The translations under genes and the position numbers were made by a program. A DNA stretch of 64,000 nucleotides from Pedobacter sp. BAL39. GTDB taxonomy: Bacteria; Bacteroidota; Bacteroidia; Sphingobacteriales; Sphingobacteriaceae. The stretch lies in NCBI RefSeq assembly GCF_000170795.1, contig NZ_ABCM01000017.1, forward strand, positions 1-64,000, read 5' to 3'. Positions 1 to 64,000 of this stretch are shown in pieces; within the stretch, counting starts at the first letter, position 1; every line of letters begins with the position of its first letter. The notes under the pieces are model-generated. The model searched no databases. It was given only the letters and a program-made list of their open reading frames with translations, and had not been told where the DNA came from.

Positions 1-112
1 AAACCTCCTATGGAATAACCAGATCATTGTGTGACATTCATTGACAGTCTCCCGGGCTGAGATTGATCAGGATGCTTGAGATAGATGTGATAAATGAATT
101 GGGCAGTTCCTG

Positions 113-958
113 TTACAGCGTTTTATCAAAAAAACGACTGATAAATAAAGCCTGGGTGACCAATGCCTTCCCGAAGTATTCAAAGTTATGCGAGCCTGGT
201 CTCGTGATAAAATCGTGGGGAATGTGACGTTCCAAAAGTTTCTCATGGAAACGCACATTGGGCTCATAGAAGAAGTCGCTGGTACCGCAGTCGATGATAA
301 TTGCGAGTTTGTTCGGGGTCAGTAAGTGAGTCAGGTTAATAACAGTGTTTGTTTCCCAGCGCTGAGGATAATCACTATAACTGCCGAGACGTTTGGCAAG
401 GTCCCAGTTTTCAGGGAAAGGGCGGATATCGACCCCTCCGGCGATGCTGCCGCAAGCACCGTATAAATCCTGATGACGGAATGCCAGGTACAATGCACCG
501 TGTCCACCCATGCTCAACCCGACGATCGCCCGGCCGGAACGTTCCTGGATTGTCGCATAATGCTGGTCAACAAAACTTACCAGTTCTTTGCTGATGTAGG
601 TCTCATAGCGATAAGCAGAATCTACAGGACTGTCATAATACCAGCTGGTGATACCGCCATCCGGGCATACAATAATCATCTGATAAAGATCGGACATCTT
701 CTTCACCACGTCCTTATCCCCTGGTTTGGCCAGCCATTCGGCATAGTTTCCCCCAGCACCATGCAAGAGATACATCACCGGTAATTTGGTGTTACTATTG
801 TATTTATCGGGTGTGACGACAGCTGCTTTTATCTTCTTGTGCATGGCCTCACTGCTGGTGAGCACGGTGTCCACCTTCGCGGCTTTGCCTGGCTGCGCAG
901 CAAGCAGGATAACGATAACCGATAAGATCGGTTTTAGGATAAAAAAAGTGATCTTCAT
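113..958 (-). CDS. Secreted alpha/beta-hydrolase esterase (esterase D / CE1-like)
   Basis: The 281-residue product starts with a hydrophobic signal peptide (about residues 1-26), so it is probably periplasmic or exported. The body is an alpha/beta hydrolase of the putative esterase family that includes S-formylglutathione hydrolase, feruloyl esterases and mycolyltransferases. Visible signs are the oxyanion motif YLLHGAGG near residue 65, the nucleophile elbow GLSMGGHGA with Ser149, a later acidic region DCGTSD, and the C-terminal GSHNFEYF carrying the catalytic His. Family knowledge supports ester hydrolysis of small acyl or feruloyl/acetyl groups; the substrate cannot be read from sequence. 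It stands alone, 77 bp downstream of the PqiA-like pair on the same strand, so co-transcription is possible but not shown. Confidence 0.85.
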   Translation of the reverse strand: MKITFFILKPILSVIVILLAAQPGKAAKVDTVLTSSEAMHKKIKAAVVTPDKYNSNTKLPVMYLLHGAGGNYAEWLAKPGDKDVVKKMSDLYQMIIVCPDGGITSWYYDSPVDSAYRYETYISKELVSFVDQHYATIQERSGRAIVGLSMGGHGALYLAFRHQDLYGACGSIAGGVDIRPFPENWDLAKRLGSYSDYPQRWETNTVINLTHLLTPNKLAIIIDCGTSDFFYEPNVRFHEKLLERHIPHDFITRPGSHNFEYFGKALVTQALFISRFFDKTL

Positions 959-1035
959 GGATAACTGAGATTAAGTTTGACTAAAATACAAATTTTATCC
1001 AGATGAAATCAACAGCGCCAGTAAGAGAAACAGGC

Positions 1036-2349
1036 TTAAAGCGGAACAGTTTTTTTGATCCTTTTGCAGATTAGGGTCAGCACAATTGAGTAGACAACAA
1101 ACCCGGTAAATATGAAATATCCGGCCTGTAGAGAAGTTGCATTTGAGGTGGTGGTAGATAGGATGTCTTCCTGGATGTTCAGGCCCGATAGCTGACTTTT
1201 TAAAATTCCATTAAGACCGATATAGGTCATCCCCACCCCTACGATCATCACATCTGCCATGTCCCATTTATCCAGATCAAAGGCCAGGAATTTAGCAACA
1301 CGATCTTCGGGATTGCGTTCCCTGTAACACACATACATGCCTTTACCGATGAGGCGCAGTAGAGGCAACACGAGTACGAACAAAAACAACAATACCCCTA
1401 CCAGAACAGCATCAGGTTTAGGTTCCTTCAGCAGGTCCATCACCACTGCAAAAATGCTTTTACTTTGAAAAAACAACACCTGATTGTCGAAGGAAAGTTT
1501 TTCGCCAAGCAATGTAAATTTCAAACTCTCAATACGCGCATCTACCTCGATGATGGTGGCGCTGGTACCCACAATCAAGATCACCAGTGCAAAAAGGATG
1601 GACACAATAAAAGCAGGCGTATAGAGCCGGGGCTGCATCCTTACCAGCCACCATAGCCCCAGCGCGAGGATTACAGCCCCCGCCATCACCAGTGCATATT
1701 GCATGGTCATCCTTTTGATGGTATCCAGCTTACGTTCTATCGTCTGGTCGAACTGCACCGCATTGTTCACTTTATACTTTTTATATACATTTCTGTTGAC
1801 GGTTACACTTGCGGGCTCACTGTTGTCGAAAGTTTGACTTTCCAGGGAGTCTATCTTGCTGCCGGCAACATATTTCAGTCGCTTCATGCTTGCCGGACTG
1901 CTCACTTTGTTAACAATCGTCCGCGCGAACTCAGGTATGGGCTGCCGCAATTCATCTTCATCGACAAATGTTTTAAAAGCGAACTTCTTGAGTTTACCAC
2001 CAATACTTTTTTGCGGTTTTTTGATGTCCTTAACAACCTTGGTGACGAGCCCATTCAACTGGACTTCTATCTTTTTCTGCAACGCTTTCTTTTGCTGAGC
2101 AGTAACCTTGAAATCGCCGATTTTATCTTCTACAATCCCAGTGATCTTTTCCCTCCACATGTCCACCGAGAACACGCCGAAAGTAATGTTATTAGATACG
2201 CTATAATCGATCTTAATCTGCTCACGTTCCCTGGAAAGCTGATATACCCTGAAGCCCGCCCAGCATTCTGCGACCAAAAGTGCCACCAGCGCAAGCATGA
2301 CCAGTATTCCTGGAAGGCCGATTTTATCTTTTGTTGTTGCTGAATTCAT
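1036..2349 (-). CDS. PqiA-like multi-pass membrane protein (copy 2)
   Basis: A 437-residue inner-membrane protein. One transmembrane helix lies at residues 13-31, followed by a long Lys-rich soluble segment (about 35-210), then hydrophobic helices near 215-265, 312-337, 370-385 and 405-430. The C-terminal half contains KWDMADVMIVG and a SQLSGLN stretch after it, which resemble the W-x-M-x-D-V signature of paraquat-inducible protein A. PqiA-family proteins work with MCE proteins in envelope lipid transport in Proteobacteria, but no MCE gene is present here. It is closely related to the gene immediately upstream on the same strand (37-bp gap), so the two are probably a tandem duplication in one operon. 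The N-terminal soluble insertion is not part of classical PqiA. Function beyond membrane location is inferred. Confidence 0.65.
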   Translation of the reverse strand: MNSATTKDKIGLPGILVMLALVALLVAECWAGFRVYQLSREREQIKIDYSVSNNITFGVFSVDMWREKITGIVEDKIGDFKVTAQQKKALQKKIEVQLNGLVTKVVKDIKKPQKSIGGKLKKFAFKTFVDEDELRQPIPEFARTIVNKVSSPASMKRLKYVAGSKIDSLESQTFDNSEPASVTVNRNVYKKYKVNNAVQFDQTIERKLDTIKRMTMQYALVMAGAVILALGLWWLVRMQPRLYTPAFIVSILFALVILIVGTSATIIEVDARIESLKFTLLGEKLSFDNQVLFFQSKSIFAVVMDLLKEPKPDAVLVGVLLFLFVLVLPLLRLIGKGMYVCYRERNPEDRVAKFLAFDLDKWDMADVMIVGVGMTYIGLNGILKSQLSGLNIQEDILSTTTSNATSLQAGYFIFTGFVVYSIVLTLICKRIKKTVPL

Positions 2350-2386
2350 CGTTTATAAGCTAATAAGGTTAGAGATTAAGGTATGA

Positions 2387-3685
2387 TTAATGCGCGTCGT
2401 GTGGGCTGATGTATTTTAGTATAGTAGAAAGTGTCAGCCCAAACAGCACAAAACAGATAAAGATGATATATCCCGGCTGCAGTGCCGTATTGTTGGTGGT
2501 AATGACCGTCAGCAGGTCGCTCTTAATGTTCAATCCCTTCAACTGACTATCCAGCAGTCCGTTTAAGCCAATATATACCATCAATATAGCGATCACAATC
2601 ACATCGGCCATGCTCCATTTGCCCGAGCGGAACGCAAAGAACCTGATGAACCTGTTCTCGGCGATCTTCTTTTTTCCAAGCAGGTGAATGCCTGTTGAGG
2701 CTAGCTTGATCACAGGAAAAGCCACACTGAACATGAAAATCAAAGCGCCAACCAGAATAGAATCAATCGCCGGCTGTTTCATCAAGATACGCACGACATC
2801 GAGAATGCTCTTACTCTGGAAAAACAACACCTGGTTTTCAAACAGCACATGCTCCCCCAACAAGACAAAATCGAAGGACCTGACACGTGCATCAACTTCA
2901 ATCATGGAGGCCATAAGTCCCACTACCAATAAGATGAACGCAAAACACAAGGATAGGATAAATAAGGTCGCATGCAGCTCTTTCTTTTTCCTCAGCAGCC
3001 ACCAGGTAATCAATACCAAGGCGATACAGGCCATCATAATGAAAGAATGCGTATAGGTTTCGGTCTTGATCTTCGCCAGGCGTTTTTTCAGCAATTCATT
3101 CAGCTTTTCTGTGGAAGTCACCTTATACCTTTTGAACACTTCACCTGTCTCCGCTTGTCTTACGGCCAGCGTGCTGTCTACATAGTCGGTGTGCTGTAGG
3201 TTATCGAATTTCTCCATAGCAAGCCTGCTCATTTTCTTTTTGTTGGCGGGGTCATCAAGCTCAGCCATCACCTGGTCGGCAAAACCAGGGACTTTCTCCC
3301 TGATCTTATCGGTATTCACGAAAGTTTTGATGACAAACTTCTTGATCTTTCCGTCAAGTGTCTTTTTCTTTTTGTTGACCAGTGCCTCGGCCTTATCGAT
3401 CAGGGCCAGCATCACCTGTTCCACTTCTGTGCGCAGCTGCTTTTTCTGTTGTGGCGTCAGTTCAAAATTGCGCACCTGATGATGCAGGATACCTGAAACC
3501 TTATCCCTCCACTGATCCACAGAAAATAAACCGAAGCTAATGTTGTTCACATTAGAGTAATCGGTTTTGATCTGGTGCTGTTCCCCTGAGAGCTGATGAA
3601 GCCTGTAAGCCGAAAAGCCCTCAACGAACAGCAGGATGCCGAGACCTAAAATCAATAGGAGTCTGGGGCCGTTTAACTTTTTCAC
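2387..3685 (-). CDS. PqiA-like multi-pass membrane protein (copy 1)
   Basis: A 432-residue paralogue of the next gene, with the same plan: an N-terminal membrane helix (residues 8-26), a Lys/Glu-rich soluble segment (30-210), and four to five later helices. Shared landmarks include VDQWRDKVSGI (VDMWREKITGI in the sister), FFQSKSILDVV (FFQSKSIFAVV) and KWSMADVIVIAILMVYIGLN, which resembles the PqiA family signature. The start codon is GTG at 3685; there is no ATG nearby in frame and the Lys-Lys plus hydrophobic stretch right after it fits a membrane protein N-terminus. The upstream region is the 380-bp gap before the tRNA, so any promoter for the pair lies there. The role is not known. Confidence 0.65.
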   Translation of the reverse strand: MKKLNGPRLLLILGLGILLFVEGFSAYRLHQLSGEQHQIKTDYSNVNNISFGLFSVDQWRDKVSGILHHQVRNFELTPQQKKQLRTEVEQVMLALIDKAEALVNKKKKTLDGKIKKFVIKTFVNTDKIREKVPGFADQVMAELDDPANKKKMSRLAMEKFDNLQHTDYVDSTLAVRQAETGEVFKRYKVTSTEKLNELLKKRLAKIKTETYTHSFIMMACIALVLITWWLLRKKKELHATLFILSLCFAFILLVVGLMASMIEVDARVRSFDFVLLGEHVLFENQVLFFQSKSILDVVRILMKQPAIDSILVGALIFMFSVAFPVIKLASTGIHLLGKKKIAENRFIRFFAFRSGKWSMADVIVIAILMVYIGLNGLLDSQLKGLNIKSDLLTVITTNNTALQPGYIIFICFVLFGLTLSTILKYISPHDAH

Positions 3686-4032
3686 GCTCGTATCTGGATA
3701 GTAGAAGGTTTAATTTGTCATACAACCAATGGTATCTAAAAATGTTTTTGAACCGACAAAAATTAAGAGAGTGTGATAGAAATAGCAGATTAAGATTTAT
3801 AATAGCCCAAATCGTGTATACAAACATTGCGAACGTACCTTGTTCGCTGCTGCAAAGGGGTTGCGTAGCCACCACGTAGCCATTGGTTCGCAATTTGATA
3901 GGCTAAGCCCCATGAAATCGCTTCGAAATACATCCTGGACGCATTTTTAGTAGCGGTTAGACCCCAAATTAGATCGGCAGGAGCCATGAATAAGATTATA
4001 GCCCACTACTGCAGAAAAAACCCTTAAAACCA
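3686..4032. other. Intergenic gap upstream of the PqiA-like pair
   Basis: About 350 bp between the divergent end of the PqiA-like operon and the tRNA-Phe terminator. Two short open frames here overlap each other, lack recognizable starts and match nothing I know, so I do not call genes. The only structure seen is a 9-bp inverted repeat, ATTGCGAAC at 3826-3834 and GTTCGCAAT at 3886-3894, separated by 51 bp. The promoter for the minus-strand pair must lie in the part near 3700-3800, but no clear Bacteroidota TAnnTTTG box is evident. Confidence 0.4.
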
Positions 4033-4066
4033 AAAAAGCCTTATTTCATTTGAAATAAGGCTTTTT
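4033..4066. terminator. Hairpin terminator downstream of tRNA-Phe copy 1
   Basis: A perfect 16-bp stem (AAAAAGCCTTATTTCA at 4033-4048, complement at 4051-4066) with A- and T-tracts on its two sides, so it could work in both directions. It lies directly after the 3' CCA end of the minus-strand tRNA. Nearly the same hairpin follows the second tRNA-Phe copy. Confidence 0.85.
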
Positions 4067-4068
4067 AC

Positions 4069-4144
4069 TGGTGGTGCCAGCTGGAATCGAACCAGCGACA
4101 CAAGGATTTTCAGTCCTTTGCTCTACCGACTGAGCTATGGCACC
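4069..4144 (-). tRNA. tRNA-Phe (GAA), copy 1
   Basis: Read on the minus strand it folds as a 76-nt tRNA: acceptor GGTGCCA paired with TGGCACC, D-arm GCTCAGTCGGTAGAGC, anticodon stem AAGGA/TCCTT with loop CTGAAAA giving anticodon GAA, and T-loop TTCGATT. The 3' CCA is encoded in the DNA. It is identical over all 76 bases to the copy at 8098-8173. Confidence 0.97.
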
Positions 4145-4421
4145 ATCTCCCGTATCGGGGTTGCAAATGTAAAATCTTTTTTCGAAAATCCAAACCAGAC
4201 ATCAATGAATATTTACCAATAATCGACTGCAAACTCGTAACCATTTAATTTTATGGGATTTAAAAAATGTGTTTTCTGCTGGTATACGTTCTGATCAGAA
4301 CATTTACTCGATTCCTCCCGGCAGTTTGCTAAAAGAGCTCACCTTATTGGCTTTATTTTCTTTAAATTGCAGTCAGGTTCTTTTGCATATTACATCAATC
4401 GAAAAAAATCTACACCTCGGC

Positions 4422-4441
4422 TACCCATAGTTCTATGGGTA
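4422..4441. promoter_or_regulatory. 20-bp palindrome upstream of prpB, candidate operator
   Basis: TACCCATAG (4422-4430) and CTATGGGTA (4433-4441) form a perfect 9-bp inverted repeat with a 2-bp centre, ending 64 bp before the prpB start. Its position in the 360-bp leader region of the prp operon (4145-4505), which otherwise holds no gene that I can see, fits an operator for a dimeric regulator. No regulator gene of the PrpR or GntR type lies next to it, so the binding protein is unknown. Confidence 0.45.
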
Positions 4442-4505
4442 TCAGTTTCGCATGGTGTCAACATCAAAGAACTGCTAACCAATATAAATCTGTAAAAAAC
4501 TGACA

Positions 4506-5405
4506 ATGCAAACAAGAATTCTTAAATCCCCCGGTGAGAAATTCCGGGAGGCTTTAAAAAAGGAAAGTCCGCTCCAGATTGTAGGCGCCATCAACGCCAA
4601 TCATGCCCTACTGGCACAGCAAGCGGGCTTCAATGCCATTTACCTTTCAGGAGGAGGTGTAGCTGCAGGATCATTGGGCATCCCAGACCTCGGAATTACC
4701 ACACTTGAAGATGTCCTGATTGACATCCAGCGCATCACAGGTGTGTGTGACCTGCCCCTCATGGTGGATGTGGATACGGGTTTCGGCCCTTCGGCATTTA
4801 ACATTGCCCGTACCGTAAAATCATTGATCAAAGCAGGCGCGGCGGCACTGCACATTGAGGATCAGGTAGCCGCCAAACGTTGCGGTCACCGCCCGGGAAA
4901 GGAAGTTGTGAGCAAAGAAGAAATGGCTGACCGACTCAAGGCCGCTGTAGATGCCAGAACCGATGAACATTTTGTCATAGGCGCACGTACAGATGCTTTC
5001 CAGGCGGAGGGTCTGGACAAAACACTGGAAAGAGCGGTTGCTTACGCCGCAGCAGGGGCCGACTTTATCTTCGCGGAAGCCATCGCGGACCTCTCCCACT
5101 ATCAGAAATTCGTCGACGCCACAGGAATTCCCGTACTCGCCAACATTACTGAGTTTGGAATGATCAGGATGTATACTGTTGATGAGCTCCGAGATGCTGG
5201 CGTCGGTCTGGTATTATACCCGCTTTCGGCCTTTCGTGCGGCCAATAAAGCGGCAGAAAATGTCTATCAGCACATCCGCAAAGATGGTACACAGCAGCAT
5301 GTGCTGGATACCATGCAAACAAGGGAAGAGCTTTATAAAAGCATTGGCTATCACGACTACGAGCAAAAATTAGATCACCTTTTTAAAGCAGACAAGCATG
5401 ACTGA
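4506..5405 (+). CDS. prpB: Methylisocitrate lyase
   Basis: A 299-residue cytoplasmic enzyme of the isocitrate lyase/PEP mutase superfamily that splits 2-methylisocitrate into pyruvate and succinate in the methylcitrate cycle. The sequence shows the substrate loop LSGGGVAAG (48-55), metal-site segment DVDTGFG (88-94), HIEDQ (116-120), and the catalytic loop KRCGH at 124-128 with Cys126. Length matches family members (about 290-300). It is the first gene of an operon with prpC, whose start codon overlaps its last codons by 8 bp, suggesting translational coupling. Oxaloacetate hydrolase or phosphonopyruvate hydrolase are less likely because of the KRCGH motif and the prpC-prpD neighbours. Confidence 0.95.
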
Positions 5406-6552
5406 GCATCAGGAAACCCCGGCTTTCAGGCCTAAAAAAAGTGTAGCGCTTTCTGGTGTCCCCGCAGGGAACACCGCATTATGCAGCGTAGGAAAGAGTG
5501 GCAATGACCTCCATTACAGGGGTTACAACATCCTGGACCTGGCAGAAAAAGCCGAGTTTGAAGAGGTTGCCTATCTGCTGATTTACGGCGCGCTTCCCAC
5601 CAGGTCGCAGCTGATCAACTATAAAACCAAATTGAAGTCGTTACGGGGGCTCCCCAATTCGGTTAAAAATATCTTACAGCAAATTCCTGCAGCGGCACAT
5701 CCAATGGATGTCATGCGCTCCACGGTTTCTGCCATTGGCAGCATCCAGCCGGAAAGGGACGACCACAATGTTTCCGGAGCAAGGGACATCGCCGACAAGC
5801 TACTAGCCTGTTTCAGCTCAGCGTTGTTGTACTGGTATCACTATGCCCACAACGGAAAAACAATAGAGGTAGAAACGGATGACGATTCAATTGGCGGACA
5901 TTTCCTTCACTTGTTACATGGACGGAAACCTCCGGAATCCTGGGTAAAGGCCATGCAGATCTCGCTTAACCTATACGCTGAACATGAATTCAATGCTTCC
6001 ACCTTTACCGCCAGGGTGATTGCAGGGACAGGATCTGACATCTATTCTGCCATAACAGGGGCCATAGGTGCATTGCGCGGTCCGAAACATGGGGGCGCCA
6101 ATGAGGTGGCCTATGATATTCAAAGCAGATACGGCTCTCCGGAAGAAGCAGAAGCAGACATTCACAGGCGCCTGGAAAACAAGGAAGTCATCATCGGCTT
6201 CGGACACCCTGTTTACACCATTTCAGATCCCCGTAACATCGTTATCAAAAAGGTTGCCGGGCATTTATCCGAAGAAGCCGGCGACATGATGCTCTATACC
6301 ATCGCCGATCGTTTAGAAAGCCTCATGTGGGAGGAAAAGAAAATGTTCGCCAACCTCGACTGGTTCTCTGCAGTTTCCTATCACCTGATGGGAATACCGA
6401 CCCTCATGTTTACTCCCCTCTTTGTAATCTCAAGGGTGACGGGATGGAGTGCCCACATCATTGAACAACGGCAGGATGGAAAGATCATCCGCCCAAGTGC
6501 CAACTACACCGGTCCGGAAAACAGGGATTTTGTCCCGATGGAAAACCGCTAA
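5398..6552 (+). CDS. prpC: 2-methylcitrate synthase
   Basis: A 384-residue citrate synthase-fold enzyme expected to condense propionyl-CoA with oxaloacetate. The catalytic triad of the fold is visible: His231 in GPKHGGANE, His270 in GFGHPVY and Asp321 in NLDWFSA. The short length (citrate synthases of the TCA cycle in Bacteroidota are usually about 430 residues) and the position between prpB and prpD point to the methylcitrate-specific enzyme. It starts inside the prpB stop region (ATGACTGA), so translation is probably coupled. Some activity with acetyl-CoA is usual for the family. Confidence 0.93.
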
Positions 6553-6581
6553 GAAACAATATTTATCAAAAGAATTATAAA

Positions 6582-8033
6582 ATGTCAACATATATCTCTA
6601 ACGAAAGGCCGCAGCCTGACAAGGTCTTAACAGACATTGTCGATTATGTCTTAAACTATGAAATCACAAACACCCTGGCCTGGCAAACTGCACATTACTG
6701 CCTGCTGGATACTCTGGGATGTGGACTGGAAGCCTTAACCTACCCCGCTTGCACCAAATTACTGGGACCTATTGTACAGGGAACTGTCGTTCCCAATGGC
6801 GCAAAAGTCCCCGGAACTCAGTTTCAGCTTGACCCTGTGCAGGCTGCATTTAATATCGGGACCATCATCCGCTGGCTGGATTTTAATGATACCTGGCTGG
6901 CTGCAGAATGGGGCCACCCTTCAGATAACCTGGGTGGCATCCTTGCTACCGCCGACTGGCTTTCGAGAACTGCCATTGCAAATGGCAAACCTGCATTGCT
7001 GGTGAAAGATGTACTGGAAGGCATGATCAAGGCGCATGAAATTCAGGGCGTACTGGCATTGGAAAACTCTTTTAACAAAGTAGGTCTGGATCATGTAATC
7101 CTGGTAAAGATTGCTTCAACTGCTGTGGTCGGAAAGCTAATCGGGCTGACACGCGACGAACTCATCAATGCGGTTTCATTGGCTTTCGTAGACGGGCAGT
7201 CATTGAGGACATACCGGCACTCCCCGAATACCGGAAGCCGGAAATCCTGGGCGGCCGGAGATGCAACTTCCCGTGCTGTTCGCCTGGCACTGATTGCAAA
7301 AACCGGAGAAATGGGGTATCCATCGGTGCTGACGGCCAAAACCTGGGGATTTTATGATGTTTCCTTCAAAGGCAACGAATTTAAGTTCCAGCGTGAATAC
7401 GGCTCTTATGTAATGGAAAACATCCTGTTTAAAATATCCTTCCCTGCAGAATTCCATTCCCAAACAGCAGTAGAAGCGGCTATGACCCTGCATGGGGAGT
7501 TAAAAATACTGGGCAGAGCAGCGACAGAAATCAAAAAGATCACGATCCGTACACATGAAGCGGCAATCCGCATCATCGACAAAAAAGGGCCGCTGGACAA
7601 TCCCGCCGATAGAGACCATTGCATCCAGTATATGGTCGCAGTACCGCTGATCTACGGACGATTGACAGCAGCAGACTACGAAGACAACATCGCTGTTGAC
7701 CCGAGAATTGACGTACTCAGGGACAAAATGGAATGTATTGAAGATCCTCGGTTTACCATCGACTATCATGATCCTGCAAAACGCTCGATTGCAAATGCAT
7801 TGACAATAGAATTGAATGACGGAACCATTCTGGAAGAGGTAGTGGTAGAATACCCGATCGGCCACCAGCGCCGGAGAACAGAAGGGATTCCTGAATTGCT
7901 CGATAAATTCAAAATCAACCTTGCAAGGAAATTCCCTGAAAAACAACAACAGGTAATTCTGGATGCTTCACTGGATCATGACAAGCTTTCGAATATGCAG
8001 GTACATGAGTTTGTAGATTTGTTGGTGATATAA
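6582..8033 (+). CDS. prpD: 2-methylcitrate dehydratase (MmgE/PrpD family)
   Basis: A 483-residue MmgE/PrpD-family protein. The early segment [13 protein letters not shown] and the middle segments [17 protein letters not shown] and [12 protein letters not shown] are hallmark PrpD regions. The enzyme dehydrates 2-methylcitrate to 2-methyl-cis-aconitate, completing with prpB and prpC a route from propionyl-CoA to pyruvate and succinate; rehydration would use an aconitase encoded elsewhere. Length equals that of characterised PrpD (about 483). It follows prpC by 29 bp in the same operon. No prpE or regulator is present, so propionyl-CoA probably comes from degradation of odd-chain acids or branched amino acids. 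Confidence 0.95.
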
Positions 8034-8058
8034 AAAAAAGAAAAATGCCTTTAAAAGT

Positions 8059-8095
8059 AAAAAAGCCTTATTTCTGATTGAAATAAGGCTTTTTT
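8059..8095. terminator. Bidirectional terminator between prpD and tRNA-Phe copy 2
   Basis: Perfect 16-bp stem AAAAAAGCCTTATTTC (8059-8074) and its complement (8080-8095) with a 5-nt loop, flanked by T-tracts on both strands. It can end the plus-strand prp operon and the minus-strand tRNA. It differs from the 4033-4066 hairpin mainly in the loop. Confidence 0.87.
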
Positions 8096-8097
8096 AC

Positions 8098-8173
8098 TGG
8101 TGGTGCCAGCTGGAATCGAACCAGCGACACAAGGATTTTCAGTCCTTTGCTCTACCGACTGAGCTATGGCACC
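8098..8173 (-). tRNA. tRNA-Phe (GAA), copy 2
   Basis: Identical in all 76 bases to the tRNA at 4069-4144, with encoded CCA and anticodon GAA. Same orientation as copy 1, placing the prp operon between two direct tRNA repeats 4029 bp apart. Confidence 0.97.
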
Positions 8174-8366
8174 GTTTGTATATTGTTCCCATTGTTTGGG
8201 AATGCAAATGTAGAGTCTTTTTTTGTAAAACCATCTTTTATTTGAAAAAAGTTCAAAATCCCTCAGTTTTATTTAGAAACCCTAAAAACTGTAGACTTTA
8301 TGCATGCATAGTAAGTGGTTTTCTGAGATTTGTTTTAACTTAGCATCAACTAAACTATCTTCGAAA

Positions 8367-9662
8367 ATGGTATCACAAATCCTGTTTATTGTCCTTACAC
8401 TGGCTGCCGTAGCATGGTTCAGCTATAATGTAAAGAAGGTAATCCGTAATATCAGGCTGGGAAAACCAGCAAATAGAGATGATCAGCCGAAGAAAAGGCT
8501 GATGACAATGCTCAAAGTTGCATTCGGACAAACCAAGATGTTCTTCCGTCCTGTTCCTGCTGTATTACACCTGATCGTTTATGCAGGATTTGTCATCATC
8601 AACCTTGAAGTCCTGGAGATCATGATCGATGGGATCTTTGGCAGCCACCGCGTTTTCGGCGGACTGGGTATTTTTTATAATTTCCTGATTGGCTCCTTTG
8701 AGCTCCTTGCCCTGGGTGTATGGCTGGGATGTGCCATTTTCCTCATCCGGAGGAACATCATCAGGCTGAAGCGTTTCAGCGGAGTCGAGATGACCAGCTG
8801 GCCGAAGTCTGACGCCAACTACATCCTCATTACAGAGATCTTACTGATGAGTGCCTTCCTGCTGATGAATGCTGCCGATGCAAAACTGCAGTCATTGGGT
8901 GCCGCACACTACATCAGCGCCGGAGCGTTTCCCGTAAGCCAGTACCTGACAGGCCTCCTTCCTGATACCGAGGTCAGCCTTGTGGCCATTGAAAGAGGCT
9001 GCTGGTGGTTCCACATCATCGGGATCTTCGGATTTTTAAATTACCTGCCCTACTCCAAACATTTTCATATCCTGTTTGCCTTCCCGAATACTTACTTCTC
9101 CAACCTGGAGCCAAAAGGTGAATTCACAAATATGCTGAGTGTCACAAATGAAGTAAAAGCGATGTTGGATCCTTCATTTACGCCCCCTGAGGGGGAAGTC
9201 GGGAGGTTTGGCGCAAAAGATGTCAATGACCTGAGTTGGGTTAACCTGATGAATGCGTATACTTGCACCGAGTGTGGAAGATGCACCTCTGTATGCCCGG
9301 CAAACATCACCGGAAAACTGTTGTCCCCGCGCAAGATCATGATGGACACGAGGGACAGGCTTGAAGAAGTGGGCAAAAACATAGACAAGACCGGCAATGG
9401 TTTCGATGACGGCAAGTCCCTCATCGACACCTATATCAGTCGCGAGGAGATATGGGCATGTACCAGCTGTAACGCCTGTACGCAGGCCTGCCCGATCAAT
9501 ATTGATCCGCTGGCCATCATTATAGAACTGCGCAGGTTTGCCGTGATGGAAGAGTCACAGTCGCCGGCCAGCATCAACGCCATGCTTGGTAACATTGAAA
9601 ACAATGGCGCCCCATGGAAATATTCTCCGGCAGATCGTTTCAACTGGGCAAAAGAAAGTTAA
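8367..9662 (+). CDS. Membrane-bound 2x[4Fe-4S] oxidoreductase subunit (HdrD/GlpC-like, membrane part)
   Basis: A 431-residue protein combining a membrane domain and an Fe-S domain. The N-terminal half has about five hydrophobic helices (residues 3-18, 60-85, 100-125, 150-172, 210-230). The C-terminal half has two ferredoxin-type motifs, CTECGRCTSVCPA starting at Cys300 and CTSCNACTQACPI starting at Cys365, each binding a [4Fe-4S] cluster. The chosen ATG at 8367 precedes the first helix directly; an in-frame ATG at 8304 would add 21 polar residues. Its partner with CCG domains starts 30 bp downstream, so together they resemble heterodisulfide reductase HdrDE or GlpC-type quinone-linked electron carriers. 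The electron donor is unknown, since no dehydrogenase is adjacent. Confidence 0.85.
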   Translation: MVSQILFIVLTLAAVAWFSYNVKKVIRNIRLGKPANRDDQPKKRLMTMLKVAFGQTKMFFRPVPAVLHLIVYAGFVIINLEVLEIMIDGIFGSHRVFGGLGIFYNFLIGSFELLALGVWLGCAIFLIRRNIIRLKRFSGVEMTSWPKSDANYILITEILLMSAFLLMNAADAKLQSLGAAHYISAGAFPVSQYLTGLLPDTEVSLVAIERGCWWFHIIGIFGFLNYLPYSKHFHILFAFPNTYFSNLEPKGEFTNMLSVTNEVKAMLDPSFTPPEGEVGRFGAKDVNDLSWVNLMNAYTCTECGRCTSVCPANITGKLLSPRKIMMDTRDRLEEVGKNIDKTGNGFDDGKSLIDTYISREEIWACTSCNACTQACPINIDPLAIIIELRRFAVMEESQSPASINAMLGNIENNGAPWKYSPADRFNWAKES

Positions 9663-9692
9663 TCCAAATTATTAAATCGACTATTACAGAAG

Positions 9693-10493
9693 ATGAGCGA
9701 GCAACTAAATTTTGAAGTGCCTACCATGGCAGAGCTAATGGCTAAGGGCGAAGAACCTGAAATCTTATTTTGGGTAGGATGTGCCGGAAGTTATGATGAA
9801 CGGGCACAGAAGACCACACGCGACATCTGCAAGATACTGCACCATGTAGGCCTGAAATATGCGGTACTTGGCACGGAAGAAAGCTGCACCGGCGACCCTG
9901 CAAAACGTGCTGGAAATGAGTTTCTCTTCCAGATGCAGGCTATGACCAATATCGAAGTGCTCAACGCCTATAACATTAAAAAGATTGTTACCGGATGCCC
10001 GCATTGTTTCAATACCATCAAAAATGAATACCCCGGACTGGGTGGCTCCTACGAGGTCATCCACCATACACAACTCATCCAACAGCTGATTGACGAAGGA
10101 AAACTCAAGGCCGAAGGCGGCGAGAGCTTTAAGGGTAAAAAGATCACCTACCACGACCCTTGTTACCTGGGACGCGGAAACGACGTTTATGAAGCGCCTA
10201 GAAAGGCATTGGAAGCACTCGATGCGCAACTGGTGGAGATGAAACGCTGCAAGTCCGGCGGACTGTGCTGTGGTGCTGGTGGCGCACAGATGTTCAAGGA
10301 ACCTGAAAAAGGCAATAAGGACATCAACATCGAAAGGATTGAAGAAGCACTGGAAACAAAACCACAGATCATTGCTGCCTCCTGCCCTTTCTGCATGACC
10401 ATGCTGCGTGATGGGGTGAAAATGAAAGACGAAGATCAGAATGTAACGGTGCTCGACATCGCAGAAATTACAGCGAAAGCAAATGGCTTGTAA
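9693..10493 (+). CDS. CCG-domain Fe-S protein (HdrB/LutA-like)
   Basis: A 266-residue soluble protein with two Cys-rich CCG domains of the heterodisulfide reductase B/LutA/GlpC group. Seen motifs are WVGCAGSYDERA (28-39), TGCPHCFNT, YHDPCYLGRGN and GGLCCGAGGAQMF, with a further ASCPFCMTM near the end. Such domains bind a non-cubane or [4Fe-4S] cluster and pass electrons to or from a membrane partner. The upstream gene supplies ferredoxin clusters and membrane helices, so the pair probably forms one complex. The 3' end overlaps the next gene by 11 bp. LutA (lactate utilisation) is an alternative name but lutB and lutC are absent. Confidence 0.87.
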   Translation: MSEQLNFEVPTMAELMAKGEEPEILFWVGCAGSYDERAQKTTRDICKILHHVGLKYAVLGTEESCTGDPAKRAGNEFLFQMQAMTNIEVLNAYNIKKIVTGCPHCFNTIKNEYPGLGGSYEVIHHTQLIQQLIDEGKLKAEGGESFKGKKITYHDPCYLGRGNDVYEAPRKALEALDAQLVEMKRCKSGGLCCGAGGAQMFKEPEKGNKDINIERIEEALETKPQIIAASCPFCMTMLRDGVKMKDEDQNVTVLDIAEITAKANGL

Positions 10494-11274
10494 CGATCTG
10501 TTCATAGCATCATTAAACTCGGGTAGCAATGGTAATTGCTATTACGTGGGCAACGAAGAGGAAGCCGTTCTTATCGATGCGGGAATATCCTGCCGTGAGA
10601 CGGAGAAACGCATGACCAGACTAGGACTGGATATGGGCAAAGTAAAAGCCATCTTCATCTCCCACGAACATACTGATCACATCAAAGGGCTTTGTACTTT
10701 ATCCGCAAAGTTTAACCTGCCGGTCTACATCACCAGGGGCACCATGCTCAATTGCAAATTCAGCATCAGAGAGGATTTGTTCAGACCCATCAGCAGTCAT
10801 CAGACTATTCAAATCGGCGCACTTCGTGTTAAGGTATTCCCCAAGATCCATGATGCCATAGAACCCCACAGTTTCATGGTGAGCTGCGGTGAAACCAAGG
10901 TGGGTGTCTTCACAGACCTTGGTGCAGCATGTGAACAGCTGGTAGATCACTTCCGTCAATGCCATGCGGCCTTCCTTGAAGCGAATTACGATGACGAGCT
11001 GCTCAGCAAAAGTGCCTATCCCTATTTCCTGAAAAAAAGGATCAGCGGCGGGCGGGGCCACCTGTCCAACAAACAGGCCCTTGAGCTTTTCACCACCCAC
11101 AGACCGGCATTTATGAGCCACCTGTTGCTCTCCCACCTGAGTAAGGACAACAACAACCCGCAGCTGGTACAGGACTTATTCAATGTGCATTCAAATGGAA
11201 CGGAGATTATCGTGGCCTCCAGATATGAGGAAACTGCAGTATATACTATTTTTGAACCAGTACCTGCCCGTTAA
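10483..11274 (+). CDS. MBL-fold metallo-hydrolase (YycJ/WalJ-like)
   Basis: A 263-residue metallo-beta-lactamase-fold protein. It has the metal-binding motif SHEHTDHIKG (residues 60-69), an early GSNGNCYYV strand, the VGVFTDLG strand and a late SHLSKDNNNP region. It most resembles the YycJ/WalJ group, which are putative DNases or RNases with roles in cell-wall or DNA maintenance in Firmicutes; the Bacteroidota versions have no established role. Its start lies inside the end of the CCG-domain gene (11-bp overlap), so translation is probably coupled, although no functional link to electron transfer is known. Its 3' end overlaps the convergent gene by 29 bp. Confidence 0.85.
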   Translation: MACNDLFIASLNSGSNGNCYYVGNEEEAVLIDAGISCRETEKRMTRLGLDMGKVKAIFISHEHTDHIKGLCTLSAKFNLPVYITRGTMLNCKFSIREDLFRPISSHQTIQIGALRVKVFPKIHDAIEPHSFMVSCGETKVGVFTDLGAACEQLVDHFRQCHAAFLEANYDDELLSKSAYPYFLKKRISGGRGHLSNKQALELFTTHRPAFMSHLLLSHLSKDNNNPQLVQDLFNVHSNGTEIIVASRYEETAVYTIFEPVPAR

Positions 11275-11728
11275 GTTTCGTTAACCTTTCGGAAAGATCT
11301 ACCAGATCTTCAGGCTCCATATCCTTCATCGGAATGGACAGATAAGTCGCCATGCTGTCTACATCACCCTTTTTGTCATTGTGCGTCTGGACGATCACAT
11401 CTTCTCCCTTCGTCCGCAGCAGGAGTTTGCCATTTTTGTCGGTTCCGTAGTAATCCATGGACGCGAATTTCATCAGGTTGAAGGAGAAATACTCAACCTT
11501 CCCATTGTTGAAATAACGCTTATACCGACAAAAGCCACTGTTGGTAACATTTAGCTCATAACGTTTCACCTCCTTACTTTCCTGGGTATTGTCGTAATGG
11601 TCAACGAGCTTTTTCTGCAGGTACACAAACTGCTCATCGAGGGGGATATAGGCTGAAAAAGCCATAAAAACAAGGCAAATCAAAATACAGAGGCCTGTTT
11701 TCAAGTTTAATGTAAACTTTTCCATCAC
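11246..11728 (-). CDS. Unrecognised single-pass or exported small protein
   Basis: A 160-residue product that I do not recognise. It begins with a charged start followed by one hydrophobic segment (LCILICLVFMAFSAYI, about residues 12-27) that acts as signal anchor or signal peptide. The rest is soluble with a beta-rich look (RYELNVTNSGFCRYKRYF, GKVEYFSFNLMKFASMDYYG). The frame is full-length and convergent with the MBL gene, sharing 29 bp at the 3' ends. Two adjacent ATG codons at 11728 and 11725 are possible starts. No function can be assigned. Confidence 0.6.
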   Translation of the reverse strand: MMEKFTLNLKTGLCILICLVFMAFSAYIPLDEQFVYLQKKLVDHYDNTQESKEVKRYELNVTNSGFCRYKRYFNNGKVEYFSFNLMKFASMDYYGTDKNGKLLLRTKGEDVIVQTHNDKKGDVDSMATYLSIPMKDMEPEDLVDLSERLTKLNGQVLVQK

Positions 11729-11776
11729 GTCAAAAATTTAGAAAAATCAATTTAAATATTTTAGTAAATTTGAAGT

Positions 11777-12256
11777 ATGACTTTTTCTCCACAATCAAGA
11801 ATTTGGATCTACCAGAGCAATAGGGCATTCAGCGACAGCGAGGTTTCGGCCATCGACAAAAAGCTGAATGCGTTCACTTCGCAATGGAAAGCTCATGGGC
11901 ATCAGCTGAGTGCAAAAGCAGAAGTATTGCACCACTTTTTCATCGTGTTCACGGTGGATGAAGCAACGGCCGGTGCCACCGGATGTTCTATTGATGCCTC
12001 AGTACGCATCATCAAGGAAATTGAACAGGAATACCAGGTCGATCTGTTCGACAGGTTCAATATGGCTTACAAGATTGACGGTAAGGTGATCGTCAGCAAT
12101 AAAGAAGATTTTGAAACCCTGGTCAACATCAAGACCATTGGACCTAAAACCATCGTTTTCAACAACCTGGTGCAAACCCTTGAAGAGTTTGAGACGAAAT
12201 GGGAACTTCCATTTGAGGAAAGCTGGCACAGCAAGGTGTTTGCACACCTGCTGTAA
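11777..12256 (+). CDS. Conserved Bacteroidota protein, often misnamed ABC transporter ATPase
   Basis: A 159-residue cytoplasmic protein with no signal peptide. It starts with an SRIWIYQSNRAFSD segment and contains EATAGATGCSIDASVRIIKE, typical of a small protein found in many Bacteroidota genomes. In databases relatives are sometimes labelled ABC transporter ATPase, but there is no Walker A, Walker B or LSGGQ motif here, so I do not use that label. It is a single gene, divergent from the previous one by 48 bp. Role unknown. Confidence 0.7.
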   Translation: MTFSPQSRIWIYQSNRAFSDSEVSAIDKKLNAFTSQWKAHGHQLSAKAEVLHHFFIVFTVDEATAGATGCSIDASVRIIKEIEQEYQVDLFDRFNMAYKIDGKVIVSNKEDFETLVNIKTIGPKTIVFNNLVQTLEEFETKWELPFEESWHSKVFAHLL

Positions 12257-12278
12257 CCATACCAGTCCCTACTAAAGA

Positions 12279-13133
12279 TTATTTAATCATAAAGGAATCT
12301 CCGTCAGTATAGATGCTGAAACGGAGATTTTTCATTTTTAGGTGTCCCGTTTCTGTAACTTTCAGCTCTTTGGGGTCGGAAATACTGAGCACCTGACTTA
12401 CCCCTGCCACCCGGACCTTCTTGCCACTCACCACAATCGCGGTTCCCTCATCAATGCCGATACAGTCAAATGTAGGATGCGCCGCCAGTGCCGAAAGCAA
12501 TCGGTTGTAGCGGCTGCGCTTCACAAAATGCTGATCGATGATCACGGAATCAAGCAGGCCCATGCCCTCCTCAAACACGATGTTTCCCTTCAATAACTTA
12601 TCAAAGGTAGCCCTGTAAGACGTATCCCCCAGGAGCTGTTCTCCGGTAATCATGTATTTGCTCATCACCGCAGCCCCGGCGCTGGTACCGGCAATGGTGG
12701 CGCCATTACGGTAAGCCTCATGGATCACCTCGTATACAGGTGTATGCAACACCGCCTTCATGAACCGGCTTTGGTCGCCCCCGGTAATAAAAATCAGTCG
12801 CGCCGTCCTGAGAGAATCCAGCCAGACCTTATCCTTCACTTTCTCGGCGTCAAAATTCAAATTACCAATGACCTGAGTGGAGGCAGTCGAAAACTCTTTG
12901 GCAATGGAGGCAAAAGAAGCCTCGGGCTCTGCACTGGACATGGGCAGCACAACGATATGGTCTTTTGGACGCAGATCAGCAGTGCGCAGCAGTTCTCTGA
13001 TCAGTTCAGGTGATCGCGATCCCCCACCAATGATAAACAAGTTGCCCTTCGGTTTCGGTGCATTTCGCTGTGCTTCTGCCTGTGTCATCACTAATAAAAA
13101 GAAACACAGAAAGAAAAATCTATACTTCATCAT
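12279..13133 (-). CDS. Secreted cyanophycinase-like peptidase (S51 family)
   Basis: A 284-residue protein with an N-terminal signal peptide (1-21, ending AEA-Q), so it acts outside the cytoplasm. Family S51 landmarks: NLFIIGGGSRS (31-41), ITGGDQSRF (116-124), and the nucleophile motif GTSAGAA with Ser151, followed by DQHFVKRSRYNRLL. Cyanophycinase cuts the polymer of aspartate and arginine into beta-Asp-Arg dipeptides. The gene is last in the minus-strand operon, 5 bp after the isoaspartyl peptidase gene, which would finish dipeptide hydrolysis. Related peptidase E (alpha-aspartyl dipeptidase) is a possible alternative, but that enzyme is usually cytoplasmic and shorter (about 230 residues). 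The role here is inferred from context. Confidence 0.85.
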   Translation of the reverse strand: MMKYRFFFLCFFLLVMTQAEAQRNAPKPKGNLFIIGGGSRSPELIRELLRTADLRPKDHIVVLPMSSAEPEASFASIAKEFSTASTQVIGNLNFDAEKVKDKVWLDSLRTARLIFITGGDQSRFMKAVLHTPVYEVIHEAYRNGATIAGTSAGAAVMSKYMITGEQLLGDTSYRATFDKLLKGNIVFEEGMGLLDSVIIDQHFVKRSRYNRLLSALAAHPTFDCIGIDEGTAIVVSGKKVRVAGVSQVLSISDPKELKVTETGHLKMKNLRFSIYTDGDSFMIK

Positions 13134-13138
13134 TAGCT

Positions 13139-14170
13139 TTATTTATAAATCAGCACCTCAATCTTACCATCTGCAGTGACCGTTCCGCGGTACATCCCTT
13201 CGGTATTGAAAGGCATGGTTACATTGCCGCGCCTGTCCAGCGCAATCAGCCCGCCATCACCACCCATCTTGCCTACCTTTTCGAGCACCGCCTTAGCGGC
13301 AACGGCAAGTGACACCTTTTTATATTCCATCATCGCTGAAATGTCGTGTGCCACCACATTACGTATGTAGAACTCACCCCAGCCTGTGCAGGAAATACCT
13401 GCAGTAGCATTGTTGGCATAGGTTCCTGCACCGATGATCGGCGCATCACCAACGCGGCCATATTTTTTGTTGGTCATGCCTCCGGTAGAAGTCCCCGCCG
13501 CCAGGTTTCCAGCCTGGTCGAGCGCCACGGCACCCACTGTACCGAATTTGTAATCCTTAGTGATGGTACCGAGCTTCATCGACTTCTTACTGCCATGGTC
13601 CAGCACAGCCTTCAGGGAATCTTCCTTTATCGCCTGCTGCAGCCCATCCCAACGTTCCCTGGTGTAGAAATATTTGGGATCAACAATTTCCAGGTGGGCC
13701 TGCCTGGCAAAGGCTTCAGCTCCTGGCCCCACCATCATGACATGTTCAGATTTTTCCATTACTGCCCGGGCAGCACTGATGGGATTGCGGATCACTGTCA
13801 CCCCTGCTACAGCCCCGGCCGCCATATTACTGCCATCCATAATGGCTGCATCCATCTCGTTTCTGCCATCATGGGTAAAAACAGCACCTTTGCCGGCATT
13901 AAATAAGGGCGAATCTTCCATCACATGGATGCTAGCCTCCACGGCGTCCAGGCTGCTCTTCCCAGAATGGATCTGATCGTAACCTACCTGCAGCGCTTGT
14001 TTGAGCACCGCCACATAAGCAGCCTCCTTTTCAGGGGTCATATTTTTCTTCAGGATGGTGCCTGCCCCACCGTGGATCACCATTACATATTTTTTCTGTG
14101 CCTGCGCCTGCAGTTGTGCCGAAAAGAGGATTAGCAAGAAACACAGGGGATGTTTCAGATTAAAGTTCAT
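13139..14170 (-). CDS. iaaA: Secreted isoaspartyl peptidase / L-asparaginase (Ntn hydrolase)
   Basis: A 343-residue precursor with a signal peptide (1-24, ending QAQA). It belongs to the plant-type asparaginase Ntn-hydrolase family: VIHGGAGTI at 31-39, the self-cleavage site FGTVGAVALD with nucleophile Thr211, and GDAPIIGAGTYANN after it. The enzyme self-processes and then cleaves beta-aspartyl dipeptides and asparagine. The ATG at 14170 is used because the signal peptide follows it; an upstream frame to 14254 would run into susD. The gene is 4 bp after susD and 5 bp before the cyanophycinase gene, an arrangement that suggests extracytoplasmic hydrolysis of beta-Asp-Arg released from cyanophycin or isoaspartyl peptides. 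Confidence 0.92.
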   Translation of the reverse strand: MNFNLKHPLCFLLILFSAQLQAQAQKKYVMVIHGGAGTILKKNMTPEKEAAYVAVLKQALQVGYDQIHSGKSSLDAVEASIHVMEDSPLFNAGKGAVFTHDGRNEMDAAIMDGSNMAAGAVAGVTVIRNPISAARAVMEKSEHVMMVGPGAEAFARQAHLEIVDPKYFYTRERWDGLQQAIKEDSLKAVLDHGSKKSMKLGTITKDYKFGTVGAVALDQAGNLAAGTSTGGMTNKKYGRVGDAPIIGAGTYANNATAGISCTGWGEFYIRNVVAHDISAMMEYKKVSLAVAAKAVLEKVGKMGGDGGLIALDRRGNVTMPFNTEGMYRGTVTADGKIEVLIYK

Positions 14171-14174
14171 AAGT

Positions 14175-15575
14175 TCAATATAAAGGATTTTGACGTACAT
14201 TACGATTGGCTGTGATTTCCGCATTTGGGATTGGGTATGCATATTGTTTCTCATCCGATGTCAGTGTGATTGCCCCTAATGTGTTTATCGCATCGGCAGG
14301 AATCCTCGTGATGGGCAGGCCAAGCCTCCTCAGGTCAAAAAAGCGGTGTCCTTCAAACGCCAGCTCCTTATAACGCTCAAGGGTAATGGCTGTGATCAGT
14401 TCCGCCTTATCTCCGAATGCCGCATCCGTATACCCTTCAATGCGTTCAGCACGCAGTTCGTTCAGCGCCTGTGTTGCCAGTCCAGGATTGTTCTGCTCGG
14501 CATAAGCTTCCGCACGTATCAGGTACAGCTCAGCAGTTCTGTAGAGTTTAACATCCGTCAGGTTGGGCAGTCCGGAGCTGCCCTCCAGGTACTTATTGAC
14601 ACTGTATAGCGACTTTCCCTGCCCTCTCGTGTCATCAAATTTAACATACGCACCATATCTGACATCGTTCACCTGATCGAAAGTATTGATCAGCTCAAAT
14701 GCCGGTGCATACAGAACAATATTACGTGTATCGTAATAAAAATCTCCAATGCGGCTATCTCCAGTGACCCTTTTCAGCTTCCAGATGACCTCGGCCTCCG
14801 ACTCGTCTTTCCAGATATCCGGAAATTCGCTGATACTTGCCAACGGGACGGCATTGATTGCCTCTGTGCTAAAGGTGATGGCATCCGTCCAGTTGCGTTC
14901 ATAAAGTGCTACCCTTGCCTGCATCGCCGAAATGGCAGGAAGCGTAATCCTCGTGTTGTCGTCAAATGATGCAGGAATTAGCGCCTTCGCAGCAATCAGA
15001 TCGGCTTTCACCTTGGCAATGCTCTCCCCAAACAGCAACCGTGAGGGCTTGGATACTTTTGATTCTTCCATGTAAGGAATGCCAAGGGCCGAAGTTTCAT
15101 AAGCGGCAGCAAAGTTTCTCAGCAACTCAAAGTGGCAGTAGGCACGCATGGCCAGCAGCTCTCCTTTATATTGCTGTCTTAAAGTCTCCTCTGCAGGTTT
15201 CGATTTCACGCGGTCCACAAAATTAAGAACCCTGTTTACGATATCTATGGTAACGTAGTTACTGCCCCAGCCTGCCGTAATGGTCGAGTTGCTGCCATCA
15301 TATTGCCAGCGATAGGTAGACACACCACGGCCGGTACCATTTTCACTCGGCAGCATACATTCATCGGAAGTCAGCGATACGTTCGTAATGGTGGTGGCAT
15401 TTAATGAAGCATAGGCACCCAGTAGTCCACCATTCAGGTCCGATACGGTCTGAAAAGCCTTGCTGTCATCAATTGTATCCGTGGGCTGCAAGTCCAGCTG
15501 TTTGCTGCATGATGCTCCCAGCAGAGAAAGTGCAAATACTGCAGGAAGAAAAAGTCTGTTATAATATTTTGACAT
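14175..15575 (-). CDS. susD: SusD/RagB-family substrate-binding lipoprotein
   Basis: A 466-residue SusD-like protein with a lipoprotein signal (SLLGASCSK, Cys at residue 23), so it sits on the outer membrane beside the SusC barrel. It has the usual N-terminal TPR region (QQYKGELLAMRAYCHFELLRN) and C-terminal features AELYLIRAEAYAEQN and FEGHRFFDLRRLG. SusD lids deliver a ligand to SusC. Here the next genes encode two secreted peptidases, so the ligand is more likely an aspartyl peptide or polymer than a glycan. Start follows susC by 11 bp. Confidence 0.95.
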   Translation of the reverse strand: MSKYYNRLFLPAVFALSLLGASCSKQLDLQPTDTIDDSKAFQTVSDLNGGLLGAYASLNATTITNVSLTSDECMLPSENGTGRGVSTYRWQYDGSNSTITAGWGSNYVTIDIVNRVLNFVDRVKSKPAEETLRQQYKGELLAMRAYCHFELLRNFAAAYETSALGIPYMEESKVSKPSRLLFGESIAKVKADLIAAKALIPASFDDNTRITLPAISAMQARVALYERNWTDAITFSTEAINAVPLASISEFPDIWKDESEAEVIWKLKRVTGDSRIGDFYYDTRNIVLYAPAFELINTFDQVNDVRYGAYVKFDDTRGQGKSLYSVNKYLEGSSGLPNLTDVKLYRTAELYLIRAEAYAEQNNPGLATQALNELRAERIEGYTDAAFGDKAELITAITLERYKELAFEGHRFFDLRRLGLPITRIPADAINTLGAITLTSDEKQYAYPIPNAEITANRNVRQNPLY

Positions 15576-15586
15576 GTCTGTACGGG

Positions 15587-18500
15587 TTAGAAGTTAACAT
15601 TTAAACCAAAGGTGTAAGTCCTGGAGTTTGGATAATCAAACATCGCTTCACCGTTGTTATCTTCAGGATCAAAACCTTTCCATTTGGTCCAGGTGACCAG
15701 GTTGCTGCCCTGCACAAAAACGCTGACCGCGGTCAGGAATTTCGCCCGGTCAATTACCGACTTCGGAAGTGCGTAACTCAGGTTTACATTTCTCAGTCTC
15801 AAGTAGGAAGCATTCTGGATATCTTTAGATGAGTAACTCCTGTCGGCATCATACCTCGGCAGAATAGCGTCATCATTCGGCTGTTTCCAGCGGTTGTACA
15901 ACATCCTGACCGACTGCCCGCTGGATCCAAAGCTCGGGTTCTCATTGTAATAATCCTCATTGTTATACCGGTATACGTTGTTCGCAAAGCTGAACAGCGC
16001 CGAGAGACTGAAAGAACGGTAGCTAAAGGCTGTATTGAACCCTCCTGTGAATGGCGGGTACAGGCTGCCGAACTCGGCAACACTCATTTCCGTAGCGTTG
16101 TAATCCGTAGTAATGGAACCATCCCTGTTGTAATACAGGGGATCACCGGTTGCACGGTCCACACCAGCCCATTTTGGCGCATAATGAGATCCATAGGCCA
16201 GCCCTTCCCTCACAATCTCCGTGGTATTCTGTTCAAACTCACCCGCCCCGGCAAGTGAGGTCACGCGGTTTTGGTTGTAGGCAAAGTTCAGTCCGAGGTT
16301 CCATTTGAAGTCAGCACTGCGGATGACATCCAGTCCAAGCGATACCTCAACACCCCTGTTGCGCATAGCGCCCGCATTCAGCGGCATTGAAGAAATCCCG
16401 GAGGTGAGCGACACCGGCAGGTCCAGGAAAAGGTTTGCCGTTTCTTTATGATAGAAATCCGTTACGAGATGAACCCTGTTGTTCCAGATATCCAGATCAA
16501 AACCGATGTTCAGGTCCTTCGCATACTCCCAGTCGTAGTCGGCACTCCCGTACGAAGCAGGATAAATCCCGCTGTTACCGCCGTAGGATGTAGTGGCATA
16601 CGTTGGCAGGTAGGTGAAGTTGCCCGCAAAGGGACTCGCTGTGGTGCCATAACTGGCACGCAGCCTGAGGCCGTCAACAAATGAGGATTCCGAGAGGAAC
16701 TCTTCTTTTTTAACGTCCCAGGCCAGACCTACAGAATAAAACCCATGCCATCTGTTTTTTGCTGGCAGCGTAGAAGAACCATCATAACGGTAGCTGGCAT
16801 TGAGGGTATACTTGTCATTATAAGTGTAACGGCCCAGGGCAATGTAGGAGATCAATGCATTGCGGGTCCTGCCGCCGTTGAACTCCGGGATAAATGAGTT
16901 CTCATCCGTACCCGGTGTAGCACCTGCAGGCGTCTCCGGAAGGCGTGGATCAATGCCATAAGCGTTGTAGCCGAAACTTCTGTAACGCTGTTTGGTGATC
17001 TCGTACAAACCGGTAAGCTCAAAATTATGCTTGTCGACGACTTTGTTATAAGTCAGCCCTGAAGTGGAGATGATAGAAAAATTGCGGCGCAGGTTCTCGC
17101 CGAAGCTTCCCTGCTCGCCATTTTCATTTGACCCTGAATAAGAATCAGGCCTGATGAAACGTTCATCAGTAGATTCCCTGAAGTCTATCCCCAGCCTTGT
17201 TTTTACGGTGAGGTCGTTGGTGAGTTTATAGTTTAACGATCCACTCAGGATAGTTTTATACTGATTCGTTTTGTTGGTGGTGTTCAACATCCGCTCCAAA
17301 GCATTGCTACCCTCGCGCAAGTCATAAATCTCATATTCATCAGAGTTGCCATAGTGGACAAGTGTACCATCCGAAGCGTAAGGTGCCTCATAAGGAAGCG
17401 CATAATACACTGCCGACAAAGGATTGTTGCCACTACTGGAGCCTTCACGCTCAATGAAGCTGGACTCAGAATAACCGAGACTGGTATTGAGGCTTGCCGA
17501 CAACCGTCCGGCCGTAAAGTCGACATTATTCCTCATGGAGTACCGCTCAAGACCAGACCTTCTGGCAATACCATCCTGTTTATAATAATTCACAGAGCTG
17601 TAAAAACGGACATTATCGTTCCCACCACTGGCATCCACCTGCTGTTCTACAAACTTGCCTGTCCCGAAAAAGATGTCTTTCCAGTCGGTATTGATCCTGC
17701 TGATGCTGTCGAGGATGAAGTCGGCACGCTGCTGTTCCACCGTGGTCATGTCCGAATATTCAGGGTTATTCCTGGAGAATGTCCATCCGGGGCCAATCTC
17801 GGATCCTGTTTCCAGACCGATCTCTTCTTCAAATCGCAGCCGTTCTGCCGTATTCATCATGTTGAACTTCGGCGAGCTCAGTTTGGAGATGCCATATTGT
17901 GATCTATAGCTGAACTGCACCTTTCCGGTTTTTCCCTTTTTGGTGGTGATGACAATGACACCGTTCGCACCCCTGGCACCATACTGAGCCTTTGAGGTGG
18001 CATCTTTTAAAACCGTCACGCTCTCAAAATCTGCCGAATTGAGCGTTTGAAAGTAAGAATTTTCAATGGGAATCCCATCCAGTACATATAAAGGAGCAGT
18101 ATTTCCGCTGATGGTACCAATACCACGGAGGATTACCTGGGCATTTGTTCCAGGCTGACCAGAGCCTGAGGATACCTGTAAACCGGCAACGCGTCCCTGG
18201 AGCACCTGATCAAATGTAGATAGGGAAGCCTGTGTCATGTCTTTCCCCTGCACTACCGAGGAAGCGCTGGCAGACTGGCTTCTGCTGTAATTGGTATACC
18301 CTGTTACAGTCACTTCTTTCAGGTCCTGGCTTCCGGCAGTCATAGTCACATTCAGCGTGGTTTGTGATCCGACGGAAATAACCTGACGTGCATACCCTAC
18401 AAATGTAAACTCCAGGCTGGCAGTGCGATCCGGCACTTCGATGGTATAGCTGCCATTTGCGTCCGTCACTACCGCGGTGTTCGTTCCCGAGACCTTAACG

Positions 18501-18952
18501 GATACCCCGGGCATAGGCAACCCTCCGGCATCGACAACCCTCCCCCTGATGCCGATGGCTTTCTCCGGGGCAGATGTCGAGGAATAGATCACTACGAGAT
18601 GGTCTTCTTTCTGTTGATAACTGAGCTGCGTCCCTTTCAGGATGAGCAACATGGTCTCATCAAGAGAAGCTTCATGAACGTTCAGGGTTGTCTTTGCATC
18701 CTGGGAGATGATGTTGTGGCTGTAGACAAAGCGGTAGGCAGTTTGCTTTTCAATGGCTTTTAACAAGGTCCTGATGCTGGCATCGCGGAGCTGCAGGGTA
18801 ATCTTCTCCTGCGCAAATCCGGCAAAAGTCGTTTGCAGACTGATGACCAGCAGAATAAATCCTGTAATTTTCATCCGCAGCAACAAGCCATTGCCGGAAC
18901 AATAGCTCCGGCGAGCGCTAACGGAGGGTTTGCTGAGTACGTTTTCTCTCAT
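15587..18952 (-). CDS. susC: SusC/RagA TonB-dependent receptor with STN signalling domain
   Basis: A 1121-residue outer-membrane transporter. After a signal peptide (about 25-48) comes an STN domain (LRDASIRTLLKAIEKQ, near 55-105), a carboxypeptidase-regulatory-like domain (GIRGRVVDAGGLPMPGVSV), a TonB box/plug with YVLDGIPIE and ARGANGVIVITTKKGK, and a long beta-barrel ending in YTFGLNVNF. The STN domain normally contacts a FecR anti-sigma factor, and the fecR and ECF sigma genes lie directly upstream, 78 and 1244 bp away. The 5' leader on the coding strand has several CAACC repeats and little G, as is common before Bacteroidota susC genes. This is the import pore of the predicted aspartyl-polymer operon. 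Confidence 0.97.
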   Translation of the reverse strand: MRENVLSKPSVSARRSYCSGNGLLLRMKITGFILLVISLQTTFAGFAQEKITLQLRDASIRTLLKAIEKQTAYRFVYSHNIISQDAKTTLNVHEASLDETMLLILKGTQLSYQQKEDHLVVIYSSTSAPEKAIGIRGRVVDAGGLPMPGVSVKVSGTNTAVVTDANGSYTIEVPDRTASLEFTFVGYARQVISVGSQTTLNVTMTAGSQDLKEVTVTGYTNYSRSQSASASSVVQGKDMTQASLSTFDQVLQGRVAGLQVSSGSGQPGTNAQVILRGIGTISGNTAPLYVLDGIPIENSYFQTLNSADFESVTVLKDATSKAQYGARGANGVIVITTKKGKTGKVQFSYRSQYGISKLSSPKFNMMNTAERLRFEEEIGLETGSEIGPGWTFSRNNPEYSDMTTVEQQRADFILDSISRINTDWKDIFFGTGKFVEQQVDASGGNDNVRFYSSVNYYKQDGIARRSGLERYSMRNNVDFTAGRLSASLNTSLGYSESSFIEREGSSSGNNPLSAVYYALPYEAPYASDGTLVHYGNSDEYEIYDLREGSNALERMLNTTNKTNQYKTILSGSLNYKLTNDLTVKTRLGIDFRESTDERFIRPDSYSGSNENGEQGSFGENLRRNFSIISTSGLTYNKVVDKHNFELTGLYEITKQRYRSFGYNAYGIDPRLPETPAGATPGTDENSFIPEFNGGRTRNALISYIALGRYTYNDKYTLNASYRYDGSSTLPAKNRWHGFYSVGLAWDVKKEEFLSESSFVDGLRLRASYGTTASPFAGNFTYLPTYATTSYGGNSGIYPASYGSADYDWEYAKDLNIGFDLDIWNNRVHLVTDFYHKETANLFLDLPVSLTSGISSMPLNAGAMRNRGVEVSLGLDVIRSADFKWNLGLNFAYNQNRVTSLAGAGEFEQNTTEIVREGLAYGSHYAPKWAGVDRATGDPLYYNRDGSITTDYNATEMSVAEFGSLYPPFTGGFNTAFSYRSFSLSALFSFANNVYRYNNEDYYNENPSFGSSGQSVRMLYNRWKQPNDDAILPRYDADRSYSSKDIQNASYLRLRNVNLSYALPKSVIDRAKFLTAVSVFVQGSNLVTWTKWKGFDPEDNNGEAMFDYPNSRTYTFGLNVNF

Positions 18953-19029
18953 ATTAGTTTGGTTAAGGTTGGGTAAAGTTGGTTGATGTAGGTTGATTGC
19001 TGTATTCGGGTAGTGTCGGTTGGTACGTA

Positions 19030-20118
19030 TTATGGTTTTTTAAGTATGATCTCGTCCTGCCGGATGATAAACTTAAAGGGGTACGACAGTTGCAATGCTT
19101 CCAGCGTTTTGACAATGGTTTCATTTTCAAATACGCCAGAGTAACGGTAATGCTTCAGGGCGTCATCTTCAATCATTATCTTGATGCCATACCAGTTTTC
19201 GAGCTGTTTTGCAATTGCCGACAAGGGTTGGTCATCAATTTCGAGCCGCTTTCGCAACCACATGAGTTCCTTGGGGGCAACACTTGTGGTGCTGTCTCTG
19301 AAAATGACAACCTTATATGCTATGTTCGGTTTATCATTCCGGAATTTGGAGTCTTGTTCGGCAATCAGCTTCTCATTCGGCTTTAAAACTACCGTTAGCT
19401 CAGGATGGCTTTTCGGGACCACACGCACACTCCCCCTGAGCAGCGCTGTTTCCATCGTCGGATCTTGTGAGTAGGCTTTAACATTAAAAGTGGTACCCAA
19501 CACCTGAATGTCGTTATAGGCAGTATGAACAATAAAAGGCAGGGAGGCATTATGATGAACATCAAAGAAAGCTTCCCCTTCCAGCCAAAGCTCGCGTGAG
19601 GCATGATTAAATCCGGTTTTCAGTCTGACTACAGTTTCTTTCGATAAGGTGACAATGGTACCATCTTCAAGGATGATGGTCTTCCGTGGAACAATGCCCG
19701 ATGAAAATTCAGTTGCTGCAGAACTCTCCAGTATTGGAGCGACTTGTTTTTTCAAAAAGAAAACCAACATAATCAGGACACTTGCTGCCACAGCGGCAAA
19801 GCCGTAATAGGCAAGTGCCGCTCTTTTAGGGCGGCCCAGTATGCCCTCTGCTACCGGAGCAATGGAGGCTGCAAAAAGCTCCCTTTGTCTCAATCCACTT
19901 TCCAACTCCCGGAACTGCAGGACTCTCCCTCCCCGTTTCGCATGGAGGATATCCAGCAACCTGGTCGCTTCCCGAATATCATCAGCTCTGTGTGGAAGAC
20001 TAACGATCCAGTTGTCCCAGGAAACCTGTAACTCAGGATCATATCCAAGGCAGTACCGCTGAAAACCTTCATCACAAATCAGGTCTTCTACACAAAAATC
20101 AGGGTTAGGAAACAACAT
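19030..20118 (-). CDS. FecR-family anti-sigma factor
   Basis: A 362-residue single-pass inner-membrane protein. The N-terminal cytoplasmic part (about 1-95) binds the sigma factor; a helix follows (YYGFAAVAASVLIMLVFFLK near 100-120); the periplasmic FecR domain shows LEDGTIVTLSKETVVR and ELWLEGEAFFDV; and the C-terminal DUF4974-like part shows LSAIAKQLENWYGI and YSGVFENETIVKTLEAL. It carries the signal from the STN domain of the SusC next door to the ECF sigma encoded upstream. Same-strand spacing (77 bp from sigma, 77 bp to susC) fits one signalling cassette. Confidence 0.95.
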   Translation of the reverse strand: MLFPNPDFCVEDLICDEGFQRYCLGYDPELQVSWDNWIVSLPHRADDIREATRLLDILHAKRGGRVLQFRELESGLRQRELFAASIAPVAEGILGRPKRAALAYYGFAAVAASVLIMLVFFLKKQVAPILESSAATEFSSGIVPRKTIILEDGTIVTLSKETVVRLKTGFNHASRELWLEGEAFFDVHHNASLPFIVHTAYNDIQVLGTTFNVKAYSQDPTMETALLRGSVRVVPKSHPELTVVLKPNEKLIAEQDSKFRNDKPNIAYKVVIFRDSTTSVAPKELMWLRKRLEIDDQPLSAIAKQLENWYGIKIMIEDDALKHYRYSGVFENETIVKTLEALQLSYPFKFIIRQDEIILKKP

Positions 20119-20195
20119 AATGTTTTGGTTTTACTATACAGACAGAAAACCAGCTGTTTTTTCCTAAGAAAAATTGAATTATTTATCGCAAATAA

Positions 20196-20747
20196 TCATT
20201 TTAACAATTTCCTCAATGATTTTATCGCATCATAAATGGTATTGTAGGCAGTTTTTACCGTCTGAGAAGTTACTCCAGCAATTTGTTCATAGCTCAAGTC
20301 TTCAAAAAACTTGAGTCGGATCAATTCCATCTGTCGTGGAGTAAGTTGCGCAATCGCCAGCTCCAGTTTTCTTTTCAGCTGATCATCATGCTGGACATTA
20401 ATGATGATGTCTTCATAAGAAAGCTCAGCATGCGCCTCTTCGGCAACCATGTTCAGCAGGGCTGCATTGGTTTTATCAAGATCGCTCAGCTGATCCAGGA
20501 TATTGTGCTTCAGTGAGGTCATCAGGTAGGACTTCACCTGTTCTACAGGCGGAAGTGCAGCTCTTTTATCCCATAAATTCAGGAAGAGTTGATTGACGCA
20601 ATCTTTGACAAGTTCATCATCACCACAGACTTTCAGTCCAAAGCGGATGAGGTGGAAATACATCAGGTGGTACAGCTCAAATAGGGCCTTCTGGTCGCCC
20701 TGGCGCATCTGTTCCCAGTACTTACGGTCATCTTGCAAAAACGTCAT
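20196..20747 (-). CDS. ECF-type RNA polymerase sigma factor
   Basis: A 183-residue sigma-70 family protein with only regions 2 and 4. Region 2 includes QLFLNLWDKR and SYLMTSLKHNILDQL; region 4 includes LTPRQMELIRLKFFEDLSYE and a helix-turn-helix (QIAGVTSQTVKTAYNTIYDA). It is paired with the FecR gene and STN-type susC, so it should direct transcription of the susCD-peptidase genes when the substrate is imported. It starts 49 bp from the mtgA stop on the same strand; read-through from mtgA is possible but not needed. Confidence 0.94.
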   Translation of the reverse strand: MTFLQDDRKYWEQMRQGDQKALFELYHLMYFHLIRFGLKVCGDDELVKDCVNQLFLNLWDKRAALPPVEQVKSYLMTSLKHNILDQLSDLDKTNAALLNMVAEEAHAELSYEDIIINVQHDDQLKRKLELAIAQLTPRQMELIRLKFFEDLSYEQIAGVTSQTVKTAYNTIYDAIKSLRKLLK

Positions 20748-20796
20748 ATCTGTTGATGAAGATAGTGATTTCCAGACAGGAATCCGGTGATGCCAC

Positions 20797-21525
20797 TTAA
20801 AAATCCAGCGGCCCCAGTCTTCTCATATTTTTCATGATGAGGTACTGCCTGTGGCGGATGTAGGTGGTCGCCTTTTTAGGTGTCCACCGTCGTGGATTCG
20901 GAAAACAAGCGGCAATCAGGGCAGCCTGGGAGCGGCTCATCTTTGTGCAGGACTTCCCGTAATAAGCCTGCGTAGCTGCCTCAGCGCCATAGATGCCATC
21001 GCCCATTTCAATGACGTTCAGGTAAACCTCCAGGATGCGCTCCTTACTCCACAACAACTCGATGAGCACTGTAAAATAAGCCTCAAATCCCTTACGGATC
21101 CACGACCTCCCGGGCCATAGGAATACATTCTTTGCGGTTTGCTGCGAAATCGTACTTCCTCCTTTAATCTTTTTTCCCTTTTTATTGGTTGCAAATGCTT
21201 TTTCAATGGCCTTCACATCAAACCCGATATGCTTCAGGAAGAGCTGGTCTTCGGCAGAAACAGCAGCACGTTTCATGTTATCAGAGATGTCCTCAAAGTC
21301 CACCCATTTCTTTTCCATCTTATGGGGAAGGTCGTCGCTGCTCCGCTCCATGTTACGCTGGATCATCAGGATGGTAATTGGGGGATTGACAAAGCGATAG
21401 ACCAGTACCCACAAGACCGTGACCATTAGAAACCAGAGAAAGACCTTGGTCACGATGCTGCTGATCCGTTTACGAAGGGGTGTTTTTTTTGATTTGGGAG
21501 TGTTGCTGCGTGGTTTTGTTGCCAT
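20797..21525 (-). CDS. mtgA: Monofunctional biosynthetic peptidoglycan transglycosylase
   Basis: A 242-residue GT51 enzyme with an N-terminal membrane helix (about 27-46, FLWFLMVTVLWVLVYRF). Conserved GT51 boxes are present: AVSAEDQLFLKHIGFD with the catalytic Glu, KGGSTISQQTAKNVFLWPGR, KERILEVYLNVIEMGDGIYG and AALIAACFPNPRRWTP. It polymerises lipid II glycan strands at the inner membrane and lacks a transpeptidase domain. Length is as expected for MtgA. It is divergent from the small PH-like gene. Confidence 0.95.
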   Translation of the reverse strand: MATKPRSNTPKSKKTPLRKRISSIVTKVFLWFLMVTVLWVLVYRFVNPPITILMIQRNMERSSDDLPHKMEKKWVDFEDISDNMKRAAVSAEDQLFLKHIGFDVKAIEKAFATNKKGKKIKGGSTISQQTAKNVFLWPGRSWIRKGFEAYFTVLIELLWSKERILEVYLNVIEMGDGIYGAEAATQAYYGKSCTKMSRSQAALIAACFPNPRRWTPKKATTYIRHRQYLIMKNMRRLGPLDF

Positions 21526-21643
21526 TGTTCACAAAGGTAAACATCCACAGCTAATTTCAATAGGGCAAGAATTTAATTAGAATGCAGAAAAAGCATCCTA
21601 AAGAATAACTAGCTTTGCAACACGTTAATATACAAGTCAAAAC

Positions 21644-21937
21644 ATGAAGTTCACAGCATCAAGACTCTCTGAGGGAAATAAGGTTTTCCCGGCAGAGATC
21701 CATTTGGAAGAAAACAATATTGAGGTAAAGATCCCCGGACTGTTCAGTGGGGATTCCAAATTCCTGACTTATGAAGACATCACTTCCATAGAAGTGGATT
21801 CTCCGATGATTGGTTTTTCAACACTCCGCCTTTTTGTAAACGGAACGAAAGTAGAGATCCACGGTTTCTCTAAAAAGGACATCAAGGAAATCCGGAAGAT
21901 CATAGAGGAGAACAGGGCTAAAAGAAGAAGCCGATAG
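21644..21937 (+). CDS. Small PH-like domain protein
   Basis: A 97-residue soluble protein without signal peptide. Alternating strands (EIHLEENNIEVKIPGLF, SKFLTYEDITSIEVDSPM, TLRLFVNGTKVEIHGFSKKD) and a final Lys/Arg-rich helix (KEIRKIIEENRAKRRS) match the layout of bacterial PH domains. No enzymatic motif is seen. It is divergent from mtgA and convergent with the ribosomal operon; role unknown. Confidence 0.65.
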   Translation: MKFTASRLSEGNKVFPAEIHLEENNIEVKIPGLFSGDSKFLTYEDITSIEVDSPMIGFSTLRLFVNGTKVEIHGFSKKDIKEIRKIIEENRAKRRSR

Positions 21938-22021
21938 GCCGCAAAAACTGGAAGAAACAGGATTAGAAAAAAAGACTGAAGAAACCACAACATCCCTGAG
22001 CGTACGAACCCAGAGAGGCAT

Positions 22022-22057
22022 AAAAAAAGGGCACTGATCACTCAGGCCCTTTTTTTA
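22022..22057. terminator. Terminator between PH-like gene and rplI
   Basis: AAAAAAAGGGC (22022-22032) pairs with GCCCTTTTTTT (ending at 22057) around a 13-nt loop. With T-tracts on both strands it can end the minus-strand rpsF-rpsR-rplI operon and the plus-strand PH-like gene. Confidence 0.8.
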
Positions 22058-22073
22058 TATCTGTAGATTAAGA

Positions 22074-22517
22074 TTACTCAGCTACAACTTCGAAAGGAAC
22101 TTTAACTTTCACTTCTTTGTGTAAGTTTAAGTTGGCTACATATTCACCAACAAATTTAGGTTCAGTTTCGAAAGTGATGCGACGACGGTCAACATCAAAA
22201 CCTTGTTGTTTCAGTGCGTCAGAAATCATGATGGTGTTTACTGCACCGAAGATTTTTCCTGTCTCACCAGCTTTAGCACCGATAGTCAGTTTAACATCTG
22301 CTAAACGCTCAGCGATACCATCAGCATCTTTCTTAATTTTATCTTGTTTGAAAGCCGCTTGTTTCAGGTTTTCTGCTAAAACTTTCTTTGCTGAAGGAGT
22401 AGCCAACTGTGCAAATCCTTGAGGGATCAGGTAGTTACGGCCGTATCCTGGCTTTACATTCACGATATCATCTTTTTCCCCTAGGGATTTGATATCTTGT
22501 TTTAAAATAATTTCCAT
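22074..22517 (-). CDS. rplI: 50S ribosomal protein L9
   Basis: A 147-residue ribosomal protein L9. The N-terminal RNA-binding domain shows LGEKDDIVNVKPGYGRNYLIPQG, the signature of the family, followed by the long connecting helix (LAENLKQAAFKQDKI) and a C-terminal domain (KIFGAVNTIMISDALKQQG). It is third in the operon after rpsF and rpsR, 10 bp downstream of rpsR, and is followed by a strong hairpin terminator. Confidence 0.98.
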   Translation of the reverse strand: MEIILKQDIKSLGEKDDIVNVKPGYGRNYLIPQGFAQLATPSAKKVLAENLKQAAFKQDKIKKDADGIAERLADVKLTIGAKAGETGKIFGAVNTIMISDALKQQGFDVDRRRITFETEPKFVGEYVANLNLHKEVKVKVPFEVVAE

Positions 22518-22527
22518 CTCTCAGCTC

Positions 22528-22791
22528 CTATTTTAATTGGTCAGCAACAAAAGGTAACAAACCAATATGACGTGAGCGTTTTACCGCCTGAGCCACTTTA
22601 CGTTGGAATTTCAATGAAGTACCAGTCAAACGGCGAGGTAAAATCTTACCTTGATCATTGATGAATTTCAACAGGAAGTTTGCGTCTTTGTAATCAATAT
22701 ATTTAATACCATTCTTTTTGAAACGGCAATATTTTTTTCTGTTATCGTCCACTTTTGGAGCAGTAACATATTGTATTTGATCTTTAGCCAT
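22528..22791 (-). CDS. rpsR: 30S ribosomal protein S18
   Basis: An 87-residue S18 with the conserved core [20 protein letters not shown] and [20 protein letters not shown]. It binds S6 in the small-subunit platform. The N-terminal extension holds a Lys/Arg patch ([14 protein letters not shown]) normal for the family. Its start codon overlaps the rpsF stop by one base, so the two proteins are probably made at equal levels. Confidence 0.98.
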
Positions 22792-23153
22792 TATCCTGCA
22801 GCCTCCTCTTTCTTAGGTTTTTTGTTAAAAGCACCGCTACGTTTTTTCTCATTATAAGCAACCGCGTGACGGTCTAATCTAATGGTAAGGAAACGAAGAA
22901 CACGCTCATCGCGTTTTAATGCCAATTCCAATTTAGTAATTAATTCACCTGAAGATTTGTACTCTGTAAGGTGGAAGAATCCGCTTGCTTTTTTCTCAAT
23001 CGGATACGCTAATTTTCTCAAACCCCAATTGTCCTCTTGAACAATCTCGGCTCCGCTGTCAGTGATGATCTTGCTGAATTTAGCAATCGCTTCTTTCGCA
23101 ACTTCTTCTGACAACAACGGGGTTAGAACGATAACAGTTTCGTACTGATTCAT
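22791..23153 (-). CDS. rpsF: 30S ribosomal protein S6
   Basis: A 120-residue S6: [20 protein letters not shown] at the start and [20 protein letters not shown] in the middle. The C-terminal tail ([18 protein letters not shown]) is Lys-rich as in other Bacteroidota. First gene of the rpsF-rpsR-rplI operon. Unlike many bacteria there is no ssb between rpsF and rpsR. Confidence 0.98.
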
Positions 23154-23233
23154 TGTTATTTATTAATTTATGTTTATTCCCGCATGACTACGGGGATGCA
23201 AATGTAGTAATAAAAATCTATTAATCAAATCAT

Positions 23234-24475
23234 TTAGCGTTTACCAAACAGATAGTTAATCCCGATCTGGTAACGGTCAACTTTTACCGTGTAGAAGGCA
23301 TAATCCGTGATCCCCATAGGCAGGGTGTAACTAGCAGAAAGCTCCAGATGTTTGCTCAGCACCGCCCCGGCCCGGAACGGAAATGACACATTAAAACTCT
23401 TGAGCTCAACATCACGTGTCAGTGTTCTGTTCCGTTGGTACTCGTATTCTGATCTTTCATTTTTTGGATAACTGGTAAAATTCAACGCAGCCCCTACGCC
23501 TACATACAGTTTCAGGAGGTCCTTGTTCCATATATTGTATAATGCCTGTGGTGTTACTGCGATATTGAGCTGCTCAATATTGTGTTTGATGTCCTTATTG
23601 CTGATGAACGAAGAAGTGTGTCTTGTCAGTTCGTTTTTGCTCATCATCACAGAGAGCTCAGCACGGAAAAACAATTTTCCTGCGGCACCATTGGCGAATA
23701 AATCCATTCCTGCATTGAACGCCGGCCCGAACCCGGATTTTGATTTCACATCAGCGCCGGCAAGCTCATCATCACCAGTGTAGGAAACCCCGCTGACCTG
23801 CAAAGCAGGCCCCGCGAAGAAACGGGTACTCACATTTCTTTTCCGGCGCCGCTCTGTCCTATTAATTTTAGAAAATACCGAAATCATATCGGCGTTTACA
23901 TAATGTAACCCTTCAAGCCTCCTCTCCTCCGCATCAGGATTATACTTCCACAGCAGCTGCTGCACCTTCGAAATGTAATTCCCCGCAGTCAGTACACGGC
24001 CATCCCGCTTGTAAACATAACGTGTCAGCTCCTCAGGCTCCGACTTCCCGCGTTCCAATGCATAGTACCTCCTCTTATTAGCGTCTACATATGAGAATAA
24101 CACAGCATTCTGCCCATCCTGTACGACATGAAGAAAGACGGTATCTCTTTTTGAGCTGGAATCTATCTTATCCGAAAGTGCAGATAAGGATATTGTAGCC
24201 TGACTTACATCAACCACATAACGTCGGTATACTGCCAGATCTTCCACTCCCCAGCCAGCACACTCCTTAAGCGTGTATTTTCGGAATTTATCCGCTAGCG
24301 TATGTTTAAAATCTATGGTAGCAGAATTGTATCCTTTTTCTTTATAATTGACATAGCCTTTAAGGGTATCATTGTTGTTTGTAATAATATATCCGCGTTG
24401 AAAGTTTTTTTGCGCATGGGCGTACATGGAAATCGTAGCCAGGAACAGGAGACCTGAAAGAAAGCGTTTCATCAT
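23234..24475 (-). CDS. Predicted outer-membrane beta-barrel protein of unknown role
   Basis: A 413-residue protein with a signal peptide (1-21, ending AHA-Q). The N-terminal half (about 25-200) is soluble, with FQRGYIITNNNDTLKGYVNY, a segment seen at the start of several Bacteroidota exported proteins. The second half alternates short strands with aromatic ends and finishes in GINYLFGKR, as in small outer-membrane barrels of the PorT type. No enzyme motif is seen. It is upstream and divergent of dnaX by 99 bp. The ligand or role is unknown. Confidence 0.65.
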   Translation of the reverse strand: MMKRFLSGLLFLATISMYAHAQKNFQRGYIITNNNDTLKGYVNYKEKGYNSATIDFKHTLADKFRKYTLKECAGWGVEDLAVYRRYVVDVSQATISLSALSDKIDSSSKRDTVFLHVVQDGQNAVLFSYVDANKRRYYALERGKSEPEELTRYVYKRDGRVLTAGNYISKVQQLLWKYNPDAEERRLEGLHYVNADMISVFSKINRTERRRKRNVSTRFFAGPALQVSGVSYTGDDELAGADVKSKSGFGPAFNAGMDLFANGAAGKLFFRAELSVMMSKNELTRHTSSFISNKDIKHNIEQLNIAVTPQALYNIWNKDLLKLYVGVGAALNFTSYPKNERSEYEYQRNRTLTRDVELKSFNVSFPFRAGAVLSKHLELSASYTLPMGITDYAFYTVKVDRYQIGINYLFGKR

Positions 24476-24574
24476 TTTATGAGTGTTTAGATTAACACCA
24501 AAAATATCATTTTCCAGCTTTATTTTCCAACAAATCTATTATGCTCAGTAAAAAATTTATAATTTCGTACCCGA

Positions 24575-26449
24575 ATGGAGAACTTTATAGTATCAGCACG
24601 TAAGTACCGCCCGGCAACGTTTGAAACCGTTGTTGGACAGCAGCACATTACAGGCACCTTAAAAAATGCTATAAGGAACAACCAGCTGGCACAGGCCTTT
24701 TTATTTTGCGGGCCTCGTGGTGTGGGTAAGACTACCTGTGCAAGGATCCTTGCCAAGACCATCAACTGTACCAACCTCACTGCTGAGCAGGAAGCATGCG
24801 GTACCTGTGAGTCCTGCATATCTTTTCAGACGGGGCATTCCTTTAATTTCCATGAGCTTGATGCGGCCTCCAACAACTCCGTGGACGACATCCGCAGCCT
24901 GATTGACCAGGTACGCATTCCGCCACAAGCAGGAAAATATAAGATCTACATCATTGATGAGGTGCACATGCTTTCTGCAAATGCATTCAATGCTTTTCTG
25001 AAAACCCTGGAAGAACCGCCTTCATATGCCATTTTTATTCTGGCCACTACCGAGAAACATAAAATCCTGCCCACGATCTTATCGCGATGCCAGATTTTTG
25101 ATTTCAACAGGATCCAGGTGGACGATATCTCCAGTCACCTGAACAGGATTGCCATACGTGAAAACATCAGTGTTGAAGCAGATGGCCTGCATATTATCGC
25201 TCAGAAAGCCGATGGCGGGCTGAGAGATGCCCTTTCTATGTTCGACCAGATTGTGAGTTACACCAATAAGAACCTCACCTATAAATCTGTCATCGACAAC
25301 CTGAACATCCTTGATTACGATTATTATTTCAAGCTGACCACTTTCCTCACTGCTGCTGATGTAAGCAACTCACTTGTCTTGTTTGACGAAATCCTCAACA
25401 ACGGGTTTGACGGCAACAACTTCATCAACGGGCTGGCGAGTCATCTTCGGAACCTATTGGTAGCCAAGGATCCTCAGACGACCAAGCTGCTGGAAGTCAG
25501 CGAAAATATCAAGCAGAAATACATCAGCCAAAGTCAGCAGACCGCAGTAGGATTTATCCTTACCGCCCTGAACCTGGCCAACCAATGCGACCTTAGTTAT
25601 AAGAACAGCAAAAACCAACGCCTTCAGGTGGAGCTGGCCCTCATCAAGATGTGCCACATCCCTTCGGTGATTCAACTCGCCAGACAGCCTCAAGCAGCAA
25701 CTGACAACGATCAGATTAAAAAAAAAACTAATGTAAGTTCTACTGTCGCTGCAGCACCAGCGGATGTTCCCGGCCCGCCAGCGTCCCCTGTTCAGCAGCC
25801 TTCCGTGCCGCAGGAGTTTCCACAAAAACAACCTTCAGCAGCCCCGGAGCCCACCACACCCGTTCAGCATACAGCCGCTTCAGTACCGACAATGCCCGGC
25901 GGCAATACCCCACCTGTAGCGAAAATACCCATTCCTACCACCAGGATTCCCCTGGGCAATGGCAAAATCAGCATTGGAAATACCAAACCGGCCACGATGA
26001 TCCCTTCCCTGACAAACCTTGACCGGGCCGCAGAGGAGGAAGACAATGGTGAACCGAAATACATTAAAGGGGATGCTCGCGAGCAATTCACAATAGAACA
26101 GCTGATCCTGCTCTGGAACCAGTATGCCGAGAGGGCTAAAGAAATGGGCAGGATCAACATTTATACATTGATGTCGGGTGCCGACCCTTCTCTGGAAGGA
26201 CCGGAAGTGATCTCTGTAAATGTGGAGCACAAACTACAGGAACATCTGCTGCAGGAAGAAATGGTAGACCTCATGAACTTCCTCAGACCGCAGCTTAAAA
26301 ACTTTAACATCTCTATTGTCACCAAACAAGTAGCAAGGGAGGTGGTCAACAGGTTGTACACCAGCACCGAAAAATACCAGTACCTGGTAGAGAAAAATCC
26401 GAAGCTTGAAGAATTCCGCCGCAGGTTCAACCTGGACGTCAATCCTTAA
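24575..26449 (+). CDS. dnaX: DNA polymerase III subunits gamma/tau
   Basis: A 624-residue clamp-loader ATPase. Walker A is GPRGVGKTT at 46-54; zinc-binding Cys65, Cys75, Cys78 and Cys81; Walker B YIIDEVHML; sensor 1 ILATTEKHKILPTILSRCQ. Domain III ends near residue 370, then a Pro/Ala-rich linker (about 385-470) leads to a tau-specific C-terminal part (PKYIKGDAREQFTIEQLILL onward) that binds polymerase. At codons 382-384 the gene has an A10 run followed in the -1 frame by AAC TAA, giving a predicted 385-residue gamma form. The full-length frame is tau. Confidence 0.97.
   Translation: MENFIVSARKYRPATFETVVGQQHITGTLKNAIRNNQLAQAFLFCGPRGVGKTTCARILAKTINCTNLTAEQEACGTCESCISFQTGHSFNFHELDAASNNSVDDIRSLIDQVRIPPQAGKYKIYIIDEVHMLSANAFNAFLKTLEEPPSYAIFILATTEKHKILPTILSRCQIFDFNRIQVDDISSHLNRIAIRENISVEADGLHIIAQKADGGLRDALSMFDQIVSYTNKNLTYKSVIDNLNILDYDYYFKLTTFLTAADVSNSLVLFDEILNNGFDGNNFINGLASHLRNLLVAKDPQTTKLLEVSENIKQKYISQSQQTAVGFILTALNLANQCDLSYKNSKNQRLQVELALIKMCHIPSVIQLARQPQAATDNDQIKKKTNVSSTVAAAPADVPGPPASPVQQPSVPQEFPQKQPSAAPEPTTPVQHTAASVPTMPGGNTPPVAKIPIPTTRIPLGNGKISIGNTKPATMIPSLTNLDRAAEEEDNGEPKYIKGDAREQFTIEQLILLWNQYAERAKEMGRINIYTLMSGADPSLEGPEVISVNVEHKLQEHLLQEEMVDLMNFLRPQLKNFNISIVTKQVAREVVNRLYTSTEKYQYLVEKNPKLEEFRRRFNLDVNP
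25718..25731 (+). promoter_or_regulatory. Candidate frameshift/slippage site in dnaX
   Basis: Ten consecutive A bases (25718-25727) in frame as AAA AAA AAA ACT, followed by CTAATG. A -1 shift, by ribosome slippage or by loss/gain of A during transcription, puts TAA (25729-25731) in frame and ends the protein two codons after the run. The site lies just after domain III, where E. coli and Thermus dnaX also switch from tau to gamma. Confidence 0.65.
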
Positions 26450-26518
26450 TAACATCATTTCCTCACCTTATTTGAATCCTTAGCGAAGTAGCTGGAATCC
26501 AATCCAAGTGGTTATAAA

Positions 26519-26914
26519 TTATTTCCTTTTAGGTGTATCATCCACCGGATATCCTTCCTCATCCAGATCACTACGGTCATCTTCGGGCGTCCTGGCCAGC
26601 AGTTCATCCTCCGGAGTCAGCTCTACACTTTCACCATGATCAATGTGCATGCCTGCTTCCTCAAGATTCTCCCCCACCTCCTCGGCATCATTATAGTCTT
26701 TACCACTGTAGGCATTGGCCTCATCGTAGCTGGAAATGCTGTCTTCACCATTCGGCGCGGACGTATCATACGGCAATGGATGGTCGTAATCCTTTTCTTC
26801 TCCTTTTACGTCAAACTCGAAGCTATTTTTATTTTTATCGTAGGACAGGTTGTCAAAATCCCTGGTTTCACCGAGGTCTGTCGGGTGTAGTTTATCTTTT
26901 TTCTCGCCGCTCAT
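26519..26914 (-). CDS. Acidic low-complexity conserved protein
   Basis: A 131-residue protein rich in Asp, Glu, Tyr and Asn, with no signal peptide and no hydrophobic segment (LGETRDFDNLSYDKNKNSFE; LLARTPEDDRSDLDEEGYP). It is probably intrinsically disordered. I do not recognise a family. The frame is intact; the gene is divergent from icd by 129 bp and convergent with dnaX. The high acidity and lack of hydrophobic core suggest a partner-binding or stress role, but this is only a guess from composition. Confidence 0.55.
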   Translation of the reverse strand: MSGEKKDKLHPTDLGETRDFDNLSYDKNKNSFEFDVKGEEKDYDHPLPYDTSAPNGEDSISSYDEANAYSGKDYNDAEEVGENLEEAGMHIDHGESVELTPEDELLARTPEDDRSDLDEEGYPVDDTPKRK

Positions 26915-27003
26915 ATTGGTATTTTTTATATCATCATAACGTTATAAAATCTTTAATTGTTTGGACTTGTTTGGATAAAATGAGGCTATAAACTCAAAAT
27001 TTA

Positions 27004-27011
27004 TATCTTTG
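27004..27011 (+). promoter_or_regulatory. TAnnTTTG promoter box for icd
   Basis: TATCTTTG matches the Bacteroidota -7 consensus TAnnTTTG and lies 33 bp before the icd start codon. A -33 TTTG at proper spacing is not evident (the nearest is 30 bp away), so only the -7 half is supported. Confidence 0.45.
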
Positions 27012-27043
27012 TTATTTCAACAATCAAAATAATATCCGCAAAT

Positions 27044-28279
27044 ATGTCTGTACAAAAAATTAAAGTAGACCAACCCGTTGTAGAGTTAGATGGGGATGAA
27101 ATGACCCGCATCATTTGGAAATTCATTAAAGATAAACTGATCCTTCCATATCTTGACCTTGACATTAAATATTATGATTTGGGTGTAGAATACCGTGATG
27201 AAACTAACGATCAGGTAACGATTGACGCTGCTGAAGCCATCAAACAATATGGTGTAGGTATCAAATGTGCAACCATTACTCCTGATGAAGAGCGTGTGAA
27301 AGAATTTAATTTAAAGCAAATGTGGAAATCACCAAACGGAACCATTCGTAACATCTTAGATGGTACCGTTTTCCGTGAGCCTATTGTGATGAGCAATGTT
27401 CCACGTCTGGTACCAAACTGGACTGCTCCGATCTGCATCGGCCGTCATGCTTTCGGTGATCAATACCGTGCAACGGATCTGGTAACTAAAGGAAAAGGTA
27501 AACTGACGCTAACTTTCACTCCTGAAGATGGTGGTGAAGTACAGTCGTTCGACGTATACAACTTTAAAGGTGATGGGGTTGCTTTGGCGATGTACAACAC
27601 AGATGAAAGTATCCGTGGTTTTGCCAATGCTTGTTTCAACCAGGCACTGATCAAAAAATGGCCTTTATACCTGTCTACCAAAAATACCATTCTTAAAAAA
27701 TACGATGGCCGTTTCAAAGACATCTTCCAGGAGATCTATGAGAACGACTTCAAAGCGAAATTTGACGAAGCTGGCATCACTTACGAACACCGTCTGATTG
27801 ATGATATGGTTGCTTCTGCATTGAAATGGAATGGTAACTTCGTCTGGGCTTGTAAAAACTATGACGGTGACGTTCAGTCTGATACCGTAGCTCAAGGATT
27901 TGGTTCCCTGGGACTGATGACTTCTGTGCTGGTTACCCCAGATGGAAAAACAATGGAAGCTGAGGCTGCACATGGTACAGTTACACGTCACTATCGTGAT
28001 CACCAGGCCGGAAAACCAACCTCTACCAACCCTATTGCTTCGATCTTCGCATGGACCAGAGGTCTTGAATTCCGCGGTGTTCTGGATAACAACCAGGAGC
28101 TGATCAAATTCTGCCAGGCTCTGGAACAAGTATGTATCGAAACTGTAGAAAGCGGGAAAATGACAAAAGATCTTGCCGTTTGTATCCACGGAAATAAAGT
28201 AGAACATGGTAAACACTACCTGTATACTGAAGAGTTCCTGGCTGCAATTGACGAAAACCTTCAGGCTAAATTGGGCTAA
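27044..28279 (+). CDS. icd: NADP-dependent isocitrate dehydrogenase
   Basis: A 411-residue enzyme of the homodimeric, eukaryote-like IDH subfamily ([13 protein letters not shown] at the N-terminus, [20 protein letters not shown] around the substrate site, [19 protein letters not shown] and [14 protein letters not shown] near the cofactor site). It oxidises isocitrate to 2-oxoglutarate with NADP in the TCA cycle. Length fits this subfamily (about 400-415). Monocistronic: its own -7 box upstream and a strong hairpin terminator downstream. Confidence 0.97.
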
Positions 28280-28293
28280 TCCTCATTTACCTT

Positions 28294-28328
28294 AAAAAAA
28301 CCTGTTAGTCATGCTAACAGGTTTTTTT
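28294..28328 (+). terminator. Intrinsic terminator of icd
   Basis: A 15-bp stem, AAAAAAACCTGTTAG (28294-28308) pairing with CTAACAGGTTTTTTT (28314-28328), 5-nt loop, with a run of T. It sits 15 bp after the icd stop codon. Confidence 0.9.
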
Positions 28329-28412
28329 ATGCCTGTCTCTATCGTCTTTTTACCCGCCAGCGCAAACCATTCTGCGCTTTCTTTGTATCTTATGTTCCAT
28401 ATCACTCCATTC

Positions 28413-30467
28413 ATGACCAAAACATTTTTTTGCGCTTTTTGCTGTATGATCCCATTCCTTACCTTTTCCCAGCAATTGGATACCACAAAGAAATTAAGGG
28501 AAGTACAAATCCGGCCATACTTCAGCACACAACCTATGCTGAGGGCTACGGGAGCCGTCGGCCTTTTGGACTCTTCCACATTGAATACACAACCCGCAAC
28601 CTCATTCGTGGCGGCGATGAACACCATCCCCGGCCTACGCATGGAAGAACGCTCTCCGGGCAGCTACCGCCTCTCCATCAGGGGCAGCCTCCTCCGCTCA
28701 CCTTTTGGTGTTAGAAATGTAAAAATCTACTTCGACGACTTCCCTCTGACCGACGCAGGAGGAAACAGCTACCTGAATGCACTCGATGTAGCCGCCGCCA
28801 GTAACCTTCAGATATTGAAAGGCCCGCAGAGCAGTATCTTTGGCGCAAACTCCGGAGGCGTGGTGCTGATCAGCCCCCAGCAGAGTGCCGACAGCAGCAG
28901 CGCCGACCTCAAACTACAGGCAGGTGCCTACGGTACTTTTCGCCAGCAGCTCAGCCTTCAGCAGATCTACCGCAACTACCAGTTCAACATCACTCAGGCC
29001 TATCAACGGAGCGATGGTTACAGAGACCACAGTGCCATGAACAGGAAATACATCCAGACATTGCAAAAGTGGGACTATGCCTCCAACAGCAGTCTGAAGG
29101 CATTGCTTTTCTACTCCGACATTCACTACCAGACACCCGGAGGACTTACCGCAGCACAGTACCTAAACAATCCAAGGGCTTCACGTCCGGCCGCCGGGAA
29201 TATCAAAAGTGCCATCGAGCAGCAGGCCGGCATCTACAGCAAAACCGGATATGCCGGCATTACCCACGACTGGCGCATCTCTGAGCGGGTCAAACATCTG
29301 GTGTCAGTTTTTTCTACTTATACCGACTTTAAGAACCCCTTCATTCTCAACTACGAGAAAAGAAAAGAACTGAGTCTCGGCCTGCGCTCCTACCTGCAGT
29401 ACGAACAAAGGACAGCCGACCTGAACTGGGCCACACAGATTGGCCTTGAAACTATGCAGACCCGAAGCGATATTGACAACTACGACAATAACCTCGGCCG
29501 CCCCGCTGCTGTACAGGCTTCCGACCGACTAAAAACAAGGACCAACTTCGCCTTCATCAACGTCAGTGCCGACTGGAACCAGTGGCTGCTGGAACTCTCC
29601 GGAAGCCTTAACCTCAACAGGTACATTTATGAAAGCATTGCGCCACAAGCCATCGCTGAACGCAGCAACACCTTTGATCCACAGTTTATGCCACGCCTGG
29701 CATTATCCTATATGTTCAATCCGGCGTTTTCTGCCAGGGCCACCGCAAGCAGAGGTTATTCAGCACCGGCAGCTGCAGAGGTAAGGGCCTCAGACAACAT
29801 CATCAATACCACACTCCAGCCAGAGTACGGCTGGAACTACGAGACAGGCCTCCGCTTTCAGGACCCTAGCGGCAGGATCTCCGCTGATCTGAACGCTTTC
29901 TATTTTCACCTGAAAGATGCAATTGTCAGACGCCTCAATGAAAACGACAGCGAGTTTTTTGTCAACGCCGGGGGCACCAAACAATGGGGACTGGAAAGCT
30001 CGGTATCCCTCTCTCTCCTCCAGCCGAAACACAGCGGATGGCTCAGGGCCCTGAAACTGAATACTGCCATCACCTTGAGCCGGTTTAAGTTCGAAGACTA
30101 TACAGACCGTGGCAACAACTTCTCCGGCAATGACCTGACCGGCGTGCCCAAACAGATGATCGTCACCAGTGGAGATGCACAGCTGCCTGCAGGATTCTAC
30201 TTCTTCCTGCAGCACAACTACACTTCCAGCATCCCCCTTAATGATGCCAATACCGTCTATGCCCGCCGTTACCACCTGGTCCAGGCCAAGGTTGGCATGA
30301 CCTCCATGCGGATCGGCAGGTTTCCAATGGAAATTTTTATGGGCGCCGACAACCTGCTGGATGAAAAATACAGCCTTGGCAATGACCTGAATGCTGCTGG
30401 AAACCGGTATTTCAATGCCGCCGCCGGCAGAAACTTCTACGGAGGCCTCAGCATTCATTTTCAATAA
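28413..30467 (+). CDS. TonB-dependent outer-membrane receptor
   Basis: A 684-residue TonB receptor. A signal peptide follows the ATG at 28413 (MTKTFFCAFCCMIPFLTFSQ); an in-frame ATG at 28311 lies within the icd terminator and is not used here. There is no STN or carboxypeptidase-like domain. The plug contains a divergent box (REVQIRP), IPGLRMEERSPGSYRLSIRG and ILKGPQSSIFGANSGGVVLI; the barrel ends with FYGGLSIHFQ. This architecture is typical of siderophore, metal or cobalamin receptors rather than SusC proteins. It stands alone, stop codon 7 bp from the convergent ssb end. Ligand unknown. Confidence 0.92.
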   Translation: MTKTFFCAFCCMIPFLTFSQQLDTTKKLREVQIRPYFSTQPMLRATGAVGLLDSSTLNTQPATSFVAAMNTIPGLRMEERSPGSYRLSIRGSLLRSPFGVRNVKIYFDDFPLTDAGGNSYLNALDVAAASNLQILKGPQSSIFGANSGGVVLISPQQSADSSSADLKLQAGAYGTFRQQLSLQQIYRNYQFNITQAYQRSDGYRDHSAMNRKYIQTLQKWDYASNSSLKALLFYSDIHYQTPGGLTAAQYLNNPRASRPAAGNIKSAIEQQAGIYSKTGYAGITHDWRISERVKHLVSVFSTYTDFKNPFILNYEKRKELSLGLRSYLQYEQRTADLNWATQIGLETMQTRSDIDNYDNNLGRPAAVQASDRLKTRTNFAFINVSADWNQWLLELSGSLNLNRYIYESIAPQAIAERSNTFDPQFMPRLALSYMFNPAFSARATASRGYSAPAAAEVRASDNIINTTLQPEYGWNYETGLRFQDPSGRISADLNAFYFHLKDAIVRRLNENDSEFFVNAGGTKQWGLESSVSLSLLQPKHSGWLRALKLNTAITLSRFKFEDYTDRGNNFSGNDLTGVPKQMIVTSGDAQLPAGFYFFLQHNYTSSIPLNDANTVYARRYHLVQAKVGMTSMRIGRFPMEIFMGADNLLDEKYSLGNDLNAAGNRYFNAAAGRNFYGGLSIHFQ

Positions 30468-30474
30468 ACGCCCT

Positions 30475-30810
30475 TTATTCGTCCTCCTGGAGGTTGTTGA
30501 CAAAGATCTCAGTAGTAAAGCGCTGATTTCCCTTTTTATCAACGTAACTCTGTGTGTTCAGCCTGCCTGCCACACAGAGCATCTTTCCTTTTTTTACCAG
30601 CGCCTCCGCTATCGCAACTGTTTTCCCCCAGAACACCAGGTTGAACCATTGGGTATGACTAATGGCTTCCCCCGCACTATTCTTATAAAACTCATTTACC
30701 GCCAGGCTCACACGGGCCATCTTCCGTCCTTCAGAAAAATTGACTACAATCAGGTCCGTTCCTGCATTTCCCATTAAATACACGCTGTTTCTTAACTTTT
30801 CCATCTCCAT
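30475..30810 (-). CDS. ssb: Short single-stranded DNA-binding protein paralogue
   Basis: A 111-residue OB-fold SSB (RNSVYLMGNAGTDLIVVNF, RVSLAVNEFY, TQWFNLVFWGKTVAIAEAL, GKMLCVAGRLNTQSYVDKKG). It stops right after the OB fold at NNLQEDE and lacks the acidic DDDxPF tail that usually recruits repair and replication partners, so it is probably a secondary SSB. The start at 30810 (MEMEKLRN) is chosen because the SSB fold begins there; a longer frame to 30891 adds unrelated residues. The upstream region carries a 17-bp perfect inverted repeat at 30901-30942. Convergent with the TonB receptor. Confidence 0.88.
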   Translation of the reverse strand: MEMEKLRNSVYLMGNAGTDLIVVNFSEGRKMARVSLAVNEFYKNSAGEAISHTQWFNLVFWGKTVAIAEALVKKGKMLCVAGRLNTQSYVDKKGNQRFTTEIFVNNLQEDE

Positions 30811-30900
30811 AATATTTAGTTGTTTACCGTTTATTGAACAGCAGCCTCCATGGCCACCGACAATACAAAGCTCCACATTCGGATCCGGCATAGTCGTTTG

Positions 30901-30942
30901 TTAAACGTTTAGATACGCTTATAAACGTATCTAAACGTTTAA
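30901..30942. promoter_or_regulatory. 17-bp perfect inverted repeat between ssb and the zinc-motif gene
   Basis: TTAAACGTTTAGATACG (30901-30917) and its exact complement (30926-30942) flank an 8-bp centre. Each arm contains the self-palindrome AAACGTTT. No T-tract follows, so an operator or a structured leader is more likely than a terminator. It lies 91 bp upstream of ssb and 96 bp upstream of the divergent gene at 31039. Confidence 0.6.
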
Positions 30943-31038
30943 TGGGCACTGCAATACTTTCTGAACGAAAATTCAACAAAAGGTGATGTAAAATATTTTA
31001 AATGGCTATAGATTCACCGTTACTCAAACTCCAGGAAG

Positions 31039-31440
31039 ATGACGACAAAGACTCAACGATGTTTAGATTGCGGCCAGCCTGTTCAGGGACGTTCAGACAA
31101 AAAATTCTGTGACCCCCAGTGCCGTAGCCATTACTACAACCACCACCACATCACTACCGCCTCCATTGTGGTCATCAATAAAATTCTGAAGAAAAACAGG
31201 GGTATACTGAAACAATTAAACCCAACGGGAAAAACAATGGTCAGGCAGACCGAAGTGCTGAAGATGGGTTTTAACCAGAATTACCATACCCACATCTACA
31301 CCACAAAAAATGGCACCAATTACCACTTCTGTTATGACCAGGGATTTCTCGACCTGGGGACAGGCCAGTTGCTACTTGTGGTCCAGGAAATAGAAGCAAA
31401 AAAGGAGCAGGACCTGAAACGCAAAAAGCCATCATCCTGA
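31039..31440 (+). CDS. Small protein with N-terminal zinc-binding motif
   Basis: A 133-residue cytoplasmic protein. Residues Cys8, Cys11, Cys24 and Cys28 (CLDC ... FCDPQC) form a short zinc-ribbon-like knuckle of the type often annotated DUF2116. The middle is a Lys-rich helical region (INKILKKNRGILKQLNP), then a beta-rich tail (YTTKNGTNYHFCYDQGFLDL). A DNA- or RNA-contacting role is plausible from the zinc motif and basic helix, but not shown. It is divergent from the short ssb and may share the palindromic site between them. Its terminator hairpin overlaps the last codons. Confidence 0.65.
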   Translation: MTTKTQRCLDCGQPVQGRSDKKFCDPQCRSHYYNHHHITTASIVVINKILKKNRGILKQLNPTGKTMVRQTEVLKMGFNQNYHTHIYTTKNGTNYHFCYDQGFLDLGTGQLLLVVQEIEAKKEQDLKRKKPSS

Positions 31441-31465
31441 TCACGCGGGGGATGATGGCTTTTTT
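31423..31465. terminator. Bidirectional terminator
   Basis: AAAAGCCATCATCC (31424-31437) pairs with GGATGATGGCTTTT (31450-31463); T-run after it. The left arm lies inside the end of the zinc-motif gene. It also faces the end of the minus-strand oxidoreductase at 31482. Confidence 0.85.
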
Positions 31466-31481
31466 ACTACGCTGACCTGGC

Positions 31482-32132
31482 CTAATAAGCCGCGGTAAAT
31501 CTTTGCTGAGGATATTTGTGGTTTTCCAACTCATCCACAATTACCAGCGCAAGATCTTCCACAGAAAGAATCGCCCTGCCTTCTTCATTAAATACCGGAC
31601 TCTCTGTACCCAGACGGTAATGTCCCGTGCGGCCAGTGGTAATGCCCTGGTGCATTTCTATCGCCGGACTAAAAAATGTCCATTGCAAATCTTTTTCCGA
31701 CTTAAGGATATCCAGGTAGTCACGCGCTGCCGTAGCACCCGGTTTGATCTCCGCAGGAAAATCGGGACCATCCACCAGTTGTTTACCGTCGATGAACAAA
31801 CTTCCGGCACCACCAATCACAATCAGGCGTTTTACACCTGATTTTTTTACACCTTCCTGAATTGCTTTTGAACCGGCAATAAAATCGTCATAAATGTTAG
31901 GGTTTGTCCAGCCCGCATTATACGCACTGATGACTGCATCTGTGCCTTCCATTGCAGAAGCCAGGGCATCTACATCCGATACGTCTACAGATTTTAGCGT
32001 TACCGATCCCTGACCGGCATTCACTTTCTGCGCATCACGCGCAATAGCCACCACTTCATGCCCCCGGTCTGTTAATTCTTTAAGGATGCTTGATCCTACG
32101 AAGCCACTTGCTCCGATTAATGATACTTTCAT
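31482..32132 (-). CDS. NAD(P)H-binding oxidoreductase (NmrA/YwnB-like SDR)
   Basis: A 216-residue atypical short-chain dehydrogenase with an N-terminal Rossmann motif MKVSLIGASGFVGSSIL and a following RGHEVVAIARD strand. It has no classical YxxxK catalytic pair; this group resembles Bacillus YwnB and NmrA-type redox sensors or reductases. It lies 53 bp downstream of an Rrf2 regulator on the same strand, as ywnB does beside ywnA. A 21-bp dyad (32149-32169) in the gap matches the one before the regulator gene, so the regulator probably controls this gene directly. Confidence 0.85.
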   Translation of the reverse strand: MKVSLIGASGFVGSSILKELTDRGHEVVAIARDAQKVNAGQGSVTLKSVDVSDVDALASAMEGTDAVISAYNAGWTNPNIYDDFIAGSKAIQEGVKKSGVKRLIVIGGAGSLFIDGKQLVDGPDFPAEIKPGATAARDYLDILKSEKDLQWTFFSPAIEMHQGITTGRTGHYRLGTESPVFNEEGRAILSVEDLALVIVDELENHKYPQQRFTAAY

Positions 32133-32148
32133 ATGGTTTTATTTTATA

Positions 32149-32169
32149 TTGTAATTTTATTTGTTACAG
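32149..32169. promoter_or_regulatory. Predicted Rrf2 operator upstream of the oxidoreductase
   Basis: TTGTAAT, seven bases, GTTACAG: a dyad of 7-bp half sites (one mismatch) with a 7-bp spacer, 17 bp before the start codon at 32132. It follows the same TGTAAY-N7-RTTACA pattern as the site before the regulator gene. Confidence 0.7.
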
Positions 32170-32185
32170 TTATAGTTAAAAAAAA

Positions 32186-32596
32186 TCAGTCAAATTCCCT
32201 GCTGAAATCAGCCAGTGTTTTCTTTGCCAGTTCACGCACAAGAACCTGTTCTGTAGTTTCATAAAGTGTATCCAGATGGGTATTGATTTGTCGCCCGACC
32301 GGACATAAAGGATTAGGTGAATTTTTAGAGCTGCCCAGCAGATTGTTCTGCCTCACCGCAAGGTACACCTCATCAAGCGAAATCTGGCTTGCCGCCTTTG
32401 CAAGCATACTACCTCCATTTTTACCCTCTTTGCTCGTTACAAAACCCTTATTCCTAAGATTGATCAGTTCTTTTCTCACAATCACCGGATTGATGTTAAT
32501 GCTCCCGGCCATGTAATCTGAAGACATGAGTTCCCCATTCGCTTTCTCCAGCAAAGTCAGGATATGTAAGGAAATGGCAAACCGGGCATTGTTCAT
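32186..32596 (-). CDS. Rrf2-family transcriptional regulator (YwnA-like)
   Basis: A 136-residue winged-helix regulator of the Rrf2 family. NARFAISLHILTLLEKANGE opens the wHTH, MAGSININPVIVRKELINLR is the recognition helix region and GFVTSKEGKNGG the wing. It lacks the three-Cys iron-sulfur signature of IscR; only a single Cys (NPLCPVG) remains, as in YwnA/HypR-like thiol sensors. The start at 32596 gives the standard N-terminus; an upstream ATG at 32650 would place the operator inside the coding region. A perfect 21-bp dyad precedes it, pointing to autoregulation. Confidence 0.88.
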   Translation of the reverse strand: MNNARFAISLHILTLLEKANGELMSSDYMAGSININPVIVRKELINLRNKGFVTSKEGKNGGSMLAKAASQISLDEVYLAVRQNNLLGSSKNSPNPLCPVGRQINTHLDTLYETTEQVLVRELAKKTLADFSREFD

Positions 32597-32597
32597 T

Positions 32598-32618
32598 CTG
32601 TAATTAATTTTATTACAG
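32598..32618. promoter_or_regulatory. Predicted Rrf2 autoregulatory operator
   Basis: CTGTAAT, seven bases, ATTACAG: a perfect dyad directly upstream of the Rrf2 start codon (1 bp away). It matches the site before the oxidoreductase gene in half-site sequence and spacing. Confidence 0.72.
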
Positions 32619-32719
32619 TACAAAAGTAAGCCATTATTCCAGAATTCCAAAAAAAACTAAATGTATTCGCAGATGCTGCAAATCTAGTTTAACTTTACAA
32701 CCGCCCCGATTCCATTAAT

Positions 32720-33763
32720 ATGTTAAAAAAAGCGATCTATCTTCGGCTATGTGTGCTCTTGCTCCTGTTCACGGCATGCTGTCTGCAGGCCTGCCAGCAT
32801 CAGTCGAACGCCAGCAGCGCTTTTTATTATTGGAAAGGTACTTATGAGCAGAGCCCTGAGCAAAGCGAGCTGCTACAGCAGACCGACAGCAGACGGCTAT
32901 ACCTTCGTTTCATGGATGTAAAATGGAACAGCAGTACCAAACAGCTGGCCCCTGAAGCCGTCATCCGCTTTCGTGATTCCATTGGCAAAACGGCAGTCAC
33001 CCCCGTCATCTTTATCACCAACCAGAGTTTTGAAAAAATCAAAATTGAGGAGACGGACAGCCTCGCCTTCTACCTCAATAAAATCAGTCAGCAGCTTGCC
33101 GCAGCGCAACACCTGAACTACGAGTCCATGCAGATTGATTGCGACTGGACCGTGTCTACCCGCGAGAAATACTTTCGCTTCCTCTCACAGCTCAAAAAGT
33201 TCAGTCATAAAAAACTAGAAGCTACCATTAGGTTACACCAGGTAAAATACCATTTCCGCACAGGTATTCCTCCCGTAGACCGGGGGATCCTCATGTTCTA
33301 TAACATGGGCAAACTTTCCGCAGACCTATCTGCGCGTAACTCCATCTACAATAAGGAAGACGCAGCACCTTACATCTCCTACCTTTCCAGCTATAAGTTA
33401 CCACTTGACATTGCCCTGCCCCTCTTTTCGTGGTCGCTGCACATCAGACACGGAAAGCTCATACAGATCTATGGCAAAATTGGAAAAACGGCCTTGAACA
33501 ACCAGGAAAATTTTGAACCTACAGAACATAAAAATGTATACAGGGCCAGGAAGAGCTTTTTCCTCTCCGGCGTATATGTAAAAACAAACGACCTTTTTAA
33601 ACTGGAAGCCGTTGACTCCAAGCTGCTGACTACAGCAGCAAAACAGCTCGCTCCACAACTCCATAAAAACGAAAAACGAAACATCATCTACTATGAACTT
33701 GGCAACCTCGACTTATCATCATTTAAGGCAAAAGATCTCCAAAAAACTTCTGCTTACTTTTAG
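32720..33763 (+). CDS. Unrecognised lipoprotein with TIM-barrel-like segments
   Basis: A 347-residue protein with a lipoprotein-type N-terminus (LLLLFTACCLQACQH, candidate lipid Cys near 24). I do not recognise a family with confidence. Segments such as RLYLRFMDVKW, TPVIFITNQSF, MQIDCDWTVSTREKYFRFL, GILMFYNMGKL and DIALPLFSWSL alternate like strand-helix units of a glycosidase TIM barrel, similar to DUF3142-type proteins. Asp residues of the IDCDW motif could be catalytic. It overlaps the next gene by 71 bp in another frame, so the two are almost certainly expressed together. Function unknown. Confidence 0.7.
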   Translation: MLKKAIYLRLCVLLLLFTACCLQACQHQSNASSAFYYWKGTYEQSPEQSELLQQTDSRRLYLRFMDVKWNSSTKQLAPEAVIRFRDSIGKTAVTPVIFITNQSFEKIKIEETDSLAFYLNKISQQLAAAQHLNYESMQIDCDWTVSTREKYFRFLSQLKKFSHKKLEATIRLHQVKYHFRTGIPPVDRGILMFYNMGKLSADLSARNSIYNKEDAAPYISYLSSYKLPLDIALPLFSWSLHIRHGKLIQIYGKIGKTALNNQENFEPTEHKNVYRARKSFFLSGVYVKTNDLFKLEAVDSKLLTTAAKQLAPQLHKNEKRNIIYYELGNLDLSSFKAKDLQKTSAYF

Positions 33764-36005
33764 CCTCTGCAGTCTTTCCCTGGGAGGTATCGTATGGGCA
33801 TGTGCCGATGCGGGCTGGGACGACAGCCAGTATTCCAGCTTCACGCCGGAAGCATTCGTGTCCGAAGCATATACTCCGTTTTTTTACACTCCCTATCGTT
33901 CCTATTATGGCGACGAGACTTATAAGGACGACAACAGCAACACCAGATATAATAAGGAGGTACTGGCCGACTGGGATGCTTATTTCCAGAAAACAGTTCC
34001 GGCTGCCACCCTTCAATACCTGCTGCTGGAAGCCAGCTACAGTGGCGTTGATTCCGTGTACAAAAACTATAAAGGCACCATTGCCAGCCTCCCTGCAAAG
34101 CTCCCCCAGCTGAAAACCTTACAGGTCAACAAAAAACAACTGACCATCTTCATGGACTACCTCCTGCTAGCCAAAGCCTGTGAAAAGTTCGCCGCAAATT
34201 ATCAGCCTTATTACTGGGGAGATGACCAGCCGAAAGTTGAAGTGCCGCAACAATTAGAGATTTCACTCAGCACGGCCTTTAAACAGGCAAAGGACACTTT
34301 TGTAAAACAACGTTTATGGTTCCAGCTGCTGCGGTATTATTACTTCCTGGAACGTGCCGACCAGTCGGCAACCGTTGCAACATCACGCACGCTGAAGACC
34401 TTTAATGCCTCCAAAGAAAGTTTCCCGAAAAACACGATCTATTACCGAACCCTGGGTTACCTGGCAGGTCTATATTACAGCAAAAATGATTACGCAACCT
34501 CAAACTACCTGAACAGCCTCTGTTACAACTATTCCTATGAGATGAAGATCCCCGCAAAATGGAGCTTCCATCCTCAGGAAGAGTCCGACTGGAAGCAGAC
34601 CCTGGACATGGCCAAAACCAAAGAAGAGAAGATCACCCTCTGGCAAATGCTCGGTACTTACTTCGATGCAGAACGTGCCATTACGGAGATCGTTGCCCTC
34701 GACCCACAGTCGGAAAAACTTGACCTCCTGCTCAGCAGGATAGTCAACTCTGCAGAAAGTGACCTCAACGGTGCCTATTATTACAACGACAAAGACACAG
34801 CTGCAAAGACAACACTTCGTAAGAATCTTGTGCTCATCGGTGGCATCGCGAAAAAGAACAACACCGCGAAACCTTATTTCTGGAACCTCGCCGCCGGCTA
34901 CCTGCATAGTCTGAATGGCGACTACCCTATAGCTAAGCAATTCTATGATCAGGCAAAAGGTCAACTACCAAAAGATGATCAGCGTGTGCTGGCCCAATAT
35001 AAACTGCTCGACTGGTCCTTGTACGTCAGACAGCTAAAATCCATTGATGCGGCCACAGAAAATAAACTCATTGAACCGCTGAATTGGTTCGCCGACCTCA
35101 GAACACAAAAGCAGGATGTTCCTTACCTCCGCTATTACCTGGCGGTTGACCAGACCATAGACCTTCTCTCTGAGCTCTACAAGAAAGCGGGCAACCCGGT
35201 AAAGGCAGCGGCATTCAAATCTTACAGCGACTTCTACCGCAGCAATGCACAGATCGAACAGCTCAAGGCGCTGCTCAATAAACCCAATAAAACGGCCTTC
35301 GAGCAAGCCATGCTGAGGTACTATCCGCTTAAAACTGAAGACCTGAACTACTACCAGGCCATGGTACTCGTGTACCAGGACAAGCTGCCGCAGGCACTGG
35401 CCATGCTGGAAAAGAGCAATGGTGAAAGTACCCCTCTCCTGGGCAACCCTTTCAACATCAGGATCAACGACTGCCATGACTGTGACCACCAGATGGCACA
35501 GTCGACAAAGTTCACGGTATCCAAGATGCTCCGGATGATGAACAACCTGAGCACAGAAATTAAAGCGGGAAGAAATGTTCATAATAACGCTTACCTGCTG
35601 GCCAACGCCTTTTACAACATCACCTATTATGGAAATGGAAGAACCTTCTACCAGTCGGCCGTTACCAATGCTGACGTCACCTATCCTACCAGCATCCCCT
35701 CTGCTTTCAGGAACATGATACTTTCCTGCAAGCCCGCAGAAAAGTACTACCAGATTGCACGTGATGCCGCCGCCACCAATGAACAACGTGCCCGTGCGGT
35801 GTTCATGGCCAGCAAATGTGAACGCAATGAAAGTTATACAGAAGCCTATGACCTGCCTGAAAGTTCCAATATGTGGGATGCCGATGTGAAGGAGCTGTTC
35901 TTCGGCAAGTACTTTGGTGCATTGAAACAGCAGTATGCCAACACAAAGTTCTACCAGGAGATTCTGCAGGAATGCGGCTACTTCCGCAGCTTTGACGGCC
36001 GGTAG
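33693..36005 (+). CDS. Large exported TPR-like protein of unknown function
   Basis: A 770-residue protein with an N-terminal signal or lipoprotein signal (KKLLLTFSLCSLSLGGIVWAC, Cys near 37). The mature chain is mostly helical with many Tyr, Gln and Leu residues and repeated helix pairs that look like degenerate TPRs (YLAGLYYSKNDYATSNYL; LHSLNGDYPIAKQFYDQ; YYQAMVLVYQDKLPQALAM). A CHDCDH motif (INDCHDCDHQMAQ) could bind a metal. No enzyme family is apparent. Its start codon lies 71 bp inside the preceding lipoprotein gene. The pair looks like a scaffold plus barrel unit on the cell surface, which is an inference. Confidence 0.72.
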   Translation: MNLATSTYHHLRQKISKKLLLTFSLCSLSLGGIVWACADAGWDDSQYSSFTPEAFVSEAYTPFFYTPYRSYYGDETYKDDNSNTRYNKEVLADWDAYFQKTVPAATLQYLLLEASYSGVDSVYKNYKGTIASLPAKLPQLKTLQVNKKQLTIFMDYLLLAKACEKFAANYQPYYWGDDQPKVEVPQQLEISLSTAFKQAKDTFVKQRLWFQLLRYYYFLERADQSATVATSRTLKTFNASKESFPKNTIYYRTLGYLAGLYYSKNDYATSNYLNSLCYNYSYEMKIPAKWSFHPQEESDWKQTLDMAKTKEEKITLWQMLGTYFDAERAITEIVALDPQSEKLDLLLSRIVNSAESDLNGAYYYNDKDTAAKTTLRKNLVLIGGIAKKNNTAKPYFWNLAAGYLHSLNGDYPIAKQFYDQAKGQLPKDDQRVLAQYKLLDWSLYVRQLKSIDAATENKLIEPLNWFADLRTQKQDVPYLRYYLAVDQTIDLLSELYKKAGNPVKAAAFKSYSDFYRSNAQIEQLKALLNKPNKTAFEQAMLRYYPLKTEDLNYYQAMVLVYQDKLPQALAMLEKSNGESTPLLGNPFNIRINDCHDCDHQMAQSTKFTVSKMLRMMNNLSTEIKAGRNVHNNAYLLANAFYNITYYGNGRTFYQSAVTNADVTYPTSIPSAFRNMILSCKPAEKYYQIARDAAATNEQRARAVFMASKCERNESYTEAYDLPESSNMWDADVKELFFGKYFGALKQQYANTKFYQEILQECGYFRSFDGR

Positions 36006-36023
36006 TCATCAAACACCTATCCT

Positions 36024-36067
36024 CTGTAAAACCCGAAAATAAAAACAGCAACTTTCGGGTTTTACAG
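36024..36067. terminator. Hairpin after the TPR gene
   Basis: A perfect 15-bp stem, CTGTAAAACCCGAAA (36024-36038) and complement (36053-36067), 14-nt loop. No long T-run follows on the plus strand, so termination may be weak or factor-assisted. Confidence 0.6.
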
Positions 36068-36137
36068 TGATGCCGGTTCCGCTATCTTTGAAAGACATCA
36101 CCGCATTCAGGATATCCACCTAAAGACATCAGCATAA

Positions 36138-36989
36138 ATGGAAACAGAAGTTCAGATCGACTACCAGAGAATTGAAAAAGCCATCGGCTACCTGAAGTCA
36201 AACTTCAGAATGCAGCCCACGCTGGAAGAAGTTGCCGCTTATGTTCACCTGAGCAGCTTCCACTTTCAGCGGATGTTTACGGAATGGGCCGGCGTCAGTC
36301 CGAAAAAGTTCCTGCAATACCTCAACATCCAGTACGCAAAGTCGAAGATCAGCAGTGCCACAGAAATTACGTTATTTGATCTTGCCCATGACACCGGTTT
36401 ATCTGGCACGGGGCGCCTGCATGACCTTTTCATTAAGCTGGAGGGCATGACCCCGGGGGAATATAAAAATGGTGGCATCAACCTGCAGATCAACTACAGC
36501 TATCAGGAAAGCACCTTTGGCCCGCTGTTCATCGCAAGCACAGACAAGGGCATCTGTTATATGGCTTTTGCTGATGATCCGGAGGTGCCATTACAGGAAC
36601 TCCGGCTGCGCCTGCCAAATGCCAGCTACAGGCAAGCAACTGATACCCTACAAGAAAATGCTTTAGGCATCTTCAGAAAAGACTTCAATAACCTTCAGCA
36701 GGTAAAACTACACCTGAAAGGCACCCCCTTTCAACTGAAAATATGGGAAACACTGCTGAAAGTGCCCAGCGGCGACCTCGTCAGCTATTCCGGGCTGGCA
36801 AATGCCGCCAACCAAAGTAAGGCCTGCAGGGCCGTAGCATCTGCTGTTGCCGACAATCCCATTGCCTACCTCATCCCCTGTCACCGTGTCATCCGCTCCA
36901 CCGGCGACATCGGACAATACCATTGGGGGCCCGACCGAAAGGCAGCAATGATTGGCTGGGAGGCTGCAGCCTTAGAATTTACGGAATAA
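36138..36989 (+). CDS. AraC-type regulator fused to O6-alkylguanine-DNA alkyltransferase (Ada-like)
   Basis: A 283-residue fusion. Residues 1-105 hold an AraC helix-turn-helix pair (TLEEVAAYVHLSSFHFQRMF; ISSATEITLFDLAHDTGLSG). Residues 115-283 hold an Ogt/MGMT domain ending in the acceptor motif IPCHRVIRSTG with Cys248 and GQYHWGPDRKAAMIGWE. The protein repairs O6-alkylguanine by suicide transfer and probably controls genes of the alkylation response. It lacks the N-terminal zinc methylphosphotriester domain of E. coli Ada, so how it senses damage for transcription is not clear. Gene stands alone, 50 bp before the sensor gene. Confidence 0.92.
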   Translation: METEVQIDYQRIEKAIGYLKSNFRMQPTLEEVAAYVHLSSFHFQRMFTEWAGVSPKKFLQYLNIQYAKSKISSATEITLFDLAHDTGLSGTGRLHDLFIKLEGMTPGEYKNGGINLQINYSYQESTFGPLFIASTDKGICYMAFADDPEVPLQELRLRLPNASYRQATDTLQENALGIFRKDFNNLQQVKLHLKGTPFQLKIWETLLKVPSGDLVSYSGLANAANQSKACRAVASAVADNPIAYLIPCHRVIRSTGDIGQYHWGPDRKAAMIGWEAAALEFTE

Positions 36990-37039
36990 TAATCGCAACT
37001 TTGCAGGCTCAATACTAAATATAAGATCCTGTAATAACT

Positions 37040-38947
37040 ATGCCCCTCAACTTTTCTTATGTGAGACGGATTGTCATCCTGGTATTATGGCTGATGGCTG
37101 TGCTGAGTAACCGTACACAGGCACAAGAAACGGTTGCAGTAGACGATCAGACCAATCAACACATCTTCTCCTTTGCGCAGATAGAAGAATTTCATGACCC
37201 TTCTAACCAGCTGAACTTCCAGCAGGTACTCCGCAAGGCAGAAGAAGGCGCCTTCAAAGCCAGCATCAAGAGTACACCCCAAACCAGCCAGATCAATAGC
37301 ACCTACTGGTTCCGCATCAGGATCAGGCACAACTCCAAAGCACAGAAGACATTTCTCCTTGAATTTTTCGACCAGACGCTGGACCATATTGTCGCCTACA
37401 TCCCACATAAAGGAGGAAAATATACGGTAAAGGAGTTCGGTGACAACTACAAGTTTGACCACCGCGACCTGCACCATAAAAACTTCGAGCTCCTGCTCAA
37501 CAACGACCACGACGAGGTGGAAACCTATTACTTTAAGATCAGGACTTCCCAGATCGGTGATGCCATAATTGTCCTGAGGTCTGTGGACTGGTTCATCTCC
37601 TACGCCCTGGATGAATACTTTTACTTCGGCATTTTCTATGGGATGATCCTTGTCTTCAGCCTGTACAACCTGATCATGTACCTCTCCATGCGGCAGCAGC
37701 AATACCTTTATTATGTGCTGTACAACCTGAGCGTGGGCTTTTTTGAGATGAGCACCGATGGTATTGCCTACCAGTACCTATGGCCAGGATTGCCGGAATG
37801 GAACCAGATTGCCTACGCTTTCTCCCTGTATTCTGTCAGCATTTTCGCCCTGCTCTTCACCAGGAAGCTGCTCTTCGTAAAGGCTAAAGCGCCAAAGTTA
37901 AATCAGCTGATCATCGCCATCATTGCCATCAGGAGCCTGTTTTTCGTCTACGCCTTTCTTTTTGACCAGACACTCTTCAACTACAAGTTCATTGACGCCA
38001 TTCCACTGGCTGTTGCCTTTTATACCGGCATTTACATCTACAGGAAAGGTTACCTTCCAGCACGTTTTTTTGTGCTGGGTTACAGCTTTCTCTTTACTGG
38101 CTTTCTCCTGAAGTTCCTGATCATGCTGGGCTTTGCATGGCTGAACTTCGGTGCCATCAGTTATTACAGCCTGAGTTTCTGTTTCATCCTGGAAATGGTA
38201 TTTCTTTCCCTCGCCATCGGCGATAAAGTCCGCATCCTCAAAAACAAAAAGGATAAGGTACAGCGGCAGATGATCCAGCAGATGGCCGTCAATGCGAAGT
38301 TAAAAGACAACCTGAATCAGGAACTGGAGCGGCAGGTAGAAGAGCGCACCCGGGAGGTATACCATAAGTCGCTGATCATTGAATCCAAAAACAGCGAGCT
38401 GCAGGAAGCCAACGATATGCTGAAACAGCAGGCCGAGGAGATCTCCAGAATGAATGTGCTGCTCGAACAGGACAACCAGGAGCTGCAGACCAATGTGGAG
38501 AAGGTAACCCGAGACAGGGTGATGTCGGCAGATGTGGACTTCGAGGAGTTCAGCCGCATTTATCCGGACAAGGAGCACTGTAACCTTTTTCTTTCTGAGC
38601 TGAAATGGAAAAACGGATATACTTGCAGAAAGTGTAAAAACAACCACTACTATGCAGGCCACATCGCCTATAGCAGGAGGTGCAGCAAATGCAGCTACGA
38701 AGAGTCTGTTACCACTTACACCATCTTCCACAACACCAGGATTCCTATTGTCAAAGCCTTCTATATGATCTTCCTCATCTACTCTACCAAGGGTAAGATC
38801 TCCTCCCATAAACTATCAGAAATCCTGGGCATCCGGCAGAGTACCTGCTGGACTTATGGTTCCCGCATTAAGGAGGTCATGGAAGAGCGAAAAGCTATGC
38901 TCAAAAAGGCCAACAAAAACGGCTGGAGCTTGCTGGTGCTCGAATAA
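37040..38947 (+). CDS. 7TM-DISM sensor fused to a coiled coil and transposase-type zinc ribbon/HTH
   Basis: A 635-residue membrane protein. After a signal peptide (about 1-30) comes an extracytoplasmic beta domain (30-185, 7TMR-DISMED2-like: NSTYWFRIRIRHNS, FLLEFFDQTLDHI), then seven hydrophobic helices (about 190-400, starting FYFGIFYGMILVFSLYNLIM), a coiled coil (400-490, LKDNLNQELERQVEERTREV), and a C-terminal module. The last part has Cys529-Cys532 and Cys548-Cys551, a zinc ribbon like the N-terminal domain of IS1595-type transposases, followed by KGKISSHKLSEILGIRQSTC, an HTH-like segment. Instead of a kinase or cyclase the sensor ends in a DNA-binding-type domain. It lies just upstream of the beta-glucan SusCD locus. 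Confidence 0.82.
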   Translation: MPLNFSYVRRIVILVLWLMAVLSNRTQAQETVAVDDQTNQHIFSFAQIEEFHDPSNQLNFQQVLRKAEEGAFKASIKSTPQTSQINSTYWFRIRIRHNSKAQKTFLLEFFDQTLDHIVAYIPHKGGKYTVKEFGDNYKFDHRDLHHKNFELLLNNDHDEVETYYFKIRTSQIGDAIIVLRSVDWFISYALDEYFYFGIFYGMILVFSLYNLIMYLSMRQQQYLYYVLYNLSVGFFEMSTDGIAYQYLWPGLPEWNQIAYAFSLYSVSIFALLFTRKLLFVKAKAPKLNQLIIAIIAIRSLFFVYAFLFDQTLFNYKFIDAIPLAVAFYTGIYIYRKGYLPARFFVLGYSFLFTGFLLKFLIMLGFAWLNFGAISYYSLSFCFILEMVFLSLAIGDKVRILKNKKDKVQRQMIQQMAVNAKLKDNLNQELERQVEERTREVYHKSLIIESKNSELQEANDMLKQQAEEISRMNVLLEQDNQELQTNVEKVTRDRVMSADVDFEEFSRIYPDKEHCNLFLSELKWKNGYTCRKCKNNHYYAGHIAYSRRCSKCSYEESVTTYTIFHNTRIPIVKAFYMIFLIYSTKGKISSHKLSEILGIRQSTCWTYGSRIKEVMEERKAMLKKANKNGWSLLVLE

Positions 38948-39272
38948 AAACATGTATTCTTATCCCCATAAAACAGGTTTTCAGGTTTCAGAAGCTCATT
39001 TTCGTCACCTTAAAACCTATTTTTTTATGCTTTTTTTATAGGGTATTTAAGCGTATCAGTTCAGGCAGACAAAGACCTGCAGTATCCATCCCTACACATT
39101 GAAAATCAGCACTTATGCCGGTTTAGGCCTAGGGTACCGAAGCGTATCACAATCAACACAACTAACTAAATATCAACTAATTACCAAAAATATATTCATC
39201 GAAACACTAGGAATTCACATTAAATCCGTGTTAACTTTACCTCATCAAATAAATTAAACAAAAGCAAAAATC
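38948..39272 (+). promoter_or_regulatory. Leader of the beta-glucan locus with 18-bp direct repeats
   Basis: A 325-bp gap with no gene. It contains two direct copies of GGGTAnnnAAGCGTATCA, at 39041-39058 and 39132-39149 (15 of 18 bases equal), spaced 91 bp centre to centre. Such spaced direct sites suit a regulator that binds upstream of susC. A TAACTTTA sequence at 39232-39239 resembles the -7 box with one mismatch, 33 bp before the susC start. The 5' leader then shows A/C-rich repeats. Confidence 0.5.
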
Positions 39273-42182
39273 ATGAGAAAAAAGTTTACTCTTTTCATCA
39301 TCTGTCTGCTCTGCAGTATCTCCGTGAGTATGGCTCAGGAGATCAACATCAAAGGCCAGGTGAAGGACCAGCAAGGCCAGCCTATTCCCGGAGTATCCGT
39401 GAAAGTTAAAGGCACCAGTAAAGGCGCCATCAGCGAAGCCAACGGAAGTTACTCCGTCAGTGCTCCCGCTAATGGAACGCTTGTATTTTCTTTCATTGGA
39501 TTTGTCAGCATTGAAGAATCCATCAACAACAGAACAGCAATTAATGTGAGTCTTTCAGAAGAGAATAACCAGCTCAATGAGATCGTCGTTGTAGGTTATG
39601 GTACACAAACAAAAAAAGACCTGACCACAGCAGTCGTGTCGATCTCTTCCAAAGACCTGAAAAACCAACCCGTAACGAATGCATTGCAGGCGGTACAAGG
39701 TAGAGCGGCCGGGGTGCAGATCAGCTCCCAGTCCGGAAAGCCAGGTTCAGAAATGGCCATCAGTATCCGTGGTAATACTTCTATCACAGCTTCCAACAGC
39801 CCTCTATATGTTATCGATGGGGTGACTTCAAGAAACGCCGGCTTCCTGAACCCAAATGATATTGAGTCGATGACCATCTTAAAGGATGCGTCAGCAGCAG
39901 CGATATACGGATCCAGCGGTGCCAATGGTGTGGTACTCATCACCACCAAAAAAGGCGTTGAGGGTAAGGTGAAAGTAGAATTCAATGCTTTCACTGGATT
40001 CTCCAACTTCTGGAGGAAACAGGATGTGCTAAACAGTACACAATACACGGCGTTGATGACGGAACTGGGTTATACCAGCTTCGGGACAGGTGCAAATACC
40101 GACTGGCAAAAAGAAACTTTCGGAACAGGTACACAGAACCAGTATCAGGTATCCCTCTCTGGTGGTGTAAAAGGCGGGCAGTATTACTTCTCCACCGGTT
40201 ACCAACAGGACAAAGGGGTAGTTGCTCCTGCCAAACTGGACAAATACACCATGAACTTCAATGGAACTCAGCAAGTAACCAAATGGCTGAAATTCAACGG
40301 AACAGCAGCATTAACGGCAAGAAATTCTATTGACGTGCCTGATAACAATGGTATTGACCGCGGTGGTGTCATCCTATCGACCTTAACCACTCCCTCCACA
40401 ATTGGCATCTATACCCCTTCAGGTATTTATACTTCGGTACCAAATGCGGGCGGATGGGATAACCCAATTGCACTGGCCTACGGTAAAGATAACAAAACAA
40501 GAAACTTCAGGTTCATTGGTGCATTTGGCGGTGAGATCAAATTCTCTCCGGACCTTACCTTTAAGTCTACCATCAGCACCAACATCAACAGAAACTTCTA
40601 CTCGGGATACCAGGATCCGTTCATGACGTCCTACGGTCGCCAGGAAAGAGGTATTTTAGATAACAACCGTACTAATGAACATGTATGGTTAAATGAGAAT
40701 ATCCTGAATTTCACCAAAAACATCGGCAAGAATGCTTTCACTGCTACCGGTGGTTATACCATTCAGGAGTCCGACTGGCAATACCGCGATTATCGTGAAA
40801 CACGTTTTTACGATATCCCAACCGGTACCATTCCCCAAACACCTTCCGTTGGGCTTACCATTCCTCAACGTGCACAGTGGTCAAAACAATCATACCTGGC
40901 CCGCGTAACCTATGCGTATGATGGTAAATATCTGTTCAGCACCAACTTCAGGGCCGACGGTTCCTCTCGCTTTGCTAAGGACAACCGCTTTGGATATTTC
41001 CCTTCTGCATCTGCAGGATGGAGAATCTCTGGTGAAAACTTTATGAAAGACGTGAAAGCCATCAATGACCTGAAAATACGTGGTAGCTGGGGTATTGTAG
41101 GAAATGATGAGGGTATCGGAGATTACGCATACATGAAACTCTATCAGATCAACGCACAAGGACAATATACGCTGAGCAACCCGGCAAACAATGACCTGTC
41201 ATGGGAAAGAACGACACAGACCAATGTCGGTCTGGACCTGACTATGTTCAACAACAGGGTAACGTTTACTGCAGATGCGTACATCAAGAAAACCAATGAC
41301 CTGTTGATCAACGTACAGTTGGCTCCAAGCTCCGGTTTTGGCTCACAAGCTTACAATGTTGGCTCCATGGAGAATAAGGGACTTGAGTTCGTATTGTCTA
41401 CCAAAAATTTTGATAGGGAAAAATTCAGATGGAGTACTGACTTCAACATTTCCTTCAACAAAAATAAGGTGACCAGTCTTGGTGAAACCACTCAAAACCT
41501 GACCTTCGGTGGCATCAACGGACGTACAGATGCGATAAGGATTGAAGTTGGCCAGCCTTTGGGCAGCTTTTATGGATACCAGTTTACAGGTGTAAACCCT
41601 GCAACGGGAGACGCCACATATGCCGATCTTAACGGCAACAATCAGGTTGACCCAGGCGACAGGACATATATTGGATCTGCGCAGCCTGACTTCACCTATG
41701 GTTTGACCAACAACCTGTCTTATGGCAATTGGGGTTTCAACTTCTTCTTTCAGGGCGTACAGGGCAGCCAGCTGTTCAACGCTTCGAGGATAGACCTTGA
41801 ATCAATGAGCGACTCCAAAAATCAGTCGACCGCTGTATTAAACAGGTGGACGCCGCAAAACACCAATACAAACATCCCGCGTGCTTCCTACCAGTCGATC
41901 GATAATTCCCTCACCTCCAGCAGATTCGTAGAAAACGCTTCGTACCTGCGTCTGAAAACAGCAACCTTGTCTTACAACTTCGGCCCTGCTGCACTTGGTA
42001 AATGGAACATGAGCAAACTGACCGTTTTTGCTACAGGATATAACATATTTACTTTCACAGACTATAAAGGTTTGGATCCTGAGGTAAACCGCGACAATGC
42101 AAATGGTCCATCAATGGGTGTTGACTATGGAACTTATCCGCAAAGCAGAAGTTTCCTTTTTGGTGTTAATGTTGGATTTTAA
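39273..42182 (+). CDS. susC: SusC/RagA TonB-dependent transporter
   Basis: A 969-residue outer-membrane transporter with signal peptide (1-21, ending SMA-Q), carboxypeptidase-regulatory-like domain (INIKGQVKDQQGQPIPGVSV), the plug with EIVVVGYGTQTKKDLTTAVV, YVIDGVTSRN and SGANGVVLITTKKG, and a barrel ending in SFLFGVNVGF. There is no STN domain, so sigma/anti-sigma control is not expected; another type of regulator must act. It is followed after 12 bp by susD and then by GH3 and GH30 genes. Predicted substrate: beta-glucan oligosaccharides. Confidence 0.97.
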   Translation: MRKKFTLFIICLLCSISVSMAQEINIKGQVKDQQGQPIPGVSVKVKGTSKGAISEANGSYSVSAPANGTLVFSFIGFVSIEESINNRTAINVSLSEENNQLNEIVVVGYGTQTKKDLTTAVVSISSKDLKNQPVTNALQAVQGRAAGVQISSQSGKPGSEMAISIRGNTSITASNSPLYVIDGVTSRNAGFLNPNDIESMTILKDASAAAIYGSSGANGVVLITTKKGVEGKVKVEFNAFTGFSNFWRKQDVLNSTQYTALMTELGYTSFGTGANTDWQKETFGTGTQNQYQVSLSGGVKGGQYYFSTGYQQDKGVVAPAKLDKYTMNFNGTQQVTKWLKFNGTAALTARNSIDVPDNNGIDRGGVILSTLTTPSTIGIYTPSGIYTSVPNAGGWDNPIALAYGKDNKTRNFRFIGAFGGEIKFSPDLTFKSTISTNINRNFYSGYQDPFMTSYGRQERGILDNNRTNEHVWLNENILNFTKNIGKNAFTATGGYTIQESDWQYRDYRETRFYDIPTGTIPQTPSVGLTIPQRAQWSKQSYLARVTYAYDGKYLFSTNFRADGSSRFAKDNRFGYFPSASAGWRISGENFMKDVKAINDLKIRGSWGIVGNDEGIGDYAYMKLYQINAQGQYTLSNPANNDLSWERTTQTNVGLDLTMFNNRVTFTADAYIKKTNDLLINVQLAPSSGFGSQAYNVGSMENKGLEFVLSTKNFDREKFRWSTDFNISFNKNKVTSLGETTQNLTFGGINGRTDAIRIEVGQPLGSFYGYQFTGVNPATGDATYADLNGNNQVDPGDRTYIGSAQPDFTYGLTNNLSYGNWGFNFFFQGVQGSQLFNASRIDLESMSDSKNQSTAVLNRWTPQNTNTNIPRASYQSIDNSLTSSRFVENASYLRLKTATLSYNFGPAALGKWNMSKLTVFATGYNIFTFTDYKGLDPEVNRDNANGPSMGVDYGTYPQSRSFLFGVNVGF

Positions 42183-42194
42183 TAAGAAATAGCG

Positions 42195-43619
42195 ATGAAA
42201 ATTAAATTATATTCCATTATAGCCGCATCAGCCTTTGTAATTGGTGTGATGGGCGGTTGTAAAAAAGACTTCCTGGAAAAGACGCCTTTCAACCAGGTGA
42301 CAGGAGATGTTGCCTTCGTTGACCTCGCAGGTGCAGAAAAACTACTTGCCGGAGCTTATGGCAGCATGTATACAGATGTACACATATGGGACCTGATCCT
42401 ACACGGTGACGTAACATCTGACAATGCATATGCAGGTGGCGACAACCCGAATAACATTGCCATGGACCTGTTTACGGTAAATGCAACCAATGGAAACATT
42501 GACCGCGACTGGGCACAACTATATACCAATATCAAGGATGCAAATGAAGTGTTGGAAAATGTGCCCAACATTCAGGATCCCGCACTGGATGCCAACGGCA
42601 GACGTGCGCAGATCCTCGGAGAAGCCTCTGCATTGAGGGCTTACCATTACTTTTACCTTGCCCGTGTATTTGGCTCTGTACCACTGGTACTAAAATCGCC
42701 TGCTACACTTGAAGAAATGAAACCTTCGAGCGCACCTTTAGATGCTGTGTACGCACAAATCATTACGGATCTGGAGTACGCACTTGCTAACGTACGTACC
42801 ACTGCACCAAATAAAGGCATCATTACGAAAGGCATCGTGAATGCCCTACTGGCGAAAGTATATGCGACCAAGCCTAACCCAGACTATGCAAAAGTAATTC
42901 AGTATAGTGATGCGGTAATTAACGGAGGATACACTTTGGTGGGTAGCTATGATCAGCTGTTTGACGGTGCCCATGAAAATAATACTGAATCGGTATGGGA
43001 AATGCAGTTCGACGGTTGGGGTGGCCCGGAAGGACGTGGAAACTGGATGCCAGGATTACACATTGGTAATGGATGGAAACGCTTCACAACACCAACCAAC
43101 GACCTGGTAGCAGCTTTTGATGCCGAAGGTGATGCCATCCGCAAGAACTCCAGCATTACCTTCCGTAATGCCAGCTCCGAAGATTGGTCGGACATCTACT
43201 GGCCAAAAAGCAACTATCCATATGTGTACAAACATAGAACAGACGATAAGGCCAACAATTACATCATTCGTCTGGCAGACATTATCCTGCTAAAGGCGGA
43301 AGCATTGAACGAGGCAGGTGCTGGTGGATTTGCTCAGGCAAAACCATTGGTAGACCAGATCAGGGACCGCGTAGACCTGCTGCCTACGCCGGCTAACGAC
43401 CAGGCATCCATGCGTCTTGCAATAGAAAAAGAACGCCGCCTGGAACTTGCCTTTGAAGGCCAGCGTTGGTTTGACCTTCTCCGCAATAACCGGGCAATTG
43501 CCGTCATGAATGCGCAGAAAAACGGTCAGGGAGCCTCCTTAAACTACAATATAACGACAGAAGAGTTGCTTGCCCCTATTCCACAAAAGGAAATCGACAG
43601 AAACCCAAATGTGAGGTAA
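42195..43619 (+). CDS. susD: SusD-family glycan-binding lipoprotein
   Basis: A 474-residue lipoprotein (signal with VIGVMGGCKKDF, Cys near 21). Conserved SusD segments: ILGEASALRAYHYFYLARVF, LADIILLKAEALNEAG, RLELAFEGQRWFDLLRNN. It forms the lid of the SusC transporter at the cell surface. It follows susC by 12 bp in the same frame direction, and is followed by an intrinsic terminator before the glycosidase genes. Confidence 0.96.
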   Translation: MKIKLYSIIAASAFVIGVMGGCKKDFLEKTPFNQVTGDVAFVDLAGAEKLLAGAYGSMYTDVHIWDLILHGDVTSDNAYAGGDNPNNIAMDLFTVNATNGNIDRDWAQLYTNIKDANEVLENVPNIQDPALDANGRRAQILGEASALRAYHYFYLARVFGSVPLVLKSPATLEEMKPSSAPLDAVYAQIITDLEYALANVRTTAPNKGIITKGIVNALLAKVYATKPNPDYAKVIQYSDAVINGGYTLVGSYDQLFDGAHENNTESVWEMQFDGWGGPEGRGNWMPGLHIGNGWKRFTTPTNDLVAAFDAEGDAIRKNSSITFRNASSEDWSDIYWPKSNYPYVYKHRTDDKANNYIIRLADIILLKAEALNEAGAGGFAQAKPLVDQIRDRVDLLPTPANDQASMRLAIEKERRLELAFEGQRWFDLLRNNRAIAVMNAQKNGQGASLNYNITTEELLAPIPQKEIDRNPNVR

Positions 43620-43633
43620 CAAAATTAATAACC

Positions 43634-43669
43634 GGGGAGAGGCGCTAACACAACCTCTCCCCTTTTTTT
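43634..43669 (+). terminator. Intrinsic terminator between susD and GH3 gene
   Basis: GGGGAGAGG (43634-43642) pairs with CCTCTCCCC (43654-43662), 11-nt loop, directly followed by seven T and A. It is 15 bp past the susD stop codon and 13 bp before the GH3 start, so it will reduce or stop transcription between transporter and enzyme genes. Confidence 0.88.
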
Positions 43670-43681
43670 AATACACACAAC

Positions 43682-45982
43682 ATGAAATTTAGAAGAAGCC
43701 TTTCGTTATTACTACTCTCCGGCTGTTTTTCGACAGCATTTGCCCAGAGTGGCAACCAGGCGAAAATTGAAAGCCTGATCAAAAAAATGTCCATCGAAGA
43801 AAAGGTCGGACAGATGGCACAGGTGACCCTTGATGTCATTGGCAAAGGAAAAGGACGCTTTGAAAGCGATGAGCCTTTCAGCCTCGATGATGCCGCCCTG
43901 AAAAAGACCCTGCTGCAGTATCATGTAGGCTCAGTGCTGAACACCTCCAACAACAGGGCAAGAACCCCGCAGGTATGGTATGGCATCATCAGCAAAATTC
44001 AGAACGTGGCCATGAAACAATCGAAACATGGCATCCCCGTGATCTATGGTGTAGATGAGATGCATGGCGCTACCTATACCGCTGGTGCAACGATGTTCCC
44101 GCAGCAGATCGGTCAGGCTGCAACGTTCAACCGTGCCCTGGTTAAGAACGGCGCTTCCATCACGGCCTATGAAACCCGTGCAAGCTCCATTCCATGGAAC
44201 TTTGCACCCTTGCTCGACCTGGGTGCTGACCCGCGTTTCCCAAGACAATGGGAGAGCTTCGGTGAAGATCCTTATGTGATCAGTGAGCTGGGACTTGCTG
44301 CCGTAAAAGGTTATGAAGGTGAAGATGGCCGTGTGGCACACCCTGAGAAGGTGGCAACCTCCCTGAAACATTTTCTGGGTTACCAGGTGCCCGTATCGGG
44401 AAAAGACAGGACTCCTGCCTACATCTCTGATCAGGCACTGCGGGAATACCACCTACCCCCGTTTAAGGCTGCTATTGATGCAGGAGCAAAAACGATCATG
44501 ATCAACTCGGGCATCATCAATGGCGTACCTGTACATGCAAACCATCACATCCTCACAGAGCTGCTGAAAGAAGAGCTTGGTTTCAAGGGCCTGGTGGTGA
44601 CCGACTGGGGCGATATTGAAAACCTCTACAAAAGGGACCACATTGCCAAGGACGATAAAGAGGCCATCATGCTGGCCATAAATGCAGGTATCGACATGTC
44701 GATGATCGCCTACAACTACGAAACATTCTGTGACAACCTGATTGCCCTTGTTAAAGAAGGCAAAGTAAAAGAATCTAGAATCGATGACGCAGTAAGGAGG
44801 ATTCTCTGGGTTAAATATGAGCTGAATCTTTTTGACAAACCGACGACTAACCCTAAAGACTATCCTAAGTTTGGCAGCAAGGCCTTCGAAAATGCGGCTT
44901 ATCAGACCGCTGCAGAGTCGATTACGTTATTGAAAAACACCGATGCGGCATTGCCATTGTCAAAATCCGCGAAGATCCTCGTGACAGGACCAAATGCCAA
45001 TTCCATGCGTACCCTAAACGGCGCCTGGACGTACTCCTGGCAGGGAGAAAAGGTAGAGGAGTTTGCCGGAAAATACAACACCATTCTGGAGGCATTACAG
45101 CTAAAAGCTGGGAAGGACAAGGTGACGTATCTGCCTGGAGTAAGCTATAAAATGGATGGCAAATATTATGAAGAATATGCCGACAAACTTGAAGAAACCA
45201 TTGCCGCGGCGCAGACCGCAGATGTGATTGTACTATGCCTTGGCGAAAACACCTACACAGAAACTCCAGGTAACCTGAACGATCTGTACTTATCAGACCT
45301 GCAAACAGAACTGGCACAGCGACTGGCGGCAACAGGAAAAAAAATCATCCTGGTGCTGAATGAAGGAAGGCCGCGCATCATCAGCAAGTTTGAGAAAAAG
45401 ATGAGTGCTGTGATACAGAGCTACCTGCCAGGTAACTTTGGTGGCGATGCACTTGCAGATGTGCTTTATGGTGATGTCAACCCCTCTGGGAAGCTGCCAT
45501 ACACTTACCCTCAGTTTCCAAATGCCTTATTTACCTATTACCACAAACCTTCGGAATCAAGAGAAACTACTGAAGGAGTTTACAACTACGATGCAGACTA
45601 TAACCCTCAATACGTTTTCGGGCACGGCCTCAGCTATACTTCATTTAAATATGACCAGCTGAAGCTCAGCAGCAATACACTGAAAGCTGGCGAAAGCATG
45701 ACCATCAGCGTCAACATCAGCAATACCGGCAAGGTAACTGGAAAAGAAACGGTGTTATTGTTCACATCTGACCTCGTGGCCAGCATGATCAGCCCGGACA
45801 TCAAACGCCTGCGCGGCTTTGACAAACTGGAGCTGAAAGCCGGTGAGACAAAAACAGTAACCTTCAGGATCAGTCCGCAAGACCTTGCTTTTGTGGGTAC
45901 CGACAATAAAAAGGTGACTGAACCGGGTGAGTTTACTGTTCAGATCGGCGATCAGAAGGCCAACTTTAACTACAGCCTGTAA
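43682..45982 (+). CDS. GH3 beta-glucosidase (periplasmic, BglX-like)
   Basis: A 766-residue glycoside hydrolase family 3 enzyme with a signal peptide (1-21, ending AFA-Q). The (beta/alpha)8 domain shows the substrate-binding region EKVATSLKHFLGYQ and the nucleophile site GLVVTDWGDIENL with Asp308. The second domain shows LCLGENTYTETPG, where the acid/base residue usually lies, and the C-terminal fibronectin-like domain (SVNISNTGKVTGKETVLLFT). It releases glucose from beta-glucan oligomers. In Bacteroides thetaiotaomicron a GH3 with GH30 is encoded in the beta-1,6-glucan locus. Confidence 0.95.
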   Translation: MKFRRSLSLLLLSGCFSTAFAQSGNQAKIESLIKKMSIEEKVGQMAQVTLDVIGKGKGRFESDEPFSLDDAALKKTLLQYHVGSVLNTSNNRARTPQVWYGIISKIQNVAMKQSKHGIPVIYGVDEMHGATYTAGATMFPQQIGQAATFNRALVKNGASITAYETRASSIPWNFAPLLDLGADPRFPRQWESFGEDPYVISELGLAAVKGYEGEDGRVAHPEKVATSLKHFLGYQVPVSGKDRTPAYISDQALREYHLPPFKAAIDAGAKTIMINSGIINGVPVHANHHILTELLKEELGFKGLVVTDWGDIENLYKRDHIAKDDKEAIMLAINAGIDMSMIAYNYETFCDNLIALVKEGKVKESRIDDAVRRILWVKYELNLFDKPTTNPKDYPKFGSKAFENAAYQTAAESITLLKNTDAALPLSKSAKILVTGPNANSMRTLNGAWTYSWQGEKVEEFAGKYNTILEALQLKAGKDKVTYLPGVSYKMDGKYYEEYADKLEETIAAAQTADVIVLCLGENTYTETPGNLNDLYLSDLQTELAQRLAATGKKIILVLNEGRPRIISKFEKKMSAVIQSYLPGNFGGDALADVLYGDVNPSGKLPYTYPQFPNALFTYYHKPSESRETTEGVYNYDADYNPQYVFGHGLSYTSFKYDQLKLSSNTLKAGESMTISVNISNTGKVTGKETVLLFTSDLVASMISPDIKRLRGFDKLELKAGETKTVTFRISPQDLAFVGTDNKKVTEPGEFTVQIGDQKANFNYSL

Positions 45983-46064
45983 CAGAATAACAATTTATAT
46001 AACTATACATACCATCCGGGTGAGTCATTGCAAGCCCATCCGGATGCTACCGAAAAACACGCAA

Positions 46065-47507
46065 ATGAAATTATTACAGCTCAGCTTATTGTTTGCAGTT
46101 GCCCTGGGCTCCTGCGCGTATAAGAAAAATGCAGAAACCGGTCCGGCGATCACGCCAGCAGGTGCTGCCGGTCCCTCAGATGTAGCCCTATGGCTCACCA
46201 ATGGCGATAAATCTGCACTGCTTCAAAAGCAAAACGTCTCACTTAACTTCGGTCAGGCCAGCAACAGCAACCCGACCATCGTGATCGATGACCAGCAGAC
46301 CTTCCAGTTCATTGATGGATTTGGCTATACCCTTACCGGCGGCAGTGCCAGCCTGATCAAGGCGCTGCCTGACGCAAAAAGAGCGGCGCTGCTGAAAGAA
46401 CTCTTCAGTACCGAGGGAAATGGTATCGGGGTAAGCTACCTGCGCCTGAGCGTAGGCGCATCCGACCTCAGCGCTGAAACCTTCACCTATGATGAGATGC
46501 CGAAGGGACAAACCGACCCGGAGCTCAAAAATTTCTCTATCGCGAAAGAAATGACAGACCTGGTGCCGGTACTTAAGGAAATCATTGCCATCAACCCTAA
46601 GATCAAAATCATGGGTTCGCCATGGACGGCACCGACCTGGATGAAAGACAACGAAGCTTTCAAAGGCGGCAGCCTGAAACCAGAATATTATCAGGTGTAC
46701 GCAAAATATCTGCAGAAATATATTGAAACCATGCAGGCCGAGGGGATCATCATCGATGCACTGACGATACAGAACGAACCCCTGCACCCCGGTAATAATC
46801 CCAGCATGTACATGAAGGCTGAAGACCAGGCGGTATTTGTAAAGTCTGCCCTAGGCCCCGTGTTCCGCAGCGCTGGCATCAAAACGAAAATTATCATTTA
46901 CGACCACAATGCAGATCGCCCGGACTATCCAATCACGATCCTTAATGATGCCGATGCAAAGCAATACGTAGACGGCTCGGCCTTCCACCTGTACGGCGGA
47001 CAAATCGATGCGCTGTCGAAAGTTCATGAGGCTCATCCCGACAAGAACCTGTACTTTACCGAGCAATGGGTAGGCGGTCCGGGTAAGTTCAATGAAGACC
47101 TGAAGTGGCATGTTTCCACCCTCATCATAGGAGCTACACGCAACTGGAGCAGGACGGTTCTGGAGTGGAACCTGGCGGCAGATCCTAACTATCGTCCTTT
47201 TACTCCTGATGGAGGATGTACTTCATGCCTTGGTGCCATCACCATTGGTGGCACAGAGGTCAGCAGGAACGTAGCTTACTACATCATCGGACACGCGTCG
47301 AAATTTGTGAGACCAGGCTCACAGCGCATATCCTCAACGCAAAACAACAACATACAGAATACAGCATTCAAAACTCCGGACGGAGAACTGGTGATGGTAG
47401 CCATGAACACCAGCTCCAGCAACCAGACGTTCAACATCGGCTATAAGGGAAAGGTGGTGACCACTACCCTACCGGCAGGATCAGCGGGAACCTACATTTG
47501 GAAGTAA
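46065..47507 (+). CDS. GH30 beta-glucanase (endo-beta-1,6-glucanase-like)
   Basis: A 480-residue glycoside hydrolase family 30 lipoprotein (ALGSCAYKK, Cys18). The start at 46065 is chosen because the lipoprotein signal begins there; the longer frame to 45927 overlaps the GH3 end. Catalytic residues are visible: acid/base Glu238 in QNEPLHPGNNP and nucleophile Glu333 in TEQWVGGPGKF. Other family marks are FIDGFGYTLTGGSASLI and MGSPWTAPTWMKDN. Relatives cut beta-1,6-glucan or glucosylceramide; with GH3 and SusCD nearby, surface beta-1,6-glucan (pustulan-type) cleavage is the best prediction. Confidence 0.93.
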   Translation: MKLLQLSLLFAVALGSCAYKKNAETGPAITPAGAAGPSDVALWLTNGDKSALLQKQNVSLNFGQASNSNPTIVIDDQQTFQFIDGFGYTLTGGSASLIKALPDAKRAALLKELFSTEGNGIGVSYLRLSVGASDLSAETFTYDEMPKGQTDPELKNFSIAKEMTDLVPVLKEIIAINPKIKIMGSPWTAPTWMKDNEAFKGGSLKPEYYQVYAKYLQKYIETMQAEGIIIDALTIQNEPLHPGNNPSMYMKAEDQAVFVKSALGPVFRSAGIKTKIIIYDHNADRPDYPITILNDADAKQYVDGSAFHLYGGQIDALSKVHEAHPDKNLYFTEQWVGGPGKFNEDLKWHVSTLIIGATRNWSRTVLEWNLAADPNYRPFTPDGGCTSCLGAITIGGTEVSRNVAYYIIGHASKFVRPGSQRISSTQNNNIQNTAFKTPDGELVMVAMNTSSSNQTFNIGYKGKVVTTTLPAGSAGTYIWK

Positions 47508-47523
47508 TCTTTGCTAAGGCAAA

Positions 47524-47569
47524 CAAAAACCGTCCCGGCATCATGATTCATGAAGCGGGACGGTTTTTG
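47524..47569 (+). terminator. Terminator of the beta-glucan locus
   Basis: CAAAAACCGTCCCG (47524-47537) pairs with CGGGACGGTTTTTG (47556-47569), a 14-bp stem; TTTT follows. It ends the GH30 gene, 16 bp after the stop codon. Confidence 0.85.
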
Positions 47570-47655
47570 TTTTCAGCGGATCACAACACGCCGTCACAAA
47601 TGGCAGCATAATTGCAAGTAGTTCAGCATCAAAAAAAGATCAATATACCTGCTTT

Positions 47656-48147
47656 ATGAAAAAGACACTTTTATCATTAGGAATGGCACTCGGCATCTTT
47701 GCCGCCTGCACCAGCAATAACTCAGAACATCAAACCGGCGACAGTTCTGCGATGAAATCGCCGGACACTACGGCTATGCCTACCAATCCCATCGCGGGCA
47801 AGTCGGAAAACTGTTATGCCTACATTAAAGACAAAGACAGCATCCTGCTGAAGCTGAACATTGAAGGGCAGGAGGTGACAGGCGATCTGGCCTATAACCT
47901 GTTTGAAAAAGATAAAAACAAGGGAACGATCAGTGGAGAAATCAAAGGAGACACCATTATCGCCGAATATCTGTTTGATTCGGAAGGTGTGCGTTCCACC
48001 CGTGAATTGGTACTCCTGAAAAAAGGAGAACAGTATTATGAAGGTTTTGGAGACGTGATAGACAAAAAGGGAAAAATCTCTTTCAAGAACCGTGCGGAAC
48101 TAAAATTTGATGGCTCCATCATCTATTCACCTGTAACCTGCAAATAG
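47656..48147 (+). CDS. Small lipoprotein of unknown function
   Basis: A 163-residue lipoprotein precursor: lipobox GIFAACTSNN with Cys18, then a Ser/Thr-rich linker (about 20-45). The mature domain contains a beta-rich segment, CYAYIKDKDSILLKLNIEGQ, GDLAYNLFEKDKNKGTISGE and GDTIIAEYLFDSEGVRSTRE, resembling small DUF-type lipoproteins with a calycin-like look. It is a single gene after the beta-glucan locus terminator, so it is probably not part of that operon. Function unknown. Confidence 0.7.
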   Translation: MKKTLLSLGMALGIFAACTSNNSEHQTGDSSAMKSPDTTAMPTNPIAGKSENCYAYIKDKDSILLKLNIEGQEVTGDLAYNLFEKDKNKGTISGEIKGDTIIAEYLFDSEGVRSTRELVLLKKGEQYYEGFGDVIDKKGKISFKNRAELKFDGSIIYSPVTCK

Positions 48148-48184
48148 ATCGGTAAGCACCTGTAAACCGTAGTACTCCCGTCGT

Positions 48185-48871
48185 CTACATATGTTCAAAC
48201 TTCTCCCAGAAACCATCTACGGGAAGTTTGGCAAAGATATTCACCGGTTCTTTTTTTACAGGATGTACAAACTGGAGCCGGCGGGCATGCAGGCAAATGC
48301 TGCCTTTCCGGCTTCCTCTTGGATATCCATATTTATTGTCGCCCACAATAGGACAGCCCAATGTGGACAGTTGTACACGGATCTGATGTGACCTGCCCGT
48401 CAGTGGATCCACTTCAATCAGGTAATAACCGTTCAGTTCCCCGATCAGCCGATAACTCAGTTCCGCACGCTGGCTTCCGGGCACTTCCGATTGGTGCGGG
48501 GTAACTACATTCTTCTGCGGGTTTTTTACCAGCCAGTGTACCAGCGTACCCGAAGGTTTTGCCGGTTTGTTACGTACAATGGCCCAATAGGTTTTCTTCA
48601 CCTCCCTGTTCTTAAATACCGCATTCATGCGTTCTAAAGCCTTACTGGTTTTGGCAAAGAGGATCACGCCGCTCACTGGCCTGTCCAGCCTGTGCACAAC
48701 CCCAAGGAAAGCACTATTAGGTTTGTTGTAGGTTTTCGCCAGATATTTCTTTACCTGCTCATCCAGGGGCTCATCCCCTGTTTCATCCACCTGCACAATA
48801 TCCCCGGCGCGCTTACAGATGGCGATCAGGTGATTGTCTTCGTATAATATATCTTTAGCGGTTACGGGCAT
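48185..48871 (-). CDS. RluA-family rRNA/tRNA pseudouridine synthase
   Basis: A 228-residue enzyme with the RluA-family motif GVVHRLDRPVSGVILFAK and catalytic Asp63, and later VDPLTGRSHQIRVQLSTLG and KYGYPRGSRKGSICLHARRL. It isomerises uridine to pseudouridine in structured RNA. It is shorter than RluC/RluD and has no S4 domain, similar to RluA or TruC-type enzymes; the target site cannot be predicted. It lies alone, 82 bp from panB on the same strand. Confidence 0.92.
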   Translation of the reverse strand: MPVTAKDILYEDNHLIAICKRAGDIVQVDETGDEPLDEQVKKYLAKTYNKPNSAFLGVVHRLDRPVSGVILFAKTSKALERMNAVFKNREVKKTYWAIVRNKPAKPSGTLVHWLVKNPQKNVVTPHQSEVPGSQRAELSYRLIGELNGYYLIEVDPLTGRSHQIRVQLSTLGCPIVGDNKYGYPRGSRKGSICLHARRLQFVHPVKKEPVNIFAKLPVDGFWEKFEHM

Positions 48872-48953
48872 TCTTATGGGTTACGGCTGCAAGGTAGCTT
48901 GCCTATGCGTTAAATGTGAATATGTGTTCTGTTAATTGAAATGATCAATCTAT

Positions 48954-49769
48954 TTAATATTGCTCTTTCTCATTCGGAAAGTCGTTAGACTTCACATCCT
49001 TGATATAAGACTGTGCTGCACCCAGTATACCTTCATAAAGGTTGACATACTGACGCAGGAACCGTGGCTTAAAGCCTTTGGTCAAGCCGATCATGTCGTT
49101 CACGACCAACACCTGTCCGTCACAATGCGGGCCGGCACCAATGCCGATGGTAGGGATGAATAACTCCTCAGAGACTTCCTTAGCCAATGCAGCTGGGATT
49201 TTCTCCAGCACCACGCCAAAACATCCTGCTTCCTGCAAAGCCTTGGCATCAGTTCTCAATTTGAAAGCTTCCGCTTCCTCCTTGGCACGAACAGTATAAG
49301 TACCAAATTTATAAATCGACTGCGGCGTCAGTCCGAGGTGCCCCATCACAGGGATACCTGCAGTAATGATCCTTTGTACAGACTCCACGATTTCCGTTCC
49401 TCCTTCGAGTTTTACTCCATGGGCACCGGATTCTTTCATGATGCGGATGGCTGAGCTCAGCGCTTCCTTTGAATTTCCCTGGTAGGTCCCGAAAGGAAGG
49501 TCGACCAACACCAGGGCGCGTGAAGCCCCTCTTACTACCGACTGTGCGTGGTAGATCATCTGATCTAATGTAATCGGCAATGTAGTCTCATGACCTGCCA
49601 TCACATTTGAAGCAGAGTCTCCAACCAGCAAAACGTCCAGACCAGCGTCATCAAGAATGGTAGCCATAGAATAATCATATGCAGTGAGCATGGCGATCTT
49701 CTCTTTACGGTTTTTCATTTCTTGTAAACTACGCGTAGTGATCCGCTTTACTTCTTTATTTACAGACAT
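48954..49769 (-). CDS. panB: Ketopantoate hydroxymethyltransferase
   Basis: A 271-residue PanB, first committed enzyme of pantothenate and CoA synthesis, which transfers a hydroxymethyl group from methylene-tetrahydrofolate to 2-oxoisovalerate. Visible motifs: [40 protein letters not shown] (metal-binding Asp), [20 protein letters not shown] and [12 protein letters not shown] with the catalytic Glu. The length fits the family (260-280). Upstream of it lies the 350-bp gap shared with carA. Confidence 0.97.
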
Positions 49770-50119
49770 CGTTTTTTATGTTTAGTTGCCGCAAAATTAC
49801 TTTTTACATTGGAAATATGATGAGTTTTATCTTTTTTGTGACACACATCAGTTTTGCCAACAGGTGTTGGCGAGGAGAAAAGACCGAACTAGGGAAAGAG
49901 CCTAACAGCAGCCCAGGGACAATTCTAACTTTCAAGGTTTTCTGCATAGCTAAATTTAAAAAAAAATATTGATATCCATCATGTAAAACGTATCTTTGTA
50001 TCCCGAAATGAAGGGGACACTTAACAGCACATTTGTTAACTACAGAAGTGATATCAAAATCACACACAAACCATCATTTTTCTCTTTTTTCACCATAATT
50101 TTTCATTTTTACTTAAACA
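49770..50119 (+). promoter_or_regulatory. Gap between panB and carA with a consensus promoter
   Basis: The 350-bp gap holds no convincing gene. A consensus Bacteroidota promoter is present for carA: TTG (49969-49971), 19 bp, TATCTTTG (49991-49998). It predicts a leader of about 110-115 nt. A separate short palindrome, GCCAACA-GG-TGTTGGC (49856-49871), lies in the panB-proximal part and could be an operator. Confidence 0.6.
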
Positions 50120-51232
50120 ATGACTAACTACACCAAGTTACCTGCAATCTTGTTATTGGCTGATGGCACCGTTTATTACGGTAAAGCTGCTGGAAAAATC
50201 GGCACAACTACCGGAGAAATCTGCTTCAACACTGGTATGACAGGCTATCAGGAAATTTTCACTGATCCTTCTTACTTCGGACAGATTATGGTTACCACCA
50301 ATGCGCACATTGGAAATTATGGCATCCATAAAGAAGAGATTGAGTCAGAGAGCATTAAAATTGCCGGACTGGTTTGTAAAAATTACAATATCGGTTTCAG
50401 CCGCAAGGAAGCCTCTGAATCTATTCAGGATTATTTTCAAAATGAAAACATTGTTGGTATCTCCGATATTGACACCCGTGCGCTGGTACGTCACATCAGA
50501 CATAAAGGCGCCATGAACGCCATCATCTCTTCAGAGATCACTGACCTGGAAGAGTTGAAAAAGAAACTTGCAGAAGTACCTTCCATGGACGGACTGGAGC
50601 TTTCTTCACAAGTGTCTACCAAAACAGCTTATTTCTATGGATCTCCGGATGCGACCTATAAAATTGCTGCATTAGACCTGGGCATCAAGAAAAACATCCT
50701 GCGCAACTTTGACGACAGAGACATCTATGTACAGGTGTTCCCTGCAAAGACCAGCTTTGAGGAAATGGACAAATGGGGTGCTGATGGTTATTTCATTTCC
50801 AATGGCCCTGGTGATCCATCAGCAATGCCGTATGCCATCGAAACAGTAAAACAGGTTCTGGCAGCCGACAAGCCACTTTTCGGAATCTGCTTAGGCCACC
50901 AGCTCCTTGCTGAAGCCAACGGAATCGGTACGATGAAAATGTTCAACGGCCACAGGGGATTGAACCATCCTGTAAAAAACATCATCAAAGACCACTGCGA
51001 AGTAACTTCTCAGAACCATGGTTTCGGTGTCGTGCCTGATGAAGTGAGAAACTCCGATAAGGTAGAGATTACCCACATCAACCTCAACGACCAGTCGATC
51101 GAAGGCATCCGCGTAAAAGGTAAAAAAGCATTTTCCGTACAGTATCACCCGGAATCTTCTCCAGGTCCTCACGATTCACGTTATCTTTTTGATGACTTCA
51201 TTGAGATGATCAAAGGCGAACTGGCCTGGTAA
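50120..51232 (+). CDS. carA: Carbamoyl-phosphate synthase small subunit
   Basis: A 370-residue glutamine amidotransferase subunit feeding ammonia to CarB for arginine and pyrimidine synthesis. The N-terminal CPSase domain (LADGTVYYGKAAGK, FNTGMTGYQEIFTDPSY) leads to the class I amidotransferase domain with FISNGPGDPS, Cys257 in FGICLGHQLLAEANG, and QYHPESSPGPHDS carrying His and Glu of the triad. Length is typical (about 370-380). No carB follows, so it is encoded elsewhere. A consensus promoter lies about 120 bp upstream. Confidence 0.97.
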   Translation: MTNYTKLPAILLLADGTVYYGKAAGKIGTTTGEICFNTGMTGYQEIFTDPSYFGQIMVTTNAHIGNYGIHKEEIESESIKIAGLVCKNYNIGFSRKEASESIQDYFQNENIVGISDIDTRALVRHIRHKGAMNAIISSEITDLEELKKKLAEVPSMDGLELSSQVSTKTAYFYGSPDATYKIAALDLGIKKNILRNFDDRDIYVQVFPAKTSFEEMDKWGADGYFISNGPGDPSAMPYAIETVKQVLAADKPLFGICLGHQLLAEANGIGTMKMFNGHRGLNHPVKNIIKDHCEVTSQNHGFGVVPDEVRNSDKVEITHINLNDQSIEGIRVKGKKAFSVQYHPESSPGPHDSRYLFDDFIEMIKGELAW

Positions 51233-51274
51233 TATCAATTGTCCTGTCGGACAAATCATTTAAACGACATTTTC

Positions 51275-51316
51275 GAAGGTTTAGCAAGGATTAGTTTTCT
51301 ATTCTTCTAAACCTTC
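51275..51316 (+). promoter_or_regulatory. 10-bp inverted repeat before the ABC transporter operon
   Basis: GAAGGTTTAG (51275-51284) and CTAAACCTTC (51307-51316) are exact complements around a 22-nt spacer, ending 13 bp before the ABC ATPase start. No T-run follows, so a leader hairpin or operator is more likely than a carA terminator. Confidence 0.45.
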
Positions 51317-51329
51317 TTACATTTATAGT

Positions 51330-52100
51330 ATGGACAATACCAACGCCATTATCAGCGTAAAGAACCTGGTCAAGAGCTACGACGACTTTACGGCGGTGCA
51401 GGGCATCAGTTTTGATGTATATAAAAATGAAATATTTGGCCTCCTCGGGCCAAATGGTGCCGGAAAAACGACCACTCTCGAAATTATTGAAACCCTGAGG
51501 GAGAAAACATCCGGAGAAATTACTGTTGATGGTTTCGATGTGACCAGGGAAGCCAGTAAGATCAAAAGGATCATCGGTGTACAGCTGCAGGCAGCGGGCT
51601 ATTATCCCAACCTCAACCTGGTAGAGCTGATGGAACTGTTCTCGGGCCTATACGGTGTAGACATCAAACCGATGGAAATGCTGGCCAAGGTAAACCTTCA
51701 GGACAAGGCAAAAGCAAAATACAAAGCGCTTTCCGGCGGACAGAAACAACGTTTTTCCATTGCCACCACACTTATCAATTCACCAAAGATCATTTTCCTG
51801 GACGAGCCGACCACTGGCCTTGACCCTCAGGCACGACGCAACCTATGGGACCTGATCATCGACATCCGCAACCAAGGTACTACCGTAGTGATTACCACCC
51901 ATTACATGGATGAAGCGGAGCAATTGTGCGACCGAGTAGCCTTCGTAGAGCGCGGACAGATCATCGCACTGGATACACCGGATAACCTCATTGACCAACT
52001 GGTCAGCAGCGGTTTTGAGAGAAAAAAAGAAGTAAAGAAAGCCAACCTGGAAGATGTATTCATCAACCTCACCGGGAAGGAATGGCGGGAAGACAATTAA
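51330..52100 (+). CDS. ABC transporter ATP-binding subunit
   Basis: A 256-residue ABC ATPase: Walker A GPNGAGKTTTLEIIE (48-62), signature ALSGGQKQRFSIATTLI, Walker B IIFLDEPTTGLDPQARRNLW, and H-loop TTHYMDEAEQLCDRV. It is the drug/NodI-type exporter group whose C-terminus ends with a short extension (EVKKANLEDVFINLTG). The permease gene starts 10 bp downstream. Substrate may be a lipid, antibiotic or polysaccharide; sequence does not tell. Confidence 0.95.
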   Translation: MDNTNAIISVKNLVKSYDDFTAVQGISFDVYKNEIFGLLGPNGAGKTTTLEIIETLREKTSGEITVDGFDVTREASKIKRIIGVQLQAAGYYPNLNLVELMELFSGLYGVDIKPMEMLAKVNLQDKAKAKYKALSGGQKQRFSIATTLINSPKIIFLDEPTTGLDPQARRNLWDLIIDIRNQGTTVVITTHYMDEAEQLCDRVAFVERGQIIALDTPDNLIDQLVSSGFERKKEVKKANLEDVFINLTGKEWREDN

Positions 52101-52109
52101 AAAACAGCA

Positions 52110-53201
52110 ATGAGCACATCCTACAATCATAACAAGGCCACACTGGCCCTTGCGAAGGCAAGTTTCAGGTCCATCATGCGCAGTCCGTCTGCAGTGGTTT
52201 TTACACTGGCCTTTCCTTTGATATTTATTCTCGTATTCGGCTTTCTTGGCGGGAGCGGCATCAAGGTTGACGTGGCGATTGCGCCGGGTTCAGACCTGCG
52301 GAATCCGGTCATCTCAGCACTGGAAGCCAGCAGTGTCATCCACCTGCTCAGGGATAAAACATCCGAAGAGATCAATGCAGCACTGCAGAAGGGCAACATC
52401 GACGCCCAGATTGACATACAAAAGAATCCATCGGGAAAACCGGCCTTCCTGACCAGCGTAAAATATACATCAGCATCAGTAGACAAGGGCAATATCCTGA
52501 AATCAGTACTCAACAACCTTTTCTACACCCTCAATGCAAAAGACGTGATGCCAACAGTGGCTCAACTCAACGAAAGCACTGTGCAGGGCAGGATCTACCG
52601 CAGGATCGATTTTATCTTACCAGGACAACTTGGTTTCTCCCTATTGAGCACAGGTGTATTCGGAACTGCCTTTATCTTTTTCAGTCTGCGCCAGAACCTG
52701 GTCATCAAACGCTTTTTTGCCACTCCGGTGAGAAGATCCAGCATTGTTTTCGGAGAAGGAATTGCAAGAATAGGCTTTGCGTTACTGGGCGCAGTATTCA
52801 TTATTGTCGTAGGTCACTATTTCTTTCATTTTACCCTCATCCACGGCATCATCACGATACTGAACATGCTCATTCTCTCTACAATCGGGCTGATTGTGTT
52901 CATGGGCTTCGGTTTTGTGGTCTCCGGCATTGCCAAAAGTGAAAGTACCATCCCGCCGATATCCAACATCATCACCCTGCCCCAGTTTCTTTTGTCAGGC
53001 ACATTTTTCTCTATTGATGCCTTTCCGGCATGGTTACAGCCCATCAGCAGGGCTTTGCCACTCACCTACCTGAACGATGCGATGAGAAAGGTTGCCTTTG
53101 AAGGCGCAGGTCTTTGGGATGTGAAACAGCAAATAGTGATCATGGTCATCTGGGGCATAGGTGTATATGCCGTAGCCGTGAAAGTTTTCAAGTGGGAATA
53201 G
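52110..53201 (+). CDS. ABC-2 type transporter permease
   Basis: A 363-residue membrane subunit of ABC-2 type. One helix at about 25-45 (AVVFTLAFPLIFILVFGFLG) is followed by a large extracytoplasmic domain (50-165), then five helices (about 170-190, 220-250, 255-285, 295-315 and 340-360). Pairing with the upstream ATPase makes a complete half-sized exporter of the drug/NodJ type. No further subunit is adjacent. The substrate is unknown. Confidence 0.92.
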   Translation: MSTSYNHNKATLALAKASFRSIMRSPSAVVFTLAFPLIFILVFGFLGGSGIKVDVAIAPGSDLRNPVISALEASSVIHLLRDKTSEEINAALQKGNIDAQIDIQKNPSGKPAFLTSVKYTSASVDKGNILKSVLNNLFYTLNAKDVMPTVAQLNESTVQGRIYRRIDFILPGQLGFSLLSTGVFGTAFIFFSLRQNLVIKRFFATPVRRSSIVFGEGIARIGFALLGAVFIIVVGHYFFHFTLIHGIITILNMLILSTIGLIVFMGFGFVVSGIAKSESTIPPISNIITLPQFLLSGTFFSIDAFPAWLQPISRALPLTYLNDAMRKVAFEGAGLWDVKQQIVIMVIWGIGVYAVAVKVFKWE

Positions 53202-53273
53202 GCTTAACTATTTCTTAATGAAGGCACAGGCTAAAAAAATAGACGATCAAACCCTATAATTTAAAATTTATTA

Positions 53274-53281
53274 TACCTTTG
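53274..53281 (+). promoter_or_regulatory. TAnnTTTG promoter box for eno
   Basis: TACCTTTG fits the Bacteroidota -7 consensus and lies 64 bp upstream of the eno start. A good -33 TTTG is not seen at the usual distance, so only the -7 half is supported. Confidence 0.4.
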
Positions 53282-53282
53282 A

Positions 53283-54641
<1,359 letters not shown>

Positions 54642-54655
54642 GAAGTTTAAGTTCT

Positions 54656-54731
54656 AAAAAAACCAATACTCTTTTCGTCCTCAAATCTTTGAAGAAAGAT
54701 TTGCATGTCCTTAAAGAGCATTGGTTTTTTT
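54656..54731 (+). terminator. Terminator of eno, with an embedded repeat in its loop
   Basis: Outer stem: 54656-54674 pairs with 54713-54731 (19 bp, one mismatch) with a T-run at the end. The apical 54676-54710 is a second hairpin (AAATCTTT/AAAGATTT) and is a copy of the element at 57051-57086. The outer stem alone makes a good terminator 14 bp past the eno stop. Confidence 0.8.
54676..54710 (-). repeat. 35-nt palindromic element, copy A
   Basis: On the minus strand it reads GGACATGCAAATCTTTC then TTCAAAGATTTGAGGACG. The plus-strand copy at 57051-57086 is the same with two substitutions and one extra C. Each forms a CAAATCTTT...AAAGATTTG hairpin. The match ends sharply at both element borders. 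Confidence 0.8.
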
Positions 54732-55363
54732 ATGCCCAAAAATTCAGCAATAGCGAGTGTATCAACAGGTCAGATATTGTGACAGCGTTACCTTTTACTT
54801 CTTTTATGATCATGTTTCATTGACGGTTTTTCATTTTCTTCTACCCTAATGAAAGCATCTTCATGTGCCATCAGCATTTCAGGCCATATAGCATGTTCCG
54901 CCAAATTCTTGTTTTAAGGTCACAGGTTGTGACCTCAGACTATCCAGCTCCTTTATTCATTTTAAACATAAGTTGTCCGGAAAACGCGTCGTATTATCTG
55001 TTTCAATGAATTTACAGGTGTCTATGCCACACCACTTTGTGAGGTCAATGTCCAGCACTATTTTAAGGTCCGGGACCATGTAAATCTTATTCACTAATAC
55101 CTCGTCAGGTGCAACAATTATTACCCTAAATACCTGGTATAAGGTATAAACAGCCGACATGAACAAGACCGAAACTAGCCCATTGTTATATAAAAGAGCA
55201 GATAAGTCCACATTGAGTCCACCTTAATAACGCGTTGAGAACAGATATTTATGAGAAAAGGTGGAGTCAACATAAATTTTAAATCTAATTACTATTGATT
55301 TATTCAAAAATCTCTGTATATTCGCTCAAAGAGTACTCTATATTAATCTAAAACCTTAAGTAT
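54732..55363. other. Gap in the eno-divIC accessory segment
   Basis: About 630 bp with no confident gene. A minus-strand open frame of 84 codons (54957-55211) encodes a hydrophobic start and an Ile/Leu-rich middle, but lacks a family match and start context, so I treat it as uncertain. No insertion sequence ends or integrase are seen. The region right before 55364 should hold the promoter of the next gene. Confidence 0.35.
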
Positions 55364-56626
55364 ATGGGAAGGCTAGAGAACAAAACAATTGTAGGTGCGG
55401 TGGGGCCTGTCACCTTTAGTAGATGGCGAGGCAAGGCTGTGGTGAAGGCTCGAGTAATGAAAGGCGACATCAGGCAAACCGATGCGACAAAAAATGCGGC
55501 GACGGTATTTGGTATAGCCAGTTCGTTCGGTGCAAATCTGCGGGATAACATGCGCGAGATTCATTTTATTCAGGATGGAACAGCGGTGAATCGAATGAAT
55601 AAAGAAACCTGTGCAATTTTGAGAAAACATCGGGATGCATCGACGGGAGACTTTCATTTTCAGCCCGATGCTTTTAAACCAATAGAAGGCTTTGAAATGA
55701 ATCAAAATTCTCCGATGAGGGAGAACTTCCTGGCTATGCCTGAAGTAAGCCTTCAGAATGGCAAACTCCTAGTCAGGATACCGGAATTTGCGGTCAACAA
55801 AACGCTTAAATTCCCCCGTGAGGCAGATTCCTGCACCATCATTATATCGGTATACATTGCCTCGCTAAAGACAAAAGACGAGTGTATGATGGATGGAGAC
55901 ATGACTGAGACTTTCAATATAGACAGACATCAGCAGAGTTTTCCATCTACGGAATGGTCTTACGACATTCCAGAAGGCTGTTTCTGCGTAACCAGCATGG
56001 CATTACATTTTCATACGCAACATTCCAATCTGCAGGTATATCTGAACAACAAATCTTTCTGTCCGGCCATGATCTGTGATTTCAGTATTAATCCAGGTGA
56101 ATTTAAGGACAAGCCTAAAAAATGGATGACAACAAATTTTGCTTTTGAAGACGGCGCGCATCCACCGATAAAGAAGAAAACAAAAAAGAAACAAAACCCC
56201 ATCGTTATAAAGTCAGATCAAAAGAATGCCAAGACTAAAAAAATAGCGCATGCTAAAAAGAAGACCTCAAAGAAAAAGTCTAATAACGAGGTGCCTGCTC
56301 CTTGCTTAACCTCTCAGGATCAACTGCTTCAGTATCTGGAAATACAGCAGCAGCAAAACGAAGCCTTGCAGCAGCAAGTAAAGGAATTACAGGTTCAACT
56401 TGCCGAATTGAAAAACCTCGTCAGCGACTCCAAAGCATCGATAAAACCTTCTGCAGCTCAAAACATAGCTTGTACCGTTATAATGCAGGCCAACCTGCTA
56501 AATATTGTCAAACCAGACGGTTTCCCAATAATGCCGACAATAAGCGTAACTACATCTGCACAACGAATTCCAGATAAATTATTGGATTCATTTAATCATA
56601 AAAACCGCGGAAAACCCGCCGCCTAA
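55364..56626 (+). CDS. Unknown protein, DUF6266-like N-terminus with Lys-rich linker and coiled coil
   Basis: A 420-residue cytoplasmic protein that I do not recognise fully. Its N-terminus (MGRLENKTIVGAVGPVTFSR, then WRGKAVVKAR) has the Gly-rich start seen in DUF6266-like proteins of Sphingobacteria. Residues about 70-265 form a beta-rich region (EGCFCVTSMALHFHTQHSNL). Residues about 270-310 are almost all Lys with Thr/Ser, and 315-360 is a Gln-rich coiled coil (QQQNEALQQQVKELQVQLAE). The gene lies between eno and divIC in a segment bounded by the inverted 35-nt elements, and the 81-bp tandem repeat begins 40 bp after its stop. The basic linker could contact nucleic acid; no enzymatic motif is seen. 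Confidence 0.7.
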   Translation: MGRLENKTIVGAVGPVTFSRWRGKAVVKARVMKGDIRQTDATKNAATVFGIASSFGANLRDNMREIHFIQDGTAVNRMNKETCAILRKHRDASTGDFHFQPDAFKPIEGFEMNQNSPMRENFLAMPEVSLQNGKLLVRIPEFAVNKTLKFPREADSCTIIISVYIASLKTKDECMMDGDMTETFNIDRHQQSFPSTEWSYDIPEGCFCVTSMALHFHTQHSNLQVYLNNKSFCPAMICDFSINPGEFKDKPKKWMTTNFAFEDGAHPPIKKKTKKKQNPIVIKSDQKNAKTKKIAHAKKKTSKKKSNNEVPAPCLTSQDQLLQYLEIQQQQNEALQQQVKELQVQLAELKNLVSDSKASIKPSAAQNIACTVIMQANLLNIVKPDGFPIMPTISVTTSAQRIPDKLLDSFNHKNRGKPAA

Positions 56627-56665
56627 AACCTGACGACCTGTTATTACGTCTCCACATCAATGCTG

Positions 56666-57041
56666 TTCACACCGCGCTGTTGAAAATGCTCTAGGGTTTG
56701 GTCATGAGAAAATATCTATTTATCTCACATTACCATTCTAACCCTGCATTCACACCGCGCTGTTGAAAATGATGTGGGTTTGGCAGTAAGAGAGTATCTA
56801 TCTTTTCCTCACATTACACTAACCCTGCATTCACGCCGCGCTATTGAAAATGCTGTGGGTTTGGCAGTAAGAGAGTATCTATCTTTTCCTCACATTACAC
56901 TAACCCTGCATTCACGCCGCGCTATTGAAAATGCTGTGGGTTTGGCAGTAAGAGAGTATCTATCTTTTCCTCACATTACACTAACCCTGCATTCACGCCG
57001 CGCTATTGAAAATGCTGTGGGGTTTGGTCATGAGAAAATAT
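56666..57041 (+). repeat. 81-bp tandem repeat array
   Basis: About 4.6 copies of an 81-bp unit beginning TTCACGCCGCGCTATTGAAA, with copy starts at 56666 (83 bp, diverged), 56749, 56830, 56911 and 56992 (partial). The copies starting at 56830 and 56911 are identical. The first and the last partial copy share GGTTTGGTCATGAGAAAATA, while middle copies have GGTTTGGCAGTAAGAGAGTA. The unit is a multiple of 3 and reads through as a 27-residue repeat in one frame, but no plausible protein is made there. Not a CRISPR: no variable spacers. Confidence 0.9.
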
Positions 57042-57050
57042 CTTACATGA

Positions 57051-57086
57051 GGACGTGCAAATCTTTCCTTCAAAGATTTGGGGACG
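57051..57086 (+). repeat. 36-nt palindromic element, copy B
   Basis: GGACGTGCAAATCTTTCC then TTCAAAGATTTGGGGACG. It is an inverted counterpart of the element at 54676-54710 and ends one base before a possible ATG (57088) of the divIC-like gene. Confidence 0.8.
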
Positions 57087-57117
57087 AATGGAAGATATTT
57101 TTGATATCTTTGTTGGT

Positions 57118-57417
57118 ATGGAACGTCTGCTGGAACTCATACGCAATAAATACTTCCTCTCTGTGGCAGCTTTTATTGTATGGATGTTATTCTTCGATAA
57201 GAACGACATGATTTCTCAATACGAGTACAGGTCTGTGGTGAACAAGCTGCAGGAAGAGAAGGACTTCTATGAGAAGGAGACGGCCCAGGTTAAAAAAGAC
57301 CTGAATGAGCTGAATTCGAACCTCAACACAGCAGAGAAGTTTGCGCGTGAAAAATACTTCATGAAGAAAGACAATGAGGATGTTTTCGTAATCGTGAAGG
57401 AAGCCCCGAAAGACTAA
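57118..57417 (+). CDS. DivIC/FtsB-like septum formation protein
   Basis: A 99-residue bitopic membrane protein: MERLLELIRNKYF, one helix (FLSVAAFIVWMLFFDKN, about 13-29), then a coiled coil (VVNKLQEEKDFYEKETAQVK) and a short C-terminal part (EKYFMKKDNEDVFVIVKEA). This is the shape of FtsB/DivIC in the divisome. Start choice: ATG at 57118 matches the usual family N-terminus and follows a TATCTTTG box by 6 bp; an in-frame ATG at 57088 would add 10 residues and has GGGG upstream. Its neighbour in many Bacteroidota is enolase, so the segment in between may be inserted. Confidence 0.85.
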   Translation: MERLLELIRNKYFLSVAAFIVWMLFFDKNDMISQYEYRSVVNKLQEEKDFYEKETAQVKKDLNELNSNLNTAEKFAREKYFMKKDNEDVFVIVKEAPKD

Positions 57418-58025
57418 TATCCGAACTTAGGTAGTGCCAGTTTGAAGCGCACTGCGATAATCCTCAGGACGAAGATGAAGGCAATTACGATAATGGTATT
57501 GATCTCTTCTGTCAAATTAAACGATTTCAGTAAAAAGTAAAGTATCCCACCCAGGATGCAGGCCGTGGCATAGATTTCCTTTCTGAAGATGAGGGGAATT
57601 GTATTCAGCAGCGTATCGCGGATGATACCACCAAAGCACCCGGTGATGGTACCCAGAGCGATGCAGATGCCGGGACTCAGTCCAAACATAATCCCTTTCT
57701 GTATACCGAGGAGTGTAAACAAACCGAGCCCCATGGAGTCGAACATAAAAAGTGTGACCTTAAACTTTTTAATTTGTGTTTTGAAGAAGATGGTCGCAAA
57801 GGAAGTGAGCAAAATCAGCAGACAGTAGTTCACATCGCGCATCCATGCCACAGGAGTATCCCCAAGAAGTAAATCCCGCAACGTACCACCCCCAATGGAA
57901 GTCACAAAGGCAATGATGAGCACACCGAAAGGATCAAGCCTGCGTTGCATTGCCGCGAAGGAGCCCGAGATGGCGAAAGAGATGGTGCCGAGGGTCTCAA
58001 TGGTTTCCATTGTGCTGATTTCCAT
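57414..58025 (-). CDS. TRIC-family cation channel (YicG/UPF0126)
   Basis: A 203-residue membrane protein with six to seven helices and the two internally repeated UPF0126 motifs, GGGTLRDLLLG (about 45-55) and GGIIRDTLLN (about 133-142). Bacterial TRIC proteins are trimeric potassium-permeable channels. The 3' end overlaps the convergent divIC-like gene by 4 bp. Two ATGs, at 58025 and 58010, are possible starts; the second begins just before the first helix. It is followed closely by the end of the large membrane gene upstream on the same strand (10 bp). Confidence 0.9.
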   Translation of the reverse strand: MEISTMETIETLGTISFAISGSFAAMQRRLDPFGVLIIAFVTSIGGGTLRDLLLGDTPVAWMRDVNYCLLILLTSFATIFFKTQIKKFKVTLFMFDSMGLGLFTLLGIQKGIMFGLSPGICIALGTITGCFGGIIRDTLLNTIPLIFRKEIYATACILGGILYFLLKSFNLTEEINTIIVIAFIFVLRIIAVRFKLALPKFGY

Positions 58026-58035
58026 ATCCTATACT

Positions 58036-60126
58036 TTAAATTTCGCCATTTCTCTTTCTGAAGAACCATTCCAGTGTGAGTAGGAACATGACCATAGCAA
58101 AGAGCCATTTAAAATTAATCAGTTCCTCGTATTTGCGGTCTTCAAAACTTAAGGTCTTGATCTGTTCGTTGGCCTTGAGGTCATCAGCGATAGCCGATAG
58201 CTGCCGGGGCATATACATCTTTCCATTGGTTTGCTGTGACATGTTGCTGAGGAGCTGATGATTTGCAATCGTTTGTTGATATTCCAGCACCATGGCATTG
58301 ATGTAAAACGCACCATCAGCCTGGTATTTTTTATCGCCAAGGGTAGTGCTGGCATTGAAGGTATAATTTCCTGCCGGCAACAATCCCGCATCCAGCTGAT
58401 AGGCAGCGCTGGTTCTTGAAAACAAGAAAGTGAAAATTTTACCATCCTGGTTTTTGAGGCGGATATTGACATCCGGTGTATTTACAGCAACATAACTGTC
58501 GTTATAAAGCACGGCATTAATCAGCACATGTTCATTTTCATTGAATGTATTTTTCGAAGGAGTGACCTTAAACTTCCGCAGATCGTCTTTTGCTACAAGG
58601 TACTGCACGGTCTGCGACAGGAGATTGTTTACTACAGATGGGGTGATTCCATCTTTGGCTTCCGACAATTTCCATCGCCAGATGCCCTCCCCCATCAGGT
58701 AGCCCGATTTCCTTCCATTTTCATTCATAAAAAACAGCTGTGGTGCTCCTGTTTTAATTTTGCCAATCCGTTGGCTTAAGGCAATCATGCCATTGCCATT
58801 CACTTTAAGTACACCCATCGGCACTTGCAGCGGGTCGAACCCATTGATGACTTTTACGGCGCCTGCATCCAATCCAAATTGTGTGAAATCTGCATTTACT
58901 TCCGCAAAGGCTTCCTGCAGGGTATTGTTGTTGCCGCTAAAACTAACCTGCGATTGCAGCTGGTTAAAGCGGCTGGTATTACTTTGTGCACCAATCACAT
59001 ACCAGACAGGGGTATTTACTGAACCGAGCTTCTGCAGGAATGCCGCAGCATGATTGTCCACATCAGGCAACTGGTAGAGAATCACCAGTCCGAAGTCTTT
59101 AGGATCAAGAGCATTCAGTTCTTCGGCGACAGCAACCTTCAGTTCGTAATTTTTATGTGCAGCAAGCGACTGCCTGATGGTCGCAATATCAGGATGTGCA
59201 GCTCCCGCAGCAATCAGGATCTTCTGTCTCCCGTCAATAACTTCTATAAAAAACTGCCGGGTATTATTTTGCTCAGAAACCTCGTTACCGATAGGGCTCA
59301 GCGATACAACATATTTCCTAAGCCCGGTTTTTGTGGCTTTCAGAGGGATGGAGATGGTTTTTGCAAAGGCACTGGTATTGATGTCCAGGCTCCCCTGATA
59401 AACCTCTTTGCCGTCTTCAGTTACGGAGATGCGTGACCTGGCGCCTTTACTTTCAAAGGCTTCGGCCTGTAGCTCTATGGTAAATTCATTATTCAGATAA
59501 ACCAGGTTGTTGTAATTGACGTTGGCCACACTAACGTCTCTCCTGGGGATGGTATCTCCCAGAGCAACGGTATATATGGGCGCCTTTAGCTGTTGAATAT
59601 CGTACAGCGGACTTCCTCCGCTGTTAAAAATGCCATCACTGGCAAGAATGACCGCTCCGACATTCCTGTTGAGGTATTCATCCTTTAAGCGGTTCAAAAA
59701 AGTGGTGGCGTTACTAAGTTTACCCTGATTCTTAAAATCAAACCCTGGTTTAATGCTATCGCTAAAATTGTAAACTTTAACTTCATATTCAGACGAAAGA
59801 CGTTTGGCAAGCGCCTGTAACTGCGTCTCGTAGGCCTTTCTGTCAAAATCCGGTGGGCTAACATGGTTCACCGAAAGAGAATTGTCCTGACCAATAATGA
59901 TCAATGGTTTCTGAAGGGTGTAGCTTACCTTTTTGACCAATGGAAAAAATAACAGCCATCCGATGATGGTGATGGTCAGCGCCCGCAGTACAGCTAAGCC
60001 TATCCGAAGTTTTGGCTCCAGGTGTGGTGTCCTACGATAAAACAGGTAGGCAAGCAGCATGCCCAGAATGAGACAGCCAATTAAAGCCAGTATTGTCGTA
60101 ATGTGAAAAGCATCGCCCATAAGCAT
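58036..60126 (-). CDS. Membrane protein with VWA-like and amidotransferase-like domains
   Basis: A 696-residue protein. Two membrane helices at the N-terminus (ILALIGCLILGMLLAYLFY; IGLAVLRALTITIIGWLLFF) precede a long periplasmic part, with one helix at the very end (NFKWLFAMVMFLLTLEWFF). The N-terminal soluble region contains IIIGQDNSLSVN (near 70) and VGAVILASDGIFNSGGSPL, a von Willebrand A-like fold with an imperfect metal motif; later VINGFDPLQV and PGNYTF-type strands follow. Such proteins (DUF4159/BatA-like relatives) occur in Bacteroidota with unknown function. Start at 60126 is chosen before the first helix; the longer frame to 60216 adds an unlikely Cys-rich stretch. Confidence 0.72.
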   Translation of the reverse strand: MLMGDAFHITTILALIGCLILGMLLAYLFYRRTPHLEPKLRIGLAVLRALTITIIGWLLFFPLVKKVSYTLQKPLIIIGQDNSLSVNHVSPPDFDRKAYETQLQALAKRLSSEYEVKVYNFSDSIKPGFDFKNQGKLSNATTFLNRLKDEYLNRNVGAVILASDGIFNSGGSPLYDIQQLKAPIYTVALGDTIPRRDVSVANVNYNNLVYLNNEFTIELQAEAFESKGARSRISVTEDGKEVYQGSLDINTSAFAKTISIPLKATKTGLRKYVVSLSPIGNEVSEQNNTRQFFIEVIDGRQKILIAAGAAHPDIATIRQSLAAHKNYELKVAVAEELNALDPKDFGLVILYQLPDVDNHAAAFLQKLGSVNTPVWYVIGAQSNTSRFNQLQSQVSFSGNNNTLQEAFAEVNADFTQFGLDAGAVKVINGFDPLQVPMGVLKVNGNGMIALSQRIGKIKTGAPQLFFMNENGRKSGYLMGEGIWRWKLSEAKDGITPSVVNNLLSQTVQYLVAKDDLRKFKVTPSKNTFNENEHVLINAVLYNDSYVAVNTPDVNIRLKNQDGKIFTFLFSRTSAAYQLDAGLLPAGNYTFNASTTLGDKKYQADGAFYINAMVLEYQQTIANHQLLSNMSQQTNGKMYMPRQLSAIADDLKANEQIKTLSFEDRKYEELINFKWLFAMVMFLLTLEWFFRKRNGEI

Positions 60127-60231
60127 TTGAGTAAAGATGCTAAATTTTAAAAAAATACGGCTAATTTGTTTGCATAAAAGGCAGGCACAGGATGAAAATG
60201 TTATCTTTAAATTCATTAGAGACTCCGGCCC

Positions 60232-61011
60232 ATGAAAGACCTACTTTGCTCCTTACTACTGATATTGATGATCCACTCGCAGCCTGACAAAACTGACATT
60301 CCCCCTGCAGCATCTTCCCATGATGGCAGCGAAGGTTTTAAAAAGCGGCAACTTACATTCCCGAGAGTAAAAGCTGCTTATCAGGATACCTGGAAGCCGA
60401 TGCAGAAGGCACTTTTGGAAGCGAAAATTCCAGCAGGGTCCGAGCTGCTGATCATGGCTTATAAAAAAGAGGGAATGCTGGAAGTCTGGATGAAACCAAA
60501 AGGAACATCGCGTTACCAGTTGTTTCGCAGTTATGGTTTCTGCGCGCGCTCAGGGGTTTTAGGGCCCAAGGTTCAGGAAGGTGATTACCAGACACCAGAG
60601 GGCTTTTACGAAATCAACGCTTTCAACCCTCAAAGCAACTTTCACCTTTCACTCGGGGTAAGTTATCCCAATGCAGTTGATCTTGCAAGGAGCGGTACTA
60701 AAAAGCCTGGAGGAGAGATTTATATCCATGGTAACTGTGTCACGGTCGGATGTGTTCCACTGACAGATGAAAAGATCAAAGAAGTATACCTATTGGCTAT
60801 AGAAGCCAGGAATGCTGGTCAGCAGCGAATTCCGGTTTACATGTTCCCGTTCCGGATGAATGAGGTGAACTTTGAGAAAAATGCAAAACAATTCCCTCAG
60901 TTCAGGAACTTCTGGGCTTCAATGAAAACAGGATATCAATATTTTGAAAGCCGCAAAACGCTGCCACAGATCAGGGTCAAATCAGGGCAGTATCAGATAT
61001 CCAAAGAATGA
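60232..61011 (+). CDS. L,D-transpeptidase-family protein (YafK-like)
   Basis: A 259-residue exported protein (short signal peptide, MKDLLCSLLLILMIHSQPDK). The YkuD-type catalytic core is seen as YIHGNCVTVGCVPLTDEKI with Cys174 and the conserved His upstream in HG. Before it lies GDYQTPEGFYEINAFNPQSN and FHLSLGVSYPNAVD, matching the YafK group, which acts on peptidoglycan-lipoprotein links in E. coli. It should therefore cleave or form meso-diaminopimelate crosslinks in the periplasm. It is divergent from the VWA-like gene by 105 bp. Confidence 0.9.
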   Translation: MKDLLCSLLLILMIHSQPDKTDIPPAASSHDGSEGFKKRQLTFPRVKAAYQDTWKPMQKALLEAKIPAGSELLIMAYKKEGMLEVWMKPKGTSRYQLFRSYGFCARSGVLGPKVQEGDYQTPEGFYEINAFNPQSNFHLSLGVSYPNAVDLARSGTKKPGGEIYIHGNCVTVGCVPLTDEKIKEVYLLAIEARNAGQQRIPVYMFPFRMNEVNFEKNAKQFPQFRNFWASMKTGYQYFESRKTLPQIRVKSGQYQISKE

Positions 61012-61182
61012 CACAACTTTAAACAACCCACATTTAACTTCTTAAACAACAACTTCTATTTACACATCTACAGCCTAAAAAAATAGCTTAAAAAGACACA
61101 ATAAAGCACTATAATTAATAATTAAGATATTTTTATTATTCTATAAGATTTTTTATACGTATAATTGTGTGAATAGATTTAT

Positions 61183-62061
61183 ATGGAAGCGCAGTCTTAC
61201 AACAATGATAATATCCTTTCGCAGGCGAAATTATACGATAAAATCGTAAAGGAAAATATACATAAAGTTTTGCCTGAATTGATAAGGGACATACTGGGAA
61301 TAGTTATCGCAAAGCAGGAGGATTTGCAAGAGAGTCTACAATATACAACGGAAAGAATTCCTGATCAACTTTGCAAAATAACTGACATTCAGGGAAACAC
61401 TTATATACTGCAGCTCGAATGGCAGTCAGAAGACGATCCATCTATGCAGGACAGGATGCTGACATACAGAGCAATGTTGCGCCGTAAGTATGGAATGGTT
61501 GTAAAGCAGTACGTCATCTTCCTTGCGCGGGAAAAATCCAGTATGTCCGATTTTATTGAAGAAGAGAATCTAAAATTCAGTTATTCTTTAATCCCTTTAC
61601 AAAAATATAGCCACAGAATATTCTTAGATTCAAAATCACCAGAACAGAAACTGCTTGCCATATTCGGCAACTTTGATACTACCCCTCCGGTAGATGTAAT
61701 TAAAGAAATTTTACAGGGTGTGACAGCACATAAAAAAGGTCAATTGAATACAAACCGCTATGTAAAGCAACTTAGAGCATTAGTACAATTACGCAAACTT
61801 AATAAAGAATTTAAAACAGCTATGGCAATCACAACGAAGTTTAAAATAGAAGAGGACGCTTATTACCAGGAGGGCATTGAAACGGGTATTGAAAAGGGTA
61901 TCAAAAGGGGCATTGAAAAAACCAAACGCGAGGTAATCGAAGGTTTGATCACTCAAACTAGTCTTTCTAATGAAATTATAGTGCAGGCAACAAAAACAAC
62001 ACTTTCTTTTGTTAGGGAAATCCGTGAAAAGCTGGATGCTCAGGGAAGTTTACAATCATAA
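61183..62061 (+). CDS. Rpn/PD-(D/E)XK nuclease-family putative transposase
   Basis: A 292-residue protein of the Rpn (YhgA-like) recombination-promoting nuclease group. The nuclease core shows LSQAKLYDKIVKENIHKVLP, then ILQLEWQSEDDPSMQDRML (the E-x-Q catalytic region) and KYGMVVKQYVIFLA. The C-terminus has the GIETGIEKGIKRGIEK repeat common in this group. Rpn proteins promote recA-independent recombination in E. coli. The upstream 170 bp are very AT-rich compared with neighbours. No terminal inverted repeats are visible, so mobility is not shown; it probably entered as a single cargo-like gene. Confidence 0.85.
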   Translation: MEAQSYNNDNILSQAKLYDKIVKENIHKVLPELIRDILGIVIAKQEDLQESLQYTTERIPDQLCKITDIQGNTYILQLEWQSEDDPSMQDRMLTYRAMLRRKYGMVVKQYVIFLAREKSSMSDFIEEENLKFSYSLIPLQKYSHRIFLDSKSPEQKLLAIFGNFDTTPPVDVIKEILQGVTAHKKGQLNTNRYVKQLRALVQLRKLNKEFKTAMAITTKFKIEEDAYYQEGIETGIEKGIKRGIEKTKREVIEGLITQTSLSNEIIVQATKTTLSFVREIREKLDAQGSLQS

Positions 62062-62100
62062 AAATGCCCCCAAGAAGTGTCTAACTTTTTGGGGGCATTT
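62062..62100. terminator. Terminator after the Rpn gene
   Basis: AAATGCCCCCAA (62062-62073) pairs with TTGGGGGCATTT (62089-62100) around a loop, with further pairing inside. It begins at the Rpn stop codon. Confidence 0.75.
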
Positions 62101-62170
62101 CAAATTGTGCAACATCTAAAGACTTTTTCTATGATTTCTGTGGTGTTACTAATGTTATTTCTATTGGAGG

Positions 62171-62914
62171 TTACAACATACCACCGCAAACAGACAATAC
62201 CTGTCCGGTTACGTAAGCACTCATGTCTGAAGCCAGGAATACGCATACATTGGCAACATCTTCAGGTTCACCTGCTCTTTTCAAAGGAATCCCTTCTTCC
62301 CATCCTTTAACCACTTTAGGGTCTAGCACGTCCGTCATTTCTGTGCGGATAAATCCTGGAGCTACCACATTCGTACGGATGTTACGTGAGCCAAGTTCTT
62401 TTGCGAGCGACTTAGAGAATCCGATGATACCTGCTTTTGAAGCAGCGTAGTTGGCCTGTCCGGCATTTCCCTGCACCCCTACTACAGAGCTCATGTTGAT
62501 GATGGATCCTTTGCGTGCCTTCATCATTACTTTTGAGGCTGCTTTTGATACATTGAAAACAGACTTCAGGTTGACGTTGATCACATCATCCCATTGCTCT
62601 TCGCTCATGCGCATCAGTAAGCCATCCTTTGTGATTCCCGCATTGTTCACCACGATATCTAAAGAACCAAAATCAGCAACGATATCATTGATCAGTTTTT
62701 CAGCTTCGTCAAACTTGGAAGCATCAGAACGATACCCTTTGATCTGTGTACCGTACACTTCAAGTTCTTTCTCCAGCGCCTCGCCTTTTTCTACTGACGA
62801 CAGGTAAGTAAAAGCAACCTTCGCACCTTGTTCTGCAAATTTCTCTGCTATTTTACGACCAATTCCTTTGGAAGCGCCGGTCACTAATGCTGTTTTTCCT
62901 TCTAATAATTTCAT
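62171..62914 (-). CDS. fabG: 3-oxoacyl-[acyl-carrier-protein] reductase
   Basis: A 247-residue short-chain dehydrogenase of fatty-acid elongation, NADPH-dependent. Clear marks: LEGKTALVTGASKGIGRKIA (cofactor), IVVNNAGITKDGLLMRM, the YAASK active-site motif (QANYAASKAGIIGFSKSL) with Tyr and Lys, and IRTNVVAPGFIRTEMTDVL. The start at 62914 gives the normal FabG length; the longer frame to 62998 adds residues not typical of FabG. The upstream neighbour is an agmatine deiminase gene, 44 bp apart. Confidence 0.96.
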   Translation of the reverse strand: MKLLEGKTALVTGASKGIGRKIAEKFAEQGAKVAFTYLSSVEKGEALEKELEVYGTQIKGYRSDASKFDEAEKLINDIVADFGSLDIVVNNAGITKDGLLMRMSEEQWDDVINVNLKSVFNVSKAASKVMMKARKGSIINMSSVVGVQGNAGQANYAASKAGIIGFSKSLAKELGSRNIRTNVVAPGFIRTEMTDVLDPKVVKGWEEGIPLKRAGEPEDVANVCVFLASDMSAYVTGQVLSVCGGML

Positions 62915-62958
62915 TATGATTTTGTTTGTTTTGGAAATGTTTTCTTTCTTTTTTGTGA

Positions 62959-64000
62959 TTACTGATTGGTCAGGGCTGGCTCCTGCTGACTCAGGCAATG
63001 GAAGCTGCCCAGACCCCAGATGATGTCTGTAGAATCTATCCCTACAACCTTTCTGTCTGGAAAAGCGTCCTGGATAATTTTTAATGCTTTCTCATCATTT
63101 ACATCCCTGAACGTCGGTACAATTACCGCAGCATTTGCGATGTAGAAATTAGCATAAGAAGCCGGAAGACGTGTATCCTCATGGATGACTGGTGAAGGCA
63201 TCGGCAGCTTGATGATGTTCAGTGGTTTTCCACTGAGCAGACGCATGCCTTTCAAGGTCTCCAGGTTCTCCTGCAGCAGGATATAGTTCTCATCAAGCGG
63301 GTTGCTTTCCACGACGGTGAGCACCGTATCTTCGTTGACGAAGCGTGTGATGTCGTCGATATGACCATCGGTATCATCCCCAACAATACCATCTCCCAGC
63401 CACAGTACCTGCTCCGCGCCATAAAACTCCATCAGGTATTGTTCAATCTCTTCTTTTTTGAGGTGTGGATTTCTGTTTTCATTCAGCAGACAGGCCGTTG
63501 TGGTCAGGATCGTTCCTGCCCCATTAAATTCCACAGAACCACCTTCCATTACAATCTCAGGAAGATATAAGGGCAGGTTAAAGCGCTCTGCTATTTTCGT
63601 CGGGATGACATCATCCAGATCAAATGGAGGATATTTCCCTCCCCAGGCATTATAACCCCAGTCGACGACTGCTTTTTGATCAGCAGCCTCATTCAACAGG
63701 AATGCAGGGCCATGGTCGCGGCACCATGCATCATTGGTAGGCTGCATGTAAAATTCGATCTGACTCAGGTCAGCACCAGCTTTTTCCAGTTCAGCGATAG
63801 CGAAAACCTTCGTTTCTTCATCGTTGATGTTGATCCGTACTTTTTCCCCTTCAGCTACGATTTTAATAAACTCGCAGTAAGGCGCATAGATGGTCTCAAT
63901 TTTCCCCGGCCATGAAGCCTCCTTATGCGGCCAGCTCAGCCATGTAGCCTCATGCTTAGCCCATTCTGCAGGAAAGCGGTATCCGGCCTTTCTAGGGCTA
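62959..64000 (-). CDS. Agmatine deiminase (5' end cut by window)
   Basis: The frame is open through the window edge, so the true start lies beyond 64000. Seen motifs: AEWAKHEATWLSWPH near the visible N-terminus, NDAWCRDHGPAFLL (guanidino-binding Asp/Arg/His), DGHIDDITRFV and WGLGSFHCLSQQEP with the catalytic Cys. These belong to the peptidylarginine deiminase-like agmatine deiminase family, which makes N-carbamoylputrescine and ammonia. It would link arginine-derived agmatine to putrescine synthesis. An internal ATG at 63747 is not the start. Confidence 0.92.
   Translation of the reverse strand, partial: SPRKAGYRFPAEWAKHEATWLSWPHKEASWPGKIETIYAPYCEFIKIVAEGEKVRININDEETKVFAIAELEKAGADLSQIEFYMQPTNDAWCRDHGPAFLLNEAADQKAVVDWGYNAWGGKYPPFDLDDVIPTKIAERFNLPLYLPEIVMEGGSVEFNGAGTILTTTACLLNENRNPHLKKEEIEQYLMEFYGAEQVLWLGDGIVGDDTDGHIDDITRFVNEDTVLTVVESNPLDENYILLQENLETLKGMRLLSGKPLNIIKLPMPSPVIHEDTRLPASYANFYIANAAVIVPTFRDVNDEKALKIIQDAFPDRKVVGIDSTDIIWGLGSFHCLSQQEPALTNQ

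Follow-up and report, generated by a model that had tools for sequence, protein, structure and literature searches.

Inverted palindromes between eno and divIC in a Pedobacter genome are probably members of a gene-end hairpin family with a strongly conserved tip

What are the two palindromes that face each other around an orphan gene between eno and divIC in Pedobacter sp. BAL39? The question arose from the window, i.e., the whole 64,000-nt stretch of DNA analysed here, in which a sequence-only reading had noticed two near-palindromes of about 36 nt, inverted around an open reading frame (ORF) and a tandem array. We confirmed this arrangement, including the 420-residue protein and the 4.4 copies of an 81-bp unit that lie in between (Table 1). 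The inverted copies are 92% complementary over 24 nt (54674-54697 and 57065-57088) and 94% complementary over 18 nt (54694-54711 and 57050-57067), and in a gapped BLAST alignment of 39 nt the agreement between 54674-54711 and 57088-57050 is 92.3%. None of 100 shuffles of the window contained the inner part of the core. We argue below that both palindromes probably belong to a family of gene-end hairpins in Pedobacter whose tip is strongly conserved, rather than being the ends of a jumping element.

Table 1. Features of the eno-divIC locus (positions in the window; CM, covariance model, here R1 or R2).
Feature	Position	Strand	Evidence and remarks
eno (enolase)	53346..54641	+	Pfam Enolase_C, E 1e-132
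Hairpin member 1 (putative eno terminator)	54653..54735	- (model orientation)	CM E 5.3e-18; fold z -6.7; outer stem AAAAAAACCAAT..ATTGGTTTTTTT; conserved core ~54674-54711
Rest of the lineage-specific spacer, non-coding, without assigned feature	54736..55189	.	84-aa ORF without Pfam match
Upstream region common to paralogs	55190..55363	+	Paralog alignment, start of homology (BLAST)
ORF of the 420-aa orphan protein	55364..56626	+	One of eight own-genome paralogs
81-bp tandem array, 4.4 copies	56666..57043	+	Last unit enters the left arm of hairpin 2
Hairpin member 2	57026..57109	+ (model orientation)	CM 1.5e-13 (R1), 3.6e-10 (R2); fold z -3.4; core ~57050-57088, just 5' of divIC
divIC-like septum formation initiator	57118..57417	+	Pfam DivIC 2.1e-8 (longer ORF)

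The left copy had been placed in the loop of the eno terminator, and it does sit inside a stable hairpin, as does the right copy. The right copy had also been thought to end one base before the start of divIC. The likely start is instead the ATG at 57118, and not the one adjacent to the element: divIC matches came from 59 genomes of the 60 searched in the genus, the own one included, and they begin at 57118 in 58 of the 59 and two residues later in one. Repeat detection in the window places the 4.4 array copies at 56666-57027, and a second place for the array was not found among 145 genus genomes. Its unit is unstructured (fold z +0.46 to +0.83), which led us to reject a type III toxin-antitoxin reading of the array. 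The remainder of the spacer behind the first hairpin has no clear similarity to any relative's spacer, bar a 15-nt AT-rich antisense match of 54903-54917 to the spacer of G082, which is probably due to chance.

The two copies belong to a larger family. A MAFFT alignment of 14 copies, several of them orthologous, revealed a fixed core between flanks that vary from locus to locus yet pair with each other. Both sides have changed in 14 of the 20 outer pairs, a number reached in none of 500 shuffles, and 90.9% of the cells are paired, compared with 42.8-62.2% when slid. The covariance model built from this alignment (R1) gave 30 rows in the own genome, which reduce to 24 sites because six rows are the other strand of a site already found. 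We rebuilt the model on these sites (R2). In the resulting 24-site alignment, which is itself fitted to the model, 26 of 29 pairs have changed on both sides, 92.3% of cells are paired (43.3-59.4% when slid), and the covariation score is 0.583, against 0.168 when shuffled and at most 0.143 when slid. At E≤1e-6, R2 recovered 25 own sites: 23 of the 24 found by R1 and two new ones, both with the core. The further genome-wide copies that the sequence-only reading had suggested looking for thus exist, at 26 sites in 5.79 Mb. The copy before divIC forms 13 of 19 outer pairs only.

A typical member has an outer stem of about 20 bp, usually preceded by an A-run and followed by a T-run. A run of five T follows the hairpin at 22 of 24 own sites on one strand and at 20 of 24 on the other, and the fold z-scores of four own sites, the two of Table 1 included, are -6.7, -3.4, -6.5, and -7.2. 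CCTTC is central in 21 of the 24 own sites, and at 51 of 59 sites from three genomes GAAGG falls within the central 28 nt. By eye, the core takes several forms: one with a CCCTTCAGC loop, one with a CCTTC loop, one with GGAC/GUCC inner pairing, and a GCC/GGC form.

Of 145 genomes of the genus, R1 has matches in 41 at E≤0.01 (with a best E≤1e-6 in 33 of the 41) and none in 104; at most 31 candidates were scored per genome in this search, so that its per-genome counts are lower bounds. With R2 we counted 17 matches in G081, 20 in G082, 22 in G114, 22 in G118, 13 in G093, and 6 in G078, two sites being counted on both strands. Weak scores can be ordinary terminators: the model gives 29.3 bits to window positions 8055-8098 and still 33.7 bits to the plain, core-less eno terminator of G014. 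Beyond the genus, a strict pattern that misses most hairpin forms matched one of 59 genomes from 24 genera, which was the own one. A scan of named genomes for an 18-nt core returned 14 stretches, 3 of them in Pedobacter; the others are single scattered matches that we take as chance.

We analysed the placement of 59 sites, 24 from the own genome (G000), 22 from G118, and 13 from G093, relative to ORFs of at least 90 aa, with sites common by descent counted per genome. The orientation table of the own genome took in 24 of its 26 sites; the two sites found by R2 only were read for the core alone. Convergent genes flank 40 of the 59 sites; the flanking genes are both on the + strand at 13, both on the - strand at 4, and divergent at 2. 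A stop codon lies at most 60 nt from 41 of them, and relative to the nearest gene with such a stop, 37 of these 41 point the same way. The neighbours of own sites include eno, a valyl-tRNA synthetase, and S9 peptidases, and, named by eye only, polA-, ychF-, and aroC-like genes. It had been stated that the insertion hypothesis would suffer if the element were an ordinary UTR hairpin elsewhere. This is largely what we see, as most copies are solitary at the 3' ends of ordinary genes, but the hairpin itself is unusual. The '-' orientation of the model, which is the gene's strand in 37 of the 41 cases, folds less stably than the opposite strand at 42 of 59 sites and more stably at 16. This weighs against a simple role as RNA.

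The comparison with relatives shows how the eno-divIC locus looks elsewhere. We used 29 relatives' divIC loci, taken from the search of 60 genus genomes, and counted distances from the last aligned eno residue. The two genes had been said to be common neighbours in the phylum, and eno is indeed within 1.5 kb of divIC in 27 of the 29 loci, at 82-330 bp in 26 and at 1242 bp in one; L035 and L041 have no eno within that distance. The window spacer is long, but it is not alone in being variable. A site without the segment had also been sought, and four close relatives provide it: the spacing is 272 bp in G081, 270 in G082, 270 in G118, and 261 in G114, and the covariance model finds in each one core-bearing hairpin, directly behind eno. 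G078 has a diverged hairpin at the same place (43.8 bits). A second hairpin before divIC was not seen in the 31 relatives' loci inspected. Differing palindromic stretches occur just behind eno among the relatives' loci L028-L056, e.g., GTCATTCTGAGCTTGT.. in L050 and L052.

The proposal that the 2.4 kb are an insertion holds in part: the stretch is lineage-specific and relatives have compact alleles, but it does not look like a clean split. A plain terminator, ACATCCGGAG..CTTCGGATGT, is present further along the spacer in G081, G082, and G078, and also in many core-less relatives; it is missing from the window spacer. The spacer thus appears to have been exchanged from the eno hairpin up to the divIC promoter, and not split by a clean insertion. 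For a target-site duplication, the nearest relatives found for comparison are only about 85% identical in eno.

The inverted arrangement of the two copies also has counterparts. Where two copies are less than 5 kb apart, the (-,+) order prevails: it was counted in 14 of 17 such pairs from six genomes. Eight of the (-,+) pairs are 207-226 bp apart, all of them between convergent genes with one hairpin per gene, and they represent two loci by descent. These short pairs are the own hairpins of each convergent gene and are therefore explained without mobility; close inverted pairs in relatives are often the twin terminators of tail-to-tail genes. This explanation leaves the own genome partly unexplained, because none of its three (-,+) pairs is a plain tail-to-tail twin: around the C31 and C23 pairs all genes share one strand, and in the C33 pair the right copy has divergent genes on its two sides. 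The divIC-side copy stands 400 nt behind the orphan gene in an unusual orientation. In addition, own copies are clustered, with four neighbour pairs less than 5 kb apart, which 28 of 20,000 random draws reach when contig breaks are ignored.

It had been proposed to test whether copies elsewhere in the genome flank other variable segments. There are extra genes between inverted copies at other loci, but most copies stand alone. One case is the locus between S9- and C1-peptidase genes. Here, two inverted hairpins surround divergent-gene pairs in G118 (1961 bp, one pair) and in G114 (3474 bp, two pairs). In the two gene pairs tested, the + gene encodes a family-2 glycosyltransferase and the - gene belongs to no Pfam family. 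One can see the tandem character by comparing L173 (5299-6947), with one divergent-gene pair between the inverted hairpins, and L174 (5910-9155), with two. The same locus has one hairpin in G081 (148 bp), one hairpin and a remnant of a second, AACGATGTGCTTTAAGGACATCGTT, in G082 (304 bp), and one hairpin in the own genome (362 bp), where a second copy lies beyond the C1-peptidase gene. The hairpins behind the S9 peptidase are orthologous in five genomes, in which the outer stem differs and the core is kept. In the own genome, the inverted copies on C23 (L190, 4454-5181) enclose a DUF6364 gene followed by a PIN-domain gene, a toxin-antitoxin-like arrangement, and are followed by the gene of valyl-tRNA synthetase. 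Hairpin-bearing gene borders may thus be tolerated landing places for genes.

Taken together, we consider it likely that the 35-nt repeats are the cores of dispersed, two-way, intrinsic-terminator-like hairpins that lie mostly just behind stop codons, and that the left copy is an old eno terminator behind which the spacer was replaced. We hold this reading less firmly because no (-,+) pair of the own genome is tail-to-tail. The outer stem, which changes freely yet keeps pairing, would serve termination; together with the T-runs it most likely ends transcription in both directions. The core consists of an internal loop and an apical loop that, read along the usual direction of the gene, is mostly GAAGG. 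Its sequence is conserved, as is the way it faces the nearest gene, and the most likely reason is that a putative factor recognises it, either as an RNA 3' end or as DNA. In the lineage of BAL39, the spacer behind the eno hairpin would have been replaced by one that comprises the orphan gene, its promoter region, the tandem array, and the second hairpin before divIC.

A rather unlikely alternative is that the core is a REP-like or other mobile palindrome that settles in gene-end terminators, so that inverted copies mark an insertion hotspot. One observation in its favour comes from G124 (L168-L172, C5:345000-435000), where about 82 kb contain 22 copies that all point the same way (7 further rows are opposite strands). 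The six copies read in L172 have common outer stems and a common flank (AACATCAATTATTTCCAGAACACGTC...), and solo right halves occur. This looks like a local proliferation of the motif, as expected from spreading DNA. The clustering in the own genome and its three pairs outside tail-to-tail contexts fit the same idea, as do the different palindromic stretches seen by eye behind eno in several relatives and a core-less eno terminator of G035 with a similar CCAATGC/GCATTGG stem. However, the eno and S9-peptidase sites are common by descent and their outer stems co-vary, and the proposed marking by REP-like elements lacks its enzyme: the profile of the REP-type Y1 transposase (PF01797) matched none of five genomes (G000, G124, G118, G127, and G093), whereas the control was positive in 5 of 14 known genomes. 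We also considered integron-like attC sites for the G124 cluster. These have their conserved part at the base of the stem, and the G124 copies are separated by genes that look ordinary and run in both directions; we rejected this candidate.

The orphan gene was the other candidate for mobility. Its product has a conserved N-terminal domain of about 260 aa and a variable, low-complexity C-terminal part that ends in RGKPAA in five of the eight paralogs of the own genome, and it has no match beyond weak ones among Pfam, NCBIfam, and PHROG families. Its N-terminus resembles that of DUF6266 (PF19781; GxVGxV..RG..V.R), without a Pfam match to that family (hhalign probability 4%, E 0.0099 against one profile); DUF6266 genes adjoin two own hairpins (L140:534-1373 and L141:1777-2613). 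The domain was predicted without an alignment at a mean pLDDT of 47. The family is present in 51 of 119 genus genomes, with one to seven copies in genomes other than the own one, and the search of named genomes with the paralog alignment gave 50 pattern stretches, none of which was confirmed. All eight paralogs have upstream 11-bp phased repeats of the TCCACnTTnAG type (TCCACGTTnAG type), by eye. These repeats, at window positions 55190-55363 and in L017-L023, look like an array of activator sites, perhaps of the LytTR kind. They are accompanied by a promoter-like box, TATTG..TAnnTTTG, also seen by eye, whose TAnnTTTG corresponds to the box consensus given for sigma-A in the part of PMC9723704 used here.

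Could the orphan gene and the second hairpin be one unit that copies itself around the genome? Close copies do occur: two paralogs (L018:3563-4992 and L019:3758-5190) share 98% identity along 1.43 kb, which begins some 190 nt before the gene and ends with the stop codon, the sequences on either side being unrelated. Those of L017 and L020 are 96% identical up to codon ~271 only and differ in their C-terminal parts. Downstream hairpins within 1.5 kb accompany three of the eight paralogs, at 16, 93, and 400 nt, and all three face the gene in the same way. Yet no hairpin was found within 1.5 kb of the four most similar paralogs or of any of the relatives' 29 loci of the family, and the N-terminal domain had no match in phage and plasmid collections, for which reason we also rejected the insert as phage or plasmid cargo. 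We consider such a self-copying unit clearly improbable. The remaining proposal, a non-autonomous mobile unit in which the 35-nt copies are the terminal repeats of 2.4 kb that moved together, draws on the sharp borders of the inverted copies, the absence of the segment in relatives, and the genes between inverted copies at the S9/C1 locus and on C23, but it is largely refuted and very improbable: the left copy is found at eno in five relatives without the segment (in G078 as a diverged form), the outer arms of the two ends are unrelated, most copies are solitary at gene 3' ends, none of the other seven paralogs is bracketed by two copies within 1.5 kb, and what encloses the extra genes at S9/C1 are the terminators of two convergent genes, which in the eight short pairs enclose only about 120 bp.

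Inverted palindromes around an accessory gene thus need not be a mobile element, as the twin terminators of tail-to-tail genes look alike. Terminators are normally free in sequence and constrained only in structure. Here, the stem is free, the tip is fixed, and its direction is fixed relative to the gene; this suggests that some factor in Bacteroidota reads 3' ends or the borders of genes. We tentatively suggest that the Pedobacter hairpins might form a new class, with a fixed directional recognition module set in freely evolving terminator stems. On housekeeping mRNAs this module could act as a docking site at the 3' end, or it could do so in the DNA where genes border on each other; such borders would be safe for accessory genes, and in one relative the module would have become a locally proliferating repeat.

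How does this family compare with known systems? With intrinsic (Rho-independent) terminators it shares a stable hairpin, a T-run, and the placement behind a stop codon, from which termination is predicted. MITEs and transposons have ends that occur only with their unit, which does not apply to the eno copy of G081, G082, G114, and G118. REP palindromes, associated with Y1/RAYT transposases, are dispersed imperfect palindromes between genes. The Pedobacter hairpins are likewise dispersed imperfect palindromes, but differ in that no Y1 transposase was found, in their placement at gene ends, and in their co-varying stems. Among RNA families, Rfam 15 was searched with window positions 52-60 kb and with 11 loci out of the 24 own ones; no match passed the gathering threshold, and four sub-threshold ones were to snoRNAs or miRNAs. 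Our search of titles and abstract openings found no published description of the core-bearing hairpin.

Three RNAs deserve comparison, as far as the parts of the sources used here describe them. Flavo-1 RNA (RF01705) is a Bacteroidetes motif without known function, scattered, and sense or antisense to transcripts (PMC2864571, PMC9723704); the Pedobacter hairpin, unlike it, has no Rfam match to RF01705. The L17 downstream element (RF01708) is similarly a conserved RNA structure in 3' UTRs, but it accompanies a single gene, in Lactobacillales and Listeria (PMC2864571), and is not among the Rfam matches of the hairpin. The GUCCY-hairpin is a candidate RNA of Bacteroidetes and Proteobacteria, listed without an Rfam number in the table of that paper (PMC2864571). 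Its host range and name fit: the window form has GUCC on both sides of the internal loop on the eno strand, whereas other Pedobacter forms carry AUCC and GUCUU instead. It may be the same motif, in a comparison by name and host range only.

The nearest described sequence-bearing terminators, judging from the portion of PMC1852404 on which we draw, are the uptake-signal terminators of Neisseria and Pasteurellaceae. In these, two complementary words of 9-11 nt form the hairpin and are generally repeated at least 1,000 times in a genome (PMC1852404). The likeness is that a conserved word recurs inside terminator hairpins at gene ends. The difference is that there the word forms the hairpin, whereas in Pedobacter stem sequences vary freely around a fixed inner core, at 26 sites.
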